DNA of 64,000 nt, from assembly GCF_001562255.1 (NCBI RefSeq), contig NZ_CP014301.1, positions 1,054,001 to 1,118,000 of the forward strand. The letters run 5' to 3'. The position numbers were made by a program, and so were the translations under genes. Origin of the DNA: Bosea sp. PAMC 26642. GTDB taxonomy: Bacteria; Pseudomonadota; Alphaproteobacteria; Rhizobiales; Beijerinckiaceae. The notes beneath the pieces are model-generated. The model was not told the DNA's origin. It was given only the letters and a program-made list of their open reading frames with translations, and did not search any database. Positions 1-64,000 of this stretch are shown piece after piece. Each line of letters begins with the position of its first letter. The first letter of the stretch is position 1.

Positions 1-1126
1 CTCGCAGTTCAACCAGATCGTCGAGGCCCGTGCCGAGGGGCCGGCCAAGGTCGTGCTGATCACGAAATCGCCCTATCCGGTGCTGCTCTCGCAGCTGGTC
101 AAGCTCTCGATCGCGCCGAAGGCCTATGTCGAGCGCGTCGGCGACCAGGAGTTCAACCTGAAGCCGGTCGGCAGCGGCCCCTACAAGCTGAAGGAATGGC
201 AGAAGGGCGTGCAGGCGACGCTGGAATCGGTCGAGACCTACTGGCGCGGCAAGCCGCCGTTCAAGACCGTCGTGTTCCGCGCGGTGCCCGACGTCTCGAC
301 CCGTATCGCCGACCTCAAGACCGGCCGCGCCGATCTCGTCCGGCTGCTGCCGCCCGACGAGGCGATCGCTCTGAAGAAGGAGCCGGCGCTCAACGTGCTG
401 ACCGTGCCCACCGAGCGCGTCGGCTACATGTTCATCAACGCCCAGGCCGGTCCGACGACCGACCTGAAGGTGCGCCAGGCGATCGCCTACGCCGTCGACA
501 AGCAGGGTATCATCGATGCACTGTTGCAGGGCTTGGGCAAGCCCGTCGCCAGCATCGGCGCCGAGCCGATCTTCGGCTACCAGGCCGACATCGCGGGCTA
601 CGGCTACGACCCCGCCAAGGCCAAGGCTCTGGTCAAGGAGGCCAAGGCCGAAGGCGCGGAGCTGACCTTCCTGACCTCGCCGGCCTATGACCGCCGCATC
701 GTCGAGGCGATCCAGCAGATGGTCAACGATGTCGGCCTCAAGGTGAATGTCGTGATGCTGGACCACGCGACCTTCCTGCGTCGCCGCCAGGGCACACCGG
801 CGGAAGCCGGGCAACTCGCCATCGGCGTCTGGTCCTGCGCCTGCCAGGATGCCGACGGCATCATCTTCCCGCTGTTCCGCACCGGCAGCACCTGGTCGAA
901 ATACTCCAACCCGGCCTTCGACACGGCCGCCGACGCGGCACGCAGCACGCTCGACGATGCCAAGCGCATCGTCGAATACCGCAAGGCCTACGAGGTGCTG
1001 CGGCAGGACGTGCCGGGCCTGGGCCTCTACCAGTCCTTCGCGACCTATGCGGCGCGCAAGGAACTGAAATGGCAGCCGACGCCCAACGAATCGCTGTTCG
1101 TCATGGACATGAGCTGGGCCAAGTGA
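1..1126 (+). CDS. ABC transporter substrate-binding protein, peptide/nickel type (SBP family 5), 5'-truncated
   Basis: The open frame runs in from the window edge, so the signal peptide and N-terminal lobe are missing; an internal GTG at 53 is not a real start. The visible 370 or so residues match the C-terminal two thirds of a Dpp/Opp-type solute-binding protein: PVGSGPYKLKEW, then the long hinge region with YMFINAQAGPTTDLKVRQAIAYAVDK, a highly typical family signature. It would bind its ligand in the periplasm and deliver it to the two permeases that follow. The ligand cannot be read from sequence. It is the first visible gene of a co-directional operon that also contains an SDR dehydrogenase and two ATPases. 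Confidence 0.9.
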   Translation, partial: SQFNQIVEARAEGPAKVVLITKSPYPVLLSQLVKLSIAPKAYVERVGDQEFNLKPVGSGPYKLKEWQKGVQATLESVETYWRGKPPFKTVVFRAVPDVSTRIADLKTGRADLVRLLPPDEAIALKKEPALNVLTVPTERVGYMFINAQAGPTTDLKVRQAIAYAVDKQGIIDALLQGLGKPVASIGAEPIFGYQADIAGYGYDPAKAKALVKEAKAEGAELTFLTSPAYDRRIVEAIQQMVNDVGLKVNVVMLDHATFLRRRQGTPAEAGQLAIGVWSCACQDADGIIFPLFRTGSTWSKYSNPAFDTAADAARSTLDDAKRIVEYRKAYEVLRQDVPGLGLYQSFATYAARKELKWQPTPNESLFVMDMSWAK

Positions 1127-1160
1127 GCCCGGCGCGGATCATGCCGGGGAGACGCGGCTG

Positions 1161-2081
1161 ATGCTGCGCTATGCGGCCGGCCGGCTGGTGCAGGCGGCGA
1201 TCGCGGTGGTGGGCGTGCTTACCATCGTCTTCGTTGTGATGCGCTTTTCCGGCGACCCGACGCTGCTGCTGGTCCCGGAGGGCTCGTCTCAGGAGGCGGT
1301 CGATGCGCTGCGCCGGCAACTCGGTTTCGACCGGCCAATCGCCGTCCAGTATCTCGACTACCTGCATTCGCTGCTGCGCCTCGACTTCGGCGTCTCGGTG
1401 GTTCAGCGCATCCCGGCCGTCGACATCGTCGCGTCTCGCGTTCCCTATACGGTGGCTTTGGCGCTCGGTGCACTGACCGTCGCGCTGCTCATCGGACTGC
1501 CGGCAGGCATCGCCATGGCGGTGTGGCGCGGCGGCTGGTTCGAGCGCTGCCTGTCGGCGCTGGTCCTGACCGGGCAGAGCCTGCCGACCTTCCTGACCGG
1601 CATGCTGCTGATCATCGTCTTCGGAGTCGTGCTGGGATGGCTGCCGACATCGGGCGCCGGCAGCGCCAGCGCGCTGATCCTGCCCGCGATCGCGCTCGGC
1701 GCTCTCTCGATGTCGACCTTCGCCCGCATGGCCCGCATCGCCATCATCGACGAACTCGGCAAGGACTATGTCCGGGCGGCGCGTGCGCGCGGCCTGTCGA
1801 AAGCCGGTGCCGTCGGCCGTCACGTCCTGCGCAACGCGGCGATCCCGGTGGTGACGGTCGCCGCGCTGGAGATTGGCAACCTGCTCGCCGGCGCGGTGAT
1901 CGTCGAGACCGTCTTCGCCTGGCCCGGCATCGGACAGTTGGCCATCCAGTCGATCCAGTCGCGCGACTTTCTCGTGGTGCAGGTGATCGTGCTGCTGATC
2001 TCGATCGTTTACGTGCTGACGAGCCTGCTCGCCGACCTCGTCTATGCCGTGCTCGATCCGCGCATCAGGCTGGCCTCGTGA
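1161..2081 (+). CDS. ABC transporter permease, DppB/OppB family
   Basis: 306 residues, the normal length for a DppB-type inner-membrane permease. An N-terminal membrane segment is followed by the family periplasmic domain with the RRQLGFDRPIAVQYL signature, then five further hydrophobic segments. The cytoplasmic EAA loop (DYVRAARARGLSKAGAVGRHVLRNA) docks on the ATPases. ATG is preceded by GGGGAGA. The stop codon overlaps the GTG start of the next permease (GTGA), which indicates translational coupling and a heterodimeric pore. Confidence 0.92.
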   Translation: MLRYAAGRLVQAAIAVVGVLTIVFVVMRFSGDPTLLLVPEGSSQEAVDALRRQLGFDRPIAVQYLDYLHSLLRLDFGVSVVQRIPAVDIVASRVPYTVALALGALTVALLIGLPAGIAMAVWRGGWFERCLSALVLTGQSLPTFLTGMLLIIVFGVVLGWLPTSGAGSASALILPAIALGALSMSTFARMARIAIIDELGKDYVRAARARGLSKAGAVGRHVLRNAAIPVVTVAALEIGNLLAGAVIVETVFAWPGIGQLAIQSIQSRDFLVVQVIVLLISIVYVLTSLLADLVYAVLDPRIRLAS

Positions 2082-2956
2082 GCGCGCTTCCGCAAGCCCC
2101 GCGACGGCCGGCGCGCCGCGTCCCCCGCGCCTTTCCGCTGGCGATCGTCGCGGTTGCCGCGATCCTGGCGATCATCGTCGTGCTCGCTCTGCTGGCGCCC
2201 TGGTTCGCGCCGGCCGATCCGATGCGACAGACCCTGCTGATGCGGCTGCGGCCGCCCGGCACCGTGTCCTCGGCCGGGCAACACTATCTGCTCGGCACCG
2301 ACGACCTCGGCCGCGACCTGCTCTCGCGCATTCTCTACGGCTCACAGGTCTCGATCGCGGTGGCCTTCCTCTCTGTGCTGGTCTCGACGCTGGTAGGGGT
2401 TTCGCTCGGCATGGCGGCAGCGTGGTTCAGAGGCTGGACCGAGACGCTAATCATGCGCTTCGTCGACATCATGCTGTCGATCCCCGCCGTTTTGCTGGCG
2501 GTGCTCACCGTCGCCGTCCTCGGCCCCGGCTTCATCAAGCTGATCCTCGTCCTCGCCCTGACCCGCTGGCCGCGTTACACCCGCGTCGCCTATGCGCAGA
2601 CGCTGCAGGTCGCCAATCTGCCCTATATCAAGGCCGCCGAACTCGCCGGCGCGCGGACGGTCCGCATCCTGCTGCGGCATGTGCTGCCCAATATCGCCGG
2701 GCCGCTGCTGGTCGTGGCGACGGCCGAGTTCGGCCTGATGATCCTATTCGAGGCGGGGCTCTCCTTTCTCGGGCTCGGCATCCAGCCGCCGGCGCCCAGT
2801 TGGGGCTCGATCATGAGCGTCGGCCGGCAATATGTGGAGCGGGCCTGGTGGATCGTCGCCTTTCCGGGTGCGTGCCTTTTCCTGCTCGTCTTGTCCGTCA
2901 ATGTTCTCGGGGACTGGCTGCGCGACAGGCTCGATCCCCGCTCCCGCTCGCGCTGA
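2078..2956 (+). CDS. ABC transporter permease, DppC/OppC family
   Basis: 292 residues when started at the GTG that overlaps the upstream stop; the frame is open much further upstream but that part is a shadow of dppB. It shows the DppC features: a cytoplasmic N-terminus followed by a TM segment, LLGTDDLGRDLLSRILYG just after the first periplasmic loop, and the EAA loop ELAGARTVRILLRHVLPN. It pairs with the preceding permease to form the translocation pore. It is followed after 7 nt by an SDR gene, so the transporter operon is interrupted by an enzyme gene. Confidence 0.92.
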   Translation: MSALPQAPRRPARRVPRAFPLAIVAVAAILAIIVVLALLAPWFAPADPMRQTLLMRLRPPGTVSSAGQHYLLGTDDLGRDLLSRILYGSQVSIAVAFLSVLVSTLVGVSLGMAAAWFRGWTETLIMRFVDIMLSIPAVLLAVLTVAVLGPGFIKLILVLALTRWPRYTRVAYAQTLQVANLPYIKAAELAGARTVRILLRHVLPNIAGPLLVVATAEFGLMILFEAGLSFLGLGIQPPAPSWGSIMSVGRQYVERAWWIVAFPGACLFLLVLSVNVLGDWLRDRLDPRSRSR

Positions 2957-2963
2957 GGTCACC

Positions 2964-3752
2964 ATGGAATTCTCCGACAAGGGCGTCGTCGTCACCGGAG
3001 CGGCCGGCATCTTTGGACGCTGGATCGCGGCCCATTTCGCCGGCGAGGGCGCAAGGCTCTGCCTCTCCGACAACCGCCGTGAGGCGCTGGACGCCATGGT
3101 CGTCGAACTCGGGCTCGATCCGTCCCGCGTCGTCCTGCATGTCACCGAACTGACCGAAGAGGCCTCGATCGCCGATCTCGCCGCGACCGTTAAGGCCGCC
3201 TGGGGTGCGCCCGACATTGTCGTTAACAATGCCGGGCTCTATCCGAAATTCTCGCTGCTGGGGATGACCGGCGCTGAATGGGACCTGATCTTCGGTGTCA
3301 ATCTGCGCGCGCCCTTCCTCGTCACCCGCGAAATGGCGAAGCTGATGATCGCAGAGGGGCGCCAGGGCGCGATCGTCAACATCTCGTCGGGTGCGTCGCG
3401 CCAGATGCGCAACGGCTCGGTGCCGTACTGCACCTCCAAGACGGCGCTGGAGCGGCTGACCAAAGGTTTCGCGCTTGAACTCGCCGCACATCGCATCCGA
3501 GTCAACGCCGTCGAGCCCGGATTTGCGCCGGGAAGCTCCGTCAGCGAACTCAGCGAGGAGTACGTCGCCAGGATGGCTGCGCGGATTCCGCTCGGACGCA
3601 CCAGCGGCCCAGGCGATGCACCCGCGGCCATCGCCTATCTCTGCTCTGACAAGGCGAGCTTCGTTACCGGCGCCGTGCTGAGCGTCGATGGCGGCAACTC
3701 GATCGGCACCTTCGAAAGCGGCGAACTCGGGCAGGGGGCTGCCAAGGCATGA
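2964..3752 (+). CDS. SDR family NAD(P)-dependent oxidoreductase
   Basis: 262-residue classical short-chain dehydrogenase. The ATG is preceded by GAGG. Visible motifs: the Rossmann glycine motif TGAAGIFG near residue 11, NNAG near 85, the catalytic Ser in NISSGAS and the YxxxK pair (YCTSK). The C-terminus has the usual GAVLSVDGG. It sits inside the ABC operon, and its stop codon overlaps the next ATG (ATGA). It therefore probably oxidises or reduces the imported compound or a product of it. The substrate is unknown, and FabG-like annotation would be generic only. Confidence 0.88.
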   Translation: MEFSDKGVVVTGAAGIFGRWIAAHFAGEGARLCLSDNRREALDAMVVELGLDPSRVVLHVTELTEEASIADLAATVKAAWGAPDIVVNNAGLYPKFSLLGMTGAEWDLIFGVNLRAPFLVTREMAKLMIAEGRQGAIVNISSGASRQMRNGSVPYCTSKTALERLTKGFALELAAHRIRVNAVEPGFAPGSSVSELSEEYVARMAARIPLGRTSGPGDAPAAIAYLCSDKASFVTGAVLSVDGGNSIGTFESGELGQGAAKA

Positions 3753-4744
3753 CGCAGACAGGCGCGCAGGGGCTGACGGTCGAGAACCTGACCATCGACA
3801 TCGCCGGCGCTTCGGTGGTCGACGGCGTGGCCTTCACCGTGGGCTGCGGCGAGGTGATGGCGCTGGTCGGGGAATCCGGCTGCGGCAAGTCGCTGACCGC
3901 CTTTGCCCTCCTCGGTCTCCTGCCCGACGCTGCCGAGGTGGTGGAGGGCCGCATCCTGATGGACGGGCTCGACCTCGCCGCGCTGTCGGAGCGGGAGCTC
4001 AGGCGCCTGCGAGGCAAAAGGCTCTCGATCATCTTCCAGGAGCCGACCGCTTCGCTCGACCCGCTGGCGACGGTGGGCTCGCAGATCGCGCAAGCCTATC
4101 GCCTGCACCACAAGGTTGGCCGGCGCGCGGCGCTGGCCAGGGCGCGCGCCATGCTGGTCTCGGTCGGCATCTCCGATCCCGACCGGCGGTTGACGCAATA
4201 TCCCTTCGAACTCTCGGGCGGCATGTGCCAGCGCGTGATGATCGCGATCGCGCTGATCTGCGGCCCCGACATCCTAGTCGCTGACGAGCCGACGACCGCG
4301 CTCGACGTCACCATCCAGGCGCAGATCCTCGACCTGATGAAGACGCTCGTCGCCGAGCGCGGCACCGGCATCGTGCTGATCACCCACGACATGGGCGTGG
4401 TCGCCGACATCGCCGACCGCGTCGCGGTGATGTATGCCGGCCGGATCGCCGAGATCGGCCCCGTCGACGCCATCTTCGCCAACCCGTCCCATCCCTATAC
4501 GGCGCTGCTGCTCGCCAGCGTGCCGCGCCTCGACGTCTCGCCCAAGGAGCGTCTCGCCACCATCGAGGGCAGCGTACCCTCGCCGGAGCGTTTCGGGCCG
4601 GGCTGCCGCTTCAGCGAGCGCTGCCCGCTGGCCGACGCGCGCTGCCATGCGCAGACGCCGCCGCTGCTGGCGCATCGGCCGGGCCATTTCTCCGCCTGCT
4701 GGCACGCCGACCGGGCCCATGAGATTGCGCGGGTGGCGGCATGA
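3749..4744 (+). CDS. ABC transporter ATP-binding protein, DppD/OppD family
   Basis: 331-residue ATPase. Walker A GESGCGKS at 41-48, Q-loop FQEP near 97, signature LSGGM at 155-159 (with CQR replacing the common RQR), Walker B ILVADEP near 175-181 and the switch His in LITHD. The C-terminal oligopeptide/dipeptide extension is present, with Cys residues in GCRFSERCPLADARC, typical of the Fe-S-like motif in this family. Start and stop both overlap neighbours by 4 nt, so it is co-translated with the SDR and DppF-like genes. Confidence 0.92.
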   Translation: MTQTGAQGLTVENLTIDIAGASVVDGVAFTVGCGEVMALVGESGCGKSLTAFALLGLLPDAAEVVEGRILMDGLDLAALSERELRRLRGKRLSIIFQEPTASLDPLATVGSQIAQAYRLHHKVGRRAALARARAMLVSVGISDPDRRLTQYPFELSGGMCQRVMIAIALICGPDILVADEPTTALDVTIQAQILDLMKTLVAERGTGIVLITHDMGVVADIADRVAVMYAGRIAEIGPVDAIFANPSHPYTALLLASVPRLDVSPKERLATIEGSVPSPERFGPGCRFSERCPLADARCHAQTPPLLAHRPGHFSACWHADRAHEIARVAA

Positions 4745-5718
4745 GCGTAGCGCCTCCGGTCCTCGCCGTCAGCGACGTCGCAGTGCATTTCGGCGCGCGC
4801 CCCGGCCTCTTCAAGCCGCTGCCCAAGCCGGTGCGAGCCGTCGACGGCGTCGACCTGACGGTCGCTCCGGGCGAGACGCTGGGTCTCGTCGGCGAATCCG
4901 GTTGCGGCAAGTCGACCCTGTCGAACGCCATCGTCGGGCTGCAGCGGCCGACGCGCGGCAGTATCAGGATCCAGGGCAAGGAGGTCGCAGGCGCCGATGC
5001 CGCGACCCTGCGCGCGGTGCGCCGCAATGTGCAGATGATCTTCCAGGATCCAGCGCTCTCGCTCAATCCGCGCGCGACGATAGGGGCCGCCATCGGCGAG
5101 CCGCTGGCCGTGCACGACATCGCCAAAGGGCGGGCACTGAAGGAGCGCGTCGCACAACTGCTCGACCAGGTCGGCCTCAAGCCAGAGCATGCGACGCGCT
5201 ATCCCCATCAGTTCTCAGGCGGGCAGCGCCAGCGCGTCGTGATCGCTCGCGCTCTCGCGCTGGAGCCGGCGCTGGTGGTCTGCGACGAACCGGTCTCGGC
5301 ACTCGACGTCTCGGTGCGTGCGCAGATTCTCAATTTGCTGGTCGATCTGCAGCGCCGCATCGGCGTGTCCTATCTGTTCGTCTCGCACGACCTCGCCGTG
5401 GTCCGGCACATCTGCGACCGGGTCGCGGTGATGTATCTCGGCCGCATCGTCGAACTGGCATCGCGCGACGCGCTGTTTGCGGCGCCCAAGCACCCCTATA
5501 CCCGCGCCCTAATGTCGGCCGTGCTGGAGCCCGATCCCGTGGCCCAGCGTACAAAGACGCGCACGATGCTGACCGGCGAATTGCCGAGCCCGTCCAACGT
5601 GCCGCCGGGATGCGCGTTTCACACCCGCTGCCCGCTGGCGACCCCGATCTGTTCGATCGAGCGGCCCGAGCTGGCGACGAAACCCGACGGAGCGCGGGTC
5701 GCTTGCCATCATGCCTGA
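4741..5718 (+). CDS. ABC transporter ATP-binding protein, DppF/OppF family
   Basis: 325-residue second ATPase of the importer. Walker A GESGCGKS at 51-58, signature FSGGQRQR from 158, Walker B near 177-184, and a C-terminal oligopeptide-family tail with GCAFHTRCPLATPIC. It completes the set SBP-permease-permease-SDR-ATPase-ATPase. No gene follows on this strand, so it is the operon's last gene. Confidence 0.92.
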   Translation: MSVAPPVLAVSDVAVHFGARPGLFKPLPKPVRAVDGVDLTVAPGETLGLVGESGCGKSTLSNAIVGLQRPTRGSIRIQGKEVAGADAATLRAVRRNVQMIFQDPALSLNPRATIGAAIGEPLAVHDIAKGRALKERVAQLLDQVGLKPEHATRYPHQFSGGQRQRVVIARALALEPALVVCDEPVSALDVSVRAQILNLLVDLQRRIGVSYLFVSHDLAVVRHICDRVAVMYLGRIVELASRDALFAAPKHPYTRALMSAVLEPDPVAQRTKTRTMLTGELPSPSNVPPGCAFHTRCPLATPICSIERPELATKPDGARVACHHA

Positions 5719-5916
5719 ACTTGGCAGTCGCCCATCCCGCGCCTCCCGAGTTCGCTTATCGCTTGCACGCGAAACCCGTGGCGTTGCCGCAGCCGAGGGC
5801 GAAACATGACGATTGAAATGCCGCTTGTGTCCGCGTGGCTGGCTCTTTCCCGGCCAGCAGCCCGGTCAGCGATCACGACGCGCGAGCTGATCGCTGCTAC
5901 GAATGGGAAGGGGGGC

Positions 5917-5939
5917 GGCTGGAGCGTAAGGCTCCGGCC
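5917..5939. terminator. Hairpin in the convergent gap
   Basis: Nine-base-pair stem GGCTGGAGC / GCTCCGGCC (one G-T pair) with loop GTAAG, between the end of the ABC operon and the convergent truncated SDR gene. It has no U-tract, so termination is only a suggestion from position. The rest of this 235-nt gap shows nothing recognisable. Confidence 0.35.
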
Positions 5940-5953
5940 GGTTACCTCGCTGC

Positions 5954-6552
5954 TCAGCCGGTGATCGCGGGATGGAGGAGGTCTTCCAGGTCGATATTGC
6001 GGTACATCTCACGGCGCATGCGGTCGGCGACACCGTTGACGATCTCGGCGCCGTCCTGCGACGGGTCGACATGGACGCGGAACGGGCGCTTGCCGAAGGG
6101 CGCGCCGACCACGCGCACGATCTCTCGGGCGACCTCGGCCGGATCGGCATCGGCGGGTTCGAGGCCGGCGAGGCCTTTGAGCGCCTTGTCGGCGATGCCG
6201 GCATAGGGCCCGGCCTCGTACTCCGCCGCGCGCGCCTCGTCGGAGGGCGTGCCGGAATGGACGAAGTGGTTGGTGCCCTTGGTGAAGGCGCCCGGCACCA
6301 TGATGGTGGTCTCGATGCCCCAGAGCGCGAGTTCGGTGGAGTACGACACGGCCAGCGCGTCCATCGCCGCCTTGGCGGCGAAGTAGGGCGCCAGGAAGGG
6401 CGGTGTGCCGCCCCGCGTCGAACTCGATCCGACCCAGACCAGCAGGCCTTTGTGCTGGGCTCTCAGATGGGGCAGCGCGGCCCGGTTGACGCGCTGCGCG
6501 CCGAGGACGTTCACGTCGTATTGCTGGATGAACTGGTCGGGCGTGAAAGCCT
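5954..6552 (-). pseudogene. N-terminally truncated SDR oxidoreductase fused to a transposase remnant
   Basis: About 199 residues of an SDR are present from AFTPDQFIQQYDVNVLGAQR through WVGSSSTRG, the YFAAK catalytic pair and a normal-looking C-terminus. The first 80 or so residues of the family, including the nucleotide-binding TGxxxGxG motif, are absent. In their place, in the same frame, is ALYLQALYDLSDPGLEEA, which belongs to an IS5-family transposase. The frame is open from an internal transposase ATG at 6610, so a chimeric 218-residue protein could be made, but without a Rossmann glycine loop it should not bind NAD(P). The junction is at the shared codons for Glu-Ala-Phe. Confidence 0.72.
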
Positions 6553-6775
6553 CCTCCAGCCCGGGGTCCGACAGGTCATAAAGTGCCTGGAGATACAGAG
6601 CCTTCAGCATCGCAAGCGCCTCTTAGGGAGGCCGACCGGTCTGAGCCTGACGCAGCCGCCGCACCAAAGGCGCGAGCCGCCGCCAGTCGATCAGGGCGTC
6701 GATCTTCGAAAGCTTCGCGTTCGTACCCAGCCGAGGGTCCAGAAACGCCTCCGCCAAAGACATCTGATCCGTCAA
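6551..6775 (-). mobile_element. IS5-family transposase N-terminal remnant
   Basis: Reading from TTG at 6775, the frame encodes LTDQMSLAEAFLDPRLG, then KIDALIDWRRLAPLVRRLR, QTGRPP, a TAA stop (6625-6623) where this family has an aromatic residue, then EALAMLKALYLQALYDLSDP. This is the N-terminal region of an IS5-type DDE transposase as I know the family. The catalytic domain is gone because the sequence switches to an SDR gene near 6551. Inverted repeats were not identified. It is a dead element that left a gene fusion. Confidence 0.7.
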
Positions 6776-7178
6776 GCCGACCCCTCCGCCATACCCAGAC
6801 GAAGTGAATCAGCAATCAACCCTCAACGCCAGAACCCTTTCGCAGAGGAATCCGGATGGGAGAATGAATCAGCCTTCGACCCAAAAGGGAATCCGATTTA
6901 TGGGTCTGTCACCTAAAGTCCGCTCATGGCGCGATTGAGACTTGGAGGTCCGCCAATTTCAGGTCAAGAGCGGGTCAAGGTACCGAGAAAAAAGGCGGAT
7001 TAACCGTATACCACATCATCCCGATTTGGATTCGACTGGAGAGGGGCTCACTTTCGCTGTTCGCAAGAGCCAAGCAGGCCCATGTCATTATCTCGAGACG
7101 TTGGAATTTATCCGTTCCCGGTCCCGCCCATGTGCCTAACGTGCTTGTTCGTCAGCTGTCACCGTTCGAAACTGCATT
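6776..7178. other. Non-coding stretch beside the IS remnant
   Basis: No gene is recognisable. It contains two copies of GAATCAGC (near 6807 and 6866) and probably the outer end of the decayed IS element, but no convincing terminal inverted repeat. Base composition drops towards AT on approach to the ABC gene on the right. Confidence 0.4.
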
Positions 7179-8165
7179 TCAGTCCGCCTTTTCGACCCAT
7201 TGAACGATCATCTCGTATTGAACTTTTGCCTGTTGATATTCCCGATAAAAATTGAGTAGATCCCGAAGTGGACTCGACAGTCGCTCTAGTCCTGAAATAA
7301 AAGCGACTATGGTGCCGATCGTAGTCTGTTGTTGAATTGCCATCCAACCGCCAACTCCAAGCACCATCATCGGCCCAATTGCGTTTGCGATGTTGAGTAA
7401 TGTCTTTAGGCCATATTTAAGCAAATAGAACCGCAGCCGATTTTGAAAAATAGCGCTAACCGTGTTTGAGCTTACGCCAGAGCTGTCAGATTTGCTTTCT
7501 GCTTGGCTGACAGTTTCATCTCCTAATTTTCGTACTAGACCAACCTGCTTTTCAACTAATAAATTCAGGTCGCCCTGCATATAAAGGGCAAGAGCGATCT
7601 GAGGAATCATAAATATCATACTGATAAATGCTATTATTGGCTGAATATAGAGCATGTAGGATAGTATCACGATTAGGAATGTCAGATTGACTACAAATTC
7701 AGATATGCTGACTCCAACGAAGCCACCGACGCCGTCGATTTCTCTACCAATAACGTTGACAGTCTGACCACTGGTTACAGTGTCTTTCAAAGACTTTTCG
7801 GAAGCGATTACGACCAATTGGTCGCGGGACATTTTGACGGCACTTTCGCCAACCCACCCCTGATAGACGAGGAGTGCATATTTGAGCGCACCTTGTATCA
7901 AGATGGTCGCGAGATAGAGCCCGCCAAAAAAGAGAAGCGAGCCGACATCCTTGTCCGCGATCGCCACATCTACGATCCGTCTTTGAAGGTCGATGGGCAC
8001 GAAGTTGAGCAAGGCCACGGCCATCGCGATCAGGCCGACATAGAATTGGTGGACGCCGCTTGCGCGCCATACAAAACGGCCAAGCGTTTCGCCTGGTTTG
8101 ATGGCTTCTTTCGATGCCTCGTGTGGTGTCACCCGTTGAAGTAGGGATGCGAAGATACCAGACAC
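7179..8165 (-). CDS. ABC exporter transmembrane-domain protein lacking an ATPase domain
   Basis: 328 residues, starting at GTG with GAGGAG 7 nt upstream. The protein contains the six-helix ABC type-I exporter membrane domain (hydrophobic segments around 38-58, 76-96, 155-190 and 265-295, ending with SGLERLSSPLRDLLNFYREYQ) and then stops. No Walker A, signature or Walker B follows, and none is encoded next to it. The gene is distinctly AT-richer and uses different codons from its surroundings, beside an IS remnant, so lateral acquisition is likely. It is either a half-transporter needing a separate ATPase or the surviving 5' part of a longer gene. Substrate unknown. Confidence 0.75.
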   Translation of the reverse strand: MSGIFASLLQRVTPHEASKEAIKPGETLGRFVWRASGVHQFYVGLIAMAVALLNFVPIDLQRRIVDVAIADKDVGSLLFFGGLYLATILIQGALKYALLVYQGWVGESAVKMSRDQLVVIASEKSLKDTVTSGQTVNVIGREIDGVGGFVGVSISEFVVNLTFLIVILSYMLYIQPIIAFISMIFMIPQIALALYMQGDLNLLVEKQVGLVRKLGDETVSQAESKSDSSGVSSNTVSAIFQNRLRFYLLKYGLKTLLNIANAIGPMMVLGVGGWMAIQQQTTIGTIVAFISGLERLSSPLRDLLNFYREYQQAKVQYEMIVQWVEKAD

Positions 8166-8244
8166 TCAAACTCTCCTCATTGCGCATCTCATGCGGAGCG
8201 AAACGCACACAGGGGCGCGAGATACCGCGCCAAATGCGAAAGTG

Positions 8245-8946
8245 TCAGCCGATGTAACGGTTGAGAAACGAGGCGGTCCGGCTTGCCGCATCCGTCGAGG
8301 CCGCTCCACCGAAGCCGTGTCCCTGGCCGGGATATATCCGGCGCTCGACGACGCTGCCTCGGGCTTGCAACAAGGTCTCGATAGCATAGGCGTTGGAGAC
8401 CGGAACGATCCGGTCCGCGTCGCCGTGCAGGATCAGCGTCGGCGGGAAGCGGCGCGCAGCCCGTAGCTGACCCGGCAGGTAGCCGAAATAGTTCACGACG
8501 GCTTTTAGGCGGGCGTCCTGAGCCGATAGCGCCAAGGCGAGCGCGCCGCCGAGCGAGATTCCGACGACTCCTATGCGGTTGCGGGCCACGCCCGGCGCGG
8601 CGACGACCTGATCCAGCGCAGCGGAATTGGCGGCAAGCCACGCAGGGAATTTCGATCCTAACTCGCCATAGGCCGCGCGCCGATCGCCCGTGCTCTCGAA
8701 GTAGTGCGGCAGGAAGACGGTAAAGCCGGCGGCGGCAATCGTTCTTGCCGCAGTCGCGTACCGACCAGGATAGGTCAGGCCGTCCGAGCCGTGGAGCAAC
8801 AGGACAACGGGATGCGGACCCGGACCCGGCGCATCGAAACGCTCGATGGTGATCGACGTCGATGGCGAGCCTCGACGGGCTTGGGCGTCAGCCGCCGCGG
8901 GCATCATCGCGCAGGCGCTCCCAAGGACGAACATTCGACGATGCAT
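8245..8946 (-). CDS. Secreted alpha/beta hydrolase, dienelactone-hydrolase family
   Basis: 233 residues from the ATG with GGAGG upstream; a longer reading to 9003 has no such site. The N-terminus MHRRMFVLGSACAMMPAAADAQA is a signal peptide, so the enzyme is exported. Hydrolase motifs: VVLLLHGSDG (oxyanion-hole strand), nucleophile elbow GISLGG, Asp in LHGDADRIVP and His in GQGHGF, i.e. Ser-Asp-His rather than the Cys of true dienelactone hydrolases. Substrate unknown. It lies next to the ferritin-like pair on the same strand. Confidence 0.82.
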   Translation of the reverse strand: MHRRMFVLGSACAMMPAAADAQARRGSPSTSITIERFDAPGPGPHPVVLLLHGSDGLTYPGRYATAARTIAAAGFTVFLPHYFESTGDRRAAYGELGSKFPAWLAANSAALDQVVAAPGVARNRIGVVGISLGGALALALSAQDARLKAVVNYFGYLPGQLRAARRFPPTLILHGDADRIVPVSNAYAIETLLQARGSVVERRIYPGQGHGFGGAASTDAASRTASFLNRYIG

Positions 8947-9015
8947 GCTGGCCTCCATACCATGCGTTCGGCGCCACGCCGGAGTTGGCATGGCGCCGGT
9001 CATTTGCTTCCGCGA

Positions 9016-9669
9016 TCAGGCGTCGATAAACGGCGTCACCGCCGCTAGGACCTGCTGCTTGGTCATGGCCTTGTCGAAGGCACCCTTCCAGGGCCTCACG
9101 CCGCGAACGATGCGGATCTCGGCAGCGTGCCGGGCCTCGACGGAATGGATGCGTAGCGCCGTCGTCAAGGCGGCGTTCGACCCCATCAGGGCGGGAGCCT
9201 GGCCGGCATAGGCCGCGACGCCCGTGTCCTCGAAGGTCTGCGCCACGGCGGCGAAGGTCTTGAAGTCACGGAACACGGTGGCGTACTTGCCGCCGGCCGT
9301 GAAGTCGAACTGCGGCTTGGCGACCGCAGCTGCACCGAGCGTTGAGCTCAGCAGGGTGACGTGGGCGGCCTCATGCTCGCTGATCTGACGGAACACCGGC
9401 GAGAAGCGATCCGGCACGACGCCGGCCTTTAGGCCCATGCTGTAGAATTCGGCCTCTAGATATTCGAGCGTGAGCGCGAAGTTGAGCACGTCAGCGACCT
9501 GGGCAGGCATGCCCTGGCCGAAGGCCTGGCTGGACACGGCCGCCAGGACGACAGGCGCCGAGGCGACCGCGCCAAGCTTCCTGGCCGAGGACAAAAATAG
9601 ATCCCTGCGCGACGCCAGCGCACCGGCGAGATCGGGATCGAGAGTGGAGAGAAGGGTCTCGTTGTTCAT
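9016..9669 (-). CDS. Exported ferritin-like domain protein
   Basis: 217 residues from the ATG with AAAGG upstream. The N-terminus (ASRRDLFLSSARKLGAVASAPVVLAA) carries a twin-arginine-type export signal. The remainder is a four-helix ferritin-like/DUF4439-type domain with candidate diiron ligands in LEYLEAEFYS, SEHEAAH and the second-half EDTGVAAY and SVEARHAAEIR pairs. The function is likely periplasmic metal or oxidant handling. It sits 38 nt after a paralogue and is probably transcribed with it from the EcfG-type promoter at 10441-10465. Confidence 0.8.
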   Translation of the reverse strand: MNNETLLSTLDPDLAGALASRRDLFLSSARKLGAVASAPVVLAAVSSQAFGQGMPAQVADVLNFALTLEYLEAEFYSMGLKAGVVPDRFSPVFRQISEHEAAHVTLLSSTLGAAAVAKPQFDFTAGGKYATVFRDFKTFAAVAQTFEDTGVAAYAGQAPALMGSNAALTTALRIHSVEARHAAEIRIVRGVRPWKGAFDKAMTKQQVLAAVTPFIDA

Positions 9670-9707
9670 GGTCGTGCCTTTCGAATGAGGGATCGAACCG
9701 GAGGCGC

Positions 9708-10406
9708 TCATGGGAGCTGCGACGCGGTGACCGGCGTGGCGATGAAGGGACCTGCCGCGCGAAGCACGGTCGAAGGCGGGTTGGAAACGTCGACGCCGCC
9801 ACGCGTGACGACGTCATCGCCGGCGAAAGATGCGGTAAACGGCATCAGCATGTCGCGGATCGTGGCGGCGTGACGCGCCTCGACCGAGACGATCGAGCCT
9901 GCCGCGGCGAGATACTTCGGATTTTGGATGGCGGCGCCGCCACCATTGTAAGCCGAGACGCCGAGGTCCTCGAAGGTCATGGCCGTCTTGAGCACGCTCA
10001 CGCGATCGCCGAAGTTGACCGCCGAGAAGTTGACGGCGAGGTCGGGAATCCGGTTCGCGCCGAGCGCCTTCTTGAAGAACTCGCGGTGCGAGACCTCATG
10101 ATTGCGGATGTCGGTCAGAAGGGTCCGCTCGTAGGCGTTCATGCCGGCATAGGGGCTGGCGATGACCTGCGTGTAGAAGGCAGCCTCCAGTTGCTCCAGC
10201 GCGTAGGCGTAATTGAGAACGCCGAGATCGCCGCCACCGAGATCCACGGCGCGGGATTGCGCGAACGCCTCGCCGAGCTTGAGGCCAGGGACGTTCACAC
10301 CGAATGCCACGGCAGCCGCTGCAGCCACGCCGGACCAGCGTAGGAACGCGCGACGTCCCTCGGCTCGCCCATGGTCCGCAAGGGAACCCATTTTTTGATC
10401 AGTCAT
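9708..10406 (-). CDS. Exported ferritin-like domain protein (paralogue)
   Basis: 232 residues; ATG chosen for its GGAGA site. A twin-arginine-type signal (RRAFLRWSGVAAAAAVAFG) precedes a ferritin-like four-helix domain: LEQLEAAFYTQ, RNHEVSHREFF, FEDLGVSAYNGG and SVEARHAATIRD supply Glu/His ligands. It is the first gene of a two-gene unit with the paralogue at 9016. A GGAAC-N17-GTT element lies 35-59 nt upstream of the start codon. Induction in the general stress response is therefore inferred. Confidence 0.82.
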   Translation of the reverse strand: MTDQKMGSLADHGRAEGRRAFLRWSGVAAAAAVAFGVNVPGLKLGEAFAQSRAVDLGGGDLGVLNYAYALEQLEAAFYTQVIASPYAGMNAYERTLLTDIRNHEVSHREFFKKALGANRIPDLAVNFSAVNFGDRVSVLKTAMTFEDLGVSAYNGGGAAIQNPKYLAAAGSIVSVEARHAATIRDMLMPFTASFAGDDVVTRGGVDVSNPPSTVLRAAGPFIATPVTASQLP

Positions 10407-10440
10407 CGTGCATCTCCACATTTGGGATAATGATGCAGCC

Positions 10441-10465
10441 AACTGTCGCAAGCATGTAATGTTCC
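10441..10465 (-). promoter_or_regulatory. EcfG-type (general stress sigma) promoter
   Basis: On the minus strand, GGAAC (10465-10461) and GTT (10443-10441) are separated by exactly 17 nt. This matches the alphaproteobacterial EcfG consensus GGAAC-N16/17-(C)GTT. It is placed upstream of the ferritin-like pair. A second copy with identical spacing precedes the esterase at 13381. Confidence 0.6.
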
Positions 10466-10764
10466 CAGATACTAAAGTATTTATCTCTTAATTTGATTAG
10501 GTTTCAGGTTTAGTTTCAAGAAAAACGCGCCGCGGAAAAAGGGGTTGCGGTGGTAATTACGGCGCTGTTCACGGGTACGCGTCGTTTTGGATTTTGGATG
10601 CATGCGGAATTAACGCTGCGCCGCTTGATAGGTTGGTGCGGATTAATTTGGAAAATCTGACGGAGATAAATATTCGAAGGAGATCGAGATCGAGATGGCG
10701 GTATCGACGGGCAGGTTAATCATCTAACGTCGATTAGCCGGGGGGTCTCTGAGGAGGCTGGGCC

Positions 10765-11814
10765 GTGTCTGCGATAAAACCGAAGACGAAGGACCAGGCC
10801 GAAGCCGAGAGCGAGGTCGAGGGTTTCCGCGAGGATTTGGGGCCATTTGTCGTCGCGGCCGAGACGACCCGGATGCCGATGATTTTCACGGATGCGAAAG
10901 GGCCAGACAATCCGATCATCTTCGCCAACGACAGCTTTCTCGCTCTCACGGGCTACGACCGCGCTGAGGTCCTTGGGCAAAGCTTCAAGGCGTTGATGGC
11001 GCAAGGCGCGTCGCCGGAGGTGCTCACGGAACTCGCCGCCGCTTTCGATGGCTCCAGCGAACTCAGCACCGAGGTGCGCTACCGACGCAAGGATGGCAGC
11101 GTGTTCTGGGCCGACCTTTTCGTCAGCCCGGTTCATGACGAGGCCGGAAAGGTCGTGCAACACTTCACGTCCTTCGTGGATTTGACTCGGCACAAACTGG
11201 AGCAGGATCGATCGCGTATGATGATCGACGAGCTCAACCATCGCGTGAAGAACACGCTCTCGACTGTGCAGTCGATCGTGACCGAGGCCCTGCGGAGGCC
11301 GGCGTTGTTCGACACGATCAAGGAATCGATCGGCTCCAGGATATTCGCGCTGTCGCGATCGCACGATCTCTTGAGCGACGAGAGTTGGGATGGCACCGGC
11401 CTGCACGATCTGCTCGATGCCGCGCTGGAGCCGTTCGGGGTGGCCAACGGTCGCAAGGAACGCTTCCTGATTACGGGCGAGAACGTCCGCGTCTCCCCGA
11501 AGGCGACGCTTGCACTAGGGATCGCGTTCCACGAACTCGCCACCAACGCCGTCAAGTACGGCGCCTTCTCGAACGAGGCCGGCTCAATCGGCGTCAGTTG
11601 GTCGATCGTGTCGAAGACGGGTGGCGATCGGCTGGTCATCCGCTGGCTGGAAAAAGACGGGCCGCCGGTATCCCAACCGATCCGCAAGGGTTTCGGCTCG
11701 AAGGTTTTGACGCGCGGCTTGGCACATGAGTTGGAAGGCTCGGTGGATCTAGACTACCGGGCCGCTGGCGTCGCGTGCATGATCGACATTCCCGCGCCCG
11801 GAGGTTCGTCATGA
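10765..11814 (+). CDS. HWE-family sensor histidine kinase with LOV-like PAS domain
   Basis: 349 residues from GTG, with GAGGAGG upstream. Residues about 30-145 form a PAS domain closely patterned on LOV domains (NPIIFANDSFLALTGYDRAEVLG) plus a PAC-like tail (FWADLFVSPVHDEAGKVV). The photo-active Cys of LOV (in GxNCRFLQ) is Phe74 here (GQSFKALM). The kinase core has the phosphoacceptor His159 in ELNHRVKN, N-box HELATNA near 256-262, and the W..E of HWE kinases (RWLEKDGPP). It is likely a soluble cytoplasmic sensor. The 358-nt upstream region is AT-rich and carries the divergent stress promoter. Its ATGA overlap with the next gene makes them a two-component pair. Confidence 0.87.
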   Translation: MSAIKPKTKDQAEAESEVEGFREDLGPFVVAAETTRMPMIFTDAKGPDNPIIFANDSFLALTGYDRAEVLGQSFKALMAQGASPEVLTELAAAFDGSSELSTEVRYRRKDGSVFWADLFVSPVHDEAGKVVQHFTSFVDLTRHKLEQDRSRMMIDELNHRVKNTLSTVQSIVTEALRRPALFDTIKESIGSRIFALSRSHDLLSDESWDGTGLHDLLDAALEPFGVANGRKERFLITGENVRVSPKATLALGIAFHELATNAVKYGAFSNEAGSIGVSWSIVSKTGGDRLVIRWLEKDGPPVSQPIRKGFGSKVLTRGLAHELEGSVDLDYRAAGVACMIDIPAPGGSS

Positions 11815-12203
11815 ACGACCGAATTCTAGCCGGCGCGCGCGTCCTCGTAGTCGAGGACGAGATGATGCTGCTCATGATGATCGAGAGCATGCTGGAAGAT
11901 CTGGGGTGCGAATCCGTGACGGCGGCAGCGACCGTCAACCAAGCCCTTGCGCTTCTCGACGCGCAGGCATTTGACGTCGCGATGCTGGACCTCAACCTCA
12001 ACGGCGATCGAAGCTATCCGATAGCCGACGCGTTGGCGGCACGGGATGTGCCATTCCTTTTCTCGACCGGGTACGGCAGCCAAGGCGTCATGGACGGCTA
12101 TCGGGAACGCCCGGTGCTAATGAAACCCTATCAGATCGGGGAACTGGTCTCTACGTTGCGGGGTCTTATCCCCGCAGGCGGATTGCTACCAGAGGCTGCC
12201 TAA
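11811..12203 (+). CDS. Single-domain response regulator (receiver only)
   Basis: 130 residues; start is the ATG overlapping the kinase stop. A receiver domain only: acidic pair VVEDE near 14-17, phosphoacceptor Asp60 in AMLDLNLNG, Thr/Ser switch in LFSTGYG and the conserved Lys in LMKPYQ. No output domain. It probably relays or sequesters phosphoryl groups from the HWE kinase, as single-domain receivers do in alphaproteobacterial stress pathways; the downstream partner is not in this window. Confidence 0.85.
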   Translation: MNDRILAGARVLVVEDEMMLLMMIESMLEDLGCESVTAAATVNQALALLDAQAFDVAMLDLNLNGDRSYPIADALAARDVPFLFSTGYGSQGVMDGYRERPVLMKPYQIGELVSTLRGLIPAGGLLPEAA

Positions 12204-12235
12204 CCTCCCTCAGCACATAGCGAATTGATCTTTTG

Positions 12236-12281
12236 GCCCAACGGGAGACGGCCCCCTGACGGGGCCCGTCTCCTGTTGGGC
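12236..12281. terminator. Long hairpin between convergent genes
   Basis: GCCCAACGGGAGACGG..CCCC pairs with GGGGCCCGTCTCCTGTTGGGC across a CTGAC loop, giving about 20 base pairs with one mismatch and one bulge. It sits between the response regulator and the convergent esterase. No U-tract on either strand, but position and strength suggest bidirectional termination. Confidence 0.6.
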
Positions 12282-12304
12282 TCAGACTGGACGGCGGGGT
12301 CGGA

Positions 12305-13381
12305 TCACATCCCGCCAAAACCCTTCTTGATCTGAGCGACGGCGAAGTCTTGCGCCTCCTTGGCCTTGGCGACGACGGCGTCCATGCCGAAGAACTCATG
12401 GGTAACCCCGGTGTAGAGCTGGTGGGTTGTTTCGACGCCAGCCTCCTTCAGCTTCGCCACGATCAGGTCGCCATCCGACTTGAGCGGATCGATCTCGGCG
12501 TTGATTATCGTGGTGGGCGGCAAGCCCTTCAGGTTGGCCCCGACGAGGTTGAGACGCGGGTCCTGCGCATCCGCCTCGCTCTTGCTGATGTGCTTCACAA
12601 ACCACGCCAGCATTGGCGTATTGAGTGGCTTAGCGGCGGCTTGCTCCTTCTTGGACGGCGTGTCCAGGCTTGTCGTCGCGACCGGATAGACCGAAACGAT
12701 CGCCACGGGCTTGGGCAAACCTTGATCGCGTGCCGCGATCGCGGTGTTGATCGCAAGGTTGCCGCCGGCGCTCTCCCCGACAAGCGCAATCTTGCCGCCG
12801 TTGTACCCCCAGCCCTGCGCGTTTTTCAGGATGTACTTGTAGGCCTCGATCGCCTCGTCATGAGCGGCGGGGAACTTGTTCTCTGGACCCATTGGATAAT
12901 CGACGGAGACGACGGCCGCACCGGTCTTCTTCCCCAGCGCAGCCGGCGTCGCGTCGTAGACATCGAGATCCGCGACCACCCAGCCGCCGCCGCGGAAGAA
13001 CATGATGATCGGCAGGTTTGACTCCTTGGTCGCGTTCTCCGGCACGTACCAACGCAGTTTCAGATTGCCCATGTCGGCGAAGCGGCTGTTGGAGACTTTC
13101 AGGCCCTCGTGCGGCTTCACGTCGAGCTTCTTGTCCTTGACGATCTTCATCACCGCATCGGTCGGCGTCGGCTGCTTGCGCGCCTCGTCTGGCTCCAGGC
13201 TCTCGATCGGCTTGCCGCCAAGGCCTGCGAGCACTGATAGGACCTCGGCCATATCGGCATCGGGCTTCGAGGCGGGGAGAATCGTGGCCGACGCGGGTGC
13301 CGGCGACGTCTGCGCGAACGCCGGCGTCATCGCGCTGGTCGCCAGAAGCACGACCAGGGATACGGTGTTGAGGGTGTTCAT
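12305..13381 (-). CDS. Secreted alpha/beta hydrolase (HSL-type esterase/lipase)
   Basis: 358 residues from the ATG with AAGGAA upstream; the N-terminus NTVSLVVLLATSAMTPAFAQ is a signal peptide. The fold is hormone-sensitive-lipase type: nucleophile GESAGGNLA, Asp in AEIDPLKSDGD and His in VTHEF. The HGGG oxyanion motif reads FRGGG, so the first His is replaced by Arg. The mature N-terminal 100 residues (Pro/Lys-rich, LSVLAGLGGKPIESLEPDEARKQ) match the leader region of exported esterases. An EcfG-type promoter lies just upstream. Substrate unknown. Confidence 0.85.
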   Translation of the reverse strand: MNTLNTVSLVVLLATSAMTPAFAQTSPAPASATILPASKPDADMAEVLSVLAGLGGKPIESLEPDEARKQPTPTDAVMKIVKDKKLDVKPHEGLKVSNSRFADMGNLKLRWYVPENATKESNLPIIMFFRGGGWVVADLDVYDATPAALGKKTGAAVVSVDYPMGPENKFPAAHDEAIEAYKYILKNAQGWGYNGGKIALVGESAGGNLAINTAIAARDQGLPKPVAIVSVYPVATTSLDTPSKKEQAAAKPLNTPMLAWFVKHISKSEADAQDPRLNLVGANLKGLPPTTIINAEIDPLKSDGDLIVAKLKEAGVETTHQLYTGVTHEFFGMDAVVAKAKEAQDFAVAQIKKGFGGM

Positions 13382-13414
13382 GAAATTCCTTGGGGTTGCG
13401 TCGCTAGTCGACCT

Positions 13415-13439
13415 AACCCCTCGCGAACCCGCCTGTTCC
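13415..13439 (-). promoter_or_regulatory. EcfG-type promoter of the esterase gene
   Basis: Minus-strand GGAAC (13439-13435), 17-nt spacer, GTT (13417-13415), ending 33 nt upstream of the esterase ATG. Same spacing as the copy upstream of the ferritin-like genes. Confidence 0.6.
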
Positions 13440-13659
13440 TCCCGCCCCGCTGGCAAACCGAAACGAGTTGTGCTGACCTTTAAGCCCGTCTAAATGCCCC
13501 CTGAATTTCGCGTATATGCCCCGACGGCGATAATACCCAGCGGCGGTAATAGCGGCGCGGCGTGTCCGCTTGTAGGCAAAGGGTCAATGGTAGCAAGTGG
13601 CGCATTTTTTCCCGGAGCGGGCAGGTGGTTTTGGCGCGTATCATCCTGACATTATATAG

Positions 13660-14020
13660 GCACGCTGCTCGCTCGGCTCCCGGCCGCAGGATCTCCTCTT
13701 AGAATTGTTGATATCGCAGCGGGGAACTCGGGAGGCACGCATCGATCGATTGCGAAAGCCGAAAGCCGGGTGCCACCGCCATGAGATCCGTAGCCGCCTT
13801 GCGTGCGCTCGATACGTCGCCGAGCGTTGCGAGCGCGATCGCAGAGCCCGCCTGCGCCCGGGGAAGCCGGGCATTGGCGCTGCGCGCCCGTAGGAAGGCC
13901 TGAGCGGCTTCCCCGGCTTCCTCGAGCCAGAGGACATCGACAGTCCCACTGTTCAGGCCAACATTGCAAAGCTGGCCCGACGCCGTGCCATCGGAAAGGC
14001 CGCTTTCGCCAAAAGCGTCC
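13660..14020 (-). pseudogene. C-terminal relic of a TPR-bearing protein, probably an adenylate-cyclase-type regulator
   Basis: Minus-strand translation from about 14015 gives a coherent stretch without a start: ESGLSDGTASGQLCNVGL, then LEEAGEAAQAFLRARSANAR, RAQAGSAIALATLGDV, LMAVAPGFRLSQS and a TAA at 13701-13699. After the stop the same frame continues EEILRPGAERAA. The pattern (helical repeats, then MAVAPGFRLS and RFYEEVLRPAL-like ending) resembles the TPR C-terminus of class III adenylate/guanylate cyclases; the TAA stands where that family has Tyr. No catalytic domain remains. Identification is from memory of the family and moderate. Confidence 0.45.
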
Positions 14021-14128
14021 CATCAGAAAGCTAAAAGGGCCGACACCGGACGATTACCTTGTAACGATGATAACGCAACAGAACGGACGGTGCGGTGAGC
14101 GAAAGACCTGAGGGAGGGAAGAGGAAGG

Positions 14129-14177
14129 CGATGGTCTGAGGCACGTCTTCGGGGCGCCCGATGCGCCCGACCGGCGT
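14129..14177 (-). pseudogene. Short relic of an SDR oxidoreductase
   Basis: The minus strand encodes TPVGRIGRPEDVPQTIAFL, the near-universal stretch before the C-terminal substrate loop of SDR enzymes, with unrelated sequence on both sides. At 16-19 residues it is only a scrap, but the match to the TPLGRIGxPEDVAxxIAFL motif is hard to get by chance. With the TPR relic it marks this interval as gene debris. Confidence 0.5.
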
Positions 14178-14332
14178 AACACTTCTGACTGATCGTGGCG
14201 GGTTCCGGCGGTGAAATGTGTAACGGCTTATTGTAACTCTTGAGATAATTCCGGCCTGTCACGCCGGACCTGCCCTGTCCCACGGGACAGCAAAAACGGG
14301 CTTCACGACCTGGCCATGAATTATGTCGTATA

Positions 14333-14398
14333 AATTATATAGCGATTTCAATCGTGTACGTGCTCGCAAACTTGTCCGGTCCGGCCCACCAACTTTAT
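14333..14398 (+). repeat. Left copy of an imperfect direct repeat
   Basis: The + strand reads AATTATATAGCGATTTCAAT, then CGTGTACGTGCTCGCAAACT and TGTCCGG..CCCACCA. A diverged copy in the same orientation lies at 28180-28245, with ATTATATA, ATTTCAAT, TACGTG.TCG, TTGTCC and CCCACCA conserved at matching spacing. The two copies bracket the 13.8-kb amide/amine cluster. Confidence 0.55.
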
Positions 14399-14430
14399 AG
14401 TGCTCCTCCTCCGGAAGAGCGGTGAGCCGC

Positions 14431-16680
14431 TCATCTGTGACCAGGCCGATCCGCGAATGGTGGAGGAAACGGCTCGGGGTCCGCGAAGCGCCTTATGACA
14501 TTCGTGACGAGCCGGGCTGCGACGTTTTCGTAACCGTCGATCGGCAGCGCACCGATGAAATTCATCGAGCCGACCGAGAAGACCGCGCCGCCATTGGCTG
14601 TTTCGAAGAAGGTCAGGTCCGAGCGGATGATTTTCTCGCGTGCCTCCGGCCAGGTGTGGTCGAAACGCTCCTCGTTCACCGGTTGGTAGCTGGGGTCGTC
14701 GAGCACGGCGCTGCCGACGATGATGGCATGGGCCGGCGTACCGAGCCTCGTGTCGGCGCGGTCGAGTTCGTGGCCCGCCGCCCCGCCGCCCATCAGGCCG
14801 CGTTCGCCGAGGATCCCGCCGGGTCTTGCCTCGTCCGTCAATCCCTCGCGCATGAAGGCGACGCGCGGATCGAGGATGCCGTCCAGGAAGCTGTAGGGAA
14901 AGCCCTTGTAGTCCCCCTGCGTGCTGAAGCCGACGCCGACCAGTGCCTGCGGCGGCCGGCCGAGACGGCGCCAGAGTCCACCATAGGAGCCGTCGAAGGC
15001 GTGGTAGCTTTCTCCGGGAAGCGTTTCCCACAGGCGGATGCCGCCCTCTGCACGTCGCAGTTCGAAGGCCCAGGGGCCTTTCGAATGTGGCACGACCTTC
15101 CAGTAGAAGCCGTTGCCGCCGAGATAGACGAAGCGGCCGCCGCCTTCGAGATAAGTGCCGAGCGCATCGAGCGTTTGGGTGGTGTGGTACTCCGGATGCT
15201 GGCCGGTCAGCACGACATTGTAATTCGACAGGAGGCCGTGGCCTTCCTCATGCAGGTCGTGATCGGTGATGACCTCGAAGGGGATGCCCTTGCGGGTGAG
15301 CATGTCGGTAATCGCGCTGTCGGCGGCGATCCAGTACAGGCCCGATCCCTCCGGGCTCGGATCGACGAGATGGATCTGATTGACCCGCTTGTCGATGAGC
15401 GGACGGCGCATCGTCGACATCACGACGCCGCTGCCGTCCGAGTGGAAATTGTATGGCGAGACCCCGTAGTCGGGATGCCCGTCGGGCGCCTGCGGCAGGG
15501 CGCCCCAGGCCAGAGAGCGCTCGGTGATCAGCGCCTGCCGGCCCTCCTTCTGGAACTGGCCATAGACCGTATAGCTGAAGGTCGGCGCCAGGAATGCGAC
15601 CTTGGCTTGTGAGCCGGGCACCGCGGCGCGGACATAGAAGACGATGTTGTCGCGTGCGCCGCCCTTGTCGAGATGCAGGGCGTAGACCCCACTGCTCCAG
15701 TCTTCCGGCACGGTGAAGCGCAGCGAGACCGGCCAGGCCGCATCGCCGATATCGTCGTTGTGGAAATGGATCGCCGCCCATTGCCGGGGATCTTCGGTCC
15801 AGCGATGCGAGGCGCCGGTCCAAAGCGAGCCGGTCATGGCGCGCGTCGGCAGGTTGATGCAGCGGCCATGGGCCTGCGCCGGGCCGATGTCACAGACATC
15901 GTCGCTTGATATCGCAAGGGAAAAGTCCCACTCGGCGACGATTTTTGCGTCCGACCGAACCTCGTCTCGCGCCTGCGCAGTCAATATCGCGGCCAGTCCG
16001 GCAGCTCCGTCGATGATGCGCGGCCGCTCGATCTTGCCGTTGAAATGACAGACCGTGTGCGTGCCGCTGCGTTCGGCTGCGATCGTGACGGCGCCTGGAC
16101 CCGACAGCACCACCATCGCAGCGATGCTGCCGCGCTCCGCCCGCTCATCATGGTCGAGCCTTGGCTTGCGCGGCGACTGCGCGATCGAAAGGGCTCCCGT
16201 CGCGGGATCGTAGAGGCAGGCGATGTCGTGCCAGGCGCGCTCCGTCAGCGCGACGCCGGTGGTCGTCAGGGTCGTGCCGCCAGGTGCGACGAGACGGCAG
16301 AAGGCGCCGTCGGGCGTGATCCCAAGCGTCAGCGTCGCGCCGCGGTTGTTCCAGTTGAGCACAGCCTGCTTGCCGGCCGAGAGCAGCGTCGGCCAGATCG
16401 TGGCGCAGAAAGCGACGGATCGGCCGGAGCCGAGATCAAGTTCGGGAATATCGACCCAAGAGCCTCTGGCGATCAGTCGTTCTTCCCCCTCATGCTCGCC
16501 CTCAAGCTCCCATGCGACGGGAACCTCGCGATAGCCTGGCCCCTGCGGGTTGGGGTCGCCGCAAATCACGCGGGCGACGCGCGCGCCGTAGCGCCCGCCG
16601 CCCTCGACAGCGACCATGACGCTCAGCTCCTCGCCGGGGCGCACGCTCCAGCGGTCGACATATCCGGTGATGGGAAGCAT
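14431..16680 (-). CDS. N,N-dimethylformamidase-like large subunit
   Basis: 749 residues, close to the roughly 760 of characterised DMFase beta subunits, which hydrolyse N,N-dimethylformamide to dimethylamine and formate. An N-terminal beta-sandwich/LamG-like half (to about residue 330) precedes the DMFase catalytic-like domain with FLAPTFSYTVYGQFQ, SPYNFHSDGSG, LTGQHPEYHTTQTLDAL and FVYLGGNGFYWKV. DMFase structures have a mononuclear iron held by two Tyr and a Glu; Tyr and Glu residues in these segments are the candidates. No gene for the small alpha subunit (about 130 residues) is adjacent. AGAGGA lies upstream of the ATG. It is the last gene of a long minus-strand run with a transporter and transaminases, so the true substrate may be another amide. 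Confidence 0.82.
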   Translation of the reverse strand: MLPITGYVDRWSVRPGEELSVMVAVEGGGRYGARVARVICGDPNPQGPGYREVPVAWELEGEHEGEERLIARGSWVDIPELDLGSGRSVAFCATIWPTLLSAGKQAVLNWNNRGATLTLGITPDGAFCRLVAPGGTTLTTTGVALTERAWHDIACLYDPATGALSIAQSPRKPRLDHDERAERGSIAAMVVLSGPGAVTIAAERSGTHTVCHFNGKIERPRIIDGAAGLAAILTAQARDEVRSDAKIVAEWDFSLAISSDDVCDIGPAQAHGRCINLPTRAMTGSLWTGASHRWTEDPRQWAAIHFHNDDIGDAAWPVSLRFTVPEDWSSGVYALHLDKGGARDNIVFYVRAAVPGSQAKVAFLAPTFSYTVYGQFQKEGRQALITERSLAWGALPQAPDGHPDYGVSPYNFHSDGSGVVMSTMRRPLIDKRVNQIHLVDPSPEGSGLYWIAADSAITDMLTRKGIPFEVITDHDLHEEGHGLLSNYNVVLTGQHPEYHTTQTLDALGTYLEGGGRFVYLGGNGFYWKVVPHSKGPWAFELRRAEGGIRLWETLPGESYHAFDGSYGGLWRRLGRPPQALVGVGFSTQGDYKGFPYSFLDGILDPRVAFMREGLTDEARPGGILGERGLMGGGAAGHELDRADTRLGTPAHAIIVGSAVLDDPSYQPVNEERFDHTWPEAREKIIRSDLTFFETANGGAVFSVGSMNFIGALPIDGYENVAARLVTNVIRRFADPEPFPPPFADRPGHR

Positions 16681-16707
16681 CAGGCATCCTCTGCTGACGC
16701 CGGCCGA

Positions 16708-18312
16708 TCAGGCGCGGCGTACGTTCCAGAAAAGCGGCAGGCCCTTGAGCATGCCGGTCAGCGATTTCCTGTAGGCGGTCGGCTGGTAGAACACGCCGAG
16801 CGGCACATAGGGCACGTCGACGAAAGCCTGACGCTGCATCGCGATGCCGATCCTCTTCTGGGCCTCGACGTCGGGGGCCGAAAACCAGGCATCTCGCAGT
16901 TCTTCCAGCTTCTCGCTTTTCGACCAGCCGAACGTCGCCTTGTCGCCGCTGCCGCGCAGGAAATTGTGGGCGGCAGGGTTGAGATGCGTGACGCCGGCCG
17001 AATAGGTGCAGAACGCGCTGTAGCCACCCTTGTCGGGCAGCTCGCGGTTGCCCATGCGGCGCAGCATCGAACCCCAGTCGAGAACGGCATATTCGACGTT
17101 GAAGCCCAGCTTGCGGAAGAGGTCGCCGGCGACTTCGCTCATCTGCCCGATCACCGGAAAATCGCCGGGAGCCATCAGCAGAACCTTTTCGCCGTTATAA
17201 CCGGCATCCTTGATCGCCTTGCGGGCGGCGTCTAGGTTACGCGGGCCGTTGAGCGCCGCCATGCCCTCGTCGCTGGCCATGATCGAGGTCGGGGCGAAGA
17301 AGCCAACCTGATCACGCCACAAGCTCCTGTCGTCCCCCGCAACCGCTCCCATGAAATCCTTCTGGTCGACGACCGAGAGCACCGCCTGGCGGATCGCCGG
17401 GTTGTTGAAGGGTGGCTGGATGTGGTTGAAGCGCAGCACGGCGACATTGCCGATCGGATCGAGCAGTTTGACATTCAGCGCCGTATTGGCCTTGAGCTTC
17501 GGCAGGAGATCGACGATCGGCTGGTCCCACCAGTCAATCTCGCCCTGCTGCAAGGCCGCAGCCGCCGTCGCCGCATCCGGCATGACCTGCCATTCGACCC
17601 GGTCGAATTGCGCCACCTTCGGGCCCGCCAGCTGGCTTGGGGTACCTCCGGGGCGGGGCACATAATTCTCGAAGCGGGAATAGACCAGGCGCGAACCGGG
17701 AATGTGCTGATCGGCCTGGAAGCGGAAGGGTCCGCTGCCGATCAACTCCTTGACGGGCATGGAACTGTCGGTCATTGCCAGCCGCTCCGGCATGATGAAG
17801 GCAACGATGGCGCCGACCTTGCCGAGAGCCAGTGGAAGCAGGGGAAAGGGGGCCTTGAGCTGCCAGCGCACGGTGCGGTCATCGGGGGCCGAAAGCTCAT
17901 CGACGACGCTGAACAGCGAGCTGCCGAACGCATCGCGCGAGGCCCAGCGCTTCAGGCTGGTGACGACGTCGCGTCCTCGCACGGGTTCGCCATCATGGAA
18001 CCTTAGGCCCTCGCGCAGCGTCATGATCCAGGTCTTGCCGTCATTCTCCACGACATGGCCGGCCACCATCTGCGGCTGCACCTGCGAAGCGTCGTCGACC
18101 CCGTAGAGCGTGTCCCAGATCAGGAAGCCGTGATTGCGATTGACGAGCCCGGTCGTGATCATGGGGTCGAGGATCGCGGCATCGGCCTGAGGCACGAAGC
18201 GCAGCGTGCGCGGAGCCTGGGCGCGGGCGATGCTCGGCGCAAACAGCGGCGCGCCGAGGGCCGCGCCCAATCCGGCGCCAAGCGTAGAACGAAGCAAGTC
18301 TCGACGGCGCAT
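16708..18312 (-). CDS. ABC substrate-binding protein, SBP family 5, Tat-type signal
   Basis: 534 residues from the ATG with GAGGA 9 nt upstream. N-terminal RRRDLLRSTLGAGLGAALG is a twin-arginine-style signal peptide. The mature part is a family-5 binding protein (LREGLRFHDGEPVRGRDVVTS, VLRFNHIQPPFNNPAIRQAV). No Dpp-type permease or ATPase accompanies it here, so it is an orphan receptor that must use a transporter encoded elsewhere. It is 27 nt from the DMFase-like gene, which suggests it captures that enzyme's substrate. Confidence 0.88.
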   Translation of the reverse strand: MRRRDLLRSTLGAGLGAALGAPLFAPSIARAQAPRTLRFVPQADAAILDPMITTGLVNRNHGFLIWDTLYGVDDASQVQPQMVAGHVVENDGKTWIMTLREGLRFHDGEPVRGRDVVTSLKRWASRDAFGSSLFSVVDELSAPDDRTVRWQLKAPFPLLPLALGKVGAIVAFIMPERLAMTDSSMPVKELIGSGPFRFQADQHIPGSRLVYSRFENYVPRPGGTPSQLAGPKVAQFDRVEWQVMPDAATAAAALQQGEIDWWDQPIVDLLPKLKANTALNVKLLDPIGNVAVLRFNHIQPPFNNPAIRQAVLSVVDQKDFMGAVAGDDRSLWRDQVGFFAPTSIMASDEGMAALNGPRNLDAARKAIKDAGYNGEKVLLMAPGDFPVIGQMSEVAGDLFRKLGFNVEYAVLDWGSMLRRMGNRELPDKGGYSAFCTYSAGVTHLNPAAHNFLRGSGDKATFGWSKSEKLEELRDAWFSAPDVEAQKRIGIAMQRQAFVDVPYVPLGVFYQPTAYRKSLTGMLKGLPLFWNVRRA

Positions 18313-18324
18313 GCGGAGCACTCC

Positions 18325-19749
18325 TCAGTGGCGGGAAGGAAGGACGGCGGCAGGTGATGACGATAGGCGCAGGGTCGCGCCGAGCCGATCCTCGACCTGG
18401 CGCAGCGTTTTGGCGAACAGGTCGATCGTTTCGTCGATCTCGGCTTCGGCGATAATCAGCGGTGGGCAGAAGCCGATGGTGTCGCCCATCGCCCGGATGA
18501 CCAGGCCGTTCTCCAGGGCCTGTGCATCGAACATCGCGCCAATCTTCAGCGCGGGGTCGAACGCATGTCGCGTGTCGGGATCGGCGACAAGCTCGACGCC
18601 GATCATCAGGCCCACGCCGCGGACCTGGCCGACGATGCCGGATGTTGCCGCGATCCGGCCGAGGCCGGCTCGCAGCCGCTCGCCCATCGTCCTGACATGC
18701 GTGACCACGTCCATCTCGTGGTAGATCGCCAGCGCCTCGAGCGCGATCGCGGCCCCGACAGGATGGCCGGAATTGGTGAAGCCATGGCCGAAGAGCTCGC
18801 CACCCTTGTTGATCTCGGCGAGAGCCTCCTGGATCGGCCGGCCCAGCAGCACCGCCGACATCGGGAAGTAGGACGAGGTGATGCCCTTTGCGAGCGCCAT
18901 CATGTCGGGCGTCATGCCGACCGTCTGACAGCCGAACCAGTTGCCCGTCCGCCCAAAGCCACAGACGGCCTCGTCGGCGAGGACGAGAATGTCGTGCCGG
19001 CGCATCACGGTCTCGATCGCTGCGAAATAGCCGTTCGGCGGCACGATGATGCCGCCGCCGGCGTTCACCGGTTCAGCGATGAAGCCGGCGATGGTGTCGG
19101 GATCCTCCTCCAGGATCATGGTCTCGAGATCGGCTGCAAGGCGCGCGACGAAAGCCTCCTCGCTTTCGCCCTGCAGGGCGTTGCGATAGGCATCCGGGCA
19201 ATGCGTGTGCAGGAAGCCCGGCAGCGGCAGACCATATTCGCGATGCATCCGCGGCAGGCCGCACATCGAGGCTGCGACGATGGTCGAACCGTGGAAACCG
19301 CGGGCGCGCGCGATGATCTTGCGCTTGCCTGGCTTGCCATGCGCCGCGTGATAGACCCAGGCGAGCTTGACCATCGTCTCGGTCGCCTCTGAGCCTGACG
19401 TAGCGAAATAGACCTGCGTGTCCGGGATTGGGGAGATCTGGGCCAGCTGCTTGGTCAGGTCGATCGTGTTGTCGGGCGTCTTATGGTTGAAGCTGTGGTA
19501 GAAGCCGAACTTGTCGTAGGCCGCTGCGGCTGCGGCCTTCAGGCGCCGGTCCGAGAAGCCTAGCGAGGTACACCAGAGCCCGGCCATCGCCTCCAAATAG
19601 CGCTTGCCGTTGCTGTCATAGACATAGACGCCTTCGCCATGCGTCATGATCAGCGGCCCGATTTCCGCATGTCGCTGCGGGTTGGTCTGCGAATGCAGAT
19701 GGAACATCACGTCCCGCGCACTGGCTGAATTCGGTATACGGTTGCTCAA
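18325..19749 (-). CDS. Class III aminotransferase (omega-amino acid/amine transaminase type)
   Basis: 474 residues when started at TTG (19749), which has GAGAGGAG 7 nt upstream and gives the usual family N-terminus SNRIPNSASARD; ATG codons further upstream lack a site. PLP fold type I class III features: GLWCTSLGF, the cofactor stretch FATSGSEATETMVKLA, ADEAVCGFGRTG and the Schiff-base Lys in MALAKGITSSYFPMSAV. It transfers an amino group from an amine or omega-amino acid to a keto acid. It is in the same run as the DMFase-like enzyme and orphan SBP, so amine disposal is a reasonable inference. Confidence 0.87.
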   Translation of the reverse strand: MSNRIPNSASARDVMFHLHSQTNPQRHAEIGPLIMTHGEGVYVYDSNGKRYLEAMAGLWCTSLGFSDRRLKAAAAAAYDKFGFYHSFNHKTPDNTIDLTKQLAQISPIPDTQVYFATSGSEATETMVKLAWVYHAAHGKPGKRKIIARARGFHGSTIVAASMCGLPRMHREYGLPLPGFLHTHCPDAYRNALQGESEEAFVARLAADLETMILEEDPDTIAGFIAEPVNAGGGIIVPPNGYFAAIETVMRRHDILVLADEAVCGFGRTGNWFGCQTVGMTPDMMALAKGITSSYFPMSAVLLGRPIQEALAEINKGGELFGHGFTNSGHPVGAAIALEALAIYHEMDVVTHVRTMGERLRAGLGRIAATSGIVGQVRGVGLMIGVELVADPDTRHAFDPALKIGAMFDAQALENGLVIRAMGDTIGFCPPLIIAEAEIDETIDLFAKTLRQVEDRLGATLRLSSSPAAVLPSRH

Positions 19750-19838
19750 GCGATCGGTCTCCTCTCGTTCCATCATGCAACCCGCAGCGATGTCCGCTCA
19801 CGGCGCGTCGGTTCGGCGGGGGTGGCGTTGTTCCGCAT

Positions 19839-20888
19839 TCAGTGCCTCACCCGGCCGATCCGGCGCTCGATGGCGCGGCTGTAGAGCGACATGGCGAAGC
19901 AGCAGACGAAGAAGACGCTCGCTGCGAAGACATAGCCTTCGCGGGCCAGGCCGAGCCAGCTCGGGTCCTTGATCGCCTGTCCGATGATGCCGAGCAGGTC
20001 GAACAGGCCGATGATCGAGACCAGTGTGGTATCCTTGAACAGATCGATCACCGTATTGACGATGCCAGGCACCGTCAGCCGAAAGGCCTGCGGCAGTACG
20101 ATCAGCCGATGGGTGCCCCAATAGCTCAGGCCCAGCGCGGCCGAAGCCTCGTATTGGCCCTTGTCGATCCCCTGCAGCCCCGCGCGGACGGTCTCGGCCA
20201 GATAGGCGGCGACAAACAGGGACAGGCCGACGATCGCGCGCAGCAGCCGGTCGAAGCTAGTGCCTTCGGGCAGGAACATCGGCAGCATGACCATCGCCAT
20301 GAACAGAACGGCCAGCAAAGGCACGCCACGCAGCAACTCGATGAAACCGGTGCACAGCCATCGGATTGCCGGCAGGCCCGAGCGGCGTCCGAGCGCGAGC
20401 ACGACCCCCAGTGGCAACGCGATAGCGACCGTGGCGAAGGTCAGGAGTACGTTGAGCGACAGCCCACCCCACTGGTCCGTCGGCACGAAGGGCAGTCCGA
20501 ACACGCCGCCGACCAGCAGCGTGCCGGCCAGCAGTGGGCAAAGCGACATGAGCAGCAGCACGGACATCACGCGCCATGGATTGCGCGGCCACGCTGCGAG
20601 CAGGACGAAAACCAGCAGGACAAAGCCTGCGAGCTTGACCCGCCAGCGCTCCGGTGCGGGGTAGCGCCCGTAGATCAGCAGCTCCAGCCGGTCGTTGACG
20701 AAGGCCCAGCAGGCGCCCGCTCCGCAAATGTTGCGGTTGGCGCCATGAAAGACGGCGTCGAGATAGAACCAGCGCAGCAGTGGCGGGATCAGGAGGGCAA
20801 GCAGCACCAGCGTCAGGATGGTGACGACGCCCGATCGCAGGGACGGAAACAGGTTTGTCTGGATCCAGCTGCGCACGGTCTCGGTCAT
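19839..20888 (-). CDS. aapM: General L-amino-acid ABC permease, AapM-like
   Basis: 349 residues. A long N-terminal region of several membrane segments precedes the HisM-type permease domain, as in AapM. The FVNDRLELLIYGRYPAPERWR region and EAA loop (QYEASAALGLSYWGTHRLIVLPQAFR) are clear. It forms the pore with the AapQ-like protein. The ATPase gene aapP that normally follows is missing; an aminotransferase gene occupies that position. Confidence 0.85.
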   Translation of the reverse strand: MTETVRSWIQTNLFPSLRSGVVTILTLVLLALLIPPLLRWFYLDAVFHGANRNICGAGACWAFVNDRLELLIYGRYPAPERWRVKLAGFVLLVFVLLAAWPRNPWRVMSVLLLMSLCPLLAGTLLVGGVFGLPFVPTDQWGGLSLNVLLTFATVAIALPLGVVLALGRRSGLPAIRWLCTGFIELLRGVPLLAVLFMAMVMLPMFLPEGTSFDRLLRAIVGLSLFVAAYLAETVRAGLQGIDKGQYEASAALGLSYWGTHRLIVLPQAFRLTVPGIVNTVIDLFKDTTLVSIIGLFDLLGIIGQAIKDPSWLGLAREGYVFAASVFFVCCFAMSLYSRAIERRIGRVRH

Positions 20889-20906
20889 GAGTGCATCGCT
20901 CCAGGC

Positions 20907-22055
20907 TCAACGTTCTTTCAGTGCGACCTTGGCGTTGAGCCGCGCGAGCCCCGCTGAGGCCAGCAGGTTGATGGCGAGGAAGACCAGCATCACGATCACC
21001 ATGACCTCGATCGCCCGTCCGGACTGGTTGAGCACGGTCCCGGCGAAGATCTGCACGATCTCGGGATAGGCGATCGCCGCGCCGAGCGAGGAGCTCTTGA
21101 TCAGGTTGAGATACTGATTGGTCATCTGCGGGATCATCACCCGGAGCGCCTGCGGCAGCACGACGAGCCGCAGCGTCGGCCATGACCGAAGCCCCAGGCT
21201 GTAGGCCGCCTCGCGTTGTCCCTTGGCGACACCCTCCACCGAGGCCCTGACGATTTCCGCGATGAACGCTGCCGAATAGAGCGAAAGCCCGGCCCAGAGC
21301 GCTACAAGCTCCGGCGGCATCACCATGCCGCCGACGAAGTTGAAGCCCTTCAGCGTCGGCAGGCTCCAGCCTGAGAGGCTGGCAATGAGGGCGCCGGCAA
21401 GGACGGGCGGCAGCAGCCAAAGCCAGGTGCTGTACGTCTTTTCCACCGGCAGCCACCGGCGCAGTAGCGGAACGACGATCAGGCTGGCGGCCAGCCCCCA
21501 TGTCAGCGCTGCCGTCGCGTCGCCAGCAATCGGGGAGGGGACGAAGAGGCCGCGGATGTTGAAATGAACCACGCCCGCCAGCGACAGGCTCTGGCGTGCC
21601 TGCGGCAGGAACTGGAGCACGCCGATATAGCAGAACACGATCTGCAGGAGCTGCGGTGTGTTGCGGATGAGCTCGACGACGCAGCCCGATGCGGTTCGCA
21701 TCAGCCAGCTCGACGAGAGCCGCATCACGCCCAGGCCCAACCCCAGGATCGTCGCCGTCGCAACACCGAGGCACGACACCAGCAGGGTGTTCGCGAAGGC
21801 CGCGACAAGCGCCATGAAATAGCTGTCGGTCGGCTTGAAGGCGGTGATCTGGAAGGGCATCGCAAAGCCCGCGGGGCGCCACAGGAAGCCGAAATCGAGC
21901 TCCATGTTCCGGCGCGCCAGATGGCTCGCGGCGTTATGTCCGAACCAGATCAGGACGATCAGGACGGCCCCGATCCCCACGCCCTGCCAGAGCAGGGCGT
22001 GGGATGACTTCATGGGCCACAGCGCGGAGTTGGCGGTAGCGGACGTCCGAGCCAT
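20907..22055 (-). CDS. aapQ: General L-amino-acid ABC permease, AapQ-like
   Basis: 382 residues from ATG 22055, which has GAGG 9 nt upstream; a GTG at 22070 overlapping the aapJ stop is the alternative. It has the long AapQ-type periplasmic insertion between the first membrane segments and the EAA motif GQREAAYSLGLRSWPTLRLVVLPQALR. It partners with the AapM-like permease 19 nt downstream. Confidence 0.85.
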   Translation of the reverse strand: MARTSATANSALWPMKSSHALLWQGVGIGAVLIVLIWFGHNAASHLARRNMELDFGFLWRPAGFAMPFQITAFKPTDSYFMALVAAFANTLLVSCLGVATATILGLGLGVMRLSSSWLMRTASGCVVELIRNTPQLLQIVFCYIGVLQFLPQARQSLSLAGVVHFNIRGLFVPSPIAGDATAALTWGLAASLIVVPLLRRWLPVEKTYSTWLWLLPPVLAGALIASLSGWSLPTLKGFNFVGGMVMPPELVALWAGLSLYSAAFIAEIVRASVEGVAKGQREAAYSLGLRSWPTLRLVVLPQALRVMIPQMTNQYLNLIKSSSLGAAIAYPEIVQIFAGTVLNQSGRAIEVMVIVMLVFLAINLLASAGLARLNAKVALKER

Positions 22056-22066
22056 GCGGCCTGGCC

Positions 22067-23113
22067 TCACCGGAACGGCAGTGGGTAGTGCAGGCCGCCC
22101 TGGGTGTAGAGGTTGTTCTGTCCACGCGGCAGGCCGAGGGTCTTCGGCCCGAAGTGTTCATCGTAGATCTGGGCGTAGTTGCCGACGGCCTTGATCGCGC
22201 GGGCGAAGGCATCGTTGTCCAGGCCGAGCTGCTTGCCGAAATCGCCTTCGAGGCCAAGCAGGCGGCGCACGAACGGATCGGTCGAGGTTTTCTTGCTGTC
22301 GAGATTTTCCTTGGTGACGCCGAACTCCTCGGCCGTCTTCAAAGCCGTATCGACCCAGAAGACGATGTCGGACCAGCGGTAGTCACCGTCGCGCGTGTGG
22401 AGGCCGAGCGGCTCCTTGGAGATGACCTCCGGCATGATGATCCAGTCGTCGGGGACCTTCATGGTCGACTTGGCCGCGGCGAGCGAGCCGGTGTCGTCGG
22501 AATAGCCGTCGCAGCGGCCGGCTTCGGCGGCGGCGAACGCCTCCTCGGTCTTGTCGAACAGAAGCGAATTGATCGTCGTGCCCTTCGAGCGGGCGAAGTC
22601 GGCGATGTTGAGCTCGAGCGTGGCACCCGTGATCATGCAGATGGTGGCGCCCTGCAGTTCGGCTGCGGTCTTCACGCCGAGGCTCTTGCGGACCATGAAG
22701 CCCTGGCCAGCATAGAAATTGACCGCGACCTCGGACAGGCCGAGGCCGATATCGCGCGAGAACGTCAGGGTCGAGTCGCGGATCAGCACATCGATCTCGC
22801 CCGATTGCAGCACGGTGAAGCGGACCTTGGCGGTCGTGCCGACATATTTGACCTTCTTTGCGTCGCCCAGGACGGCCGCGGCCAGCGCCTGGCAATAGGC
22901 GATGTCGAAGCCTTTCCAGGTGCCGGAGGAATCCTGGTAGGCGAAGCCCGGTATGCCGCTGTCGACGCCGCAGACCAGTTCGCCGCGCTTCTTGATCGCC
23001 TCGACGGTGGCGCCGGGAGCGGGCAGGGTCTGGGCGGTGGCGGCCGTGCTCAGCAGCGCGGCGCCCAACGCGGAGAGCATCCTTCCCAGGAGGGTTCGGT
23101 CCGGTCTGGTCAC
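22067..23113 (-). CDS. aapJ: Amino-acid ABC substrate-binding protein, AapJ-like
   Basis: 348 residues from GTG with AAGGA upstream. A signal peptide ends at STAATAQ. The family-3 binding domain follows with VKKRGELVCGVDSGIPGFA-like sequence, the DIAYCQALAAAVLG strand and WKGFD. The C-terminus EHFGPKTLGLPRGQNNLYTQGG is diagnostic for the AapJ/BztA subfamily. Ligand: L-amino acids or related amines by family; within this operon it may be specialised. Confidence 0.87.
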   Translation of the reverse strand: MTRPDRTLLGRMLSALGAALLSTAATAQTLPAPGATVEAIKKRGELVCGVDSGIPGFAYQDSSGTWKGFDIAYCQALAAAVLGDAKKVKYVGTTAKVRFTVLQSGEIDVLIRDSTLTFSRDIGLGLSEVAVNFYAGQGFMVRKSLGVKTAAELQGATICMITGATLELNIADFARSKGTTINSLLFDKTEEAFAAAEAGRCDGYSDDTGSLAAAKSTMKVPDDWIIMPEVISKEPLGLHTRDGDYRWSDIVFWVDTALKTAEEFGVTKENLDSKKTSTDPFVRRLLGLEGDFGKQLGLDNDAFARAIKAVGNYAQIYDEHFGPKTLGLPRGQNNLYTQGGLHYPLPFR

Positions 23114-23148
23114 GATGGAGATCCTTTTGCTTCAGGTTTATCGGGAAA

Positions 23149-24090
23149 TCAGGCGGCTTCGTAGTTCACCGACTCGGCATGCCAGCCGGATTTGCGCTTG
23201 GCCCAGTAGGTTTCGCGTAGCGTCTGGCTGATGGGGCCGGGACGGTCGTTGTTGAGAATTCGTCCGTCGAGGCGGCTGACCCCGATCGGTCCGCCGGCCG
23301 TCGAGGAGATCAGGATCTCGTCGGCGTTGCGCATCTCGTCCACGGGCACGTTACGGACCTCGCAGGCGAGGCCGAGCTCGGCGCAGAGCTCCATGACGGA
23401 GAGCCGCGTGATGCCGCCCAGCACATTGCGATCGGGCGTCGAGACGACGCCGTCGGTGATGCAGAAAACGTTGTAACCCGGGCCTTCGGTGACATTGCCG
23501 GCCGCGTCGAGCAGGATCGGGTTGTCGGCACCCTTGTCGTCGGCCTCGAACAGCGCCGCGGTCATGTCGGCCCAGTGGAAATTCTTGGCACGGGCGTTGA
23601 CGGAGGCCTCCGGGATGCGCGGCGTCGAGGCGACGATCATATGGGCGCCTCGCTCGATGATCTCCTGCGTCATCAGCCAGACATAGGGAATGGCGTAGGC
23701 GCTCAGATAAGGACGCGTATTCTTGGGGTGATACTGCAGCCCCGGCAAAGGGCGGCCCCGCAGACAATCCATGGCGACATAGGCCTCCCGCAGCCCCGCT
23801 TTCGCGACGAGCTTGTGCAGGATCGATCTGGTGTCCTCGTCGCTCTCCTGGGGGACGAGCCGCATGGCCTCCATCGAGGCGCGAAAGCGCTTGAGGTGAT
23901 CGTCGAGCCGGAAGAAGGCGCCGTCCCAGACGCTGACGACGTCGTAGGTTACGTCGGATCGCCGGAAGCCCCAGTCCGTGACCGGGATCTTTGCCTCGGC
24001 GATCGGCATGTAGGCGCCGTCGATGAAAGCCGCTCCCGCCGGCCACAGGACGCTGTCGGTCGTTGCCGCATGGCTGACATCGACATTCAT
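23149..24090 (-). CDS. Class IV aminotransferase (D-amino-acid / R-amine / branched-chain type)
   Basis: 313 residues, PLP fold type IV. Visible: VTDWGFRRSDVTYDVVSVWDG near the start, the Schiff-base Lys in ARAKNFHWADM, NVTEGPGYNVFCITDG and TAGGPIGVSRLDG. The active-site loops are not those of housekeeping IlvE, so it is a D-amino-acid or R-selective amine transaminase candidate. Together with class III enzymes in the same operon it would let the cell deaminate amines of either handedness, which is inference only. Confidence 0.82.
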   Translation of the reverse strand: MNVDVSHAATTDSVLWPAGAAFIDGAYMPIAEAKIPVTDWGFRRSDVTYDVVSVWDGAFFRLDDHLKRFRASMEAMRLVPQESDEDTRSILHKLVAKAGLREAYVAMDCLRGRPLPGLQYHPKNTRPYLSAYAIPYVWLMTQEIIERGAHMIVASTPRIPEASVNARAKNFHWADMTAALFEADDKGADNPILLDAAGNVTEGPGYNVFCITDGVVSTPDRNVLGGITRLSVMELCAELGLACEVRNVPVDEMRNADEILISSTAGGPIGVSRLDGRILNNDRPGPISQTLRETYWAKRKSGWHAESVNYEAA

Positions 24091-24128
24091 GCTTCAGCAC
24101 TCCTTCCGGAACGACGGGACTCGCGGCA

Positions 24129-24151
24129 GGCGACCGGATCTCTCGGTCGCC
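24129..24151 (-). terminator. Hairpin between two aminotransferase genes
   Basis: GGCGACCG / CGGTCGCC stem with a 7-nt loop in the 125-nt gap. No U-tract, so it may be an mRNA processing or stability element inside the operon rather than a terminator. Confidence 0.35.
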
Positions 24152-24215
24152 GGATGCATAATTTGAGCCTGAGCCGATCGACAGGTGCCCTGCCGAGCTC
24201 AGCGGCCATGGATGG

Positions 24216-25607
24216 TCAATTCGGCGGCAGGTCGGCGAGCACGGCATCGAGCCCGATCCGCAAGCGCCTGAACAGTTCGTCGATCTCAGCCTCGGTGATG
24301 ATCAGGGGCGGTGCGAGCACCAGACAGCCCTGCAGCGGGCGCACGACGACGCCGGCCGCGAGAGCGGCGTCGTAGATCTGCGTCGCGATCCCGCCCGGGA
24401 CCAGCGAGGCGGCGGCCTGGCTGCCACCTTCGGTTCCCGGCAAGGCAACCTGCACGCCGCCGGCGAGACCGAAACAGCGCGTGGCTGTGACGAGGGGGTG
24501 GTCCTCCAGCGCAGCAAGCCCCTTGGCCCAGGCCGGCATCACGGATCGGATATGACCGAGGATGTCGCGTTGCTCGAAGATGTCCAGCACCTTCAACGCC
24601 ACGGCGGCGGCGACCGGATGGGCGGCATAGGTCGAGCCGTGGTTGAAGATCCCGGCTGTATCCGACCCGATTTCGAGCAGGCGATAGAACTCGTCCGACA
24701 TCAGCACGGCGGCGATCGGCTGATAGGCGCCCGACAGCGTCTTCGCGGTGCTCATGCAGTCGGGCACGAGATCGAAGCTTTCACAACCCCACATCGTGCC
24801 GGTCCGGCCGAAACCCGTCACGACCTCGTCGGCGTAGAGGCGGATGCCATAGCCGTCGAGCAGCGCCTTGATCTTCGGGAAGTAGCCGCGCGGCGGCGCG
24901 AACATGCCCGAGGACACCGAGAGAGGTTCGGCGATGAAGGCTGCAACCGTTTCCGGCCCCGCGGCCTCAATGGTCTCCTTCAGTTCTGCCACGAGCCGGT
25001 CGGTGTATTCGTCCTCGCTCTCGCCGGGCAGGGCGCCGCGCGGCCAGGTCGGGTGCGCGACATGCAGCACATCGTGTGTTGGAACGCCGAACGCCTCCTG
25101 AACGGCGGCGCCACCGCCGAGCGCGCTGGTGAGCACGGTGCCGCCGTGATAGCTCCCCCGCCGCGAGATGATCTTGCGCCGCTGCGGCTGACCAGCCACG
25201 CGGTTGGCGTACCAGGTGAACTTGACGAGTTGGTCGTTCGCCTCCGAGCCCGTGGTAGCGAACATTACATGGGCGTTGGGGATCGGCGCGCTCTGCGACA
25301 GGCGCTCGGCGAGTTCCATGACGACCGGGACGGTTCTGTGAATGCCGGAGGGATACATCGGCAGCGCTCGAAGCTGAGCGATCGCGGCTTCGATCAGCTC
25401 TTCGTCGCTGAAGCCGAGACCGACGCAATAGAACGTCGAGACCGCCTCGATGTAGTCCTTGCCGTCTTCGTCGAAGGTGAAGATGCCCTTGCCGCTGGTG
25501 AAGACGAGAGGTCTCGCCTCGCGCAGCTGTCTCAGGTTCGAGAACGGCAACAGCAGCATGTCGGACGAGTGGTTGGAAAGGCGCGCGGCGATGTTCATGA
25601 CGGACAT
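24216..25607 (-). CDS. Class III aminotransferase
   Basis: 463 residues. Class III features: STFYCVGLGFSDEEL, the cofactor stretch FATTGSEANDQLVKF, LYADEVVTGFGRTGTMWGCESF and the Lys in STAKTLSGAYQPIAAVL. It is the promoter-proximal gene of the minus-strand catabolic run. A 12-bp CTGTGATCACAG palindrome lies only 6 nt upstream of its ATG, overlapping the leader, so this gene and those behind it are likely repressed by the divergent GntR regulator. Substrate not determinable. Confidence 0.86.
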   Translation of the reverse strand: MSVMNIAARLSNHSSDMLLLPFSNLRQLREARPLVFTSGKGIFTFDEDGKDYIEAVSTFYCVGLGFSDEELIEAAIAQLRALPMYPSGIHRTVPVVMELAERLSQSAPIPNAHVMFATTGSEANDQLVKFTWYANRVAGQPQRRKIISRRGSYHGGTVLTSALGGGAAVQEAFGVPTHDVLHVAHPTWPRGALPGESEDEYTDRLVAELKETIEAAGPETVAAFIAEPLSVSSGMFAPPRGYFPKIKALLDGYGIRLYADEVVTGFGRTGTMWGCESFDLVPDCMSTAKTLSGAYQPIAAVLMSDEFYRLLEIGSDTAGIFNHGSTYAAHPVAAAVALKVLDIFEQRDILGHIRSVMPAWAKGLAALEDHPLVTATRCFGLAGGVQVALPGTEGGSQAAASLVPGGIATQIYDAALAAGVVVRPLQGCLVLAPPLIITEAEIDELFRRLRIGLDAVLADLPPN

Positions 25608-25613
25608 TTGCCC

Positions 25614-25625
25614 CTGTGATCACAG
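25614..25625. promoter_or_regulatory. Operator 1 of the divergent GntR region
   Basis: Perfect palindrome CTGTGATCACAG immediately upstream of the aminotransferase start. An identical 11-bp core occurs once more in the same intergenic region. Confidence 0.55.
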
Positions 25626-25749
25626 CTCGATAATCTCGACTATAGACCTGCCTTGAATGCCGTCAATCGGTGCTTTGAGGATAAATTGAGCGGGTTCCGC
25701 TTGTGGATTGGGCAGTTGCCATGCTTGATGCAAAGGCGGTTCTGGGTAA

Positions 25750-25760
25750 TGTGATCACAG
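25750..25760. promoter_or_regulatory. Operator 2 of the divergent GntR region
   Basis: TGTGATCACAG, the second copy, 136 nt from operator 1 and 118 nt before the GntR gene. Two sites about 13 helical turns apart, one near each divergent promoter, fit autoregulation plus repression of the catabolic operon, possibly by looping. Confidence 0.55.
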
Positions 25761-25877
25761 AGAGCGGTGGCTCGACTGGCTTTCGGGCGTGCTGATCAGA
25801 CGAGGTGACGGGACGCGCGGATATCCGATGGCCGGTACTTCATTCGGGATCGCCCGGAAACAGCGGACGGCTTCATC

Positions 25878-26564
25878 ATGACCATCCGAGACAGCGGGAA
25901 AAGCTCCAGCACGCTCGCCGTTCAGGTCTACGACGCGCTGGGGCAGAGGTTGCTCGCCGGCGAGATGTATCCAGGCGCGAAAGTGTCGCTGCGCTCGCTG
26001 GCGACAACCTTCGGCACCAGTATGCAGCCCGTGCGCGACGCCGTCTCGTCCCTTGTGGCCGAGGAGGCGCTGGAGATCACGCCGGCGCGTGTCATTCAGG
26101 TTCCGTTGCTGGACCGGAGCGTCTGCGACGACATCTGGCTTCTACGGTCGCTCGTCGAAGGCGAGGCAGCAGCACTGTTTGCCCAGCGCGCGACCGAGGA
26201 GGACTTCGTCAGCCTCCAGAGTCTGACGGCGGCGGTTCAACAGGCCTACCGCGGAGGCAGCGTCAGCAAGCACATGCTCGCCTTCCATGAGTGGTCGTTC
26301 TTCATCGCCGAGCGCTGCGGGTCGGCGATGCTCGCAGCACTGATCCGGCGGCTGCGCGTGCGCAATGCCCCGATCATCGCGCTGGCACTCGCCGCCGACG
26401 CGCCGGATGATCCCGGCTTCATGGAGTTCTCCACCCACATCATGCACGAACTGGCCCTGGCCGCGAGAACCCGCGATCCAGGACGCGTGCGGGAACTGCG
26501 CAGCGTCGATGTCCTGACCTATCAGCGCTATCTCTATGCCCGGCTAGGTTGGACCCTGGAATGA
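25878..26564 (+). CDS. GntR-family regulator, FCD type
   Basis: 228 residues. N-terminal winged helix (VYDALGQRLLAGEMYPGAKVSLRSLATTFGTSMQPVRDAVSSLVAEEAL) is the GntR signature. The all-helical C-terminal FCD ligand domain follows (RSLVEGEAAALFAQRA, FHEWSFFIAERC, MHELALAARTRDP), where Asp/His residues usually hold a metal used for ligand binding. It is divergent from the aminotransferase/ABC/DMFase run and shares with it an intergenic region carrying two identical palindromes. It is the likely local repressor, with a substrate-derived carboxylate or amine as inducer. Confidence 0.88.
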   Translation: MTIRDSGKSSSTLAVQVYDALGQRLLAGEMYPGAKVSLRSLATTFGTSMQPVRDAVSSLVAEEALEITPARVIQVPLLDRSVCDDIWLLRSLVEGEAAALFAQRATEEDFVSLQSLTAAVQQAYRGGSVSKHMLAFHEWSFFIAERCGSAMLAALIRRLRVRNAPIIALALAADAPDDPGFMEFSTHIMHELALAARTRDPGRVRELRSVDVLTYQRYLYARLGWTLE

Positions 26565-26716
26565 GTGTTTTCGAGAACTCCAGGCAAGCGCCGCCCGGTT
26601 CTGCCCTCCGTCGCGCCTATCGCCCCGCAACTGCGTGCGCCGGTTCGTCGGATGACGATCCGTACTCCGCCTTGCCTGACCTTCCTTGTTGCGCCTGACC
26701 GAAGGAGACCGGTTCC

Positions 26717-28024
26717 ATGACAGCCGAGCGCCCCCATGCCTTGCTTCACTTCACGGAATCGTCCCGGCGGATCGCCGAGCACGCGCGCTACATTGCCGGC
26801 GGCGTCAACAGCAATTTCCGCTTCGGCATGGCGTCCGGGCCGCTGGTCTTCGAGCGGGGGGACGGGGCGCATCTCATCGACGCCGATGGCAACCGGCTGA
26901 TCGATTATTATTGCGGCATGGGCGCAACCCTGCTCGGGCACACCCCGGCTTCGGTGATCGCGGCGGTCAAGGACGAGGTCGAGCGCGGTATCCTGTTCGC
27001 GGGCCAGGTACCGATCGAATGCGAAGCCGCGCAACTGATCTGCGAACGTGTGCCATCGGCGGAGCGTCTGCGCTTCACCTCCTCGGGCTCGGAGGCCGTT
27101 CATGCCGCGATCCGCCTGGCGCGAGCCGCCACCGGCCGGCGCATCGTCATCAAGTTCGAGGGGCATTATCATGGCTGGCTCGACAGCATTCTGTGGTCGA
27201 CGGCTCCGGGCCTCAACGCGGCCGGTCCCGACAATTCTCCAATCCCGGTCGCCGGCAGCAAGGGCCAGGATCTGGCCACGGCGGAGGGACTCGCAGTACT
27301 GGGCTGGAACGATCTGGCCGCACTGGAGGCGCGTCTTGCGCAGGGCGATGTCGCAGCCGTCCTGATGGAACCGGTGATGTGCAACCAGGGCGCGATCGCG
27401 CCTCTGCCGGGCTATCTCGAAGGGGCTCTCGCGGCCTGCCGCAAGCACGGGGCCGTCCTGATCTTCGACGAGGTCGTAACGGGCTTCCGTCTGAGCAGCG
27501 GTGGCGCGCAGAAGCTCTATAGCGTGACGCCCGACCTGACGATCCTAGCGAAAGCCATTGCCAGCGGCTTCCCGGTCGCGGCGGTCGCTGGACGGGCGGA
27601 TTTGCTTGATCAACTGGCGGACGGGGTGCTGCACGGCGGCACCTTCAACGCCCAGCCCGTCGCCATGGCGGCTCTCGTGGCGACCCAAAGGGCCCTGACA
27701 CCCGAGCTGTACGAGCGCAGCTTCGCCCGCGGCCAGCGCCTGCAGGACGGCATTCGTACGATCATGGGCCAGGCGGGCATCAGGGCGCAGGTGGTCGGCG
27801 CTCCGCTGATCTTTCACGTCTCGTTCGGGCTGGACGCACCTGCGCGGAACTATCGCGACATCGCGCGGGCCGATAAGGCGGCCTATGTCCGCTTCGCCTT
27901 CGCTATGCTCAAGCGCGGGGTGCGCATTCTGGAGCGAGGGGCCTGGTTCGTATCGTCCGAACACGACGATGGTGTGATCGACGCGACGCTCGATGCAGTG
28001 ATGGGGGCGGCCGGCGAGGTCTAG
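26717..28024 (+). CDS. Class III aminotransferase, glutamate-1-semialdehyde-aminomutase-like
   Basis: 435 residues, ATG with GGAGA upstream. The glutamate-semialdehyde aminomutase subfamily pattern is clear: RYIAGGVNSNFRFG, FTSSGSEAVHAAIRLARAATGR, KFEGHYHGW, IFDEVVTGFRLS and the Lys in TILAKAIASGFPVAAVAG. The real HemL would be elsewhere; this copy lies beside a catabolic operon and a GntR gene, and lineages of this subfamily act on beta-amino acids and amines. It is the fourth transaminase of the block. Confidence 0.85.
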   Translation: MTAERPHALLHFTESSRRIAEHARYIAGGVNSNFRFGMASGPLVFERGDGAHLIDADGNRLIDYYCGMGATLLGHTPASVIAAVKDEVERGILFAGQVPIECEAAQLICERVPSAERLRFTSSGSEAVHAAIRLARAATGRRIVIKFEGHYHGWLDSILWSTAPGLNAAGPDNSPIPVAGSKGQDLATAEGLAVLGWNDLAALEARLAQGDVAAVLMEPVMCNQGAIAPLPGYLEGALAACRKHGAVLIFDEVVTGFRLSSGGAQKLYSVTPDLTILAKAIASGFPVAAVAGRADLLDQLADGVLHGGTFNAQPVAMAALVATQRALTPELYERSFARGQRLQDGIRTIMGQAGIRAQVVGAPLIFHVSFGLDAPARNYRDIARADKAAYVRFAFAMLKRGVRILERGAWFVSSEHDDGVIDATLDAVMGAAGEV

Positions 28025-28179
28025 GGTGCGTGAGCTCGTTTCCGGTGGTGTGATCTGACCATTGCTGCCTTCGTCTCGGAATTGCGGTTCCACCTTGCCG
28101 TAGCGGCGCGGCTCAGATCATCAGTTCCGAGGGGTCGGTGTTTGCCGGATGCATCTTCGCGCGGCAATTCTTCTGCGTA

Positions 28180-28245
28180 ATTATATAAATATTTCAATAG
28201 TATACGTGTTCGTAGATTTGTCCTGCTTCCCCCACCATTTCCAGT
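28180..28245 (+). repeat. Right copy of the imperfect direct repeat
   Basis: Matches the 14333-14398 element in the same orientation. Read on the minus strand both end in similar short peptides (..VG..GQ..EHV..stop), so they could instead be the 3' ends of paralogous decayed genes. The remaining 28025-28500 sequence contains no gene I can identify. Confidence 0.5.
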
Positions 28246-28503
28246 TGGAAGTGCGAATGCTGACACGCGCGCGGTCAGGACGTTGAGGCTTAGCGGCGTC
28301 GGCTGCCAGGCGGGGCATTGCGTCGCCCAGCGCACTTGGAACTTGTCTTTCGGTCGAAATGCGGGCCTTTATGTCTGACCGACACTTGGGTGCCTTGATG
28401 TTCACGTCCTTCCCCGCCACGCGAATGCGCAGGCCCGACCAGCAGGAGATTGGCCGGAGGGGGTAAGCGCGAGCATTTTGCCGCGCGCGTGAGCGTCGGA
28501 CCC

Positions 28504-28534
28504 AAGCCCTCCCGGTTCTGCGGAGGGCTTTTTT
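28504..28534 (+). terminator. Rho-independent terminator ahead of metG
   Basis: Stem AAGCCCTCC / GGAGGGCTT, loop CGGTTCTGC, followed by a run of six T. It is a textbook intrinsic terminator ending 53 nt before the metG start on the same strand. No obvious gene ends just upstream, so it may be the terminator arm of a leader that attenuates metG. Confidence 0.65.
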
Positions 28535-28586
28535 GTTCGTCGAAGGTCTGGCGCTTCACCCGTGAAATGACCCCAGGGAGGGGATC

Positions 28587-30265
28587 ATGGCGAACGCACT
28601 CATTACAAGCGCGCTTCCGTACATCAACGGCATCAAGCATCTCGGAAATCTGGCAGGATCGCTCTTGCCGGCAGACATTCACGCGCGCTATCGCCGCCAG
28701 ATCGGCGACGAGGTGCTCTTCATTTGCGCGACGGACGAACATGGCACGCCGGCCGAACTTGCCGCGGCCGAAGCCGGTCAGGACATCGAGACCTATTGTC
28801 TCGAACAGCACGCGAGCCAGGCTGCGATCTACCGGCAGCTTGATCTGTCCTTCGACCATTTCGGTCGCTCGTCGTCGCCTCACAACCACGCGCTGACCCA
28901 GCACTTCTTCCGTTGCCTGGAAGAGAACGGCTTCATCGAGGAGCGTGTCCTCGATCAGATCTATTCGCCAGAGGATGGCCGCTACCTGCCCGACCGCTAT
29001 ATCATCGGCACCTGTCCGCATTGCCGCTTCGAGCGAGCGCGTGGCGACCAGTGCGAAAACTGCACGCGGCCCCTCGACCCGATCGACCTGATCGCGCCGC
29101 GCTCGGCATTGTCGGGCAGCACGGAGCTGGAGATCAGGCCGAGCCACCATTTATTTTTGAGACAGTCGGCGCTGATCGGCGAGCTTGAGGCCTGGATTTC
29201 TACGCCAAAGGGTTGGCCGCCGCTGGTGACGTCGATCGCCCGGAAATGGTTGAACGAGGGCATCCAGGACCGCTGCATCACCCGCGACCTTGTGTGGGGC
29301 GTGCCGGTGCCGAAGCCGGGTTATGAGGGGAAGGTTTTCTACGTCTGGTTCGATACGCCGATCGCCTACATCGCCGCTACTCAGGATGGGCGGATGCGCG
29401 ACAGGGTCGCGACTGGAGCCGCTGGTGGTGGACGGCGGAGGATGTCGACTACGCCCAGTTCCTCGGCAAGGACAACGTCCCTTTCCACGTGGTCAGCTTT
29501 CCCTGCACCCTTATAGGCTCCGGCGAGCCGTGGAAGACCGTCGACGTGATCAAGGGGGTGAACTGGCTGACCTATGAAGGCGGAAAGTTCTCGACAAGCC
29601 AGCGGCGCGGCGTTTTCCTCGACCAGGCCCTTGCGCTACTGCCGGCCGACTACTGGCGCTGGTGGCTGGCGTCGAATGCACCCGAAGCCAACGATACCGA
29701 TTTCACGTTCGAGCGCTTCGCGGCGGACGTAAACCATGATCTGGCAGACACTTTTGGCAATCTGGTGAATCGGATCCTCAAGTTCGTGGAGAGCCGCTAT
29801 GGCGGCATCGTGCCGATCGTAGGCGAGCCTTCGGCTCGCGAGTTCGCGTTGGCGGCGCAGATCGACATCGATCTGCGGTCTCTTCGTGGCCACCATGCCG
29901 GCCGTTCATTCCGAAAAGCGGCCGAGGAGGTGCGCCAGCTCTGGCGGCTCGGCAACGGCTATTTCGCCGGCGAGGCGCCGTGGTCGACCTTCACTGACGA
30001 TCCGGAGCGCACCGCGGTCGTCGCCAGGACCGGCGCAAGCTTGGTTGCGATTGCGGCGCAGGCGGCTTGGCCGTTCATTCCTGCAGCCGCCGAACGGGTG
30101 CTTGAAGCGCTGGGGCACGGGCGTGGCAGGCCGCCTTGGCCCACATCGGCGTCCATCACGCGGGCGGATCTTCTGCCAGAGTGGAGGGTAGGGCCGCTGC
30201 TGCCGCTTTTTGAGAAGCTCTCACCGGATTGGGTTGAAGCCCAGACGGCTCGTTATGCCGGTTGA
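28587..30265 (+). pseudogene. metG: Accessory methionyl-tRNA synthetase with a single-base frameshift
   Basis: Two frames together encode a class I MetRS of about 559 residues. The first (28587 to about 29385) has HLGN for the HIGH motif (residues 18-21), [13 protein letters not shown], and a knuckle with Cys143, 146, 156 and 159. At TQ-GA|TGGGCGG one base is missing: restoring it gives TQ(E)[15 protein letters not shown] and joins the second frame ([22 protein letters not shown] in place of KMSKS, then the anticodon-binding helices). GGGAGGGGATC precedes the ATG. The KFSTS loop marks the minor MetRS type, so this is probably not the housekeeping enzyme. As written it would yield a truncated protein; sequencing error is possible. 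Confidence 0.8.
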
Positions 30266-30319
30266 ATCTGCTGCTGGCCACGCATTCTGCCGGGATGTAG
30301 AGGCCATTCCAGCCGACGA

Positions 30320-30360
30320 TTGACACAGCGCCGAGTGATGATATCTATTGTCGGTAGATA
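30320..30360 (+). promoter_or_regulatory. vapBC promoter with overlapping operator
   Basis: TTGACA (30320-30325), a 16-nt gap and TATCTA (30342-30347). That -10 hexamer is the left arm of a perfect inverted repeat TATCTA-N7-TAGATA (30342-30360), 19 nt before the antitoxin ATG. This is the arrangement expected for VapB autorepression. Confidence 0.6.
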
Positions 30361-30379
30361 CCATTCATGGAGGCCGATC

Positions 30380-30652
30380 ATGAGCGCCCGGACGAACTCA
30401 TCGACCGCCAAGCTCTTCATGCATGGCCGCAGCCAGGCGGTCCGTCTGCCGAAGGAATTCCGCTTCGAGGGAACGGAGGTCCATGTCAGCAGGGTCGGAA
30501 ACAAGGTCGTCCTTGAGCCCATCAGGAAGCCTGCCTTCGACGCCGGCGCCTGGAGGGCGCAGCTCGATGCGCTGGGCGCCCGCGATTTCCTGACGGAGGG
30601 GCTGCCGGAAGATCCGCATGTTGGAGCCGACGACACAGTCGATTTCGGCTGA
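30380..30652 (+). CDS. vapB: VapB-type antitoxin (AbrB/MazE fold)
   Basis: 90 residues from the ATG preceded by GGAGG. The N-terminal half is a SpoVT/AbrB DNA-binding fold: [20 protein letters not shown], then [16 protein letters not shown]. The C-terminal half, ending in [13 protein letters not shown], is the acidic tail that wraps the toxin. It neutralises the VapC encoded 7 nt downstream and represses the operon through the palindrome in its promoter. Confidence 0.87.
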
Positions 30653-30659
30653 TCGCCCG

Positions 30660-31067
30660 ATGTTCTGCCTCGATACCAACGTCGTCGTTCATGCCCTGAA
30701 CGGGCGGGTTCCCGCGGTCGATGCCAGGCTTCAACAGGAGCTCGCCGTCGGAACCCGGCTTCTCATCTCGTCGGTGGTCGTTTTCGAGCTGAGATATGGG
30801 ATAGCCAAGAGCGTGAGGCGTGAGGCCTCAGGCCGCGTACTCGATACGTTTCTCTCCGAAGGATTCGAGATGGTGCCGTTCGATGCCGACGATGCAGCGG
30901 AAGCCGGCGATATTCGGGCCACCCTCGAAGCGGCCGGAACGCCGATCGGCGCCTACGATACTCTGATTGCGGCGCAGGCCCGGCGGCGCGGTGCGGTTCT
31001 GGTCACCGGCAATCGGCGCGAGTTCGAGCGCGTGCCTGGCCTGATGGTGACGGACTGGGCCTCTTGA
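30660..31067 (+). CDS. vapC: VapC-type PIN-domain ribonuclease toxin
   Basis: 135 residues, ATG 7 nt after the antitoxin stop and without a strong ribosome site, so translation is coupled. PIN acidic residues: Asp5 (FCLDTNVVVHAL), Glu43 (VFELRYG), Asp100 (GAYDTLIAAQA), with Asn118 in VTGNRREF. These hold Mg2+ for RNA cleavage. Enteric VapC cuts initiator tRNA-fMet; this one lies beside a methionyl-tRNA synthetase gene, but its target is unknown. Confidence 0.9.
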   Translation: MFCLDTNVVVHALNGRVPAVDARLQQELAVGTRLLISSVVVFELRYGIAKSVRREASGRVLDTFLSEGFEMVPFDADDAAEAGDIRATLEAAGTPIGAYDTLIAAQARRRGAVLVTGNRREFERVPGLMVTDWAS

Positions 31068-31251
31068 GCGGCGCTAGGCTTTCCTTCGATCAGTTATGTC
31101 GGCCGGGCCAGCTACCTGCACTCCAGCCTTCGGCGCGCGATAAACGCAGTTCGCACGGCACGAAGCTCTGGTAGGAATCATGGTATGAAAAATGGTAGGA
31201 ATCCAAATTATAAATCAGGCTAAGTATATGATTTATTTAATGTTATAGAAA

Positions 31252-31279
31252 TACGGGTTCGACTCCCGTAGGTCGCGCC
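31252..31279 (+). other. tRNA 3'-end fragment (T-arm, acceptor strand, CCA), probable attachment-site remnant
   Basis: ACGGG-TTCGACT-CCCGT is a perfect five-base-pair T-stem with the canonical TTCRANY loop, followed by AGGTCGC, G and CCA. No D-arm, anticodon arm or matching 5' acceptor (GCGACCT) lies upstream, where the sequence is strongly AT-rich (31190-31251). A free 3' end of this kind is what tRNA-targeting integrases leave at one end of an element. Parent tRNA identity not assigned. Confidence 0.5.
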
Positions 31280-31610
31280 ATTCATGCCTGCCTCTCCGGC
31301 TCGCCGAGAGACAGCATGAGCCGGTTCGCCCAGTTGAAGAAGGATGCGGGTGGATCAGGTCAGCGATCGACAGGACCGAGCCATGCGGTCCAGTTCAGCT
31401 GGGCCTGGGTGAAGGTCGTAGGAGCCATCGGCGATGGTCAAACCTGTGCGCCAAGCTCGTCCGTCACATCAAGCAGAGCCCTCGCCGGGCGGTTTGACCG
31501 TCGTTTGGTTCCTGCACGTTCTGCGGGGTAGCCCGTTGCGCAGCTTAGTCGAAGCCATTCGGTTGCGTGCGGCCGGAGGATGGCCGAAGCCGTCCCGCCT
31601 TTGGGTTGGG
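31280..31610. other. Unassigned stretch
   Basis: No gene with a recognisable product or a good ribosome site. Short open frames here look random. Confidence 0.4.
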
Positions 31611-32180
31611 CTAGTAGGCCCTTAGTCCCAAGGCCGTGCTTGCTTCCTCGGCCATCCAGCCGAGCCGGTCATAATCGCCGCGCCAGTAGACGAGTGCGGC
31701 GTCGTCGTGCCCGAGCCTGACCTCGCGGACGCGGCCGATGATGATGGCGTGGGAATGCCGCTCGATGATCTCTTCGACCTCGCAGTCCAGCGCCGCCAGT
31801 GCCCCAGTCAGCAGCGGCGCGCCGGTGACGCCGCTCGTCCACTCGGCGTCGGCGTAGCGCGCCGCACCCTTCTCACCATGACGCCCGGCGAAGCGGTCGG
31901 CGACCTGCTTTTGCGTCGCATTAAGGAAGTTGACGCCGAAGCTGCGGGTCCGCGTCAGCACGGGATAGCTCGACGACGACAGGTTCAGTCCGAACATGAT
32001 CGTCGGCGGCTCGGCCGAAAGCGACGAGATCGAAGTCGCGGTCAGACCGGTGCGGTCCGGGCCGTGGCCGGTCGTGATGACGCTGACCCCGCCGGCGAGA
32101 TGCCTCAAGGCCTGGCGGAAGCTCGCGACATCGTCCTGGACCAGGCGAACAGGCTTGTGCAGGGGCGTGACAACCGACAT
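31611..32180 (-). CDS. Flavin reductase (HpaC/DIM6-type)
   Basis: 189 residues; GAGGAG 11 nt upstream of the ATG. Flavin-reductase-like FMN-binding split-barrel: FRQALRHLAGGVSVITTG, GLTATSISSLSAEPPTIMFGLN and FGVNFLNATQKQVADRFAG. It would reduce FMN with NAD(P)H and supply FMNH2 to the SsuD monooxygenase of the same operon. It belongs to the HpaC fold rather than the SsuE flavodoxin-like family, so it replaces SsuE functionally. Last gene of the ssu unit. Confidence 0.86.
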   Translation of the reverse strand: MSVVTPLHKPVRLVQDDVASFRQALRHLAGGVSVITTGHGPDRTGLTATSISSLSAEPPTIMFGLNLSSSSYPVLTRTRSFGVNFLNATQKQVADRFAGRHGEKGAARYADAEWTSGVTGAPLLTGALAALDCEVEEIIERHSHAIIIGRVREVRLGHDDAALVYWRGDYDRLGWMAEEASTALGLRAY

Positions 32181-32193
32181 CGTCCCGGTCTCC

Positions 32194-33024
32194 TCAGATC
32201 GTGTAGTCGGGCGGGTTGGTGTCCTCGCGGATCAGGTCCTTGAGGATGCGCTCTTCGAGCAAAGCGAGATCGACCGAGCCGCGCCGGCGCGGGCGGGGAA
32301 GGTTGACGGTGATGTCGAGCGTGATCCGGCCATCGTCGATCATCACGACGCGGTCGGCGAGCGTCAGCGCCTCCGAAACGTCATGGGTCACGAGGATCGC
32401 GGTGAAGCCTTGCGTCTGCCAGACGCGCTCCAGCAGGCTCTGCATCTCGATGCGGGTCAGCGCGTCGAGGGCGCCCAGGGGCTCGTCGAGCGCCAGCACA
32501 CGCGGCCGGCTGACCAGCGCGCGGGCTAGCGCCACGCGCTGGCGCTGGCCGCCAGACAACACGGCCGGCCATTGCTCCGCCTTGGCTTCGAGCCCCACGG
32601 CCCGCAGCGTCTGAAAGGCGCGCTCCTCGGCCTCAGGCAGCTTGCGGTCGGCCCCGAGACCGACCTCGACATTGGAGAGCACGCGCGCCCAGGGCAGCAG
32701 GCGCGGCTCTTGGAACATGATGCGCGGCGTCTCCGTCGCGCTAGAGCCCTGGCCGAAACGTAGCGTGCCGTCGCTGGCCGCGTCGAGGCCGGCAAGAATA
32801 CGCAGCAGGGTGCTCTTGCCGCAGCCGCTGCGCCCAACGATGGCGAGGAACTGGCCGGCGGGGATGTCGAGATCGATGCCGCGCAGGACCTCGAGATCGC
32901 CGAAGCGCTTTGTCAGGCCGCGAATGGCGATCTCCTGGCCGAGCGCGGCTCTGGATCTTGCCGCCTTGTCCTCGAACAGGGCGTCGAAGGAAAGCGCGCT
33001 CGGCGCCAGCGTCGCTGTCGTCAT
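32194..33024 (-). CDS. ssuB: Sulfonate ABC transporter ATPase SsuB
   Basis: 276 residues. Walker [14 protein letters not shown]-loop [13 protein letters not shown] (the LLPW form typical of SsuB/TauB/NrtD), signature [15 protein letters not shown], Walker [13 protein letters not shown] and switch His in LVTHD. The N-terminus carries about 25 extra residues. It energises the SsuC permease encoded 10 nt upstream. Confidence 0.9.
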
Positions 33025-33034
33025 GGCGAGATCC

Positions 33035-33889
33035 TCAGGCTTTCTGGAAGGCCGGATGCCAGGACAGGCAAAGCCGTTCGAACAGCCGCACGGTCGAGTC
33101 GGCGATCTTGCCCAGCGCGGCGTAGATCACGATCGCCAGCACGACGACGTCGACCAGCATGAACTCGCGGGCGTTCATCGCCATGTAGCCGATGCCGGAA
33201 TTGGCCGCGATCGTCTCGGCCACGATCAGGGTCAGCCACATGATGCCGAGCGCATAACGCACGCCGACGAAGATCGAGGGCAGGGCGCCGGGCAGGATGA
33301 CGCGGCGGAACAACTCCCAGTTGCTCATCCCGTAGGAGCGGCCCATCTCGACGAGCTGGCTGTCGACGGTGCGCACGCCATGGAAGGTGTTGATGTAGAT
33401 CGGGAAGAACACGCCGAGCGAGGTCAGGAACAGCTTGGCCTCCTCCTCGATCCCGAACCAGAGGATCACCAGCGGGATCAGCGCAAGATTGGGGATGTTG
33501 CGGATCATCTGGACGGTGGTGTCGGTGAGCCGCTCGGAGGTCTTGGACAGGCCGTTGAACAGGCCCAGTGCGAAGGCGAGCGAGCCGCCGAGCAGAAAGC
33601 CGGAGATCGCGCGCTTGAAGCTGACGGCGATGTTCTCGCCCAACTGTCCGTTCAGCGTCAGCCGCCATCCGGCGGCGAGCACGTCGCTCGGCGCGGGCAG
33701 CACATTGGCCGCGATCCAGCCGAGCTTCGAGCCGGCCTGCCAGACCAGCAGCAGGCCCAGGGGCAAAAGCCAGGGCATCAGCTGCGACAGCACCGGCTGG
33801 AACGACCTGGTACGGGGAGAAAGCCGCCTCCCGCTCGATGGCGAGGCAACGACCGGTGCGCTGAGTCCGGGTTGAGCGAAATCAGTCAT
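33035..33889 (-). CDS. ssuC: Sulfonate ABC transporter permease SsuC
   Basis: 284 residues from the ATG with GAGGGCGGA upstream; longer readings run into ssuD. Six membrane segments and the SsuC/TauC/NrtB-type signature [26 protein letters not shown] (EAA loop). Inner-membrane channel for alkanesulfonates, 7 nt after ssuD. Confidence 0.9.
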
Positions 33890-33896
33890 TCCGCCC

Positions 33897-35048
33897 TCAC
33901 GACGCCGCGACGGCGACGCGCACGCCTGTGCCGCTGATGCCGAATTCGCCGATCTGCGTGCGATGCGTTGTCTGCGTCTGCGCGCCGATTCCAAGCACGG
34001 GGAAAAGCAGTTCCGCAACCTTGTAGGCCTCTTCCAGATGCGGATAACCCGAGGCGATGATCGTCTCGATCCCGAGCGCCTGGTATTCCCGCAGGCGCGC
34101 TGCGACCGTCTCGGGACTGCCGACCAGAGAGGTGCCGGCGCCGCCGCGCACCAGGCCGATGCCGGCCCAAAGGTTGGGCGCGATCTCGAGCTGATCGCGG
34201 CGGCCGAGATGCAGCGCGCTCATGCGCTTCTGGCCGATGGAATCCGACTCCTCTGCAAATTTTTTCTGTGCCGCGATGATTGCCTCGGCTGGCAGCTTGC
34301 TGATCAGCTTGTCGGCCGCGGCCCAGGCCTCGGCATCGGTCTCCCGCACGATTAGATGAATGCGCAGGCCGAAGCGGACTTTGCGTCCACGAGCGGCGGC
34401 TCTCGCCCGGACGGCATCGAGCTTGGCCTTGGCCTGCGGGATCGGCTCGCCCCAAGTCAGATAGGTGTCGACATGCTCGGCGGCGACATCGAGCGCGGGG
34501 TCCGACGAACCGCCGAACCAGATCGGCGGCGGGCTCTGGACCGGCGGGAAGTCGAGCTTGGCGCCCTGGACATCGATGTATTTTCCGGTGAAGTCGACCC
34601 TCTCCCCGGCAAGCAGGCGGGAATAGACGCTAAGGAATTCAGCCGTATGGGCATAGCGCTCGTCATGGGGCAGGCGGATGCCGTCGCCGGCGAGTTCGGA
34701 AGGATTGCCGCCGGTGACGATGTTGACGATGAAGCGGCCATTGCTGACCCGGTCGAGGGCGGCGGCCTGTCTCGCGACGAAGGTCGGGGATGCGACGCCG
34801 GGCCTGGCGGCCACGAGATATCTCAACCGCTCGGTGAGCGGGGCCAGCGCGGCCGCCGTGATCCAGGGATCGTCGCAGCTTTTGCCTGTCGGGATCAGCA
34901 CGCCGCCATAGCCCAGGCGATCGGCGGCCTGCGCAATCTCCTTGAGATAGCGAAAATCGGCGGGGCGATGGCCCTCGGTCGTGCCGAGATAGGAGCCGTC
35001 GCCGCTGACGGGAATGAACCAGAAGATGTCGAGAGGCTTGTCGGTCAT
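33897..35048 (-). CDS. ssuD: FMNH2-dependent alkanesulfonate monooxygenase SsuD
   Basis: 383 residues, normal for SsuD. It starts [18 protein letters not shown], with the luciferase-like TIM-barrel motifs [31 protein letters not shown] and [19 protein letters not shown]. With FMNH2 and O2 it splits C1-Cx alkanesulfonates to aldehyde and sulfite, which the sulfite reductase encoded at 37648 then reduces. Cytoplasmic. Second in the order ssuA-ssuD-ssuC-ssuB-flavin reductase. Confidence 0.93.
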
Positions 35049-35090
35049 GTCGATGCACTCGCGTTGAGGAAGGAGGGGAGGCGTCGGCGC

Positions 35091-36050
35091 TCAGGCCGTC
35101 GGCTTCCACTCCCAGACGATATCGCGAACATTGATGGCCTTCGGGATGAGGCCGAGGCGATGGAAGCGGTCGGCGACCCGCTGCTGCTCGTCGAGCACGC
35201 GCGGATTGAGCGGCGCGATCAGGAAATCGGCCCGGTCTACAGCACGCTTCCAGGGCTCGATCGGCAGGCCCGTCGCGGCGGCCTGGACGCTTGCCACCTC
35301 GCCCCGGTTGGCCTCCGCCCAGCGCGCCACCTTGGCGAGTTCGTCATTGATCGCTGCGACGAGCTCGGGGTGCTTGCCCGTGAAGTCGCGGTTGGCGAGG
35401 TAGAACGCGTTCTGCGCCACGATGCCCTTGGCGAGCGCCAGGATCCGGACGCCCGGAATCTGCTCGGCGATGGCAAAGAACGGATCCCAGATCGTCCAGG
35501 CATCGACCGAGCCGCGCTCGAAAGCGGCACGCGCATCGGCCGGGGGGAGATAGACCGGCGTGAACTCGTCATAGCCGAGCCCGGCCTTCTCGATCGCGGC
35601 GATCGTCAGATTGTGCGAGCTCGATGCTTTGGCGAAAGCGATCTTCTTGCCCTTGAGGTCGGCCAGCGTCTGGATCGGCGATTTCGGCGGCAGCAGGATC
35701 GCCGCGCCCGATCCAGCGGCCTCCTGCGTCGCGACATAGAGCAGGTTGGCCTTGGCTGCCTGGGCGAAGATCGGCGGCGCGTCGCCGGTCGGCCCATAGT
35801 CGATCGAGCCGGTGTTCAGCGCTTCAAGCAGCGGCGGCCCGAACTGGAACTCGACCCATTTGATGGCGATGCCTTGCGCAGCGAAGCGTTTCTCGAGGAC
35901 GCCCTGCTGCTTGGCAATCAGCAGGATGCCGTTCTTCTGGAAGCCGATGCGTAGCTCCTTCGGCGCCGCGGGCGACTGGGCGGTGGCTGCCCCTGAAGCG
36001 AAGGCGAGCGATGTTCCGGCGAGGCCGGCGATGAAGTCTCTGCGGTCCAT
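35091..36050 (-). CDS. ssuA: Aliphatic-sulfonate-binding protein SsuA
   Basis: 319 residues. Twin-arginine-like N-terminus MDRRDFIAGLAGTSLAFASG and cleavage after TAQ. The NMT1/SsuA-type domain: RIGFQKNGILLIAKQQGVLEKRF, KWVEFQFGPPLLEALNTGSIDYGPTGDAPPIFAQA and LKGKKIAFAKASSSHN. It captures sulfonates in the periplasm for SsuBC. It lies behind a small frameshifted gene and a long leader with a Cys-terminated upstream ORF. Confidence 0.92.
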   Translation of the reverse strand: MDRRDFIAGLAGTSLAFASGAATAQSPAAPKELRIGFQKNGILLIAKQQGVLEKRFAAQGIAIKWVEFQFGPPLLEALNTGSIDYGPTGDAPPIFAQAAKANLLYVATQEAAGSGAAILLPPKSPIQTLADLKGKKIAFAKASSSHNLTIAAIEKAGLGYDEFTPVYLPPADARAAFERGSVDAWTIWDPFFAIAEQIPGVRILALAKGIVAQNAFYLANRDFTGKHPELVAAINDELAKVARWAEANRGEVASVQAAATGLPIEPWKRAVDRADFLIAPLNPRVLDEQQRVADRFHRLGLIPKAINVRDIVWEWKPTA

Positions 36051-36089
36051 GATGCAAGTCTTTCCTGATTTCGATGTCGGGGGGCGTGC

Positions 36090-36283
36090 TCAGGCGGCCT
36101 TCGGAAGACCCTGTCCGGCGCGGCGCGTGGCGGCTGCGCGCTGGCCTGCTCCACCGAGCGAAAGGTCTTGCCGTCGAGAGCGTCGAAGGCTGGCTGGGAA
36201 GAAAAGAAGCGGAAGTTCCCGTTCTGGCCGACGACGATGCCGGCGGCGTCACCCTGAACTTCGATCACGATGGCTTTGGACAT
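36090..36283 (-). pseudogene. Small conserved protein at the head of the ssu operon, frameshifted
   Basis: Starts MSKAIVIEVQGDAAGIVV with GAAGG 8 nt upstream and continues NGNFRFFSSQPAFDALDG and FRSVEQA. Near 36140 one base appears to be missing: adding it gives ERAAATRRAGQGLPKAA and a TGA at 36092-36090, a natural-looking 64-residue protein. The unrepaired frame runs on past this point into the SsuA coding region. The family (small, about 60-70 residues, with a FRFFxSxPxFxxLDG core) is one I recall next to sulfur and other genes in related genera, function unknown. It is the first gene after the leader. Confidence 0.6.
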
Positions 36284-36294
36284 GCGGATACCTT

Positions 36295-36311
36295 CGCCGA
36301 TGGCTTCGGCG
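36295..36311 (-). promoter_or_regulatory. Stem before the ssu start region (leader element)
   Basis: Minus-strand RNA CGCCGA-N5-TCGGCG directly in front of the GAAGG ribosome site. The same arms, loop length and position occur before cysH (44078-44094). Confidence 0.55.
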
Positions 36312-36378
36312 CCTTCTTCATCTGCGGGAATGGGGAGAAGCTGTCCTCAGCAGCGCGGGATACGCTGCAGGACCGGCC

Positions 36379-36453
36379 TCAACATCGCGTCGAGCGCAGG
36401 AAATCTGAGAGACGAAGAAGGTGTCCGACGACAACGTCGACAAGAATGATCAC
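36379..36453 (-). CDS. 24-residue leader ORF ending Arg-Cys-stop, ssu operon
   Basis: GTG with GGAG 8 nt upstream (GGAGACACACC-GTG). The peptide begins VIILVDVVVG and ends DFLRSTRC, the last codons being CGA TGT TGA. A second ORF of exactly the same length, with the same start context and the same terminal CGA-TGT-TGA, lies at the same distance before cysH. Stop to first gene is 95 nt here and 91 nt there. The Cys codon before the stop suggests a cysteine-charging sensor. The peptide itself is not expected to have another role. Confidence 0.6.
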   Translation of the reverse strand: MIILVDVVVGHLLRLSDFLRSTRC

Positions 36454-36475
36454 GGTGTGTCTCCATAAAAGGAGC

Positions 36476-36620
36476 CCACGATCTTATCGTGGTGCTTTTA
36501 GCTTTGGTGACGCGGCGCAAGCTGCTCCAGCAAATCCCGCGATGGATCGAATAATTGCTTCGACCAATACATGTACTGTTCTTGATTTGACGCGGTGGGT
36601 CAATGAAAACGGATTTCAAA
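36476..36620 (-). promoter_or_regulatory. Upstream control region of the ssu operon (shared with cysHDN)
   Basis: Contains a perfect CCACGAT-CTT-ATCGTGG hairpin (36477-36493), the block GCGGCGCA..CTGCT and CAAATCCCGCGAT, and GAAA-N5-TTTC (36605-36617) 7 nt from a minus-strand TTGACC (36603-36598). All recur in the same order upstream of cysH. The dyad is a candidate activator site (CysB/Cbl-like LysR) and TTGACC a candidate -35; both roles are inferred. Confidence 0.5.
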
Positions 36621-36918
36621 GATCGGGCGGGAAGAAGGATAATACCCTCCTGGTCCGGTTGCCTTTGGCGCTTTTGTCTCGCCTCCGCTTGGCGTCGGTT
36701 ATCCCGTTTCGCAATGGCGCTCAAACGGCATCCCTTTTCGCCAGACAGCTCAGCGCGCGGCCTCGGCAGGGTACCAACGCGACGCGACTGCGCAGAAAAT
36801 CGGCCATACGCGGGGGGCGGCAAAATGGACCGGCTTGGCAGGAGTAGTTGCGGCTAACTGAGGCAATGTCGCCAGCGGTTCGCTGCGGCGTGCCGACATG
36901 TCCTCGGGATGTCTTGGA
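36621..36918. other. Intergenic stretch
   Basis: After the shared control block no gene or strong signal is recognisable up to the end of the sulfite-reductase operon. Confidence 0.4.
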
Positions 36919-37149
36919 TCATCGCGGACTTGACTGACCGGTGGGCGGCTGCGGCCGGGCGGCGGGGTCTGGTAACGCCGACCATCCCAACAGCAGGATT
37001 GCGACCAGCAAGCCGAAGCCGAGATCGATCCAGCGCTCATGGCGACTCCGGGGCAGGAAGTCGGCGATCTCGCGGGAGGCCGTATCCTCGGTCCAGCGGG
37101 CAGCACGGTCCATCAGTTGCGCCTCCAGATCATCCCCGGTCGCACTCAT
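36919..37149 (-). CDS. Small single-span membrane protein
   Basis: 76 residues from the ATG overlapping the DUF934 stop (ATGA). Acidic/basic N-terminal half (DDLEAQLMDRAARWTED), then one hydrophobic span (WIDLGFGLLVAILLLGWSAL) and a Pro-rich tail. No family recognised. Its strict overlap with the sulfite-reductase operon argues it is real and co-expressed; perhaps a membrane anchor. Confidence 0.6.
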   Translation of the reverse strand: MSATGDDLEAQLMDRAARWTEDTASREIADFLPRSRHERWIDLGFGLLVAILLLGWSALPDPAARPQPPTGQSSPR

Positions 37150-37658
37150 GCCACGGGGGTGTCCGCCCGGGCCTGACGGCGGTTGTCGAGGATATTGCCT
37201 TCGCGGCGATAGCCGCGCTGATAGTTGCTTTTGAGATGTCGGCTGGCCAGTTGCCATTGCTCGACGCTCTGTCGGGCGGCGCTGCTGTCTGGCAGTTCAA
37301 TCTCGTCGAATCCGCAGGCCAGCGCATAGGCGAACTGGTCGGGGATCAGCGGGCCGGACGCCCGCAACGTGCCGTCATAACCGGCACGGCGGATCGCTTT
37401 CGCCAGGCTGAAGCCGCGGCCATCCGCGAAGGCCGGGAAAGCGATGCCGATGAGCGACAGCCTCGGCAGGAAGGGCTCCAGCGCCGCCACGGGGAGCGCA
37501 TTGGGAATCAGAACTCCGATCTGCTGAGCCTGGGCCAGTTGAGCCAAGGCGTCCGGCAGCGCGTCGAAACCGACAAGCGCTTGCGACAGGTTGCCGATCG
37601 CGGCACCTTCCGTGCGTGTCCAGCCTTCCGTGATGGCACCCTTGCGATCAAGCAGCAT
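37146..37658 (-). CDS. DUF934 family protein (sulfite-reductase accessory)
   Basis: 170 residues. DUF934 features: GVLIPNALPVAALEPFLPRLSLIGIAFPAFADGRGFSLAK and ELPDSSAARQSVEQWQL. Genes of this family almost always follow cysI-type sulfite reductases in proteobacteria, as here with an 11-nt overlap, but the biochemical role is not established. Cytoplasmic. Confidence 0.85.
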   Translation of the reverse strand: MLLDRKGAITEGWTRTEGAAIGNLSQALVGFDALPDALAQLAQAQQIGVLIPNALPVAALEPFLPRLSLIGIAFPAFADGRGFSLAKAIRRAGYDGTLRASGPLIPDQFAYALACGFDEIELPDSSAARQSVEQWQLASRHLKSNYQRGYRREGNILDNRRQARADTPVA

Positions 37659-39315
37659 CGGCCAGTTCCCTGAAGGCGGCTTTGAACGGCACCAATCCGA
37701 CGCGCTTTACCGTCTCGATGAAACGCTCTCCGTCATGACGCTGGCTCTCATAGACGCCGACGATCGCCTCTATCGCGTCGGGCACGTCCTCGGCCGGAAG
37801 GCCCGGCCCGAGAATTTCCCCAATTGCGGCATTCTCGGTGGCGTCGCCGCCGAGCGTGATCTGGTAGGATTCGATGCCGCGCTTCTCCAGACCGAGAATG
37901 CCGATATGGCCGACATGGTGATGGCCGCAGGCGTTGATGCAGCCGGAAATCTTGATGTTGAGTTCGCCGATCGACGCCTGACGATCCGCATCGGCGAAGC
38001 GCTGCGCGATGGCCTGGGCGATCGGGATCGAGCGGGCTGTGGCGAGCGAGCAGTAGTCGAGGCCAGGGCAGGCGATGATGTCGGTGATCAATCCGAGATT
38101 GGCGGTGGCGAGCCCCACTGGGACAAGCGCCTGCCAGATCGCAAAGAGATCGTCCTTGCGGACATGCGGCAGGACGAGGTTCTGCGCATGGGTGACGCGC
38201 AATTCGTCGAAGGAGTAGCGCTCGGCGAGATCGGCGACCAGCCGCATTTGCTCGGAGGTCGCATCGCCCGGCGCCAGTCCGACCGGCTTCAGCGAGATCG
38301 TCACCGCAGTGTAGCCCGGCACGCGATGCGGGGTGAGGTTGGTATCGACCCAGCGGGCGAAATCCGGGTTGCCCGCCTTGGCCACGGCAAGCGCCCCGCT
38401 GTCGGGCGGCAACGTCTCATAGGCGGGCGGCGTGAAATAGGCCGCGATACGGGCCAGCTCTTCGGCGTCGGCATTCACCGAAGGCCCGTCGAGAGCCGAG
38501 AACTCCGCTTCGACCCGGCGGCGGAATTCCTCCGTCCCGATCTCGTGGACTAGGATCTTGACCCGCGCTTTATATTTGTTGTCGCGCCGTCCCTCGAGAT
38601 TGTAGACCCGCATCACCGCCTCGAGATAGGCGAGCAGGTCAGCCTTGGGCAGGAAGTCGCGCACGACCTTGCCGATCATCGGCGTGCGGCCAAGCCCGCC
38701 GCCGACGCTGATCTCGTAGCCGATCTCGCCGCTCTCGGGATGCCTCACGATCCTCAGGCCGATGTCGTGCGCCTTGATCACCGCGCGGTCATGCTGCGCG
38801 CCGGTGGCGGCGATCTTAAACTTGCGCGGGAGATAGCTGAACTCGGGATGGGCGGTCGACCACTGCCTGATCAGCTCGCAGACCGGGCGCGGATCCTCGA
38901 TCTCGTCCTGCGCGACGCCGGCGAAGTGATCGGCCGTGACGTTGCGGATGCAGTTTCCCGAGGTCTGGATGCAGTGCATCTCGACATCGGCGAGCAGGTC
39001 CAGGATGGCCGGCACGTCGCGCAGCTTCGGCCAGTTGAACTGCAGGTTCTGGCGGGTGGTGAAATGGCCGTAGCTGCGGTCGTAGCGCTCGCCGATCAGC
39101 GCGAGTTGGCGCAATTGCCGCGACGAGAGCGTGCCATAGGGAATGGCGATACGCAGCATGTAGGCGTGGAGCTGCAAATAAACGCCGTTCTTCAGCCGCA
39201 GCGGCTTGAACTCATCCTCGGTCAGGGAGCCGTCCAGGCGTCTGGCGACCTGATCGCCAAACTGCGCGACCCGGTCGCGCACGAAACGCTCGTCGAATTC
39301 ATCGTAGCGGTACAT
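37648..39315 (-). CDS. cysI: Sulfite reductase hemoprotein (siroheme/4Fe-4S)
   Basis: 555 residues. Two nitrite/sulfite-reductase repeats; siroheme-4Fe4S ligands Cys416, Cys422 (ACPGLDYC) and Cys459, Cys463 (SGCINAC). TTRQNLQFNWPK and NCIRNVTADH are the substrate and heme-pocket signatures. It reduces sulfite to sulfide with six electrons. No flavoprotein CysJ gene is nearby; a 2Fe-2S ferredoxin leads the operon and is the likely electron donor. No siroheme synthase cysG gene is present in this unit. Confidence 0.92.
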   Translation of the reverse strand: MYRYDEFDERFVRDRVAQFGDQVARRLDGSLTEDEFKPLRLKNGVYLQLHAYMLRIAIPYGTLSSRQLRQLALIGERYDRSYGHFTTRQNLQFNWPKLRDVPAILDLLADVEMHCIQTSGNCIRNVTADHFAGVAQDEIEDPRPVCELIRQWSTAHPEFSYLPRKFKIAATGAQHDRAVIKAHDIGLRIVRHPESGEIGYEISVGGGLGRTPMIGKVVRDFLPKADLLAYLEAVMRVYNLEGRRDNKYKARVKILVHEIGTEEFRRRVEAEFSALDGPSVNADAEELARIAAYFTPPAYETLPPDSGALAVAKAGNPDFARWVDTNLTPHRVPGYTAVTISLKPVGLAPGDATSEQMRLVADLAERYSFDELRVTHAQNLVLPHVRKDDLFAIWQALVPVGLATANLGLITDIIACPGLDYCSLATARSIPIAQAIAQRFADADRQASIGELNIKISGCINACGHHHVGHIGILGLEKRGIESYQITLGGDATENAAIGEILGPGLPAEDVPDAIEAIVGVYESQRHDGERFIETVKRVGLVPFKAAFRELADAA

Positions 39316-39317
39316 CG

Positions 39318-39668
39318 TCAGGCGCTCCGGCGGCCGGCGATGCCTTCACCGGCCTGCTTGCCCAAATCCGGGCGAGTGCTGGGTCCGAGCGTCTTGAAAC
39401 GCTCCCGGAAGTGGCGCGGCACGGGCCCGTTCGGGCCAATCTCCACATCGACGAGATAGGCATCGACGACCTGCTGTCGTGCGGCTGCAGCGAACGCTTC
39501 CAGCCTGCCGGCGGCGACGCCCTCGTCAGCGACCAGCGCGAGACGGGGATCTCGCGTCCAGTCCAAGGCTCCGTCTGCGTCCTCCACGGCAAAGACGACG
39601 TCCCCGTCGAGCAGGTCGTTGGCGAGCAGGATGGCAGGCAGAGGTGGGCGCTTCGGGGTGCTGGTCAT
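39318..39668 (-). CDS. DUF2849 domain protein
   Basis: 116 residues from the ATG that overlaps the ferredoxin stop by one base (TGATG). Sequence LPAILLANDLLDGDVVFAVEDADGALDWTRD matches the small DUF2849 family, which regularly precedes cysI in alphaproteobacteria. The function is unknown; the gene lies 2 nt from cysI. Confidence 0.8.
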   Translation of the reverse strand: MTSTPKRPPLPAILLANDLLDGDVVFAVEDADGALDWTRDPRLALVADEGVAAGRLEAFAAAARQQVVDAYLVDVEIGPNGPVPRHFRERFKTLGPSTRPDLGKQAGEGIAGRRSA

Positions 39669-39991
39669 CAGGCCGCTTCCGGCAAGTGCAGCCGCAGCCC
39701 GTCCAGGGCGTCCGCCCAGATGATCTGGCAAGAGAGGCGCGATGTCGGCTCGATCAGGGGCAGCGTGTCGAGCGCGTCGATCTCGTCGGCGCGGGGTTCG
39801 GGGAGCCGGTGAGCCCAGTCGGGCGCGACGACGACATGGCAGGTCGCGCAGTCGCAGGAACCGCCGCATAGTCCGTCGATGCCGACCTTGCAGTCGCGCA
39901 GGATTTCCATGACCCGCCAGCCTTCGACGGTGTCGAGCTCATGGGACCGGCCATGTCTGTCGGTGACGTGCAGCGTAGCCAAAACCGTCAT
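39668..39991 (-). CDS. 2Fe-2S ferredoxin, adrenodoxin/ISC-like
   Basis: 107 residues. Cluster ligands Cys42, Cys48, Cys51 and Cys88 (CGGSCDCATC then LSCQI), with two extra Cys at 34 and 46. First gene of the sulfite-reductase operon, so probably the electron carrier to CysI. Its ribosome site GGAG, 1 nt before the ATG, is the 3' arm of a perfect 8-bp hairpin, implying control of initiation. Confidence 0.87.
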   Translation of the reverse strand: MTVLATLHVTDRHGRSHELDTVEGWRVMEILRDCKVGIDGLCGGSCDCATCHVVVAPDWAHRLPEPRADEIDALDTLPLIEPTSRLSCQIIWADALDGLRLHLPEAA

Positions 39992-39992
39992 G

Positions 39993-40016
39993 CTCCGTTC
40001 TGTATTCCGAACGGAG
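39993..40016 (-). promoter_or_regulatory. Shine-Dalgarno-sequestering hairpin of the sulfite-reductase operon
   Basis: Minus-strand RNA CUCCGUUC - 8-nt loop - GAACGGAG, immediately followed by C-AUG of the ferredoxin. All bases of the GGAG are in the stem, so opening the hairpin should be required for translation. No known riboswitch fold was recognised around it. Confidence 0.55.
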
Positions 40017-40275
40017 TTTAAACGAAGGACGGCGGCCGATCAATTCACGCAAGCGAGATGGTTTTACTATATTGTACATTCGCTTTAGTGAAATTGACCC
40101 CGCTGAGGCGCTGGGCGCGGCCACGGCCGCGGAAATCGTGGCGCCCTCGTCAGGATCGGCCGGTCCGACGAGCGCGCAATCGCCTTGAGGCAAAGGCTGC
40201 GAGAGGGATCAGCACCACATCCGATAGGCCGTTGGCTTGATCACGCGCCTGGCCGAACCCGGCAGGGCGCTCGGC

Positions 40276-40524
40276 TCAAAGAGCCGGCCTGTAGAACTGG
40301 TCGAAGGTGCTGCCATCGCCGAAATGGATCGGCCTTGCCTTGGCCCAGCCGCCGAAGATGGTGACGAGGTCGATCTTGGAGACGTTAAGCTCCTGGGTCG
40401 GATCACGGGAGACGTTCAGCGACTCAGTCTGCGCACGCGCCCCGGCCACGACCCCAAAGCGCAAAGAGAAGGCTCCCAGAACAAGGCCGGCCTGGATCAG
40501 GCGACGAAGTGCGGGGCGGGGCAT
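40276..40524 (-). pseudogene. Internally deleted sulfate-binding protein gene
   Basis: An 82-residue open frame: signal peptide (RRLIQAGLVLGAFSLRFGVV..ARAQ), then SLNVSRDPTQEL, the start of mature sulfate-binding proteins (usually LLNVSYDPTREL), joined directly to DLVTIFGGWAKARPIHFGDG and STFDQFY, their extreme C-terminus. About 250 central residues, all the sulfate-binding lobes, are gone, yet the frame is kept. It sits between cysN and the sulfite-reductase operon, where a sulfate permease would fit. Confidence 0.72.
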
Positions 40525-40741
40525 CGTGCTCTCCGTTGCTGGGACCAGCCCGACCGACGGGTCAAAAAGTTCTTTTTACGGAACGTAAGGGTATGCTGAG
40601 GCAAGGCAGCAGACAAGAGACCGAGGCAGCACTGTTATTCAAATTTGGCCGGTTCGGGAGAACAGACCGCTGCTTCCAGACCCGGTTTCAGAAGAGCGGT
40701 CTTTCCTCTCCGAGCCGACGTAATTCCGACCCGACAGACCA

Positions 40742-42397
40742 TCAGATCCCGTCGCCCAGGACATTCTCCGAAGCGAGTTGGTTCCGGCTCCGGCGGCGAT
40801 GCCAAAGGCCGCGCGCCAAGGCCCATGCCCCGCCCACGAAAAGCGGTCGCAACGCCAGATCGGCCACCGCGACAAGCAGTGCCGACGACAGGCTGCCGGT
40901 CAGGCCATGGACGAGCGCCCCCAGCACGAGAGAGGCGAGCATATTGCCGCCGACCGCGCCGGAAAGCTCGCTGCGCGTCAGGGACCCGGCGGGCCCGATA
41001 CGGTTGCGCAGGGAGGCAAGCAGGGTGGCGACGGAGCCTGGGAGGCGGGAGTTGGTCCCGGCTGACGGCGTCGCCGCCTCATCGACGAAGCCGAACGCGA
41101 CCGTCTCATTGCTGATCGTGTCGATCAGGATGAATCCACCCAGTTCCGTGCTGACCGAGAACGGCAGGACGCCGATCGCCCTGTCGAGGTCGAGCGTGAC
41201 CGTCCCGATATCGTTCATAGCCAGCGTCGTCGCAGGCACCGGCGTCACCGTCGCGACGTCGATGCTGTGGTGCAGTGCCTTGACCACGGCATGAGCATGG
41301 CTGCTGCCGAGCTTCAGTGCGTAGCGGTTGCCCAAAGCGAGCGGCGCCTCGCCTGTCCAGAGCAGGCGCGCGTTCAGGCTGCGTCGGACCGGGGGACGCC
41401 GTGCCGCATCGACGATCAGGTCCCCGCGCGAAACGTCGATCTCGTCGGCCAGGGTTACGGTCAGGGCTTGGCCGGCGGAGGCGTGCCCCACTTCTCCGGC
41501 GGGGGCCAGAATGCGCGCGATGCGGCTCGTGCGGCCTGAGGGCAGGATGGCGACGGCATCGCCCTGCTTTAGTTGCCCCAGCGCGAGATTGCCCGAATAG
41601 CCCCGAAAGCCGGAATCGGGTCGGTTGACCCATTGCACCGGCAACACCGCGCCCTCATGGACCCGGCCCGAAGCCTCGACCGAGACGTTTTCCAGATGGG
41701 CCAGCAAGGGCTCGCCGCGATACCACGCCATCGCCGCCGACGGACTCGTGACATTGTCGCCGTTGCGCGCCGAGACCGGGATGAAGCTGATCTGTGTGAA
41801 GCCAAGTTGAGCGGCGGCGGCGCGATAGTCGGCGCTGATGAGCTCGAAGACGGCCCGATCGTAGCCGACCAGGTCCATTTTGTTGACCGCCACGACGACA
41901 TGGCGAACGCCGACGAGCGACACGATGAACGAATGCCGCAGCGTCTGCCTGAGCAGGCCGAGCCGCGCATCGACCAGGATGACGGCGAGGTCGGCGGTCG
42001 AGGCGCCGGTCGCCATGTTGCGGGTATACTGCTCATGGCCGGGCGTGTCGGCGACGATGAAGGCGCGTCTCGGCGTCGAGAAATAGCGATAGGCGACATC
42101 GATGGTGATGCCCTGCTCGCGCTCGGCCGAGAGCCCGTCGACGACCAGCGCGTAGTCGACTTCGTCGCCTTGCGTGCCGAACTTGCGGGAATCTCGCTGG
42201 AGAGTGCCGAGCTGGTCGTCGAAGACCGCCCCGGTCTCGAACAGGATGCGGCCGATTAGCGTCGACTTGCCGTCATCGACGGAGCCGCAAGTGAAGAAGC
42301 GCAGCAGGGAGCGCGGCTCGATCCCGTCGTCATTGGCCGGGCCGTCGTCCGGCCGCGCCGCTTCGTTGGCGCGCTGCCGGGCCTTGAGGGCACTCAT
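40742..42397 (-). CDS. cysN: Sulfate adenylyltransferase GTPase subunit CysN with a C-terminal membrane-like tail
   Basis: 551 residues. EF-Tu-like GTPase: P-loop SVDDGKSTLIGRIL, DTPGHEQYTRNMATG, NKMDLV, then two beta-barrel domains. With CysD it makes APS from sulfate and ATP, driven by GTP. There is no fused APS kinase (CysC). Instead residues about 443-551 form a tail with hydrophobic segments (GNMLASLVLGALVHGLTG, ALLVAVADLALRPLFVGGAW) reminiscent of DUF2061. It overlaps cysD by one base (TGATG). Confidence 0.9.
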   Translation of the reverse strand: MSALKARQRANEAARPDDGPANDDGIEPRSLLRFFTCGSVDDGKSTLIGRILFETGAVFDDQLGTLQRDSRKFGTQGDEVDYALVVDGLSAEREQGITIDVAYRYFSTPRRAFIVADTPGHEQYTRNMATGASTADLAVILVDARLGLLRQTLRHSFIVSLVGVRHVVVAVNKMDLVGYDRAVFELISADYRAAAAQLGFTQISFIPVSARNGDNVTSPSAAMAWYRGEPLLAHLENVSVEASGRVHEGAVLPVQWVNRPDSGFRGYSGNLALGQLKQGDAVAILPSGRTSRIARILAPAGEVGHASAGQALTVTLADEIDVSRGDLIVDAARRPPVRRSLNARLLWTGEAPLALGNRYALKLGSSHAHAVVKALHHSIDVATVTPVPATTLAMNDIGTVTLDLDRAIGVLPFSVSTELGGFILIDTISNETVAFGFVDEAATPSAGTNSRLPGSVATLLASLRNRIGPAGSLTRSELSGAVGGNMLASLVLGALVHGLTGSLSSALLVAVADLALRPLFVGGAWALARGLWHRRRSRNQLASENVLGDGI

Positions 42398-43299
42398 CAG
42401 AAATAGCCTTCCTGCTTCTTCTGCTCCATCGAGCCGGTTCCATCATGGTCGATGATCCGGCCCTGTCGCTCGGAACTCTGCGACGCCCGCATCTCGGCGA
42501 TGATGTCGGTCAGATTGGTTGCATCGCTTTCGATCGCGCCGGTCAGCGGGTAGCAGCCCAGCGTCCGGAAGCGGACCATGCGGGTTTCGACGACCTCGCC
42601 CGGCAGCAATGGCAGGCGCTCGTCGTCGCGCATGATCCAGGCATCGCCGCGGCGAAGCACGGGACGGGGGGCGGCGAAGTACAATGGCACGACGGGGATG
42701 CCTTCGAGCGCGATGTAGTCCCAGACGTCGCGTTCGGTCCAGTTCGAGAGCGGAAAGACGCGGAAACTCTCGCCCGCCCTCTTGGCGGTGTTGAACAACG
42801 ACCAGGGCTCCGGCCGCTGGTTCTTTGGATCCCATCGGTGGTCGGCGCTCCGGAGCGAGAAGACGCGTTCCTTCGCGCGCGTCTTCTCCTCGTCGCGGCG
42901 GGCCCCGCCGAAGGCGGCGTCGAACCGGTATTTGTCGAGCGCCTGCTTCAGCCCTTGCGTCTTCATCACATCGGTATGGATGCGCGAGCCTGACGAGACC
43001 GGGTCGATGCCGGCCTTTACGCCATCCTGATTGATATGAACGATCAGCTCCAACCCGAGCCGGCGCACGGTTTCGTCGCGGAACGCGATCATCTCGCGGA
43101 ATTTCCAGGTCGTATCGACATGCAGCAGCGGGAAGGGCGGCTTGCCGGGGGAGAAGGCCTTCATCGCCAGATGCAGCAGCACGGCGGAATCCTTGCCGAT
43201 CGAATAGAGCAGCACCGGATTGTCGCAGGTCGCCACGACCTCGCGCAGGATGAAGATTGCCTCGGCTTCGAGGTTCTGGAGATGGCCGGGCGCGATCAC
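42397..43299 (-). CDS. cysD: Sulfate adenylyltransferase subunit CysD
   Basis: 300 residues from GTG overlapping the cysH stop (GTGA); readings further upstream are shadows of cysH. PP-loop ATP pyrophosphatase: [40 protein letters not shown] and the [11 protein letters not shown] signature. Catalytic partner of CysN in the adenylation of sulfate. Confidence 0.92.
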
Positions 43300-44066
43300 A
43301 GCGCGACCTCCGCCGTGCGCGTGCGGACGAGCCGGCCGTCGTCGCCGACATGCAGGCCGCATTCCTTCGCCGCATCCTGCTCCCACCACCAGCGACCGGC
43401 ACGCTCGGACTCGCCTGGAACGATAGCGCGTGTGCAGGGCGCGCATCCAATCGAGACGAAGCCGCGCGCGTGCAGCGGGTTGACGGGCACGCCGAGGTCT
43501 TGGGCAACCAGACGGGCCTGCTCGCGGCTCCAGTCGTGCAGCGGGTTGATCTTCGTCAGGCCACGCTGGAGATCATGTTCGATGAAACCGGTCGCCGCTC
43601 TCGCCTCTGACTGGCCCGCGCGCAAGCCCGTGATCCAGCCGGCAGCTCCTGCCAGCGCCCGGTCCAGGGGGGCAAGCTTGCGCAGGAAACAGCAGCGCTT
43701 GCGCGCTTCCTGCGAGGCCTTGAAGCCGTTGATACCCTGTTCCCGGACCATGCGCTCGACCGAGCTCGCATCCGGCAAGAAGGCCGAAACGCTGAGGCCG
43801 TAGCGCCGTTCCGTCTCCGACCAGAGATCATAAACCTCCGGAAACAGGCGCCCGGTATCAAGCGTCGCGAAGGAAACCTCTCGCGCCAGCCCTGCCTCCG
43901 CGATGAGGTGCGTCAGAACCTGATCTTCGAGCCCGAAACTGGTCGTGAAGATGAGACGACCCGGGACGTCCGCACGCGCACGCCGCAAGCGCCCGATGAC
44001 CCGGTTCGGGGCTGACGGGTCTGATGCGGTTTGGGCTGTTTCGTCGGTTGCGGCCACTTTGGCCAT
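43296..44066 (-). CDS. cysH: APS reductase CysH (4Fe-4S type)
   Basis: 256 residues. PAPS/APS reductase fold with [13 protein letters not shown] and [17 protein letters not shown]. Cys125-Cys126 and Cys208/Cys211 (GCAPC) are the 4Fe-4S ligands that distinguish APS reductases, and Cys236 in KECGLH is catalytic. It reduces APS to sulfite and AMP. This fits the absence of APS kinase in CysN: the pathway is sulfate-APS-sulfite-sulfide. First gene after the second Cys-terminated leader. Confidence 0.92.
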
Positions 44067-44077
44067 ACGGCTTCATT

Positions 44078-44094
44078 CGCCGAGAATGTCGGCG
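44078..44094 (-). promoter_or_regulatory. Stem before the cysH start region (leader element)
   Basis: CGCCGA-N5-TCGGCG, identical arms to 36295-36311, located 12 nt before the cysH ATG and followed by GAATGAAG. Preceded by a further small hairpin CCTGC-N6-GCAGG. Confidence 0.55.
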
Positions 44095-44157
44095 CCTTTG
44101 GTATCTGAGATGATGGATCAAGGGTGGCCTGCTACACCGCAGGGTGGCGCGACATCA

Positions 44158-44232
44158 TCAACATCGCGAGGGATGCAGACCCTTCGAAGAATGAGGGAGA
44201 CGTGTTGCAACCAGGTCGATGAAGGCGATCAC
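44158..44232 (-). CDS. 24-residue leader ORF ending Arg-Cys-stop, cysHDN operon
   Basis: GTG with GGGGA 7 nt upstream. The peptide begins VIAFIDLVATRL and ends GLHPSRC, codons CGA TGT TGA. Same length as its counterpart before the ssu operon and a matching hydrophobic N-terminus with Asp at position 6, but very different middle codons. This points to selection on the start, length and end rather than simple recent duplication. Confidence 0.6.
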   Translation of the reverse strand: MIAFIDLVATRLPHSSKGLHPSRC

Positions 44233-44249
44233 GAAATGTCCCCGGGACT

Positions 44250-44400
44250 GGAGCCCACGATGTCATCGTGATGCTTTCGGCAGTAGTAGCGCGGCGCAGA
44301 ACTGCTTCGACAAATCCCGCGATCGATCCATCACCGTGAAATCGACCCCTCAAATGTCGTCGATCGCGAGGGTCGGGTCAACGAAAGCGGTTTTCAAAGA
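44250..44400 (-). promoter_or_regulatory. Upstream control region of cysHDN (shared with ssu)
   Basis: CACGAT-N3-ATCGTG hairpin (44256-44270), the blocks GCGGCGCAG and CAAATCCCGCGAT, minus-strand TTGACC (44381-44376) and GAAA-N5-TTTC (44383-44395). The dyad lies 151 nt from the leader GTG, against 152 nt in the ssu copy. About 140 nt beyond, up to the ABC gene, nothing is recognisable. Confidence 0.5.
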
Positions 44401-44541
44401 TCGCAGACAAAAGGGAAAGATAACCTCCCGGCCCCGCCGCTCTCGACGGTATTCGTCTTGCCTGCAGAAGCCATTGGCCGAGGCGTCCGTCATCGAAGCG
44501 GTGCGGCGCCGGCTGGTGGCCGGTTCCGGCGATGATGGACG

Positions 44542-45777
44542 TCAGCCCCGCAGTCCTGTTCCGATCGGGCTGGTGAACGACGCGAGCGCCGGCAACAGGC
44601 TGAGGAGAGTGCCGACACAGAACAGCAGGCCGATTTGCAGAAATTCGGGCTTGCCGAGCGAGATCGCGAGGTGAAGACCGGTTTCCGCTTCGACCAGCTG
44701 CGACAGCACCGAAGCGGCTGCGCCGCCGAGCAACAGGCCGGCGGCGCAGCCGAACGCCATCAACGCGGCCATCCCGAGCCAGATCACGAGCAGGACATAA
44801 AGCCGGGGCGCGCCCATGGCCCGCAGCACGGCATAGCGTCGCCGGCGCAGCCCCGTCACCGCGATGAGGAGAAGCAGGATCGCGGCGAAGACCAAGGTCG
44901 CGTTCAGCGTCGAGGCCAGGATGAGAACGCCACGCGCATCGCCGAGTGCCCGATAGAGTCCCACCAGCACTTCGGCGGGGAAGAACGCCATCGTCCCGCC
45001 CTGGCGATACTGGCTGCGCAGGGCGTAGGCTCCGGCGACGCTGCGGGGCTTGACGACGATCGCCGGCACGCCGGGTATGGGGGCTCCGTCGAAGGGCGGG
45101 CCGATCGTCTCCGTCCCGGTCGCGTGTCCGTTGCCGAGGCCGTGGACTTCCCAGACGCTTTCGATGGGCACCAGGATCGCGCGATCCCACGGCGATCCAA
45201 GTCGCGGCAGGCGCCCGACGACGGTGTAGTCGTGGCCGGCATGGCGATGACCCGCCTCGTCGGCATCCTCCTCGCCGGGCTTGTGCGCCTGTCCCGCGAC
45301 GCCATGCGATGGCGTGATGCTTTGACCAAGGCGATAGTCCACATCGGCGCCGACGACAGCCTCGCCTTCGGCGGAAAAGAGCCGGCCCTCGTTCGGCGCG
45401 ATGCGGCCCCAGCGTGTGGCGAAGGCCGCTGTGGTGCCGATGATCGGATAGCCGCGGGTGACGTCTCCGAAGGCGATCGGCGCGAAGCCGGCGACGCGCT
45501 CGTCGCGGGCCAGCGCCCCGAGAACGCTCCCCTCGACGAGCGGGATCGCGTCGAGCTGCAGATAGACGGTCGACATCAGCAGCTGCGCCTGGCTGCCCGG
45601 AGCACCGATCAGCAGGTCGAAATCGTCGGCGGCCGCCGCCGAACTCTGCCGTAACGCGCGTTCCTGCGCCCCGATCGCCACGCCGATCGCCACGGCCACC
45701 GCCACCAGCGCGACGATCGCGGCCGCCGTCCAGCGCAGCGCACGCAGATCGGCAAGGACCATTGCAAATGGATTCAT
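44542..45777 (-). CDS. FtsX-type ABC permease with His-rich loop
   Basis: 411 residues from the ATG overlapping the ATPase stop (ATGA). MacB/LolCE/FtsX architecture: one N-terminal membrane helix, a roughly 220-residue periplasmic domain, and three C-terminal helices containing the FtsX core (LIAVTGLRRRRYAVLRAMGAPRLYVL). The periplasmic domain carries an acidic/His segment HKPGEEDADEAGHRHAGHD, a plausible divalent-metal binder. Operon organisation resembles the zinc-responsive Zrm-type ABC operons of Pseudomonas; the zinc link is inference. Confidence 0.82.
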   Translation of the reverse strand: MNPFAMVLADLRALRWTAAAIVALVAVAVAIGVAIGAQERALRQSSAAAADDFDLLIGAPGSQAQLLMSTVYLQLDAIPLVEGSVLGALARDERVAGFAPIAFGDVTRGYPIIGTTAAFATRWGRIAPNEGRLFSAEGEAVVGADVDYRLGQSITPSHGVAGQAHKPGEEDADEAGHRHAGHDYTVVGRLPRLGSPWDRAILVPIESVWEVHGLGNGHATGTETIGPPFDGAPIPGVPAIVVKPRSVAGAYALRSQYRQGGTMAFFPAEVLVGLYRALGDARGVLILASTLNATLVFAAILLLLIAVTGLRRRRYAVLRAMGAPRLYVLLVIWLGMAALMAFGCAAGLLLGGAAASVLSQLVEAETGLHLAISLGKPEFLQIGLLFCVGTLLSLLPALASFTSPIGTGLRG

Positions 45778-46493
45778 GCGGCCGCGTCCCACAGCTGCGT
45801 GGCGGTTGCGATGTCGAGCCGCCGCTCCATCCGCGCCAGCAGCGCGGCATCATGCGTGGCGCAGATCAGCGTGGCCCCGGCCTCGCGGGCGGCATCGACC
45901 AGCAAGGCTCCGACCTCGTCGGCATGGGCTGCATCCAGGCTCGCCGTCGGCTCGTCGGCGAGGATCAGGGCGGGGCGCCGGCAGACCGCGCGCGCGATCG
46001 CGACGCGCTGCTGTTCGCCACGAGAAAGCACGCCGGTCCTGCGGCGCAGATCGGTGAGGCCCATGCGCGCGGCGACCGCCGCCGCCTGCTCCCGTTCCTC
46101 CCGGCCGACCCGCCACGATGAGAACGTTGCGGGCAGGGTGATGTTGGCGAGGATGTCGAGTTCCGGGATGAGGTGGAAATCCTGGAAGACGAAGCCGAGC
46201 GTTGCGAGACGCCAGCGGTCGCGAGCGCCGGCCGGCAGCGCAGAGAGTACGGTCTCGCCCCAGGCGACCGTGCCCGTACCCGGCACGATCAAGCCGGCGA
46301 TCAGGTGCAGAAGCGAGGTCTTGCCCGAGCCTGAAGGACCGCGCAGCCCGATATGGGTGCCTGCAGGCACGGTCAGTTCGGGAATGTCGAGGACCCGAAA
46401 CGGGCGCCCGTCGCCGCCGCGATGGTCGAGAGTGACGGCGGAGAGCCGGAGCGCTCTGGCGGCAGCTCGTTCAGGCGAGGGTGAAGCTGGCAT
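45774..46493 (-). CDS. ABC ATPase, LolD/MacB-type
   Basis: 239 residues. Walker A GPSGSGKTSLLH, Q-loop FVFQDFHLIPELDILANI (LolD/FtsE-like), signature LSRGEQQRVAIARAV (the SRGEQQ variant), Walker B LILADEPTASLD and switch His ATHD. Partner of the FtsX-type permease. The start overlaps the secreted-protein gene by 23 nt. Confidence 0.87.
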   Translation of the reverse strand: MPASPSPERAAARALRLSAVTLDHRGGDGRPFRVLDIPELTVPAGTHIGLRGPSGSGKTSLLHLIAGLIVPGTGTVAWGETVLSALPAGARDRWRLATLGFVFQDFHLIPELDILANITLPATFSSWRVGREEREQAAAVAARMGLTDLRRRTGVLSRGEQQRVAIARAVCRRPALILADEPTASLDAAHADEVGALLVDAAREAGATLICATHDAALLARMERRLDIATATQLWDAAA

Positions 46494-46935
46494 CGACGAG
46501 TCTGATCTGGCTGACGAAGCCGGTATCGCGATCCGTAGCCGAGCCGATCTCCAGCCGGCCGGCCACGACGACCTTGCGGCCGGCGCTGACCATCGGCGTT
46601 ATCTCCTTCATGAAGACGACGACGATATCGACCGGCCAGTCGGCGTCCGACTGGCAGAACGGGCAGATGGCCAGCGGCTCGCGCGTCAGCACGAAGAAAT
46701 GGCTTTCCGGCTTCAGCGGCGGCGCCATGTAGCCGGTCAGGCGAACCGGCTGTCCGCGCAGCGCGACGACCCGGTCGGAGAATTGAAAGCCGAGTACGCC
46801 GAACGATTTGTAGAGGCCGTCGAAGGTGATCATGCCGGAATCGGCCGCGAGGGCCTTCCCGCAAAGCGTTGCCGCCGCGAGACCCATCAGGGTCGCGCGG
46901 CGGGTGGTCAGCGTATGACGGCGTTGCCGCTGCAT
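46471..46935 (-). CDS. Secreted small protein with CPFC motif
   Basis: 154 residues; a twin-arginine-like signal region (TTRRATLMGLAAATLCGKALA) and a mature domain with VRLTGYMAPPLKPESHFFVL, the pair CPFC followed by QSDADWP, then VVVAGRLEIGSATD. This looks like a DUF3299-type periplasmic protein, members of which accompany FtsX-type metal-linked ABC operons. The two Cys could bind metal or be redox-active. First gene of the three-gene unit. Confidence 0.7.
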   Translation of the reverse strand: MQRQRRHTLTTRRATLMGLAAATLCGKALAADSGMITFDGLYKSFGVLGFQFSDRVVALRGQPVRLTGYMAPPLKPESHFFVLTREPLAICPFCQSDADWPVDIVVVFMKEITPMVSAGRKVVVAGRLEIGSATDRDTGFVSQIRLVDASFTLA

Positions 46936-46963
46936 CCTTCGTTCCTGTCGGCGGCCGGCCGGC

Positions 46964-48709
46964 TTACTTGCCGCCCAGGGCCAACGCCTCCGCCATAACG
47001 CGGAAGACGTAGGTGTTGGGCTTGTGGCCGCGGAACTTCTCGGCGCCGGGGCCCATTGCGGTCAGCAGACCGTCATCGGCCGAATGGACACCGGAATTGG
47101 CGTCGAAGGGCAGGTTGCCGGCCTTGCGGGTTGCGAGCGGGCCGGTGCAATCGCCCTCGTTGGCGACATTGGTCTTGCCGTCGGCGCTCTTCACCGCCGG
47201 CACGCGCTCGCCGTTCATGAAGGGGCGGCCGGTGTCGCAGGTGTCGGGATATGTGCCGAAGACGACAGCCAGCCGGCGCGAGGTGTTGACGTCGGTCGGG
47301 TAGCCGTCGGCATCGAGAGGGCCGTAATTCGGCGGCTTCGAGTCGGCGTAGGTGCCGAGCTTGTCGCGCAGGAGCTGGCCGGGGCGCTCGTCGTCATAGG
47401 TGCCGACGAGCGAGACCGCATGGGTGTGGTCCGGCACGACGATGATCAGCGTGTCGTTGCGCTCGCCTGCGAAATCCTTGGCGATCTTGACGGCGTTGTC
47501 GAGCATGATCGTGTCGAACACCGCGCGCTCCCAGTCGAGCGAGTGGCTGTACTTGTCGATACGGCCCGATTCCACCATCAGGAAGAAGCCGTCCTGATTG
47601 CCCTTCATCATGTCGATCGCGGCCCTGGTCTGCTCGGCGACGTCGGGCTGGTCGGGAAACTTCGAGATGCCGCCCTTCTTGGCGATGCGCAGGTCGAAGG
47701 CGCCGTCGATGTTGGAGGTGTTGTAGAGGCCGAGCAGCTTCTTGGCGCCCGAGGCGGCGGCCGCGTTCATCTCGGTTTTGGTGGTGGCGATGGTGTAGCC
47801 GGCGGTCTTGAACTGCGCGATGAAGTCGAGATCGTCGGTGCGCTTGGAGCCCGGCGTCGACTTGGGCAGGAAGTTCGGCGAGCCGCCGCCCATGATCACG
47901 TCGGGCTGCACCTCGTGGAACATCTTGACGATGTCGTTGTAGTCCGAGCGGCGGCGGGTATGGGCGACCATCGAAGCCGGCGTCGCGTCCTCGATTTCGG
48001 CGTTGGTGACGACGCCGACGGTCATCCCGCTGCGGCGCTTGATCAGCTCCGCGATGGTTTCTACCTTGGGATGGTCGAGCGTCAGTGCGTTCTTGGCGCA
48101 ATAGACGCCGAGCGCATTGACGCAGGATTTGTGGCCGGTGGTGTAGGCATGGGCGCTGTTGGCGCTGTCGGTGACGACCGAATCGTTGCCGGAAGTCGAG
48201 ATCAGCGCCATGTTGGGCATGTCGTCGATGGCGAGTTCGCCATTATAGCGGCCTTCTTCCCAGCCCTTCGACATGATGCGCGCGGCGGTGCGATGCGCGA
48301 TCGACATGCCGTCGCCGACGAAGAGGATGACGTTCTTGGCGCGGCGCGGCTGGGCGGTCGCGAAGACCTCCCACTTGACCGTCGCCTTTTTGGTGCCTTG
48401 CGTCGCCTCGACAACATAGTTGCCGGCCGGCAGCGTCGCGCCACGCAGCCAGAGGGCCGAATGCTTCTGGCCTTCCTCGTTCTGCATGAAGGCCGTCGCC
48501 TTGCCGAAAATCTCGGCGGGTGCCTTGCCGTTGATCGTCACGGCGACGTCGGCCGAGGTCGGCGCGTCGGGAAACTCGACCTTGAAGTCGAAGCGCGAGC
48601 CCTCGAGGATTTCGGCGCGGTTGATCGGATAGATCGTCTGCGCGGCCACCGGCGCGGTTGCAAGGACGGCTCCAACCGCCGTCGCGTGCCAAATCGTTTT
48701 CAGTTGCAT
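46964..48709 (-). CDS. phoA: Alkaline phosphatase, PhoA family
   Basis: 581 residues from the ATG 5 nt after GGAGG. Signal peptide ends at APVAAQ. A roughly 100-residue N-terminal beta domain precedes the PhoA core: metal Asp in ILFVGDGMSIAHRTAAR, nucleophile Ser in VVTDSANSAHAYTTGHK, and metal ligands in ESGRIDKYSH, VVPDHTHA and the C-terminal GVHSADD. It hydrolyses phosphomonoesters in the periplasm using Zn2+/Mg2+. It sits 29 nt from the zinc-linked-looking ABC unit on the same strand. Confidence 0.92.
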   Translation of the reverse strand: MQLKTIWHATAVGAVLATAPVAAQTIYPINRAEILEGSRFDFKVEFPDAPTSADVAVTINGKAPAEIFGKATAFMQNEEGQKHSALWLRGATLPAGNYVVEATQGTKKATVKWEVFATAQPRRAKNVILFVGDGMSIAHRTAARIMSKGWEEGRYNGELAIDDMPNMALISTSGNDSVVTDSANSAHAYTTGHKSCVNALGVYCAKNALTLDHPKVETIAELIKRRSGMTVGVVTNAEIEDATPASMVAHTRRRSDYNDIVKMFHEVQPDVIMGGGSPNFLPKSTPGSKRTDDLDFIAQFKTAGYTIATTKTEMNAAAASGAKKLLGLYNTSNIDGAFDLRIAKKGGISKFPDQPDVAEQTRAAIDMMKGNQDGFFLMVESGRIDKYSHSLDWERAVFDTIMLDNAVKIAKDFAGERNDTLIIVVPDHTHAVSLVGTYDDERPGQLLRDKLGTYADSKPPNYGPLDADGYPTDVNTSRRLAVVFGTYPDTCDTGRPFMNGERVPAVKSADGKTNVANEGDCTGPLATRKAGNLPFDANSGVHSADDGLLTAMGPGAEKFRGHKPNTYVFRVMAEALALGGK

Positions 48710-48936
48710 CCCCACCTCCGATGATCCGTGATCCTATGGATGGGGCGAGCTAGTTGCAGCCGCGCATGACACTATGGCGACGGTAGGGGAGTCGATCGGC
48801 GAAGTGCCGGCATTCATGTCAGTGTGTCCCATTACCGTCCACCGCCGCGTCTGGTCGTCGGGGGCCGTCCAAGCTGCAAGCAGGTTCGTGCCGATGCTGG
48901 ATCTGCGGACGCCTGCTCGTCGCCAAGCTGCATCTT

Positions 48937-48977
48937 GTCACATGATCGCGCCGAAAGTCGCCTTGTTGTCATGTGAC
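48937..48977. promoter_or_regulatory. Inverted repeat upstream of the decarboxylase
   Basis: GTCACATGA (48937-48945) and TCATGTGAC (48969-48977), perfect 9-bp arms 32 nt apart centre to centre, about three helical turns. Each arm contains TCA-N2-TGA. Placed 37 nt before the decarboxylase ATG, it fits a two-site repressor or activator. Confidence 0.45.
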
Positions 48978-49013
48978 TCCCTGAAACCTCGCACCTCATT
49001 CAGCGGAGTCGAG

Positions 49014-51383
49014 ATGGACTATTTCAGGCGCTTCACCTTCCTGTTCGCGACGCCGAACTTCGATGCGGAGGATCTCGAGGGAATCCGCTTCCATCAGATC
49101 GTCGACGAGATCGAACGCTCTGGCTTCGAGGTCGTGAAGGCCCGCAAGCTCGAAGACGCCGAGATCGCGGTGCAGACCGATGCCGCCATCGGCTGCATGG
49201 TCGTCGATTGGGGCAAGAAGGGCCTGGAAGGCAAGACGGCGTCGCTCATCAACCTGATGCGCCGGCGCGGGCTCGAATTCCCGATCATCCTGCTGATCCG
49301 CCGCAAGCGTTTCGAGGATGTGCCGGTCGAAGTGCTCGATTTCATCGACGGCTACATCTTTCTGTCCGAGGAAACCCCGCCCTTTATCGCCAAGAGCCTG
49401 ATCAGCCGCCTCAAGCAATATGCCGAGACGCTGAAGACGCCGTTCTTCGGCGCGCTCGTCGATTATGCCGAGGAGGGCAACCACCTCTGGACCTGTCCGG
49501 GCCATAATGGCGGCGTGTTCTACAGCCGCAGCCCGATCGGGCGGGTGTTCATGGAGCATCTCGGCGAGGCGGTCTTCCGCGACGACCTCGACAATTCCGT
49601 GCTCGATCTCGGTGATCTGCTGACCCATGAGGGTCCGGCCCTCAAGGCCCAAAAGGAAGCCGCCCAGATTTTCGGGGCGGAGAAGACCTATTTCGTCCTC
49701 AACGGCACTTCGACCTCCAACAAGGTCGCGCTGGCCGCGCTGGTGACGGATGGCGATCTCGTGCTGTTCGACCGCAACAACCACAAGGCCGCTCATCACG
49801 GCGCGCTGCTGATCGCCGGCGGCATCCCGGTTTACATTCCCACGGTCCGCAACGCCTGGGGACTGATCGGCCCGATGCGCTGGGACAGCTTCGACGAGGA
49901 CGCTCTTCGCGAGCGCATCCGGACCAATCCGCTGGTCAAGGACCCCGAGGCCTGGAAGAAGCCGCGCCCGTTCCGCGTCGCCGTGGTCGAGCAGTGCACC
50001 TATGACGGAACGATCCACAGCGCGGAGATGATCCTCCAGCGCATCGGGCATCTCTGCGACTACATCATGTTCGACGAGGCCTGGGCCGGCTTCATGAAGT
50101 TCCACCCGCTCTATGCCGGGCGCTTCGCCATGGGGCTGAAGGATCTCGGGCCCGATTCGCCGGGCATCATCGCGACGCAGTCGACCCACAAGCAATTGGC
50201 GAGCTTCAGCCAGGCCTCGCAGATCCACATGAAGGACCGGCATATCAAGGGCCAGAAGCGCCGCGTCGAGCACCGCCGCTTCAACGAGAGCTTCATGCAA
50301 TATGCCTCGACCTCGCCCTTCTATCCGCTCTTCGCCTCGCTCGATGTCGGTGCGCAGATGATGAAGGGGCGCTCCGGCGAAGTGCTCTGGGACGATACGA
50401 TCCGGCTCGGCATCGAGCTCCGCAAGAAGATCCGTGCCGTCAGGCGCGAGTTCGAGGAGAAGGAGGCGCGGCCCGAGCGGCGCTGGTTCTTCGAGCCCTT
50501 CGTGCCCGACCGGGTCTCGATCCCCGATGCCGCGCGGCCCGGCGGCGTGCATGACGTCGCCTGGGAGATGGTCGCGACCGACCAACTCGCGAGCGACCCG
50601 GCCTATTGGCAGCTCGCGCCCGACGCGGCCTGGCACGGTTTTGCGGGGATGGCGGCGGGCTTTGCCATGACCGACCCCAACAAGCTGACGCTGCTGACGC
50701 CCGGCTTCGATCGCGCGACGGGCGCCTACACCGAACACGGCATCCCGGCGCCCGTCGTCGCCCAGTTCCTGCGGGAGAACCGCATCGTCGCCGAAAAGAA
50801 CGATCTCAATTCGCTGCTCTTCCTGCTGACGCCAGGCGTCGAAGCGAGCAAGGCCGGGACGCTGATCAGCGGGCTCGTCGCCTTCAAGAAGCTCCACGAC
50901 GAAAACGCCCTGCTCGAAGACGCCATCCCGGAGTTCTATCGGCGCAGGCCTTCGCGATACGAGGGCGTGCGCCTGCGCGATCTCTGCGGTCAAATGCACC
51001 GCTTCTTCCGCGACGCCGATGTCAGCGGGTTGCAGGCGAAGCAGTTCTCGCCCGAGCACCTGCCGGAGATGGCGATGTCGCCCCATGATGCGGCACGCTG
51101 CCTGACCCGCAACGACGTCGATTACCTGCCGATCGACACCATCGCCGGCCGCATCGCGACGACACCCTTCGTGGTCTATCCGCCGGGCATCGCGACGATC
51201 GTTCCCGGCGAGCGGCTGACCGAGCGGGCCCAGCCGATGATCGACTATCTCAGGATGTTCGAGGCGAGCTTCAACACCTTCCCCGGCTTCGATGTCGAGA
51301 TCCAGGGCGTCTATCGCGAGATCGATCACACCGGCGCGGTGCGGCTTTACACTTATGTCGTCGGCGAACAGGCCGGCGGCTGA
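49014..51383 (+). CDS. Basic amino-acid decarboxylase (Orn/Lys/Arg family)
   Basis: 789 residues. ATG chosen for the CGGAG site and the family N-terminus; the frame is open upstream without support. An N-terminal receiver-like wing domain (to about 130) precedes the PLP fold-I core: WTCPGHNGGVFYSRSPIGR, FVLNGTSTSNKVALAA, FDRNNHKAAHHGALL, FDEAWAGF, the Schiff-base Lys in TQSTHKQLASFSQASQIH, and the C-terminal YPPGIATIVPGERLT. It decarboxylates Arg, Lys or Orn to agmatine, cadaverine or putrescine; specificity is not decided here. A polyamine-compatible GNAT follows 13 nt later. Confidence 0.92.
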   Translation: MDYFRRFTFLFATPNFDAEDLEGIRFHQIVDEIERSGFEVVKARKLEDAEIAVQTDAAIGCMVVDWGKKGLEGKTASLINLMRRRGLEFPIILLIRRKRFEDVPVEVLDFIDGYIFLSEETPPFIAKSLISRLKQYAETLKTPFFGALVDYAEEGNHLWTCPGHNGGVFYSRSPIGRVFMEHLGEAVFRDDLDNSVLDLGDLLTHEGPALKAQKEAAQIFGAEKTYFVLNGTSTSNKVALAALVTDGDLVLFDRNNHKAAHHGALLIAGGIPVYIPTVRNAWGLIGPMRWDSFDEDALRERIRTNPLVKDPEAWKKPRPFRVAVVEQCTYDGTIHSAEMILQRIGHLCDYIMFDEAWAGFMKFHPLYAGRFAMGLKDLGPDSPGIIATQSTHKQLASFSQASQIHMKDRHIKGQKRRVEHRRFNESFMQYASTSPFYPLFASLDVGAQMMKGRSGEVLWDDTIRLGIELRKKIRAVRREFEEKEARPERRWFFEPFVPDRVSIPDAARPGGVHDVAWEMVATDQLASDPAYWQLAPDAAWHGFAGMAAGFAMTDPNKLTLLTPGFDRATGAYTEHGIPAPVVAQFLRENRIVAEKNDLNSLLFLLTPGVEASKAGTLISGLVAFKKLHDENALLEDAIPEFYRRRPSRYEGVRLRDLCGQMHRFFRDADVSGLQAKQFSPEHLPEMAMSPHDAARCLTRNDVDYLPIDTIAGRIATTPFVVYPPGIATIVPGERLTERAQPMIDYLRMFEASFNTFPGFDVEIQGVYREIDHTGAVRLYTYVVGEQAGG

Positions 51384-51396
51384 GCAGGCACGATCC

Positions 51397-51960
51397 ATGG
51401 AGCAGCAAACCCCCGTCGTCATCCGGCCATCGCGCGATGCCGATGTCGAGGCCATGCTGGCGATCTATCGCCGGCATATCCGGCGCGGCGTCGAGGACGG
51501 CGTCGAGGATCGCGGCACGCCCCAGCCCGACGATCTGAAGGATCGGCGCAAGAACCTGCGCAACCGCCGGCTGCCGCATCTGGTGGCGACGCTCGGCGGC
51601 GAGGTCGTCGGCTATGCCTATGTCGTGCCGTTCCGGAAACGGCCGGCCTACCGTTTCACGGTCAAGCATTCGATCTACATCCATCACGACCATGTCGGTC
51701 GCGGGATCGGGCGTCTGCTGATGCAGGCGCTGATCGACGCCTGCGCCGCCGCGGGCTTCAGGCAGATGATCGGCTATATCGACGCGGAAAACGCTGCTTC
51801 GCTGGCCCTGCATGAGCGTTTCGGCTTCGCGCGGGTCGGCCTGCTGCCGGGCGTCGCCTATCGCTACGGCAAATGGTCCGACAGCGTCATGGTGCAGAGG
51901 TCGCTGGGCGTCGGCGCGACATCGCCGATCGCGCCGAAGGGCGGCTCGCCGACACCTTAA
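51397..51960 (+). CDS. GNAT N-acetyltransferase (phosphinothricin-acetyltransferase-like)
   Basis: 187 residues. GNAT motif A HHDHVGRGIGRLLMQALIDAC binds acetyl-CoA; AENAASLALHERFGFARVGLLPGVAYRYGKWSDSVMVQRSL is the Pat/Bar-type C-terminus. It may N-acetylate small amines or amino-acid analogues. Likely co-transcribed with the decarboxylase, which raises the possibility of polyamine acetylation. Substrate not shown by sequence. Confidence 0.82.
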   Translation: MEQQTPVVIRPSRDADVEAMLAIYRRHIRRGVEDGVEDRGTPQPDDLKDRRKNLRNRRLPHLVATLGGEVVGYAYVVPFRKRPAYRFTVKHSIYIHHDHVGRGIGRLLMQALIDACAAAGFRQMIGYIDAENAASLALHERFGFARVGLLPGVAYRYGKWSDSVMVQRSLGVGATSPIAPKGGSPTP

Positions 51961-52057
51961 ACGCGGTGAGCCGCGATTGCTGAACCGAAGCCGCGCATTC
52001 TAAGTCCAGATCATCGCTCCGCCCGCGATGCGGCCGGAGCGATGGTGCCAGAAGTTT

Positions 52058-52107
52058 AGAGCATTGCTTGAGCGAAAACCGGTACCCACTTTTTCGCGCA
52101 ATGCTCT
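52058..52107. repeat. REP-like palindromic element
   Basis: AGAGCATTGC / GCAATGCTCT outer arms and GCGAAAA / TTTTCGC inner arms around ACCGGTACCCAC. This matches the common interspersed palindrome of Rhizobiales genomes that I recall (AGAGCAT..GCGAAAACCGG..ATGCTCT). It lies between two convergent genes, so it may also terminate transcription. Confidence 0.6.
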
Positions 52108-52121
52108 GGCCGGCCGACGAC

Positions 52122-53021
52122 TCAGTAGAGATCCGGGACGTGGAGCTCCGGGGGCACGGCCTGCCGGGCATAGTCGGGATGGCGCACGCGGTCGGGCAGG
52201 GTGATCTCCTGCTTGGGCACATCCTCATACGGAATCTGCGCCAGCAGATGCGCGATGCAGTTGAGCCGCGCCTTCTTCTTGTCGACCGCCTGAACCACCC
52301 ACCACGGGGCATACTCCGTATGGGTCCGGTCGAACATCTCTTCCTTGGCGCGGGTATAATCCTCCCAGTGGATACGGCTTTCCATGTCCATGGGCGAGAG
52401 CTTCCACTGCTTCAGGGGGTCGGCGATCCGCATCTGGAAGCGGAACTCCTGCTCCTCGTCGGTGATCGAGAACCAGTACTTGATCACGATGATGCCCGAG
52501 CGCACGAGCATGTGCTCGAAATCGGGAACCGAGCGAAAGAACTCCTCGAGCTCCTCGGGGGTGCAGAAGCCCATCACCCGCTCGACGCCGGCGCGGTTGT
52601 ACCAGCTGCGGTCGAACAGGACCATTTCGCCGGCGGTCGGCAGATGCGGGACGTAGCGCTGGAAATACCACTGATGCTTCTCGCGCTCGGTGGGCGCAGG
52701 CAGCGCGACGACGCGGCAGAGCCGCGGATTGAGGCGCTGCGTCACGCGCTTGATCGCGCCACCCTTGCCGGCCGAGTCGCGACCCTCGAACAGGACCACG
52801 ACCTTGAGCTTCTTGTACTGGATCCAGTCCTGGAGCCGCACGAGCTCGTGCTGGAGCCGGAACAGCTCGCGAAAATAGATCTTCCGGTCGAGGGTCGAAC
52901 CGGCAGGGCCGACACCTTCGGCGACGAGTTCGTCGATCCGGTCCTCTTCGAGCTGCATCTCCAGCTCTTCGTCGAAGCTGTCGGCGATCTCGGCTTTGAT
53001 GCGGTCCAGATCGGTGGTCAT
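52122..53021 (-). CDS. ppk2: Polyphosphate kinase 2
   Basis: 299 residues. Walker A FEGRDSAGKGGAIKR near 79-92, Walker B and lid LFDRSWYNRAGVERVMGFC near 135-153, and the WKLSPMDMESRIHWEDYTRAKE region. Single-domain PPK2 class I, which transfers phosphate between polyphosphate and ADP/GDP. Divergent from the phosphate transporter pitA, with Pho-box-like repeats in the shared 300-nt region. Confidence 0.92.
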   Translation of the reverse strand: MTTDLDRIKAEIADSFDEELEMQLEEDRIDELVAEGVGPAGSTLDRKIYFRELFRLQHELVRLQDWIQYKKLKVVVLFEGRDSAGKGGAIKRVTQRLNPRLCRVVALPAPTEREKHQWYFQRYVPHLPTAGEMVLFDRSWYNRAGVERVMGFCTPEELEEFFRSVPDFEHMLVRSGIIVIKYWFSITDEEQEFRFQMRIADPLKQWKLSPMDMESRIHWEDYTRAKEEMFDRTHTEYAPWWVVQAVDKKKARLNCIAHLLAQIPYEDVPKQEITLPDRVRHPDYARQAVPPELHVPDLY

Positions 53022-53197
53022 GACTGCTAACCTTTGACATTTGCTCTAGGGAACGGCGGGCAGGGCGTCTTGACGCTCGATCGCTTTCCGCAGCCCCCGT
53101 GCAGCCCCTGGAGGAGTGCACCGGGATCGCGGCAAGCCTGAAGCCAAACGGCGGCAAGACGCACCCACTGCCAGCGTGGCAATCTCGCCGGCTCAAA

Positions 53198-53213
53198 TGA
53201 CGTTGGGATGAAG
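53198..53213 (-). promoter_or_regulatory. Pho-box-like element upstream of ppk2
   Basis: On the minus strand CTTCATCCCAACGTCA, with half-sites TTCA and GTCA 11 nt apart, similar to PhoB boxes (TGTCA repeats with 11-nt period). An exact 16-bp copy in the opposite orientation lies at 56711-56726. Confidence 0.4.
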
Positions 53214-53255
53214 GCGTGGACCATGCGCCTGAAACCCGACCAATCATGCGACAAG

Positions 53256-53273
53256 GTGTCATCGCAACGTCAG
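53256..53273 (+). promoter_or_regulatory. Pho-box-like element upstream of pitA
   Basis: GTGTCAT and ACGTCAG half-sites with an 11-nt period, 49 nt before the pitA ATG. Weak match to CTGTCAT-N4-CTGTCAT. Confidence 0.4.
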
Positions 53274-53321
53274 ATTCGCGGCTCACTTGTCGATCGCCAT
53301 GTGGGCTGGGGGTCATTCATC

Positions 53322-54943
53322 ATGTCAAGTATCGCTTTGGACACTGCCGCTCGTCAGGACGCTGACAAGCCTAAACTCGACGCGCCCAAGGGCCTCGGCG
53401 CCCTCGCGTTCTTTGCCGGAATCATGACCGCCGGCTTGGCTTATATGGCCTTTTCGCTTTACCAGGACATCAGCTCTGCCGGCACTCCGGCGACGACCTG
53501 GCTGCCTTTCGCCCTGCTCGGCGTCGCGATGCTGATCGCGCTCGGCTTCGAGTTCGTCAACGGCTTCCACGACACCGCCAACGCGGTCGCGACCGTGATC
53601 TACACCCATGCGATGCCGGCCAATGTCGCGGTCGTCTGGTCAGGATTTTTCAACTTCCTCGGCGTGATGATGGCCAGCGGCGCGGTCGCCTTCGGCATCA
53701 TCTCGCTCCTGCCCGTTGAACTGATCCTCAACGTCGGATCGGGCGCGGGCTTCGCCATGGTCTTCGCGCTGCTGATCGCCGCGATCCTCTGGAATCTCGG
53801 CACCTGGGCGCTTGGCCTGCCGGCCTCGTCCTCGCACACGCTGATCGGCTCGATCATCGGTGTCGGTCTCGCAAACCAGCTCACCAGTTCCTCGAACGGC
53901 ACCTCCGGCATCGACTGGAGCAAGGCGATCGAAATCGGCCAGTCGCTGCTGATCTCGCCGCTGTTCGGATTCTGCGCCGCGGCGCTCGTCTTCCTTACCC
54001 TCAAGATCCTGGTCAAGAACCCCGAACTTTATGCCGAGCCCAAGGGCAACAAGCCGCCGCCGCTCTGGATCCGCGGCGTGCTGATCGCGACCTGCACCGG
54101 CGTCTCGTTCGCCCATGGCTCGAATGACGGCCAGAAGGGCATGGGCCTGATCATGTTGATCCTGATCGGCTGCGCACCGACAGCCTATGCTCTGAACCGC
54201 GCCATTCCTGCCGGCGATCTCGACAATTTCCGCAAGACCGCGATCGCTGCCAGCGCGTGATCGACCAGAAGGCGCTCGGCTACGCCATCATCGGCGATCC
54301 GCGCCAGAACGTGACGCGCTACGTCTCTGAAAGGAAGATCGACGACACGACCTTCCCGGCGCTGTCGGCGCTGAACAAGGAGATCGTCAAGCAGCTTGAG
54401 ACCTATGGCCACCCGTCGAAATTCCCGGCGGCCACCGTGGGCAACGCCCGCAACGACATGTATCTCGCCTCGGAATCGATCAAGCACATCTTCAAGGCCG
54501 ACAAGAAGGAAGAGAAGATCTTCACGCCGGAGGATCTGAAGGTGATGACCGCCTACAAGGCATCCCTTGACGACGCGACCCGGTTCATTCCGTTCTGGGT
54601 CAAGGTCGTGGTCGCGCTCGCGCTCGGCCTGGGCACGATGGTCGGCTGGAAACGCATCGTCGTCACAGTGGGCGAGAAGATCGGCAAGTCGCACCTGACC
54701 TACGCTCAGGGAGCCTCCGCCGAACTCGTCGCCGCGGCCACGATCGCGGCCGCGGATGTTTATGGCTTGCCGGTTTCGACCACGCACATCCTGTCCTCGG
54801 GCGTCGCCGGCACCATGGCGGCCAACAAGTCGGGGCTGCAGATGTCGACCGTGCGCAACATGCTGATGGCCTGGGTGCTCACGCTGCCCTGCGCCATTCT
54901 CATCTCGGGAACGCTCTTCATCATCCTGCGCCAGGTGTTCTGA
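53322..54943 (+). pseudogene. pitA: PitA-type phosphate/metal symporter, split by a frameshift
   Basis: Two frames together give a normal Pit protein of about 540 residues. Frame 1 (53322-54260) has FEFVNGFHDTANAVATVIYT and PASSSHTLIGSIIGVGLANQ and ends IAASA-stop; frame 2 (from 54257) continues VIDQKALGYAIIGDPRQ, the central soluble region, and the second half QGASAELVAAATIAAADVYGLPVSTTHILSSG. One base is missing at GCGC|GTGATC. The break forms a GTGA stop-start overlap, so two polypeptides could be made by re-initiation. Sequencing error is equally possible. Transports phosphate (or metal-phosphate) with H+. Confidence 0.82.
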
Positions 54944-54971
54944 CACCCGCCGCCAGCAATCCGACGACGGC

Positions 54972-55000
54972 GCCGCGGGCGGTTCGCCCGCGGCTGTTTT
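54972..55000 (+). terminator. Rho-independent terminator after pitA
   Basis: Ten-base-pair stem GCCGCGGGCG / CGCCCGCGGC, loop GTT, followed by TGTTTT. Begins 29 nt after the pitA stop. Confidence 0.8.
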
Positions 55001-55068
55001 GACTTCGATCGTAAGCGAGGTCGCCCTGACGAATCGCGCCCGCCCTGCATCCTGACGTGCAATCCCGG

Positions 55069-55367
55069 ATGGGCATCATCTGGGGCCTATCGTTTCGACG
55101 AAGAGGGCCGTCCGCGCCTGCAGCCGCGTGATGAGCAGCTCGAACTCGGCAAAATGGCGGCCGGCTTCGAACCGGCAGCTCTACGTGCTCTCGATTCTGA
55201 CCCTCGGCTTCTTGCCCGCAACCTTCGTCACGGGCTTTGGGGCATCAACGCCAAGGGTGTGCCCTTGGGCGGATGACGGGCTCGGCTTTACCTATGTCGC
55301 ATTGATCTGCATCGCCGCCGCCTGGGGTGCGATGGTCGTGCTGAAGCGCCGCGGCATCCTCGGCTGA
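55069..55367 (+). pseudogene. Internally deleted ZntB/CorA-family metal transporter
   Basis: The first codons MGIIW, then after a one-base shift AYRFDEEGRPR, are the start of ZntB-like proteins. About 200 residues later-family sequence is missing, and the reading resumes at the C-terminal membrane part, NRQLYVLSILTLGFLPATFV then TGFGASTPRVCPWADDGLGF and LKRRGIL. The GMN signature of CorA/ZntB is destroyed (GFGAS). At least two frameshifts and a large internal deletion: a relic, not a small functional protein. Confidence 0.65.
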
Positions 55368-55427
55368 CCAAGGCTCGAAGCAGGCAGACGCGCCTCGCTT
55401 GGCGGCGTGTCTTTTACGGACGGGCTT

Positions 55428-56594
55428 TCAGCGTCGCTCGAAATCGCGATGCACGTCGTGCGCGACGATTCCGGCGCCGTCGGGCGGGATCGTCAGCCAG
55501 TCCGATCGGGTCAAGGTCTGCCGGGTATCCTCATAGCCCGAATGCCAATGGTCGCGCATCGAGGTCCGTGAAAACTCGTGATCCTTGGCGTGGCTCTCAT
55601 AGGTTTTCTGCTGATAGATCAGCTGCAGGATGGTATGCTCCGGCAGTTTCGCGAGTTCGTCGCGCAACTGGCGGTTTTCAGCGCTCAGGCTCTCTTCCGG
55701 TACGGCCGAGAGAGCTTCATGCGCTTTCTTCTTCCAGCTCTGCAATTGCTGGAACAGGTTGGTCGTATAGCGCGTGCGCGACGAGTACATGATGTCCTTG
55801 TGCCGCCCCATGACGTCCTGCAACGTCCGGGGCAGCGGGCCGCGCGACGAGAACAGATCGACCTGAAAGATCAGTGAATTCAACGTGTCTTCCTGATCCA
55901 GCAAATGCTGGAGCGGGGTATTGGAGACGATGCCGCCATCCCAGAAGTGATCGGTGCCGATCTGGACCGTCGGGAAAGCCGGCGGGAGCGCACCCGAGGC
56001 CATGATGTGCTCGGGCGCGATCTTCTCGCGCATATTGTCGAAGTAGACGAAGTTGCCCGACATCGCATTGACCGCGCCGACGGAGAAGTGCACCGCCTGA
56101 CTGTTGATCAGGTCGAAATCGACCAGTTCCAGCAGCGTCTCGCGCAAGGGCGAGGTATCGTAGAAGCTCGTCGCATCGGTCGCGCCGGCCGCGGCGAACC
56201 ACGGGCTGCTGCGACGCGGCTCGAAGAAGCCGGGCTGGCCGAACAACGTCGTGAAGAAAGACGACGTCGCATTGCGTGCCTGGCGGAAGACGTCGCCTTC
56301 GGGCGTAAAGAGCCAGACCTTGCGGTCGGTGATGCGGTCCCAGAACTCCCGCAGCCGCTCCAGCCGCCGCTCGCGGGGGTTGCCGGCGATCAGGGCCGAG
56401 TTGATGGCGCCGATCGACACGCCGGAGACCCAGTCCGGCTCGATATCGGCCTCGTGCAAGGCCTGATAGACCCCGGCCTGATAGGCGCCTAGCGCGCCGC
56501 CACCTTGCAACACCAGCGCGACCCGGTCGCAGCGGTCGGGACGCCAGCCGAGATAGCGGCTATCGGGCAGGGATACGGCTGTGGACGCGTTCAT
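55428..56594 (-). CDS. Patatin-like phospholipase (with DUF3734-type C-terminus)
   Basis: 388 residues from the ATG with AGGGA upstream. Catalytic features: oxyanion loop LQGGGALGAYQAG, nucleophile GVSIGAINSA (GxSxG), and the catalytic Asp in DHFWDGGIVSNTPL. The C-terminal DUF3734-type tail includes YQQKTYESHAKDHEFSR and DHWHSGYEDTRQTL. No signal peptide, so an intracellular lipid acyl hydrolase. Often found beside 3-hydroxybutyrate dehydrogenase genes, as here in divergent orientation. Confidence 0.88.
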   Translation of the reverse strand: MNASTAVSLPDSRYLGWRPDRCDRVALVLQGGGALGAYQAGVYQALHEADIEPDWVSGVSIGAINSALIAGNPRERRLERLREFWDRITDRKVWLFTPEGDVFRQARNATSSFFTTLFGQPGFFEPRRSSPWFAAAGATDATSFYDTSPLRETLLELVDFDLINSQAVHFSVGAVNAMSGNFVYFDNMREKIAPEHIMASGALPPAFPTVQIGTDHFWDGGIVSNTPLQHLLDQEDTLNSLIFQVDLFSSRGPLPRTLQDVMGRHKDIMYSSRTRYTTNLFQQLQSWKKKAHEALSAVPEESLSAENRQLRDELAKLPEHTILQLIYQQKTYESHAKDHEFSRTSMRDHWHSGYEDTRQTLTRSDWLTIPPDGAGIVAHDVHRDFERR

Positions 56595-56687
56595 GGCTTG
56601 GTGATCCCTGCATCGTTCGCACTGCAACAAGGATCATTGCTGAAACTGCGGAGGTGACAGCGATATGACGCCAACGGGCCTGAAGGT

Positions 56688-56726
56688 CTGTCACGGATCC
56701 GTCAGCCAAGCTTCATCCCAACGTCA
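56688..56726. promoter_or_regulatory. Cluster of Pho-box-like half-sites
   Basis: CTGTCAC and CCGTCAG at 11-nt period (56688-56705), then CTTCATCCCAACGTCA (56711-56726), the exact 16-mer found inverted upstream of ppk2. Lies between the divergent patatin and 3-hydroxybutyrate dehydrogenase genes. Confidence 0.4.
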
Positions 56727-56807
56727 GTTTCATTCGTCAGGGCTCGGCCATGGCTTTCGCAGCGCGGTATTCGCCGCCATGACCAGCCAGGCCCGAGGAG
56801 CACCGTT

Positions 56808-57590
56808 ATGCTGAAGGACAAGACTGCCGTCGTCACCGGCTCCACCTCCGGCATCGGCCTGGCGATCGCCCGCGCCTATGCGGAGCAGGGCGCCAACATC
56901 GTCATCAACGGCTTCGGACGGCCCGAGGAGATCGAGGCGGAGCGTAAGGCTATCGAGGCCGATTTCGGCGTCAAAGCGCGCTACAGTGCCGCCGACATGG
57001 CCCATGGCGGCGCGATCGCGACGATGATCGCGGAGGTCGAGAGCGAGTTCGGGTCGGTCGACATTCTGGTCAACAATGCCGGCATCCAGTTCGTCGCGCC
57101 GATCGAAGAGTTCCCGATCGAGAAATGGGATGCGATCATCGCGATCAATCTCTCTGCCGCCTTCCACGCGATCCGCGCCGCACTGCCGGGGATGAAAGCC
57201 CGCAAATGGGGCCGCATCATCAATACCGCATCGGCCCATGCGCTGGTCGCCTCGCCGTTCAAGAGCGCCTATGTCGCCGCCAAGCACGGCATCGCCGGAC
57301 TGACCAAGACGGTCGCGCTCGAAGCCGCGACCTTCGGCATCACCGCCAACGCGATCTGCCCCGGCTATGTCTGGACACCGCTTGTCGAGAAGCAGATCCC
57401 CGAGACCATGGCGGCCCGCAACCTGACCAAGGAACAGGTCATCAACGACGTTCTGCTGCATGCCCAGCCGACAAAGCAGTTCGTGACGAGCGAGGAGGTC
57501 GCCGCGCTGGCGGTCTTCCTGGCGTCGGACGCCGCGAAATCGATCACGGGAGTCATCTTGCCGATCGATGGCGGCTGGACCGCGCAGTAA
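56808..57590 (+). CDS. bdhA: D-3-hydroxybutyrate dehydrogenase
   Basis: 260 residues. SDR with TGSTSGIG at 10-17, NNAGIQFVAPIEEFP, catalytic Tyr-Lys in SAYVAAKHGIAGLTKTVALE, and ANAICPGYVWTPLVEKQIP, a stretch diagnostic for 3-hydroxybutyrate dehydrogenase. It interconverts (R)-3-hydroxybutyrate and acetoacetate with NAD+, as in polyhydroxybutyrate turnover. The acetoacetate decarboxylase gene follows after 13 nt. Confidence 0.92.
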   Translation: MLKDKTAVVTGSTSGIGLAIARAYAEQGANIVINGFGRPEEIEAERKAIEADFGVKARYSAADMAHGGAIATMIAEVESEFGSVDILVNNAGIQFVAPIEEFPIEKWDAIIAINLSAAFHAIRAALPGMKARKWGRIINTASAHALVASPFKSAYVAAKHGIAGLTKTVALEAATFGITANAICPGYVWTPLVEKQIPETMAARNLTKEQVINDVLLHAQPTKQFVTSEEVAALAVFLASDAAKSITGVILPIDGGWTAQ

Positions 57591-57603
57591 GGAAAGCGAG
57601 ACC

Positions 57604-58350
57604 ATGAACCGCAAAGACATTCTCGACCTGCCGTCCATGCCGCTGGCGGGACCGAGTTACCCGGCCGGCCCGTACCGCTTCGTCAACCGCGAATACATGA
57701 TCATCAGCTACGAAACCGATCCGGAGCTGATCCGCCACCATCTGCCCGAGCCGCTGGAGCCGATCGCCCAGCCGATCGTGCATTACGAATGGATCAAGAT
57801 GCCGGATTCATCCGGCTTCGGGACCTACACCGAGACCGGCATCGTCATCCCCTGCAAGTTCGGCGAGGAGGAGGTCAGCTTCGTCTCGCAGATGTATCTC
57901 GACCTCGAGCCGCCCATCTCGGCCGGCCGCGAGATCTGGGGTTTCCCGAAGAAATATGCCCATCCCAAGCTCGAAGTGGTCAAGGACACGCTGACCGGCA
58001 CGCTTGAATATGCCGGCCAGCAGGTCGCCATGGGCACGATGGGCTACAAGCACGAGAGTCTGGCCGGGAATGGCGTCAGGACGACGCAGATCCTGACCAA
58101 GACGCAGGTCAACCTCAAGATTATTCCTGGCGTCGATGGCGAGCCCGAGATTTGTCAGCTCGTGGCGCTGAACCTGACCGATATCACCGTCAAGGGATCA
58201 TGGATCGGTCCCGGGCGGCTTCACCTCGTCCCGCATGTGAATGCGCCCGTTGCCGATTTGCCGGTGCGCAGGGTGATCGGCGCGCATCACTTCATCGCCG
58301 ATCTCACCTTGCCGTTCGGGCGCAAGATCCATGACTACATGAATGGCTGA
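57604..58350 (+). CDS. adc: Acetoacetate decarboxylase
   Basis: 248 residues, ATG with AAGGAAAG upstream. Catalytic Lys116-Lys117 in GREIWGFPKKYAHPKL aligns with Lys115-Lys116 of the clostridial enzyme; the neighbouring acidic EEEVSF and MYLDLEPP segments are typical. It decarboxylates acetoacetate to acetone and CO2. With bdhA it forms a two-gene unit for 3-hydroxybutyrate to acetone, an overflow or pH-relief route rather than energy-yielding ketone use. Confidence 0.92.
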   Translation: MNRKDILDLPSMPLAGPSYPAGPYRFVNREYMIISYETDPELIRHHLPEPLEPIAQPIVHYEWIKMPDSSGFGTYTETGIVIPCKFGEEEVSFVSQMYLDLEPPISAGREIWGFPKKYAHPKLEVVKDTLTGTLEYAGQQVAMGTMGYKHESLAGNGVRTTQILTKTQVNLKIIPGVDGEPEICQLVALNLTDITVKGSWIGPGRLHLVPHVNAPVADLPVRRVIGAHHFIADLTLPFGRKIHDYMNG

Positions 58351-58456
58351 GGGCTTCGGCGCGGGGACGCCTGTTGTCAGGCAAATAGCGGGACGCCGGG
58401 CAGTTGGTCAGAGGGTTTAAACCGAAGTCAAAGAGGGAAGCTGAAGCCAGCCAATA

Positions 58457-60139
58457 TCAGGCCGCTCGCAGCCTTGCCGCGAAACGGGTCGCTGCTTCAC
58501 GAACGGCACCGATACGCGCATCCAGACCCTGGATCTCAAGCGCTGCAACTCTGGATTGGCGAACGGATTCCGCGTTCGCCTCGGCAATCTCCTGCACGCG
58601 TATGGCGGCGTCCCCAGCGACGCCTGAGATGCGCGATACGGTCGCGCTGAGGGTTTCGACGACGGTCCGCTGGGAACTGATCGTCCGGCTGATGTCGGTC
58701 GTGGTACGTTCTACCGAGCCAACTTTGCTGACGATCGCCGAAACTGCGGTCGAGGCATCGAGCAGTGCGGCTTCAACGGTGGCAATGCGCTCAGCGATCT
58801 GGGTCGTCGCCTCGGCCGTTTGAGCCGACAGTACTTTGACCTCGTTGGCGACGACCGAAAAACCTCGGCCGTGGACGCCGGCGCGAGCTGCCTCGATCGT
58901 TGCATTCAAGGCGAGCAAGTTGGTCTGTCGTGCGATCGCATCGATCAGGCCGACGACGCCTCGGATCTGCCCCGTATTCTCTGAAAGCCGCGCAAACACG
59001 AATTCGGCTGCCGAGGCGCCCTCGTTGGACCCCGAAGCGGTCACTGCAACCCGCTCGATATCAGAGTGGACTTTTGCCAGGACATCGCCAAGCTGCATCG
59101 CCGCACCGGCGATGCGATCGGCATCCACGCCGGCGCCCACGACCGCGGTCGATATTTCGACCGAGACGCTCGCCACCTGATCCGAACGGACGACCGCATC
59201 CTCCGCGCCGACCCGCAGCGAGGCGCTGGACGTAACGATATCGAGCAGCAGTCGCGTGATCTGCTCCTCGAATTCGGTTGCGATCAAGCCGAGCTCTTCT
59301 GCGCGGCGATGGGAATGCAGATTGGCAAGTTCGGCTTCTGCTTCACGTGTGGTCAGGGTCGCTCGGGCATCTCCGAGGGCACGGACGGTACGCGCCAGTT
59401 GACCGATCTCATCGCGCCGCTGCGTATGAGGGACTTCGACGAGATCCAGGGGGGATGCGGCAGCTTCGATCACCTTCATCAGGTCGCGCAGCGGACGGGT
59501 AAGATGCGCGTGCAGAAATATCATCGCCAGAACGGCGACCGTGAGCGGAACCCCGATCGCGGCGACGACGATTTCGACTAGCAATGAGTTCGCGAGTTCG
59601 TCGGCCCTCCCGGCAGCCTGTTGCGCGCGCGCAGTGAACCCGTCCGCGAGATTGCCGGTCAAAGACAGAATCTCGCGAACGTTGTCCCGTGCCTCGATTG
59701 CGTCTGCCTCGATCAACGCGGCCTTGGGCGAGACGCGCCTGCCGATATCGACGATGCCCTTCTGGAAGTCGACGAATGTTCTGAGCCTGGGATCGAGCGT
59801 GGGGCTTTTGGTCCTGATGTCGGCCGGCAATGCGGACCGAAAAGCGGCCCGGGCAGAATCGACGAGTTCGATTGCCTCATCAAGTCGATCGATCGCCTGT
59901 TTCCCTTTCGCCTCGGATTCAAAATCATCCAACCGGCTGAGTATCGACGTTTGGGCAACGCGGCTTGCAAGGAGTGTCGCACGATTTGAAAGCGCTTGGC
60001 TGATGGCCGCGTCCTTCTCGATCGCTCTGATTTCCTGGAGCCCTGCCGCTCCAGCCAGAAGTCCGACCCCTACCGCGACGACCAGCAGCACGAACAAGCT
60101 GGTTATTTTCGCTGTCAAACCGAATTTTAGTCGCGGCAT
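58457..60139 (-). CDS. Methyl-accepting chemotaxis protein
   Basis: 560 residues from the ATG with GGAGAGCGAG upstream. Membrane helix near 12-34, a roughly 150-residue helical periplasmic domain, second helix near 178-200, HAMP region ([16 protein letters not shown]), then the signalling domain with the hairpin tip [18 protein letters not shown] and [20 protein letters not shown]. Ends without a CheR-docking pentapeptide. Ligand unknown. No che genes are adjacent. Confidence 0.92.
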
Positions 60140-60376
60140 CTCGCTCTCCACTACGATGCGCAGATAAGGCAAAGGACGAAACGCGAGGTTAAGAAGGCTA
60201 ATCGAGACAATTGGTTAGCCGGTTATCTTCAGGTCAATAACAGGCCATGCCAGGCCGATCCTGATCGCTTCGATCTGCCACAATTGGGAGGCTTCCAGCC
60301 AAGGGATCGACCTCGAGCGATGCAGCCGCCCGGTCGATTGGACTTCTCGAGTGGTTTGAACCGGGTCGCCAGATGG

Positions 60377-60601
60377 CTAAAGCTCGCCGCGCTGCTCGAT
60401 CGCGAGAGCGTGTAGTTTTTTCGTTGCCGCCTGGTCGGTCTCAGACTGGTCAATCATTACGCCTAAGGCAGCCAAGACGATGTCTTTTTTCTTGGCGTTC
60501 GGGTGAGCGTGACGAGCAGCTTTGAAAAGCTCTTCGGCGTCGGCGTAGCTGTGAACCAAACGCAGCAAGGTGATCCCGATTTGATAGGGGCTATCTGTCA
60601 T
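60377..60601 (-). CDS. Small conserved-looking protein, function unknown
   Basis: 74 residues from MTDSPYQIGITLLRLVHSYA. Predicted largely helical (DAEELFKAARHAHPNAKKKD, VLAALGVMIDQ). No family recognised. Coding character and a plausible AAAGAG site support it. The flanking gaps (60140-60376 and 60602-60808) hold nothing else I can name. Confidence 0.55.
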   Translation of the reverse strand: MTDSPYQIGITLLRLVHSYADAEELFKAARHAHPNAKKKDIVLAALGVMIDQSETDQAATKKLHALAIEQRGEL

Positions 60602-60808
60602 TTTGAACTCTTTCGGCGTTTCGCGAAACAGCGTTCTGGTTCGATAATAGCGGCGAAATGAGGTCTGAGATACACTGGGATCCGTATCCCGGCAGAGGCT
60701 CGACAATCGTCCGTCCGTTTCGAATTGCGAGGGGAGAATTAGCGGCTCAAAAGAGCAGGGGAGGTGGACGGTCCCGTGTCCTCCCGACGAGAACCTGGCA
60801 ATACCTGC

Positions 60809-61816
60809 TCAAATGTCGAGCCGATGTGCGAGCAGCACATCGACAGGCAATTGGCCGCTCCAGAGTGCCTCCAGCTGAGCCACGACCTTGCCGCCGAAAT
60901 CGTCGTAAGGGATGTGGACCGAGGTCAGCCAGGGGGCGATCCAGGCATTGAGCGGGTTGCCGTCGACGCCGATCAACAGGCATCGATCGGGAATCGCGAC
61001 GCCCTGCTCGACCGACAGCCGATAGGCGCCATAGGCCATCATGTCGCTGACGCAGAGCAACGCCTGCGGCCAGCCGCCGGGTTGCGAGACCAGGGTTCGG
61101 GCGGCCTCGTAGCCGATCTGGATATGCGACAGGCCCGGCGCCGTCGCCTGCCGAATGGCCTCCCGAGGCAGCCCGCGCGCGACCAGCCGTTCGACGAAAC
61201 CCTCGGCGCGTTGGCGCGTCGAGGCGGATGGTTGCTCCGGATAGATCACGGCGGGTTGCGCGATGCCCTGCGCGAGGCAGTGATCGGCGGCCGTGGCGCC
61301 GGCGGCGTGGTTGTCGATGCCGACATAGGCGCCGCCGCCATCGGGGTTGGGCCGGCTGACGAAGACGACCGGCTCTCCGCGCGCGACGGCCTCGGTGAGC
61401 GCCGGGCTCGCGACGGCGCTGACCATGACATAGCCCTGCACGAGCTGGGAGCGCATTGCCTGCAGATACTCGTCCTGTAGGTCGGAGCGGTCATGGGTGT
61501 CGCACAGGATCATGACGTAGCCCGCCGCACGCAAAGCGGCTTCGGTCGAGACCGCGATGGCGGCCATCGCCGGGTTGTCGAGATTGGGTGCGAGCATCGC
61601 CACGACGCGGCTTTCGCGGCGGCGCAGGGCACGTCCGACATGGTTGGGGCGATAGCCGAGTTCGGCGACGGCGGCCTCGACCCGCGCGATGGTCTGCGGG
61701 GAAGCGCGCCGCGTCTCGCCGTTGACGATGCGCGAGACGGTCGCCGCCGAGACGCCGGCCTGGCGTGCAACGGTTTCGAGCGACGCAGCCCGTGGCGCTA
61801 TCCGTCTCGTGCTCAC
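60809..61816 (-). CDS. LacI-family regulator
   Basis: 335 residues from GTG preceded by a purine-rich GGAGGGACGAAAAGG. N-terminal helix-turn-helix SLETVARQAGVSAATVSRIVNG plus hinge TIARVEAAVAELGYRPN; periplasmic-binding-like sugar domain follows (VAMLAPNLDNPAMAAIAV, VVFVSRPNPDGGGAYVG, DMMAYGAYRL). Divergent from the sugar ABC operon, with a perfect LacI-type palindrome in the shared region, so it probably represses that transporter. Confidence 0.9.
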   Translation of the reverse strand: MSTRRIAPRAASLETVARQAGVSAATVSRIVNGETRRASPQTIARVEAAVAELGYRPNHVGRALRRRESRVVAMLAPNLDNPAMAAIAVSTEAALRAAGYVMILCDTHDRSDLQDEYLQAMRSQLVQGYVMVSAVASPALTEAVARGEPVVFVSRPNPDGGGAYVGIDNHAAGATAADHCLAQGIAQPAVIYPEQPSASTRQRAEGFVERLVARGLPREAIRQATAPGLSHIQIGYEAARTLVSQPGGWPQALLCVSDMMAYGAYRLSVEQGVAIPDRCLLIGVDGNPLNAWIAPWLTSVHIPYDDFGGKVVAQLEALWSGQLPVDVLLAHRLDI

Positions 61817-61897
61817 GCCTTTTCGTCCCTCCCGCCCACTCACGCGGCGCGGAGCCGGCAAACCATCCGCCTCCGTGAATGGCCAATATCGCGCGGC

Positions 61898-61925
61898 TTG
61901 ACAAGTTAGGCAAACGTTTGCCTAA
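61898..61925 (+). promoter_or_regulatory. LacI-type operator overlapping the ABC-operon promoter
   Basis: TTAGGCAAACGTTTGCCTAA (61906-61925) is a perfect 20-bp palindrome with the central CAAACGTTTG of LacI/GalR operators. TTGACA (61898-61903) lies just upstream and a TAAATT -10 candidate overlaps the right arm, so bound repressor would block the promoter. Confidence 0.8.
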
Positions 61926-61982
61926 ATTAGGACAAGGCGCCCGGCGAGGCGCCCGCAAAGATCGACAGGGATGGAGCGGATC

Positions 61983-63263
61983 ATGACGAGGACGGGCTGG
62001 ATTTCCACGCTGGCACTGGTTGCCGGCCTTGCCGCAGGCAGTGTCGCGCAGGCGCAGACCACCGTGCGGATGACTTGGTACTCCGACGGCAATGAAGGCG
62101 AGGTCGTCGCCGATCTGCTCAAGCGCTTCGAGGCGCAGAACAAGGACATCAAGGTCGTGCTCGACCAGGTGCCCTACAAGGCGATCACAGAAAACCTGCC
62201 GGTTCAGCTGGCCTCAGGGCAGGGCCCCGACATCGCCCGCGTCGTCGATCTCGGCGGGATCGCGCGCTATGCGCTGGATCTGCGGCCCTATCTCAAGGAT
62301 GCCGCCTATTGGGACGCCAATTTCGGCCCGTTCCTGCCCTGGATGCGGCCCGAGGGCGACACCAAGGCCATCCCGGGCTTTATGACGCAGCTCACGGTGA
62401 CGGGACCGCTCGTCAACAAGACGCTGTTCGAGCAGGCCGGCATCGCCATGCCGGGCGCGAAGGCGACCTGGGAGGATTGGGCCAAGGCGACCAAGGAGGT
62501 CGCCGCCAAGGTGAAGGCGCCGTTCCCGATCGCCATGGACCGCTCGGGCCACCGCTTCTTCGGGCTCGCGATCTCGCAGGGCGCCAAGCTCTTCAACGAG
62601 AAGGGCGAACCCGCCGTCATCGACGAGGGCTTCAAGCGCGCAGCGCAGCTCGTCTACGACTGGCACAAGAGCGGCGTCATGGCCAAGGAACTCTGGGGCT
62701 CGGTCTCGGGCGCGGCCTATCGCGGCGCCAATGACGAGTTCAAGAACGCCCAGGTCGCGCTCTACATGTCGGGCTCCTGGCAGACCGCACAGTTCGACAA
62801 GACCATCGGCAACGCCTTCGATTGGGTCGCGGTGCCGACACCTTGCGGTCCCGCCGCCTGCACCGCCATGCCGGGCGGTGCAGGGCTCGTCGCGATCAAG
62901 ACGACCAAGAACCCCGAGGCCGTCGCCAAGGTGATGGAGTATCTTGCCAGCGAGCCGGTGCTGAGCGAGTTCTACAGCCGCTCGCTGTTCGTGCCCGGCC
63001 ATCTCGGCATCGCCGCCAAGGGGCTCGACTACAAGGATGGAAGCCCGCTGGCGAAGGCCGCGCTCAAAGTCTTTTCCGAGCAGGTCGCGACCATCTCGCC
63101 CGTCGCCTACAAGCTGCAGGGCTATGTCAACAACCGCATCATCTTCAATGCGGTGATCAGCCGTGTCGGCCAGGCGATCTCGGGCGAGACCACCCTGGAC
63201 GAGGCCTATCAGCGCATCGCCTCCGACATCACCCAGCAGATCGCCGAGCGCGACAAGAAATAA
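61983..63263 (+). CDS. Sugar ABC transporter substrate-binding protein (family 1)
   Basis: 426 residues from the ATG with GGAG upstream; an ATG 12 nt earlier lacks a proper site. Signal peptide to SVAQAQ. Family-1 binding protein: WYSDGNEGEVVADLLKRFEAQN, LASGQGPDIARVVDLGG and YMSGSWQTAQF. Probably binds a glycerol-phosphate, disaccharide or similar carbohydrate; the ligand is not decided by sequence. Controlled by the adjacent LacI regulator. Confidence 0.9.
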   Translation: MTRTGWISTLALVAGLAAGSVAQAQTTVRMTWYSDGNEGEVVADLLKRFEAQNKDIKVVLDQVPYKAITENLPVQLASGQGPDIARVVDLGGIARYALDLRPYLKDAAYWDANFGPFLPWMRPEGDTKAIPGFMTQLTVTGPLVNKTLFEQAGIAMPGAKATWEDWAKATKEVAAKVKAPFPIAMDRSGHRFFGLAISQGAKLFNEKGEPAVIDEGFKRAAQLVYDWHKSGVMAKELWGSVSGAAYRGANDEFKNAQVALYMSGSWQTAQFDKTIGNAFDWVAVPTPCGPAACTAMPGGAGLVAIKTTKNPEAVAKVMEYLASEPVLSEFYSRSLFVPGHLGIAAKGLDYKDGSPLAKAALKVFSEQVATISPVAYKLQGYVNNRIIFNAVISRVGQAISGETTLDEAYQRIASDITQQIAERDKK

Positions 63264-63267
63264 TCGC

Positions 63268-64000
63268 GTGCCGGCCGCTCCCAGCACACCGCGCCGCAGC
63301 GCGGCGGCCCTTGCGGCCGCCCCGCTTGCCGGACTCATGCGCCTCGTCGACTGGCCGATGCGCGGGCTGCAGCGGCTCCTCGGCGAGCGGCGGATGGCCT
63401 ACGTCTTCCTGCTGCCGAACCTCGTCTTCTTCGGCCTGTTCGTCTTCGTACCGCTGATCATCAACGTGGTGTTCTCGGTGACGGGCGGGGCGGCGCTGTT
63501 CCCTTCCCAGAGGCCGTTCGTCGGCGCGGGGCAGTATGCCTACCTCTTCGACTGCGGCTCCTGGCTCGATCCCGGCTCCTGCCGCGAGGACCATTTCTGG
63601 CGTGGCGTCGCCAACACGGCGAAGTTCACGGTTTTCCAGGTCGTGGCGATGGTGCTGTTCTCGCTGGTGACGGCGGTGGTGCTGAACATGAAGATCCGCG
63701 GTCGCGGTTTCTTCCGGGCGGTCTATTTCTTCCCAGTCCTTCTCTCGCCAGTTGTCGTGGCGCTGATCTGGAAATGGATCCTGCAGCGCGACGGCCTGCT
63801 CAATGCCGGCATCACTTCGCTCGGCGGCGAGAAGATCCTGTTCTTCATCGACCCGGGCTGGGCGATGTTCTGGGCCGTCTTCGTCTCGATCTGGGCCCAT
63901 ATGGGCTTCTACACGCTGATCCTGCTCGCGGGCCTCCAGGCCATTCCAGCCGATCTCTACGAGGCCGCCGAGATGGATGCGACGCCGCGCTGGCGCGCCT
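63268..64000 (+). CDS. Sugar ABC transporter permease (MalF-type), 3'-truncated by the window
   Basis: Starts at GTG 4 nt after the SBP stop and runs off the window (244 codons visible). Membrane segments from YVFLLPNLVFFGLFVFVPLI onward; FFRAVYFFPVLLSPVVVALIWKWIL and the EAA loop QAIPADLYEAAEMDAT are typical of MalF/UgpA-type permeases. The second permease and ATPase should lie beyond the window. Confidence 0.88.
   Translation, partial: MPAAPSTPRRSAAALAAAPLAGLMRLVDWPMRGLQRLLGERRMAYVFLLPNLVFFGLFVFVPLIINVVFSVTGGAALFPSQRPFVGAGQYAYLFDCGSWLDPGSCREDHFWRGVANTAKFTVFQVVAMVLFSLVTAVVLNMKIRGRGFFRAVYFFPVLLSPVVVALIWKWILQRDGLLNAGITSLGGEKILFFIDPGWAMFWAVFVSIWAHMGFYTLILLAGLQAIPADLYEAAEMDATPRWRA

Follow-up and report, generated by a model that had tools for sequence, protein, structure and literature searches.

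Two sulfur operons and their leader regions in Bosea

We analysed a 64,000-nt window of the genome of the soil bacterium Bosea sp. PAMC 26642 (NZ_CP014301.1), and all coordinates given here are positions within this window. It carries an ssu operon for sulfonates and a cysH-cysD-cysN operon, each preceded by a short leader ORF (Table 1). The ssuB-like ATPase has the sulfonate model as its best match (334 of 395 bits, below the cut-off), and the first ORF past the ssu leader is a small unannotated one (36283 downwards), not ssuA (36050).

Both leader ORFs, which a preliminary description had reported without a strand, are present and lie on the minus strand; the plus-strand reading of the coordinates was rejected, as the same frame there gives no such ORF. 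Their translations, each followed by a stop, are VIILVDVVVGHLLRLSDFLRSTRC (ssu) and VIAFIDLVATRLPHSSKGLHPSRC (cysH). The traits ascribed to the pair were all seen, namely a GTG start, 24 codons, Asp6 and a CGA-TGT-TGA end, together with a ribosome site (GGAG or GGGG, ending 7 nt before the start) and a stop-to-gene distance of 95 nt in the ssu leader and 91 nt in the cysH leader. An NCBIfam search with both peptides gave no match. The likeness of the two leaders extends well beyond the ORFs.

Table 1 Features of the ssu and cysH regions, in window positions
Feature	Position	Strand	Basis or remark
ssuC permease and ssuB-like ATPase	32194..34018	-	NCBIfam; SsuC above cut-off
ssuD, alkanesulfonate monooxygenase	33897..35048	-	NCBIfam
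ssuA, aliphatic sulfonate-binding protein	35091..36050	-	NCBIfam
Small unannotated ORF, IEV..AGIVV..FRFF type	35918..36283	-	No Pfam match
ssu leader peptide ORF	36379..36453	-	24 codons, Arg-Cys-stop end; same type in 6 other same-genus loci
Shine-Dalgarno (SD) GGAG of ssu leader ORF	36461..36464	-	Read from sequence; complementary also to pseudoknot strand GCUCC
ssu aptamer, SAM-II-type with inserted hairpin	36471..36542	-	R1 113.8 bits, R2 90.5 bits (copy in the training sets of both covariance models, R1 and R2)
Dyad TGAAA-N5-TTTCA abutting -35-like hexamer TTGACC, ssu leader	36598..36618	-	Read from sequence
cysD and cysN, sulfate adenylyltransferase	40742..43446	-	NCBIfam
cysH, phosphoadenylyl/adenylyl-sulfate reductase	43296..44066	-	NCBIfam
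cysH leader peptide ORF	44158..44232	-	24 codons, Arg-Cys-stop end; absent before other Bosea cysH searched
cysH-leader aptamer, divergent copy	44250..44322	-	R1 88.4 bits, R2 60.6 bits (copy in the R1 training set, outside that of R2)
Dyad TGAAA-N5-TTTCG abutting TTGACC, cysH leader	44376..44396	-	Read from sequence

A conserved SAM-II-type RNA upstream of the leader ORFs

The strongest signal of the region is a conserved SAM-II-type RNA, which the preliminary description had missed. This RNA of ~75 nt lies directly upstream of the leader ORF and combines the SAM-II core (UUUG/CUUGC/GCUAAA), P1 and the pseudoknot with an extra hairpin placed before the last pseudoknot strand. In the ssu copy, 36541-36537 pairs with 36515-36511 to form P1, and GGAGC (36528-36524) pairs with GCUCC (36475-36471) in the pseudoknot; the core GCUAAA lies at 36502-36497 and the inserted hairpin at 36492-36476. 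Against RF00521 this copy scored 16.4 bits in a full-length match, short of the 36-bit cut-off, and no match in the window rose above the gathering cut-off of that family. The cysH copy has GCCGAAA in place of GCUAAAA, UUCUGC in place of CUUGC and a GAAGC loop, while the inserted hairpin and GGGCUCC are retained; its predicted fold did not surpass those of shuffles (z 0.03) and was without P1. The binding-core motifs UUUG, CUUGC and GCUAAA are intact in the ssu copy and not in the cysH copy. The ssu leader looks intact in this genome, and the cysH leader, which has kept its Cys ORF, has probably lost SAM sensing. In 30 of 70 same-genus loci, the TGAAA-N5-TTTCA/TTGACC motif recurs 67-68 nt upstream of the RNA element.

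The covariance models, whose matches were obtained independently of the peptide, find the RNA in 53 of 61 sampled Bosea genomes (E 0.01) and in 72 of 385 genomes of the class, with this genome included in both counts; in a phylum sample the RNA occurred in 13 of 329 genomes, all 13 inside the class. The class search returned 92 rows from other genomes, 69 of which were used as loci (the 23 left out were mostly the weakest) and, with 6 loci of the order search, make up the class-wide locus set. Only 7 of the Bosea copies at about 53-72 bits (~one per genome) were taken as loci. All three core motifs are present in 95 of 99 matches (genus and order) and in 73 of 74 matches, the models having been trained on part of these.

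By aligning 72 distinct rows, in an alignment fitted to the structure and with statistics that, like all others in this analysis, ignore shared ancestry, we found that 98.7% of cells pair, that two-sided changes occur in 7 of the 11 pairs and that 0/500 shuffles were as good. P1 cells were 100% paired, with compensatory changes from CG to UA in 2 rows and from GC to CG in 2. Pair counts from the first narrow alignment of 26 rows (one pair with a two-sided change; 182/500 shuffles as good) are uninformative because its rows are too alike. Pseudoknot complementarity, for 155 of 174 loci and 101 unique pairs with the 3' strand beyond the inserted hairpin, was 1179 versus 965 +/- 27 in shuffles, and 0/1000 shuffles reached the observed value. 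With RF00521, 4 of 11 relatives were listed at E 1 with 21.7-22.9 bits, below the cut-off, and 12 further sources gave no match above it.

The RNA takes two placements: in one it directly precedes a sulfur gene such as metX or metZ, in the other a short ORF led by an SD. Seven of the direct-type ORFs (n=24) were scanned and comprise MetX, two MetZ, a MetY-type protein, CysG, a sulfate-binding protein and, just under its cut-off, a MetF-like protein, identities that suit SAM as the ligand. Median start-to-core distances are 44 nt for Bosea leaders (n=39), 47 nt for other leaders (n=51) and 54 nt for direct genes (n=24), so that the leader occupies the position of the controlled gene.

Conservation and Cys codons of the leader peptides

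The two ORFs do not carry equal weight as evidence: the ssu ORF is kept in relatives, whereas the cysH ORF, behind a divergent aptamer, was found in one genome only. A Cys-terminated ORF of <45 aa within 500 nt upstream was seen in 0/27 other same-genus cysH loci and in 0/4 of the loci L039-L042 (three of which duplicate members of the 27), with cysH loci taken whatever their operon position. The ssu peptide type, with 24 codons and an RC end, recurs at 6 other same-genus loci (pS 0.46 and pN 0.17 for six ssu-type leaders). Across 29 leaders of the broader type, replacement change stays below synonymous change in the ORF's frame, and the other two frames show the reverse. An LSAF peptide core is kept in Cys-bearing and Cys-less Bosea leaders (pS 0.51, pN 0.24). 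Judging from its same-genus counterparts and the codon-change pattern, the ssu ORF is beyond chance, and in these comparisons the ssu leader is conserved both as peptide and as RNA. Not every residue described as kept proved to be so: Asp6 is present in both window ORFs but, of the 6 other ssu-type leaders, L085 alone has it, and the terminal Cys, although all six of these end in RC, is not universal in this peptide type because several leaders of the same type are Cys-less (ending WTRTG or WTRS).

For the wider family, the leader ORF was chosen blind to Cys, as one whose start has an SD in reach, at 168 of 174 loci (6 lacked a parsable core), which gave 126 short ORFs, 24 long ORFs and 18 loci with no such start. 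By eye, a Cys-rich short ORF can be seen in some of these 18, e.g. L172-L175 and L220. The start rule mispicks a few Bosea leaders (e.g. L078 and L081), which makes the Bosea count, if anything, an underestimate. Cys occurs in the last 8 codons of 26/36 unique peptides of the class-wide set and 64/86 of the genus/order set (10 and 22, respectively, have none there). The class-wide Cys share is 22.7% in the last 8 codons, 2.3% elsewhere and 3.3% out of frame, and binomial tests versus out-of-frame rates, uncorrected for relatedness, gave 9e-10 (class-wide) and 1e-18 (genus/order). UGU makes up 123/169 Cys codons in leaders (73%) versus 18/82 (22%) in full-length ORFs directly behind the same RNA. 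As a control, the same rule was applied to the 30 canonical SAM-II loci with the highest scores and found no Cys leader: 16 gave long ORFs, 12 had no reachable start and 2 gave five-residue ORFs without Cys.

The comparison shows the RNA and the peptide travelling together and selection on the Cys codons, at the codon level, close to the frame's end, and from codon evolution we infer that the short ORF with near-end Cys codons before a sulfur operon is translated. The proposed sensing through Cys codons is favoured by the comparative data for the ssu leader and the large family, although no counterpart of the cysH copy was found and some leaders lack Cys.

From the leader to the operon

In neither leader of the window did the coding strand show an intrinsic terminator from the end of the leader ORF to the gene. 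A folding test for a simple translational switch by the ribosome footprint, which used 18 of 20 leaders (in two the gene-start pattern was not found), was negative: with a stalled ribosome, predicted gene-start accessibility showed no consistent effect (mean change 0.004, up in 11/18); the cysH leader, counted apart, rose from 0.28 to 0.52. The excess of C over G past the leader was 0.14 versus 0.04 inside genes, and, since leaders without late Cys show just as much (0.15), it has no link with Cys. Pyrimidine runs were barely above shuffles. Only the modest excess of C over G hints at a role of Rho.

We propose, with a probability of roughly 0.6, two sensors in series: a SAM-II-type switch would govern the translation of a leader peptide that itself senses Cys, with stalling as the step to the operon. 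The first sensor would be the SAM-II-type pseudoknot aptamer with its inserted hairpin, directly before a Shine-Dalgarno site, and the ORF it governs would be a leader peptide, not an enzyme. This RNA would bind SAM, and SAM would lower leader translation, by analogy with translational SAM-II and SAM-V switches. As the second sensor, late Cys codons, mostly UGU, would slow translation when Cys-tRNA(Cys) is short. A translated, stalled leader would then permit operon expression, probably because it hinders Rho from terminating transcription within the leader, and the operon would be on only with both SAM and cysteine low.

The first step could run in the opposite direction, with SAM pairing GCUCC with the aptamer loop, freeing the SD and turning the leader on, so that Cys would be sensed only at plentiful SAM. 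Because GCUCC is able to pair with the loop or the SD, the direction of the switch is not fixed by sequence, and in most Bosea leaders printed this strand is complementary to both the loop GGAGC and the leader SD GGAG. Outside Bosea, however, the strand is often GCCC or similar with, by eye, no SD match, and the same RNA before metX and metZ would raise methionine synthesis at high SAM; we regard this direction as unlikely.

The original model of a Cys attenuator only, in which the upstream RNA would be a structural relic no longer sensing SAM, draws on the strong Cys codon signal and on the cysH copy, where the Arg-Cys-stop ORF is still there without some core nucleotides. Such retention of the core motifs as seen in the genus and order matches, and pairs that covary, are not expected of a relic, and this model seems to us improbable. 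We give least credence to a SAM-II-type riboswitch whose leader ORFs would matter through the nascent or mature peptide (arrest, thiol or metal chemistry) and not through sensing of Cys-tRNA. The LSAF core common to Cys-bearing and Cys-less leaders would agree with it, but most leaders, by eye, have only late Cys codons in common, and the preference for UGU over UGC fits a decoding sensor, not peptide function.

We consider the odds about even that the serial arrangement of SAM and Cys sensors is a two-signal gate of a widespread alphaproteobacterial class of leaders. In it, the SAM-II-type switch would set leader translation and the Cys codons would set stalling, so that sulfur uptake and assimilation genes would be on only when the two end products, SAM and cysteine, both run low. 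One ancestral RNA would have switched again and again between acting on methionine genes directly and acting through a leader peptide. If true, a riboswitch and a ribosome-stalling leader peptide would act in series in one short leader, responding to two linked metabolites, in many alphaproteobacterial families. This would add a SAM-II subgroup below the Rfam 15 threshold in every locus scanned, account for control of sulfonate, sulfate and methionine uptake in alphaproteobacteria, and provide many natural leaders with differing peptides in which to test how serial sensing by RNA and ribosome works.

Comparison with known systems

SAM-II (SAM_alpha, RF00521; Corbino et al. 2005, PMC1273637) is presented in the accessible text as an alphaproteobacterial RNA of P1 and a pseudoknot with core GAUUUG / GCUUGC / GCUAAA, and the Bosea-type RNA resembles it in P1, pseudoknot, core motifs, alphaproteobacterial host and the methionine genes behind its direct type. 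Unlike SAM-II, the Bosea-type RNA carries an extra hairpin after GCUAAA and ahead of the last pseudoknot strand, falls under the Rfam cut-off wherever scanned, and often has a Cys leader behind it in place of metA or metZ. The family SAM-II long loops (RF01726) is, going by its name, a SAM-II variant with added loop sequence, and the accessible text lists it for Bacteroidetes and marine samples (PMC2864571). RF01726 gave no Rfam match in the window. The sul1 RNA motif (RF03058) is sulfur-associated and occurs in alphaproteobacteria; it was rejected as the identity of this RNA, with no match in the leaders, and scored above its cut-off at one other genome site, C1:2180834.

Among the matches listed from the open literature, supplements aside, no SAM-II-type switch before a Cys leader peptide was reported, and an earlier description is possible. 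We know of no Cys sensing in the B12 riboswitch/uORF leaders of M. tuberculosis, and polycysteine leader ORFs are reportedly leaderless in mycobacteria, going by the title of a 2020 study by Canestrari et al.

The preliminary description knew of no alphaproteobacterial form with this architecture, but Cys-codon leaders of another architecture are already on record there: the accessible text on the uORFC-8-2 motif before cysS in Rhodobacterales (PMC8632094) describes an alphaproteobacterial leader ORF that has two Cys codons, together with an intrinsic terminator, and proposes attenuation. Unlike the window leaders, that motif is given there for cysS only, with its Cys codons in a stem with the terminator and no mention of a riboswitch. 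We rejected it as the identity of the window leaders, which have ssu and cysH operons downstream and no terminator. The actinobacterial polycysteine leader ORFs (PMC1262725) are alike in having runs of Cys codons beside the stop, in lying before sulfur operons, in lacking a clear terminator and in the suggested part of Rho; they belong to another phylum, and the accessible text mentions no aptamer. The pairing of a riboswitch with a uORF in one leader has its likeness in the M. tuberculosis B12 riboswitches with uORF translation, which, in the accessible text, concern another ligand and another phylum (PMC11260477).

Two leaders share an RNA element upstream of the ORF

The two Cys-terminated short ORFs that the preliminary description had reported before the ssu and cysHDN operons, and had proposed as stalling leaders, are present, and alignment of the two leaders showed that their likeness extends outside the ORFs, including ~100 nt preceding the start codon and a promoter-like segment, TGAAA-N5-TTTCR adjoining TTGACC. 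By CysH, the nearest named relatives of this genome belong to Bosea. With the ssu leader as query, 61 same-genus genomes gave repeated matches to the pre-ORF segment, often several per genome, and to the ORF region itself in few, among the matches listed. Twenty of these loci, the window's own copy being one, follow a common plan.

Features of the two leader regions and of other loci in the same genome (L-numbers, loci from other genomes; *, stop)
Feature	Position	Strand	Remarks
ssu leader ORF	36379-36453	-	24 codons, ends Arg-Cys-stop
RNA element, ssu copy	36471-36542	-	
ssu operon		-	ssuA, ssuD, ssuC, ssuB-like; behind ssu leader
cysH leader ORF	44158-44232	-	24 codons, ends Arg-Cys-stop
RNA element, cysH copy	44250-44322	-	
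cysHDN operon		-	behind cysH leader
Dyad TGAAA-N5-TTTCR abutting TTGACC	36604-36618; 44382-44396		also same-genus loci
Small protein IEV...AGLxV...FRFF	35918-36283	-	no annotation; also L219, L264, L275, L278, L286
Third element copy	C1:4098069		outside window; leader MTIRPVRRNEHLAMDCCRR*; ABC ATPase behind it, MetN-like by eye
sul1 RNA	G000:C1:2180834-2180889		outside window; RF03058, 66.6 bits

The dyad lies at a fixed 67–68 nt upstream of the aptamer in 30/70 same-genus loci and 1/104 others, and metN-type copies carry TTTCTTTAAAAGAACG at its position; it probably serves as the promoter-proximal site of a regulator. The small protein, often the first gene behind the leader (for example preceding ssuA), gave no Pfam match in the two members searched.

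The element resembles SAM-II with an added hairpin

Rfam at its own thresholds gave no match for the element in the window. Under loose settings the SAM-II family RF00521 (cut-off 36 bits) aligns along its full length at 16.4 bits in the window and was listed for 4/11 relatives, at best 22.9 bits (E 0.0016, in a small search space). The alignment retains GAUUUG, GCUUGC, CGCUAAA and P1, and the added hairpin sits between CGCUAAA and the pseudoknot-closing strand. The base contacts of the related SAM-V presumably carry over to SAM-II. By our own reading, the SAM-V contact bases (the U20:A48.U9 triple and U47; structure, PMC6061858) would map onto these motifs of the element.

The covariance model R1 (21 sequences, two from the window) found the element in 53/61 same-genus genomes and, with a limit of E 0.05, in 82/297 from the order, the weakest of which may be chance. 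A second model, R2 (26 sequences), found it in 40/249 genomes of the order, 72/385 of the class and 13/329 of a phylum sample, all 13 inside the class. Two-sided changes occurred in 7/11 pairs (38 cells; 74 matches, 72 distinct) with 0/500 shuffles as good; fitting the alignment to the structure biases this test favourably, and sliding the partners abolishes the signal. The strands of the pseudoknot, a helix included in neither model, covary as well (GGAGC:GCUCC, GGGC:GCCC, GACA:UGUC, AGGAUC:GAUCCU).

The cysH copy scores 88.4 bits with R1 and 60.6 with R2, and in its core GCUAAAA is replaced by GCCGAAA and CUUGC by UUCUGC. Its predicted fold lacks P1 and is no better than shuffled sequence; for the ssu copy, most of P1 is predicted to form (z -1.65, 18/200 shuffles as good). 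As for the twin arrangement first described, no counterpart of the cysH leader was found upstream of the other Bosea cysH genes examined, and the most fitting view of this copy is that it diverged from a common type with the ssu leader and retained the Cys ORF.

The element precedes either a long ORF or a short ORF, often with late Cys codons

In some loci the element lies directly 5' of a long ORF, in others 5' of a short SD-led ORF that occupies this position. Direct genes start at a median of 54 nt past the core; for short ORFs the median is 44 nt in Bosea and 47 nt elsewhere. Seven of the 24 direct long ORFs were scanned, giving MetX, MetZ (two), MetY-type, CysG, a sulfate-binding protein and a MetF-like protein. 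Six hairpin-bearing RNAs lie directly 5' of long ORFs (L217, L226, L230, L282, L284, L285); Rfam 15 at its cut-offs has no match in them, and met and cys genes follow the four scanned (L217, L226, L230, L282). Behind short leaders, with or without Cys, lie among others genes for SsuA, a flavin reductase, NIL-domain ATPases of the MetN type, an NlpA/MetQ-type lipoprotein, CysE, binding proteins (NMT1-type and others), and aminotransferase class V, GAF and OsmC-like proteins; each was seen at one or a few loci, and several were named by eye.

Leader ORFs were picked by SD and start codon only. Class-wide, 37 short-ORF loci gave 36 unique peptides, 26 with Cys within the last 8 codons, these spanning 14 family labels by hand count. 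The Cys share was 63/278 in the last 8 codons, 12/518 elsewhere in the peptides, 52/1566 out of frame and 79/6302 residues in long ORFs. The 89 loci of the genus and order set gave 86 unique peptides; Cys fell within the last 8 codons in 64 of these, with a share there of 106/671 versus 26/1327 residues. UGU made up 123/169 Cys codons in leaders versus 18/82 in direct long ORFs (Fisher p 2e-14), 60/220 out of frame and 2/20 in seven of the window's sulfur genes. Under the same ORF rule, no Cys leader came from the 30 best-scoring canonical SAM-II loci: 16 had a long ORF, 12 offered no start in reach and 2 had five-residue ORFs that lack Cys.

All seven ssu-type leaders (the window and six loci) have 24 codons and end RC; behind them lie SsuA in five (by eye) and a flavin-reductase-like ORF at L093. 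LRLSAFL-type leaders (n=29) have pS 0.51 and pN 0.24 in frame, the reverse holding in other frames. Some lack the terminal Cys and are still conserved (L102, L137-L148, L155-L162, L170, L171), ending WTRTG*, WTRS* or WTRSC and further residues, and precede genes for a GAF protein and, by eye, for a LacI-like regulator and peptide-type binding proteins; such a peptide may act by itself. Another type ends HRRL or HRRP (L149-L154, L106), with Cys ahead of HRRL in 3/7 (CHRRL in L151, L153, L154); Pfam classes the gene that follows L106 as OsmC-like, and those behind L149-L154 look alike. The same-genus copies L172-L175 have no inserted hairpin; their leaders are rich in Cys (FCCRR*, ACCCRMPILR*), and the gene that follows is, by eye, an ABC ATPase.

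Proposed mechanism and known systems

The co-occurrence of the RNA with Cys leaders, the covariation and the codon choice are shown by comparison. We propose that SAM would be the ligand and, as in the analogous translational SAM-II and SAM-V switches (PMC6061858; S. meliloti metA, PMC9373788), would lower translation of the leader; that shortage of Cys-tRNA would stall the ribosome; and that Rho would act as the final step. The Rho step is the weakest link, because no terminator was found between leader and gene, a folding test of the leader switch was null and the C excess past the leader ORF is only modest (above zero in 77/89 Cys leaders versus 58/89 deeper in genes; leaders without late Cys show the same excess, 27/32).

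We found no report, among the matches listed in mainly open-access literature, of a riboswitch controlling an amino-acid-sensing leader-peptide ORF. SAM-II has been known since 2005 (PMC1273637), and Cys leaders are described in actinobacteria (PMC1262725) and before cysS in Rhodobacterales (PMC8632094).
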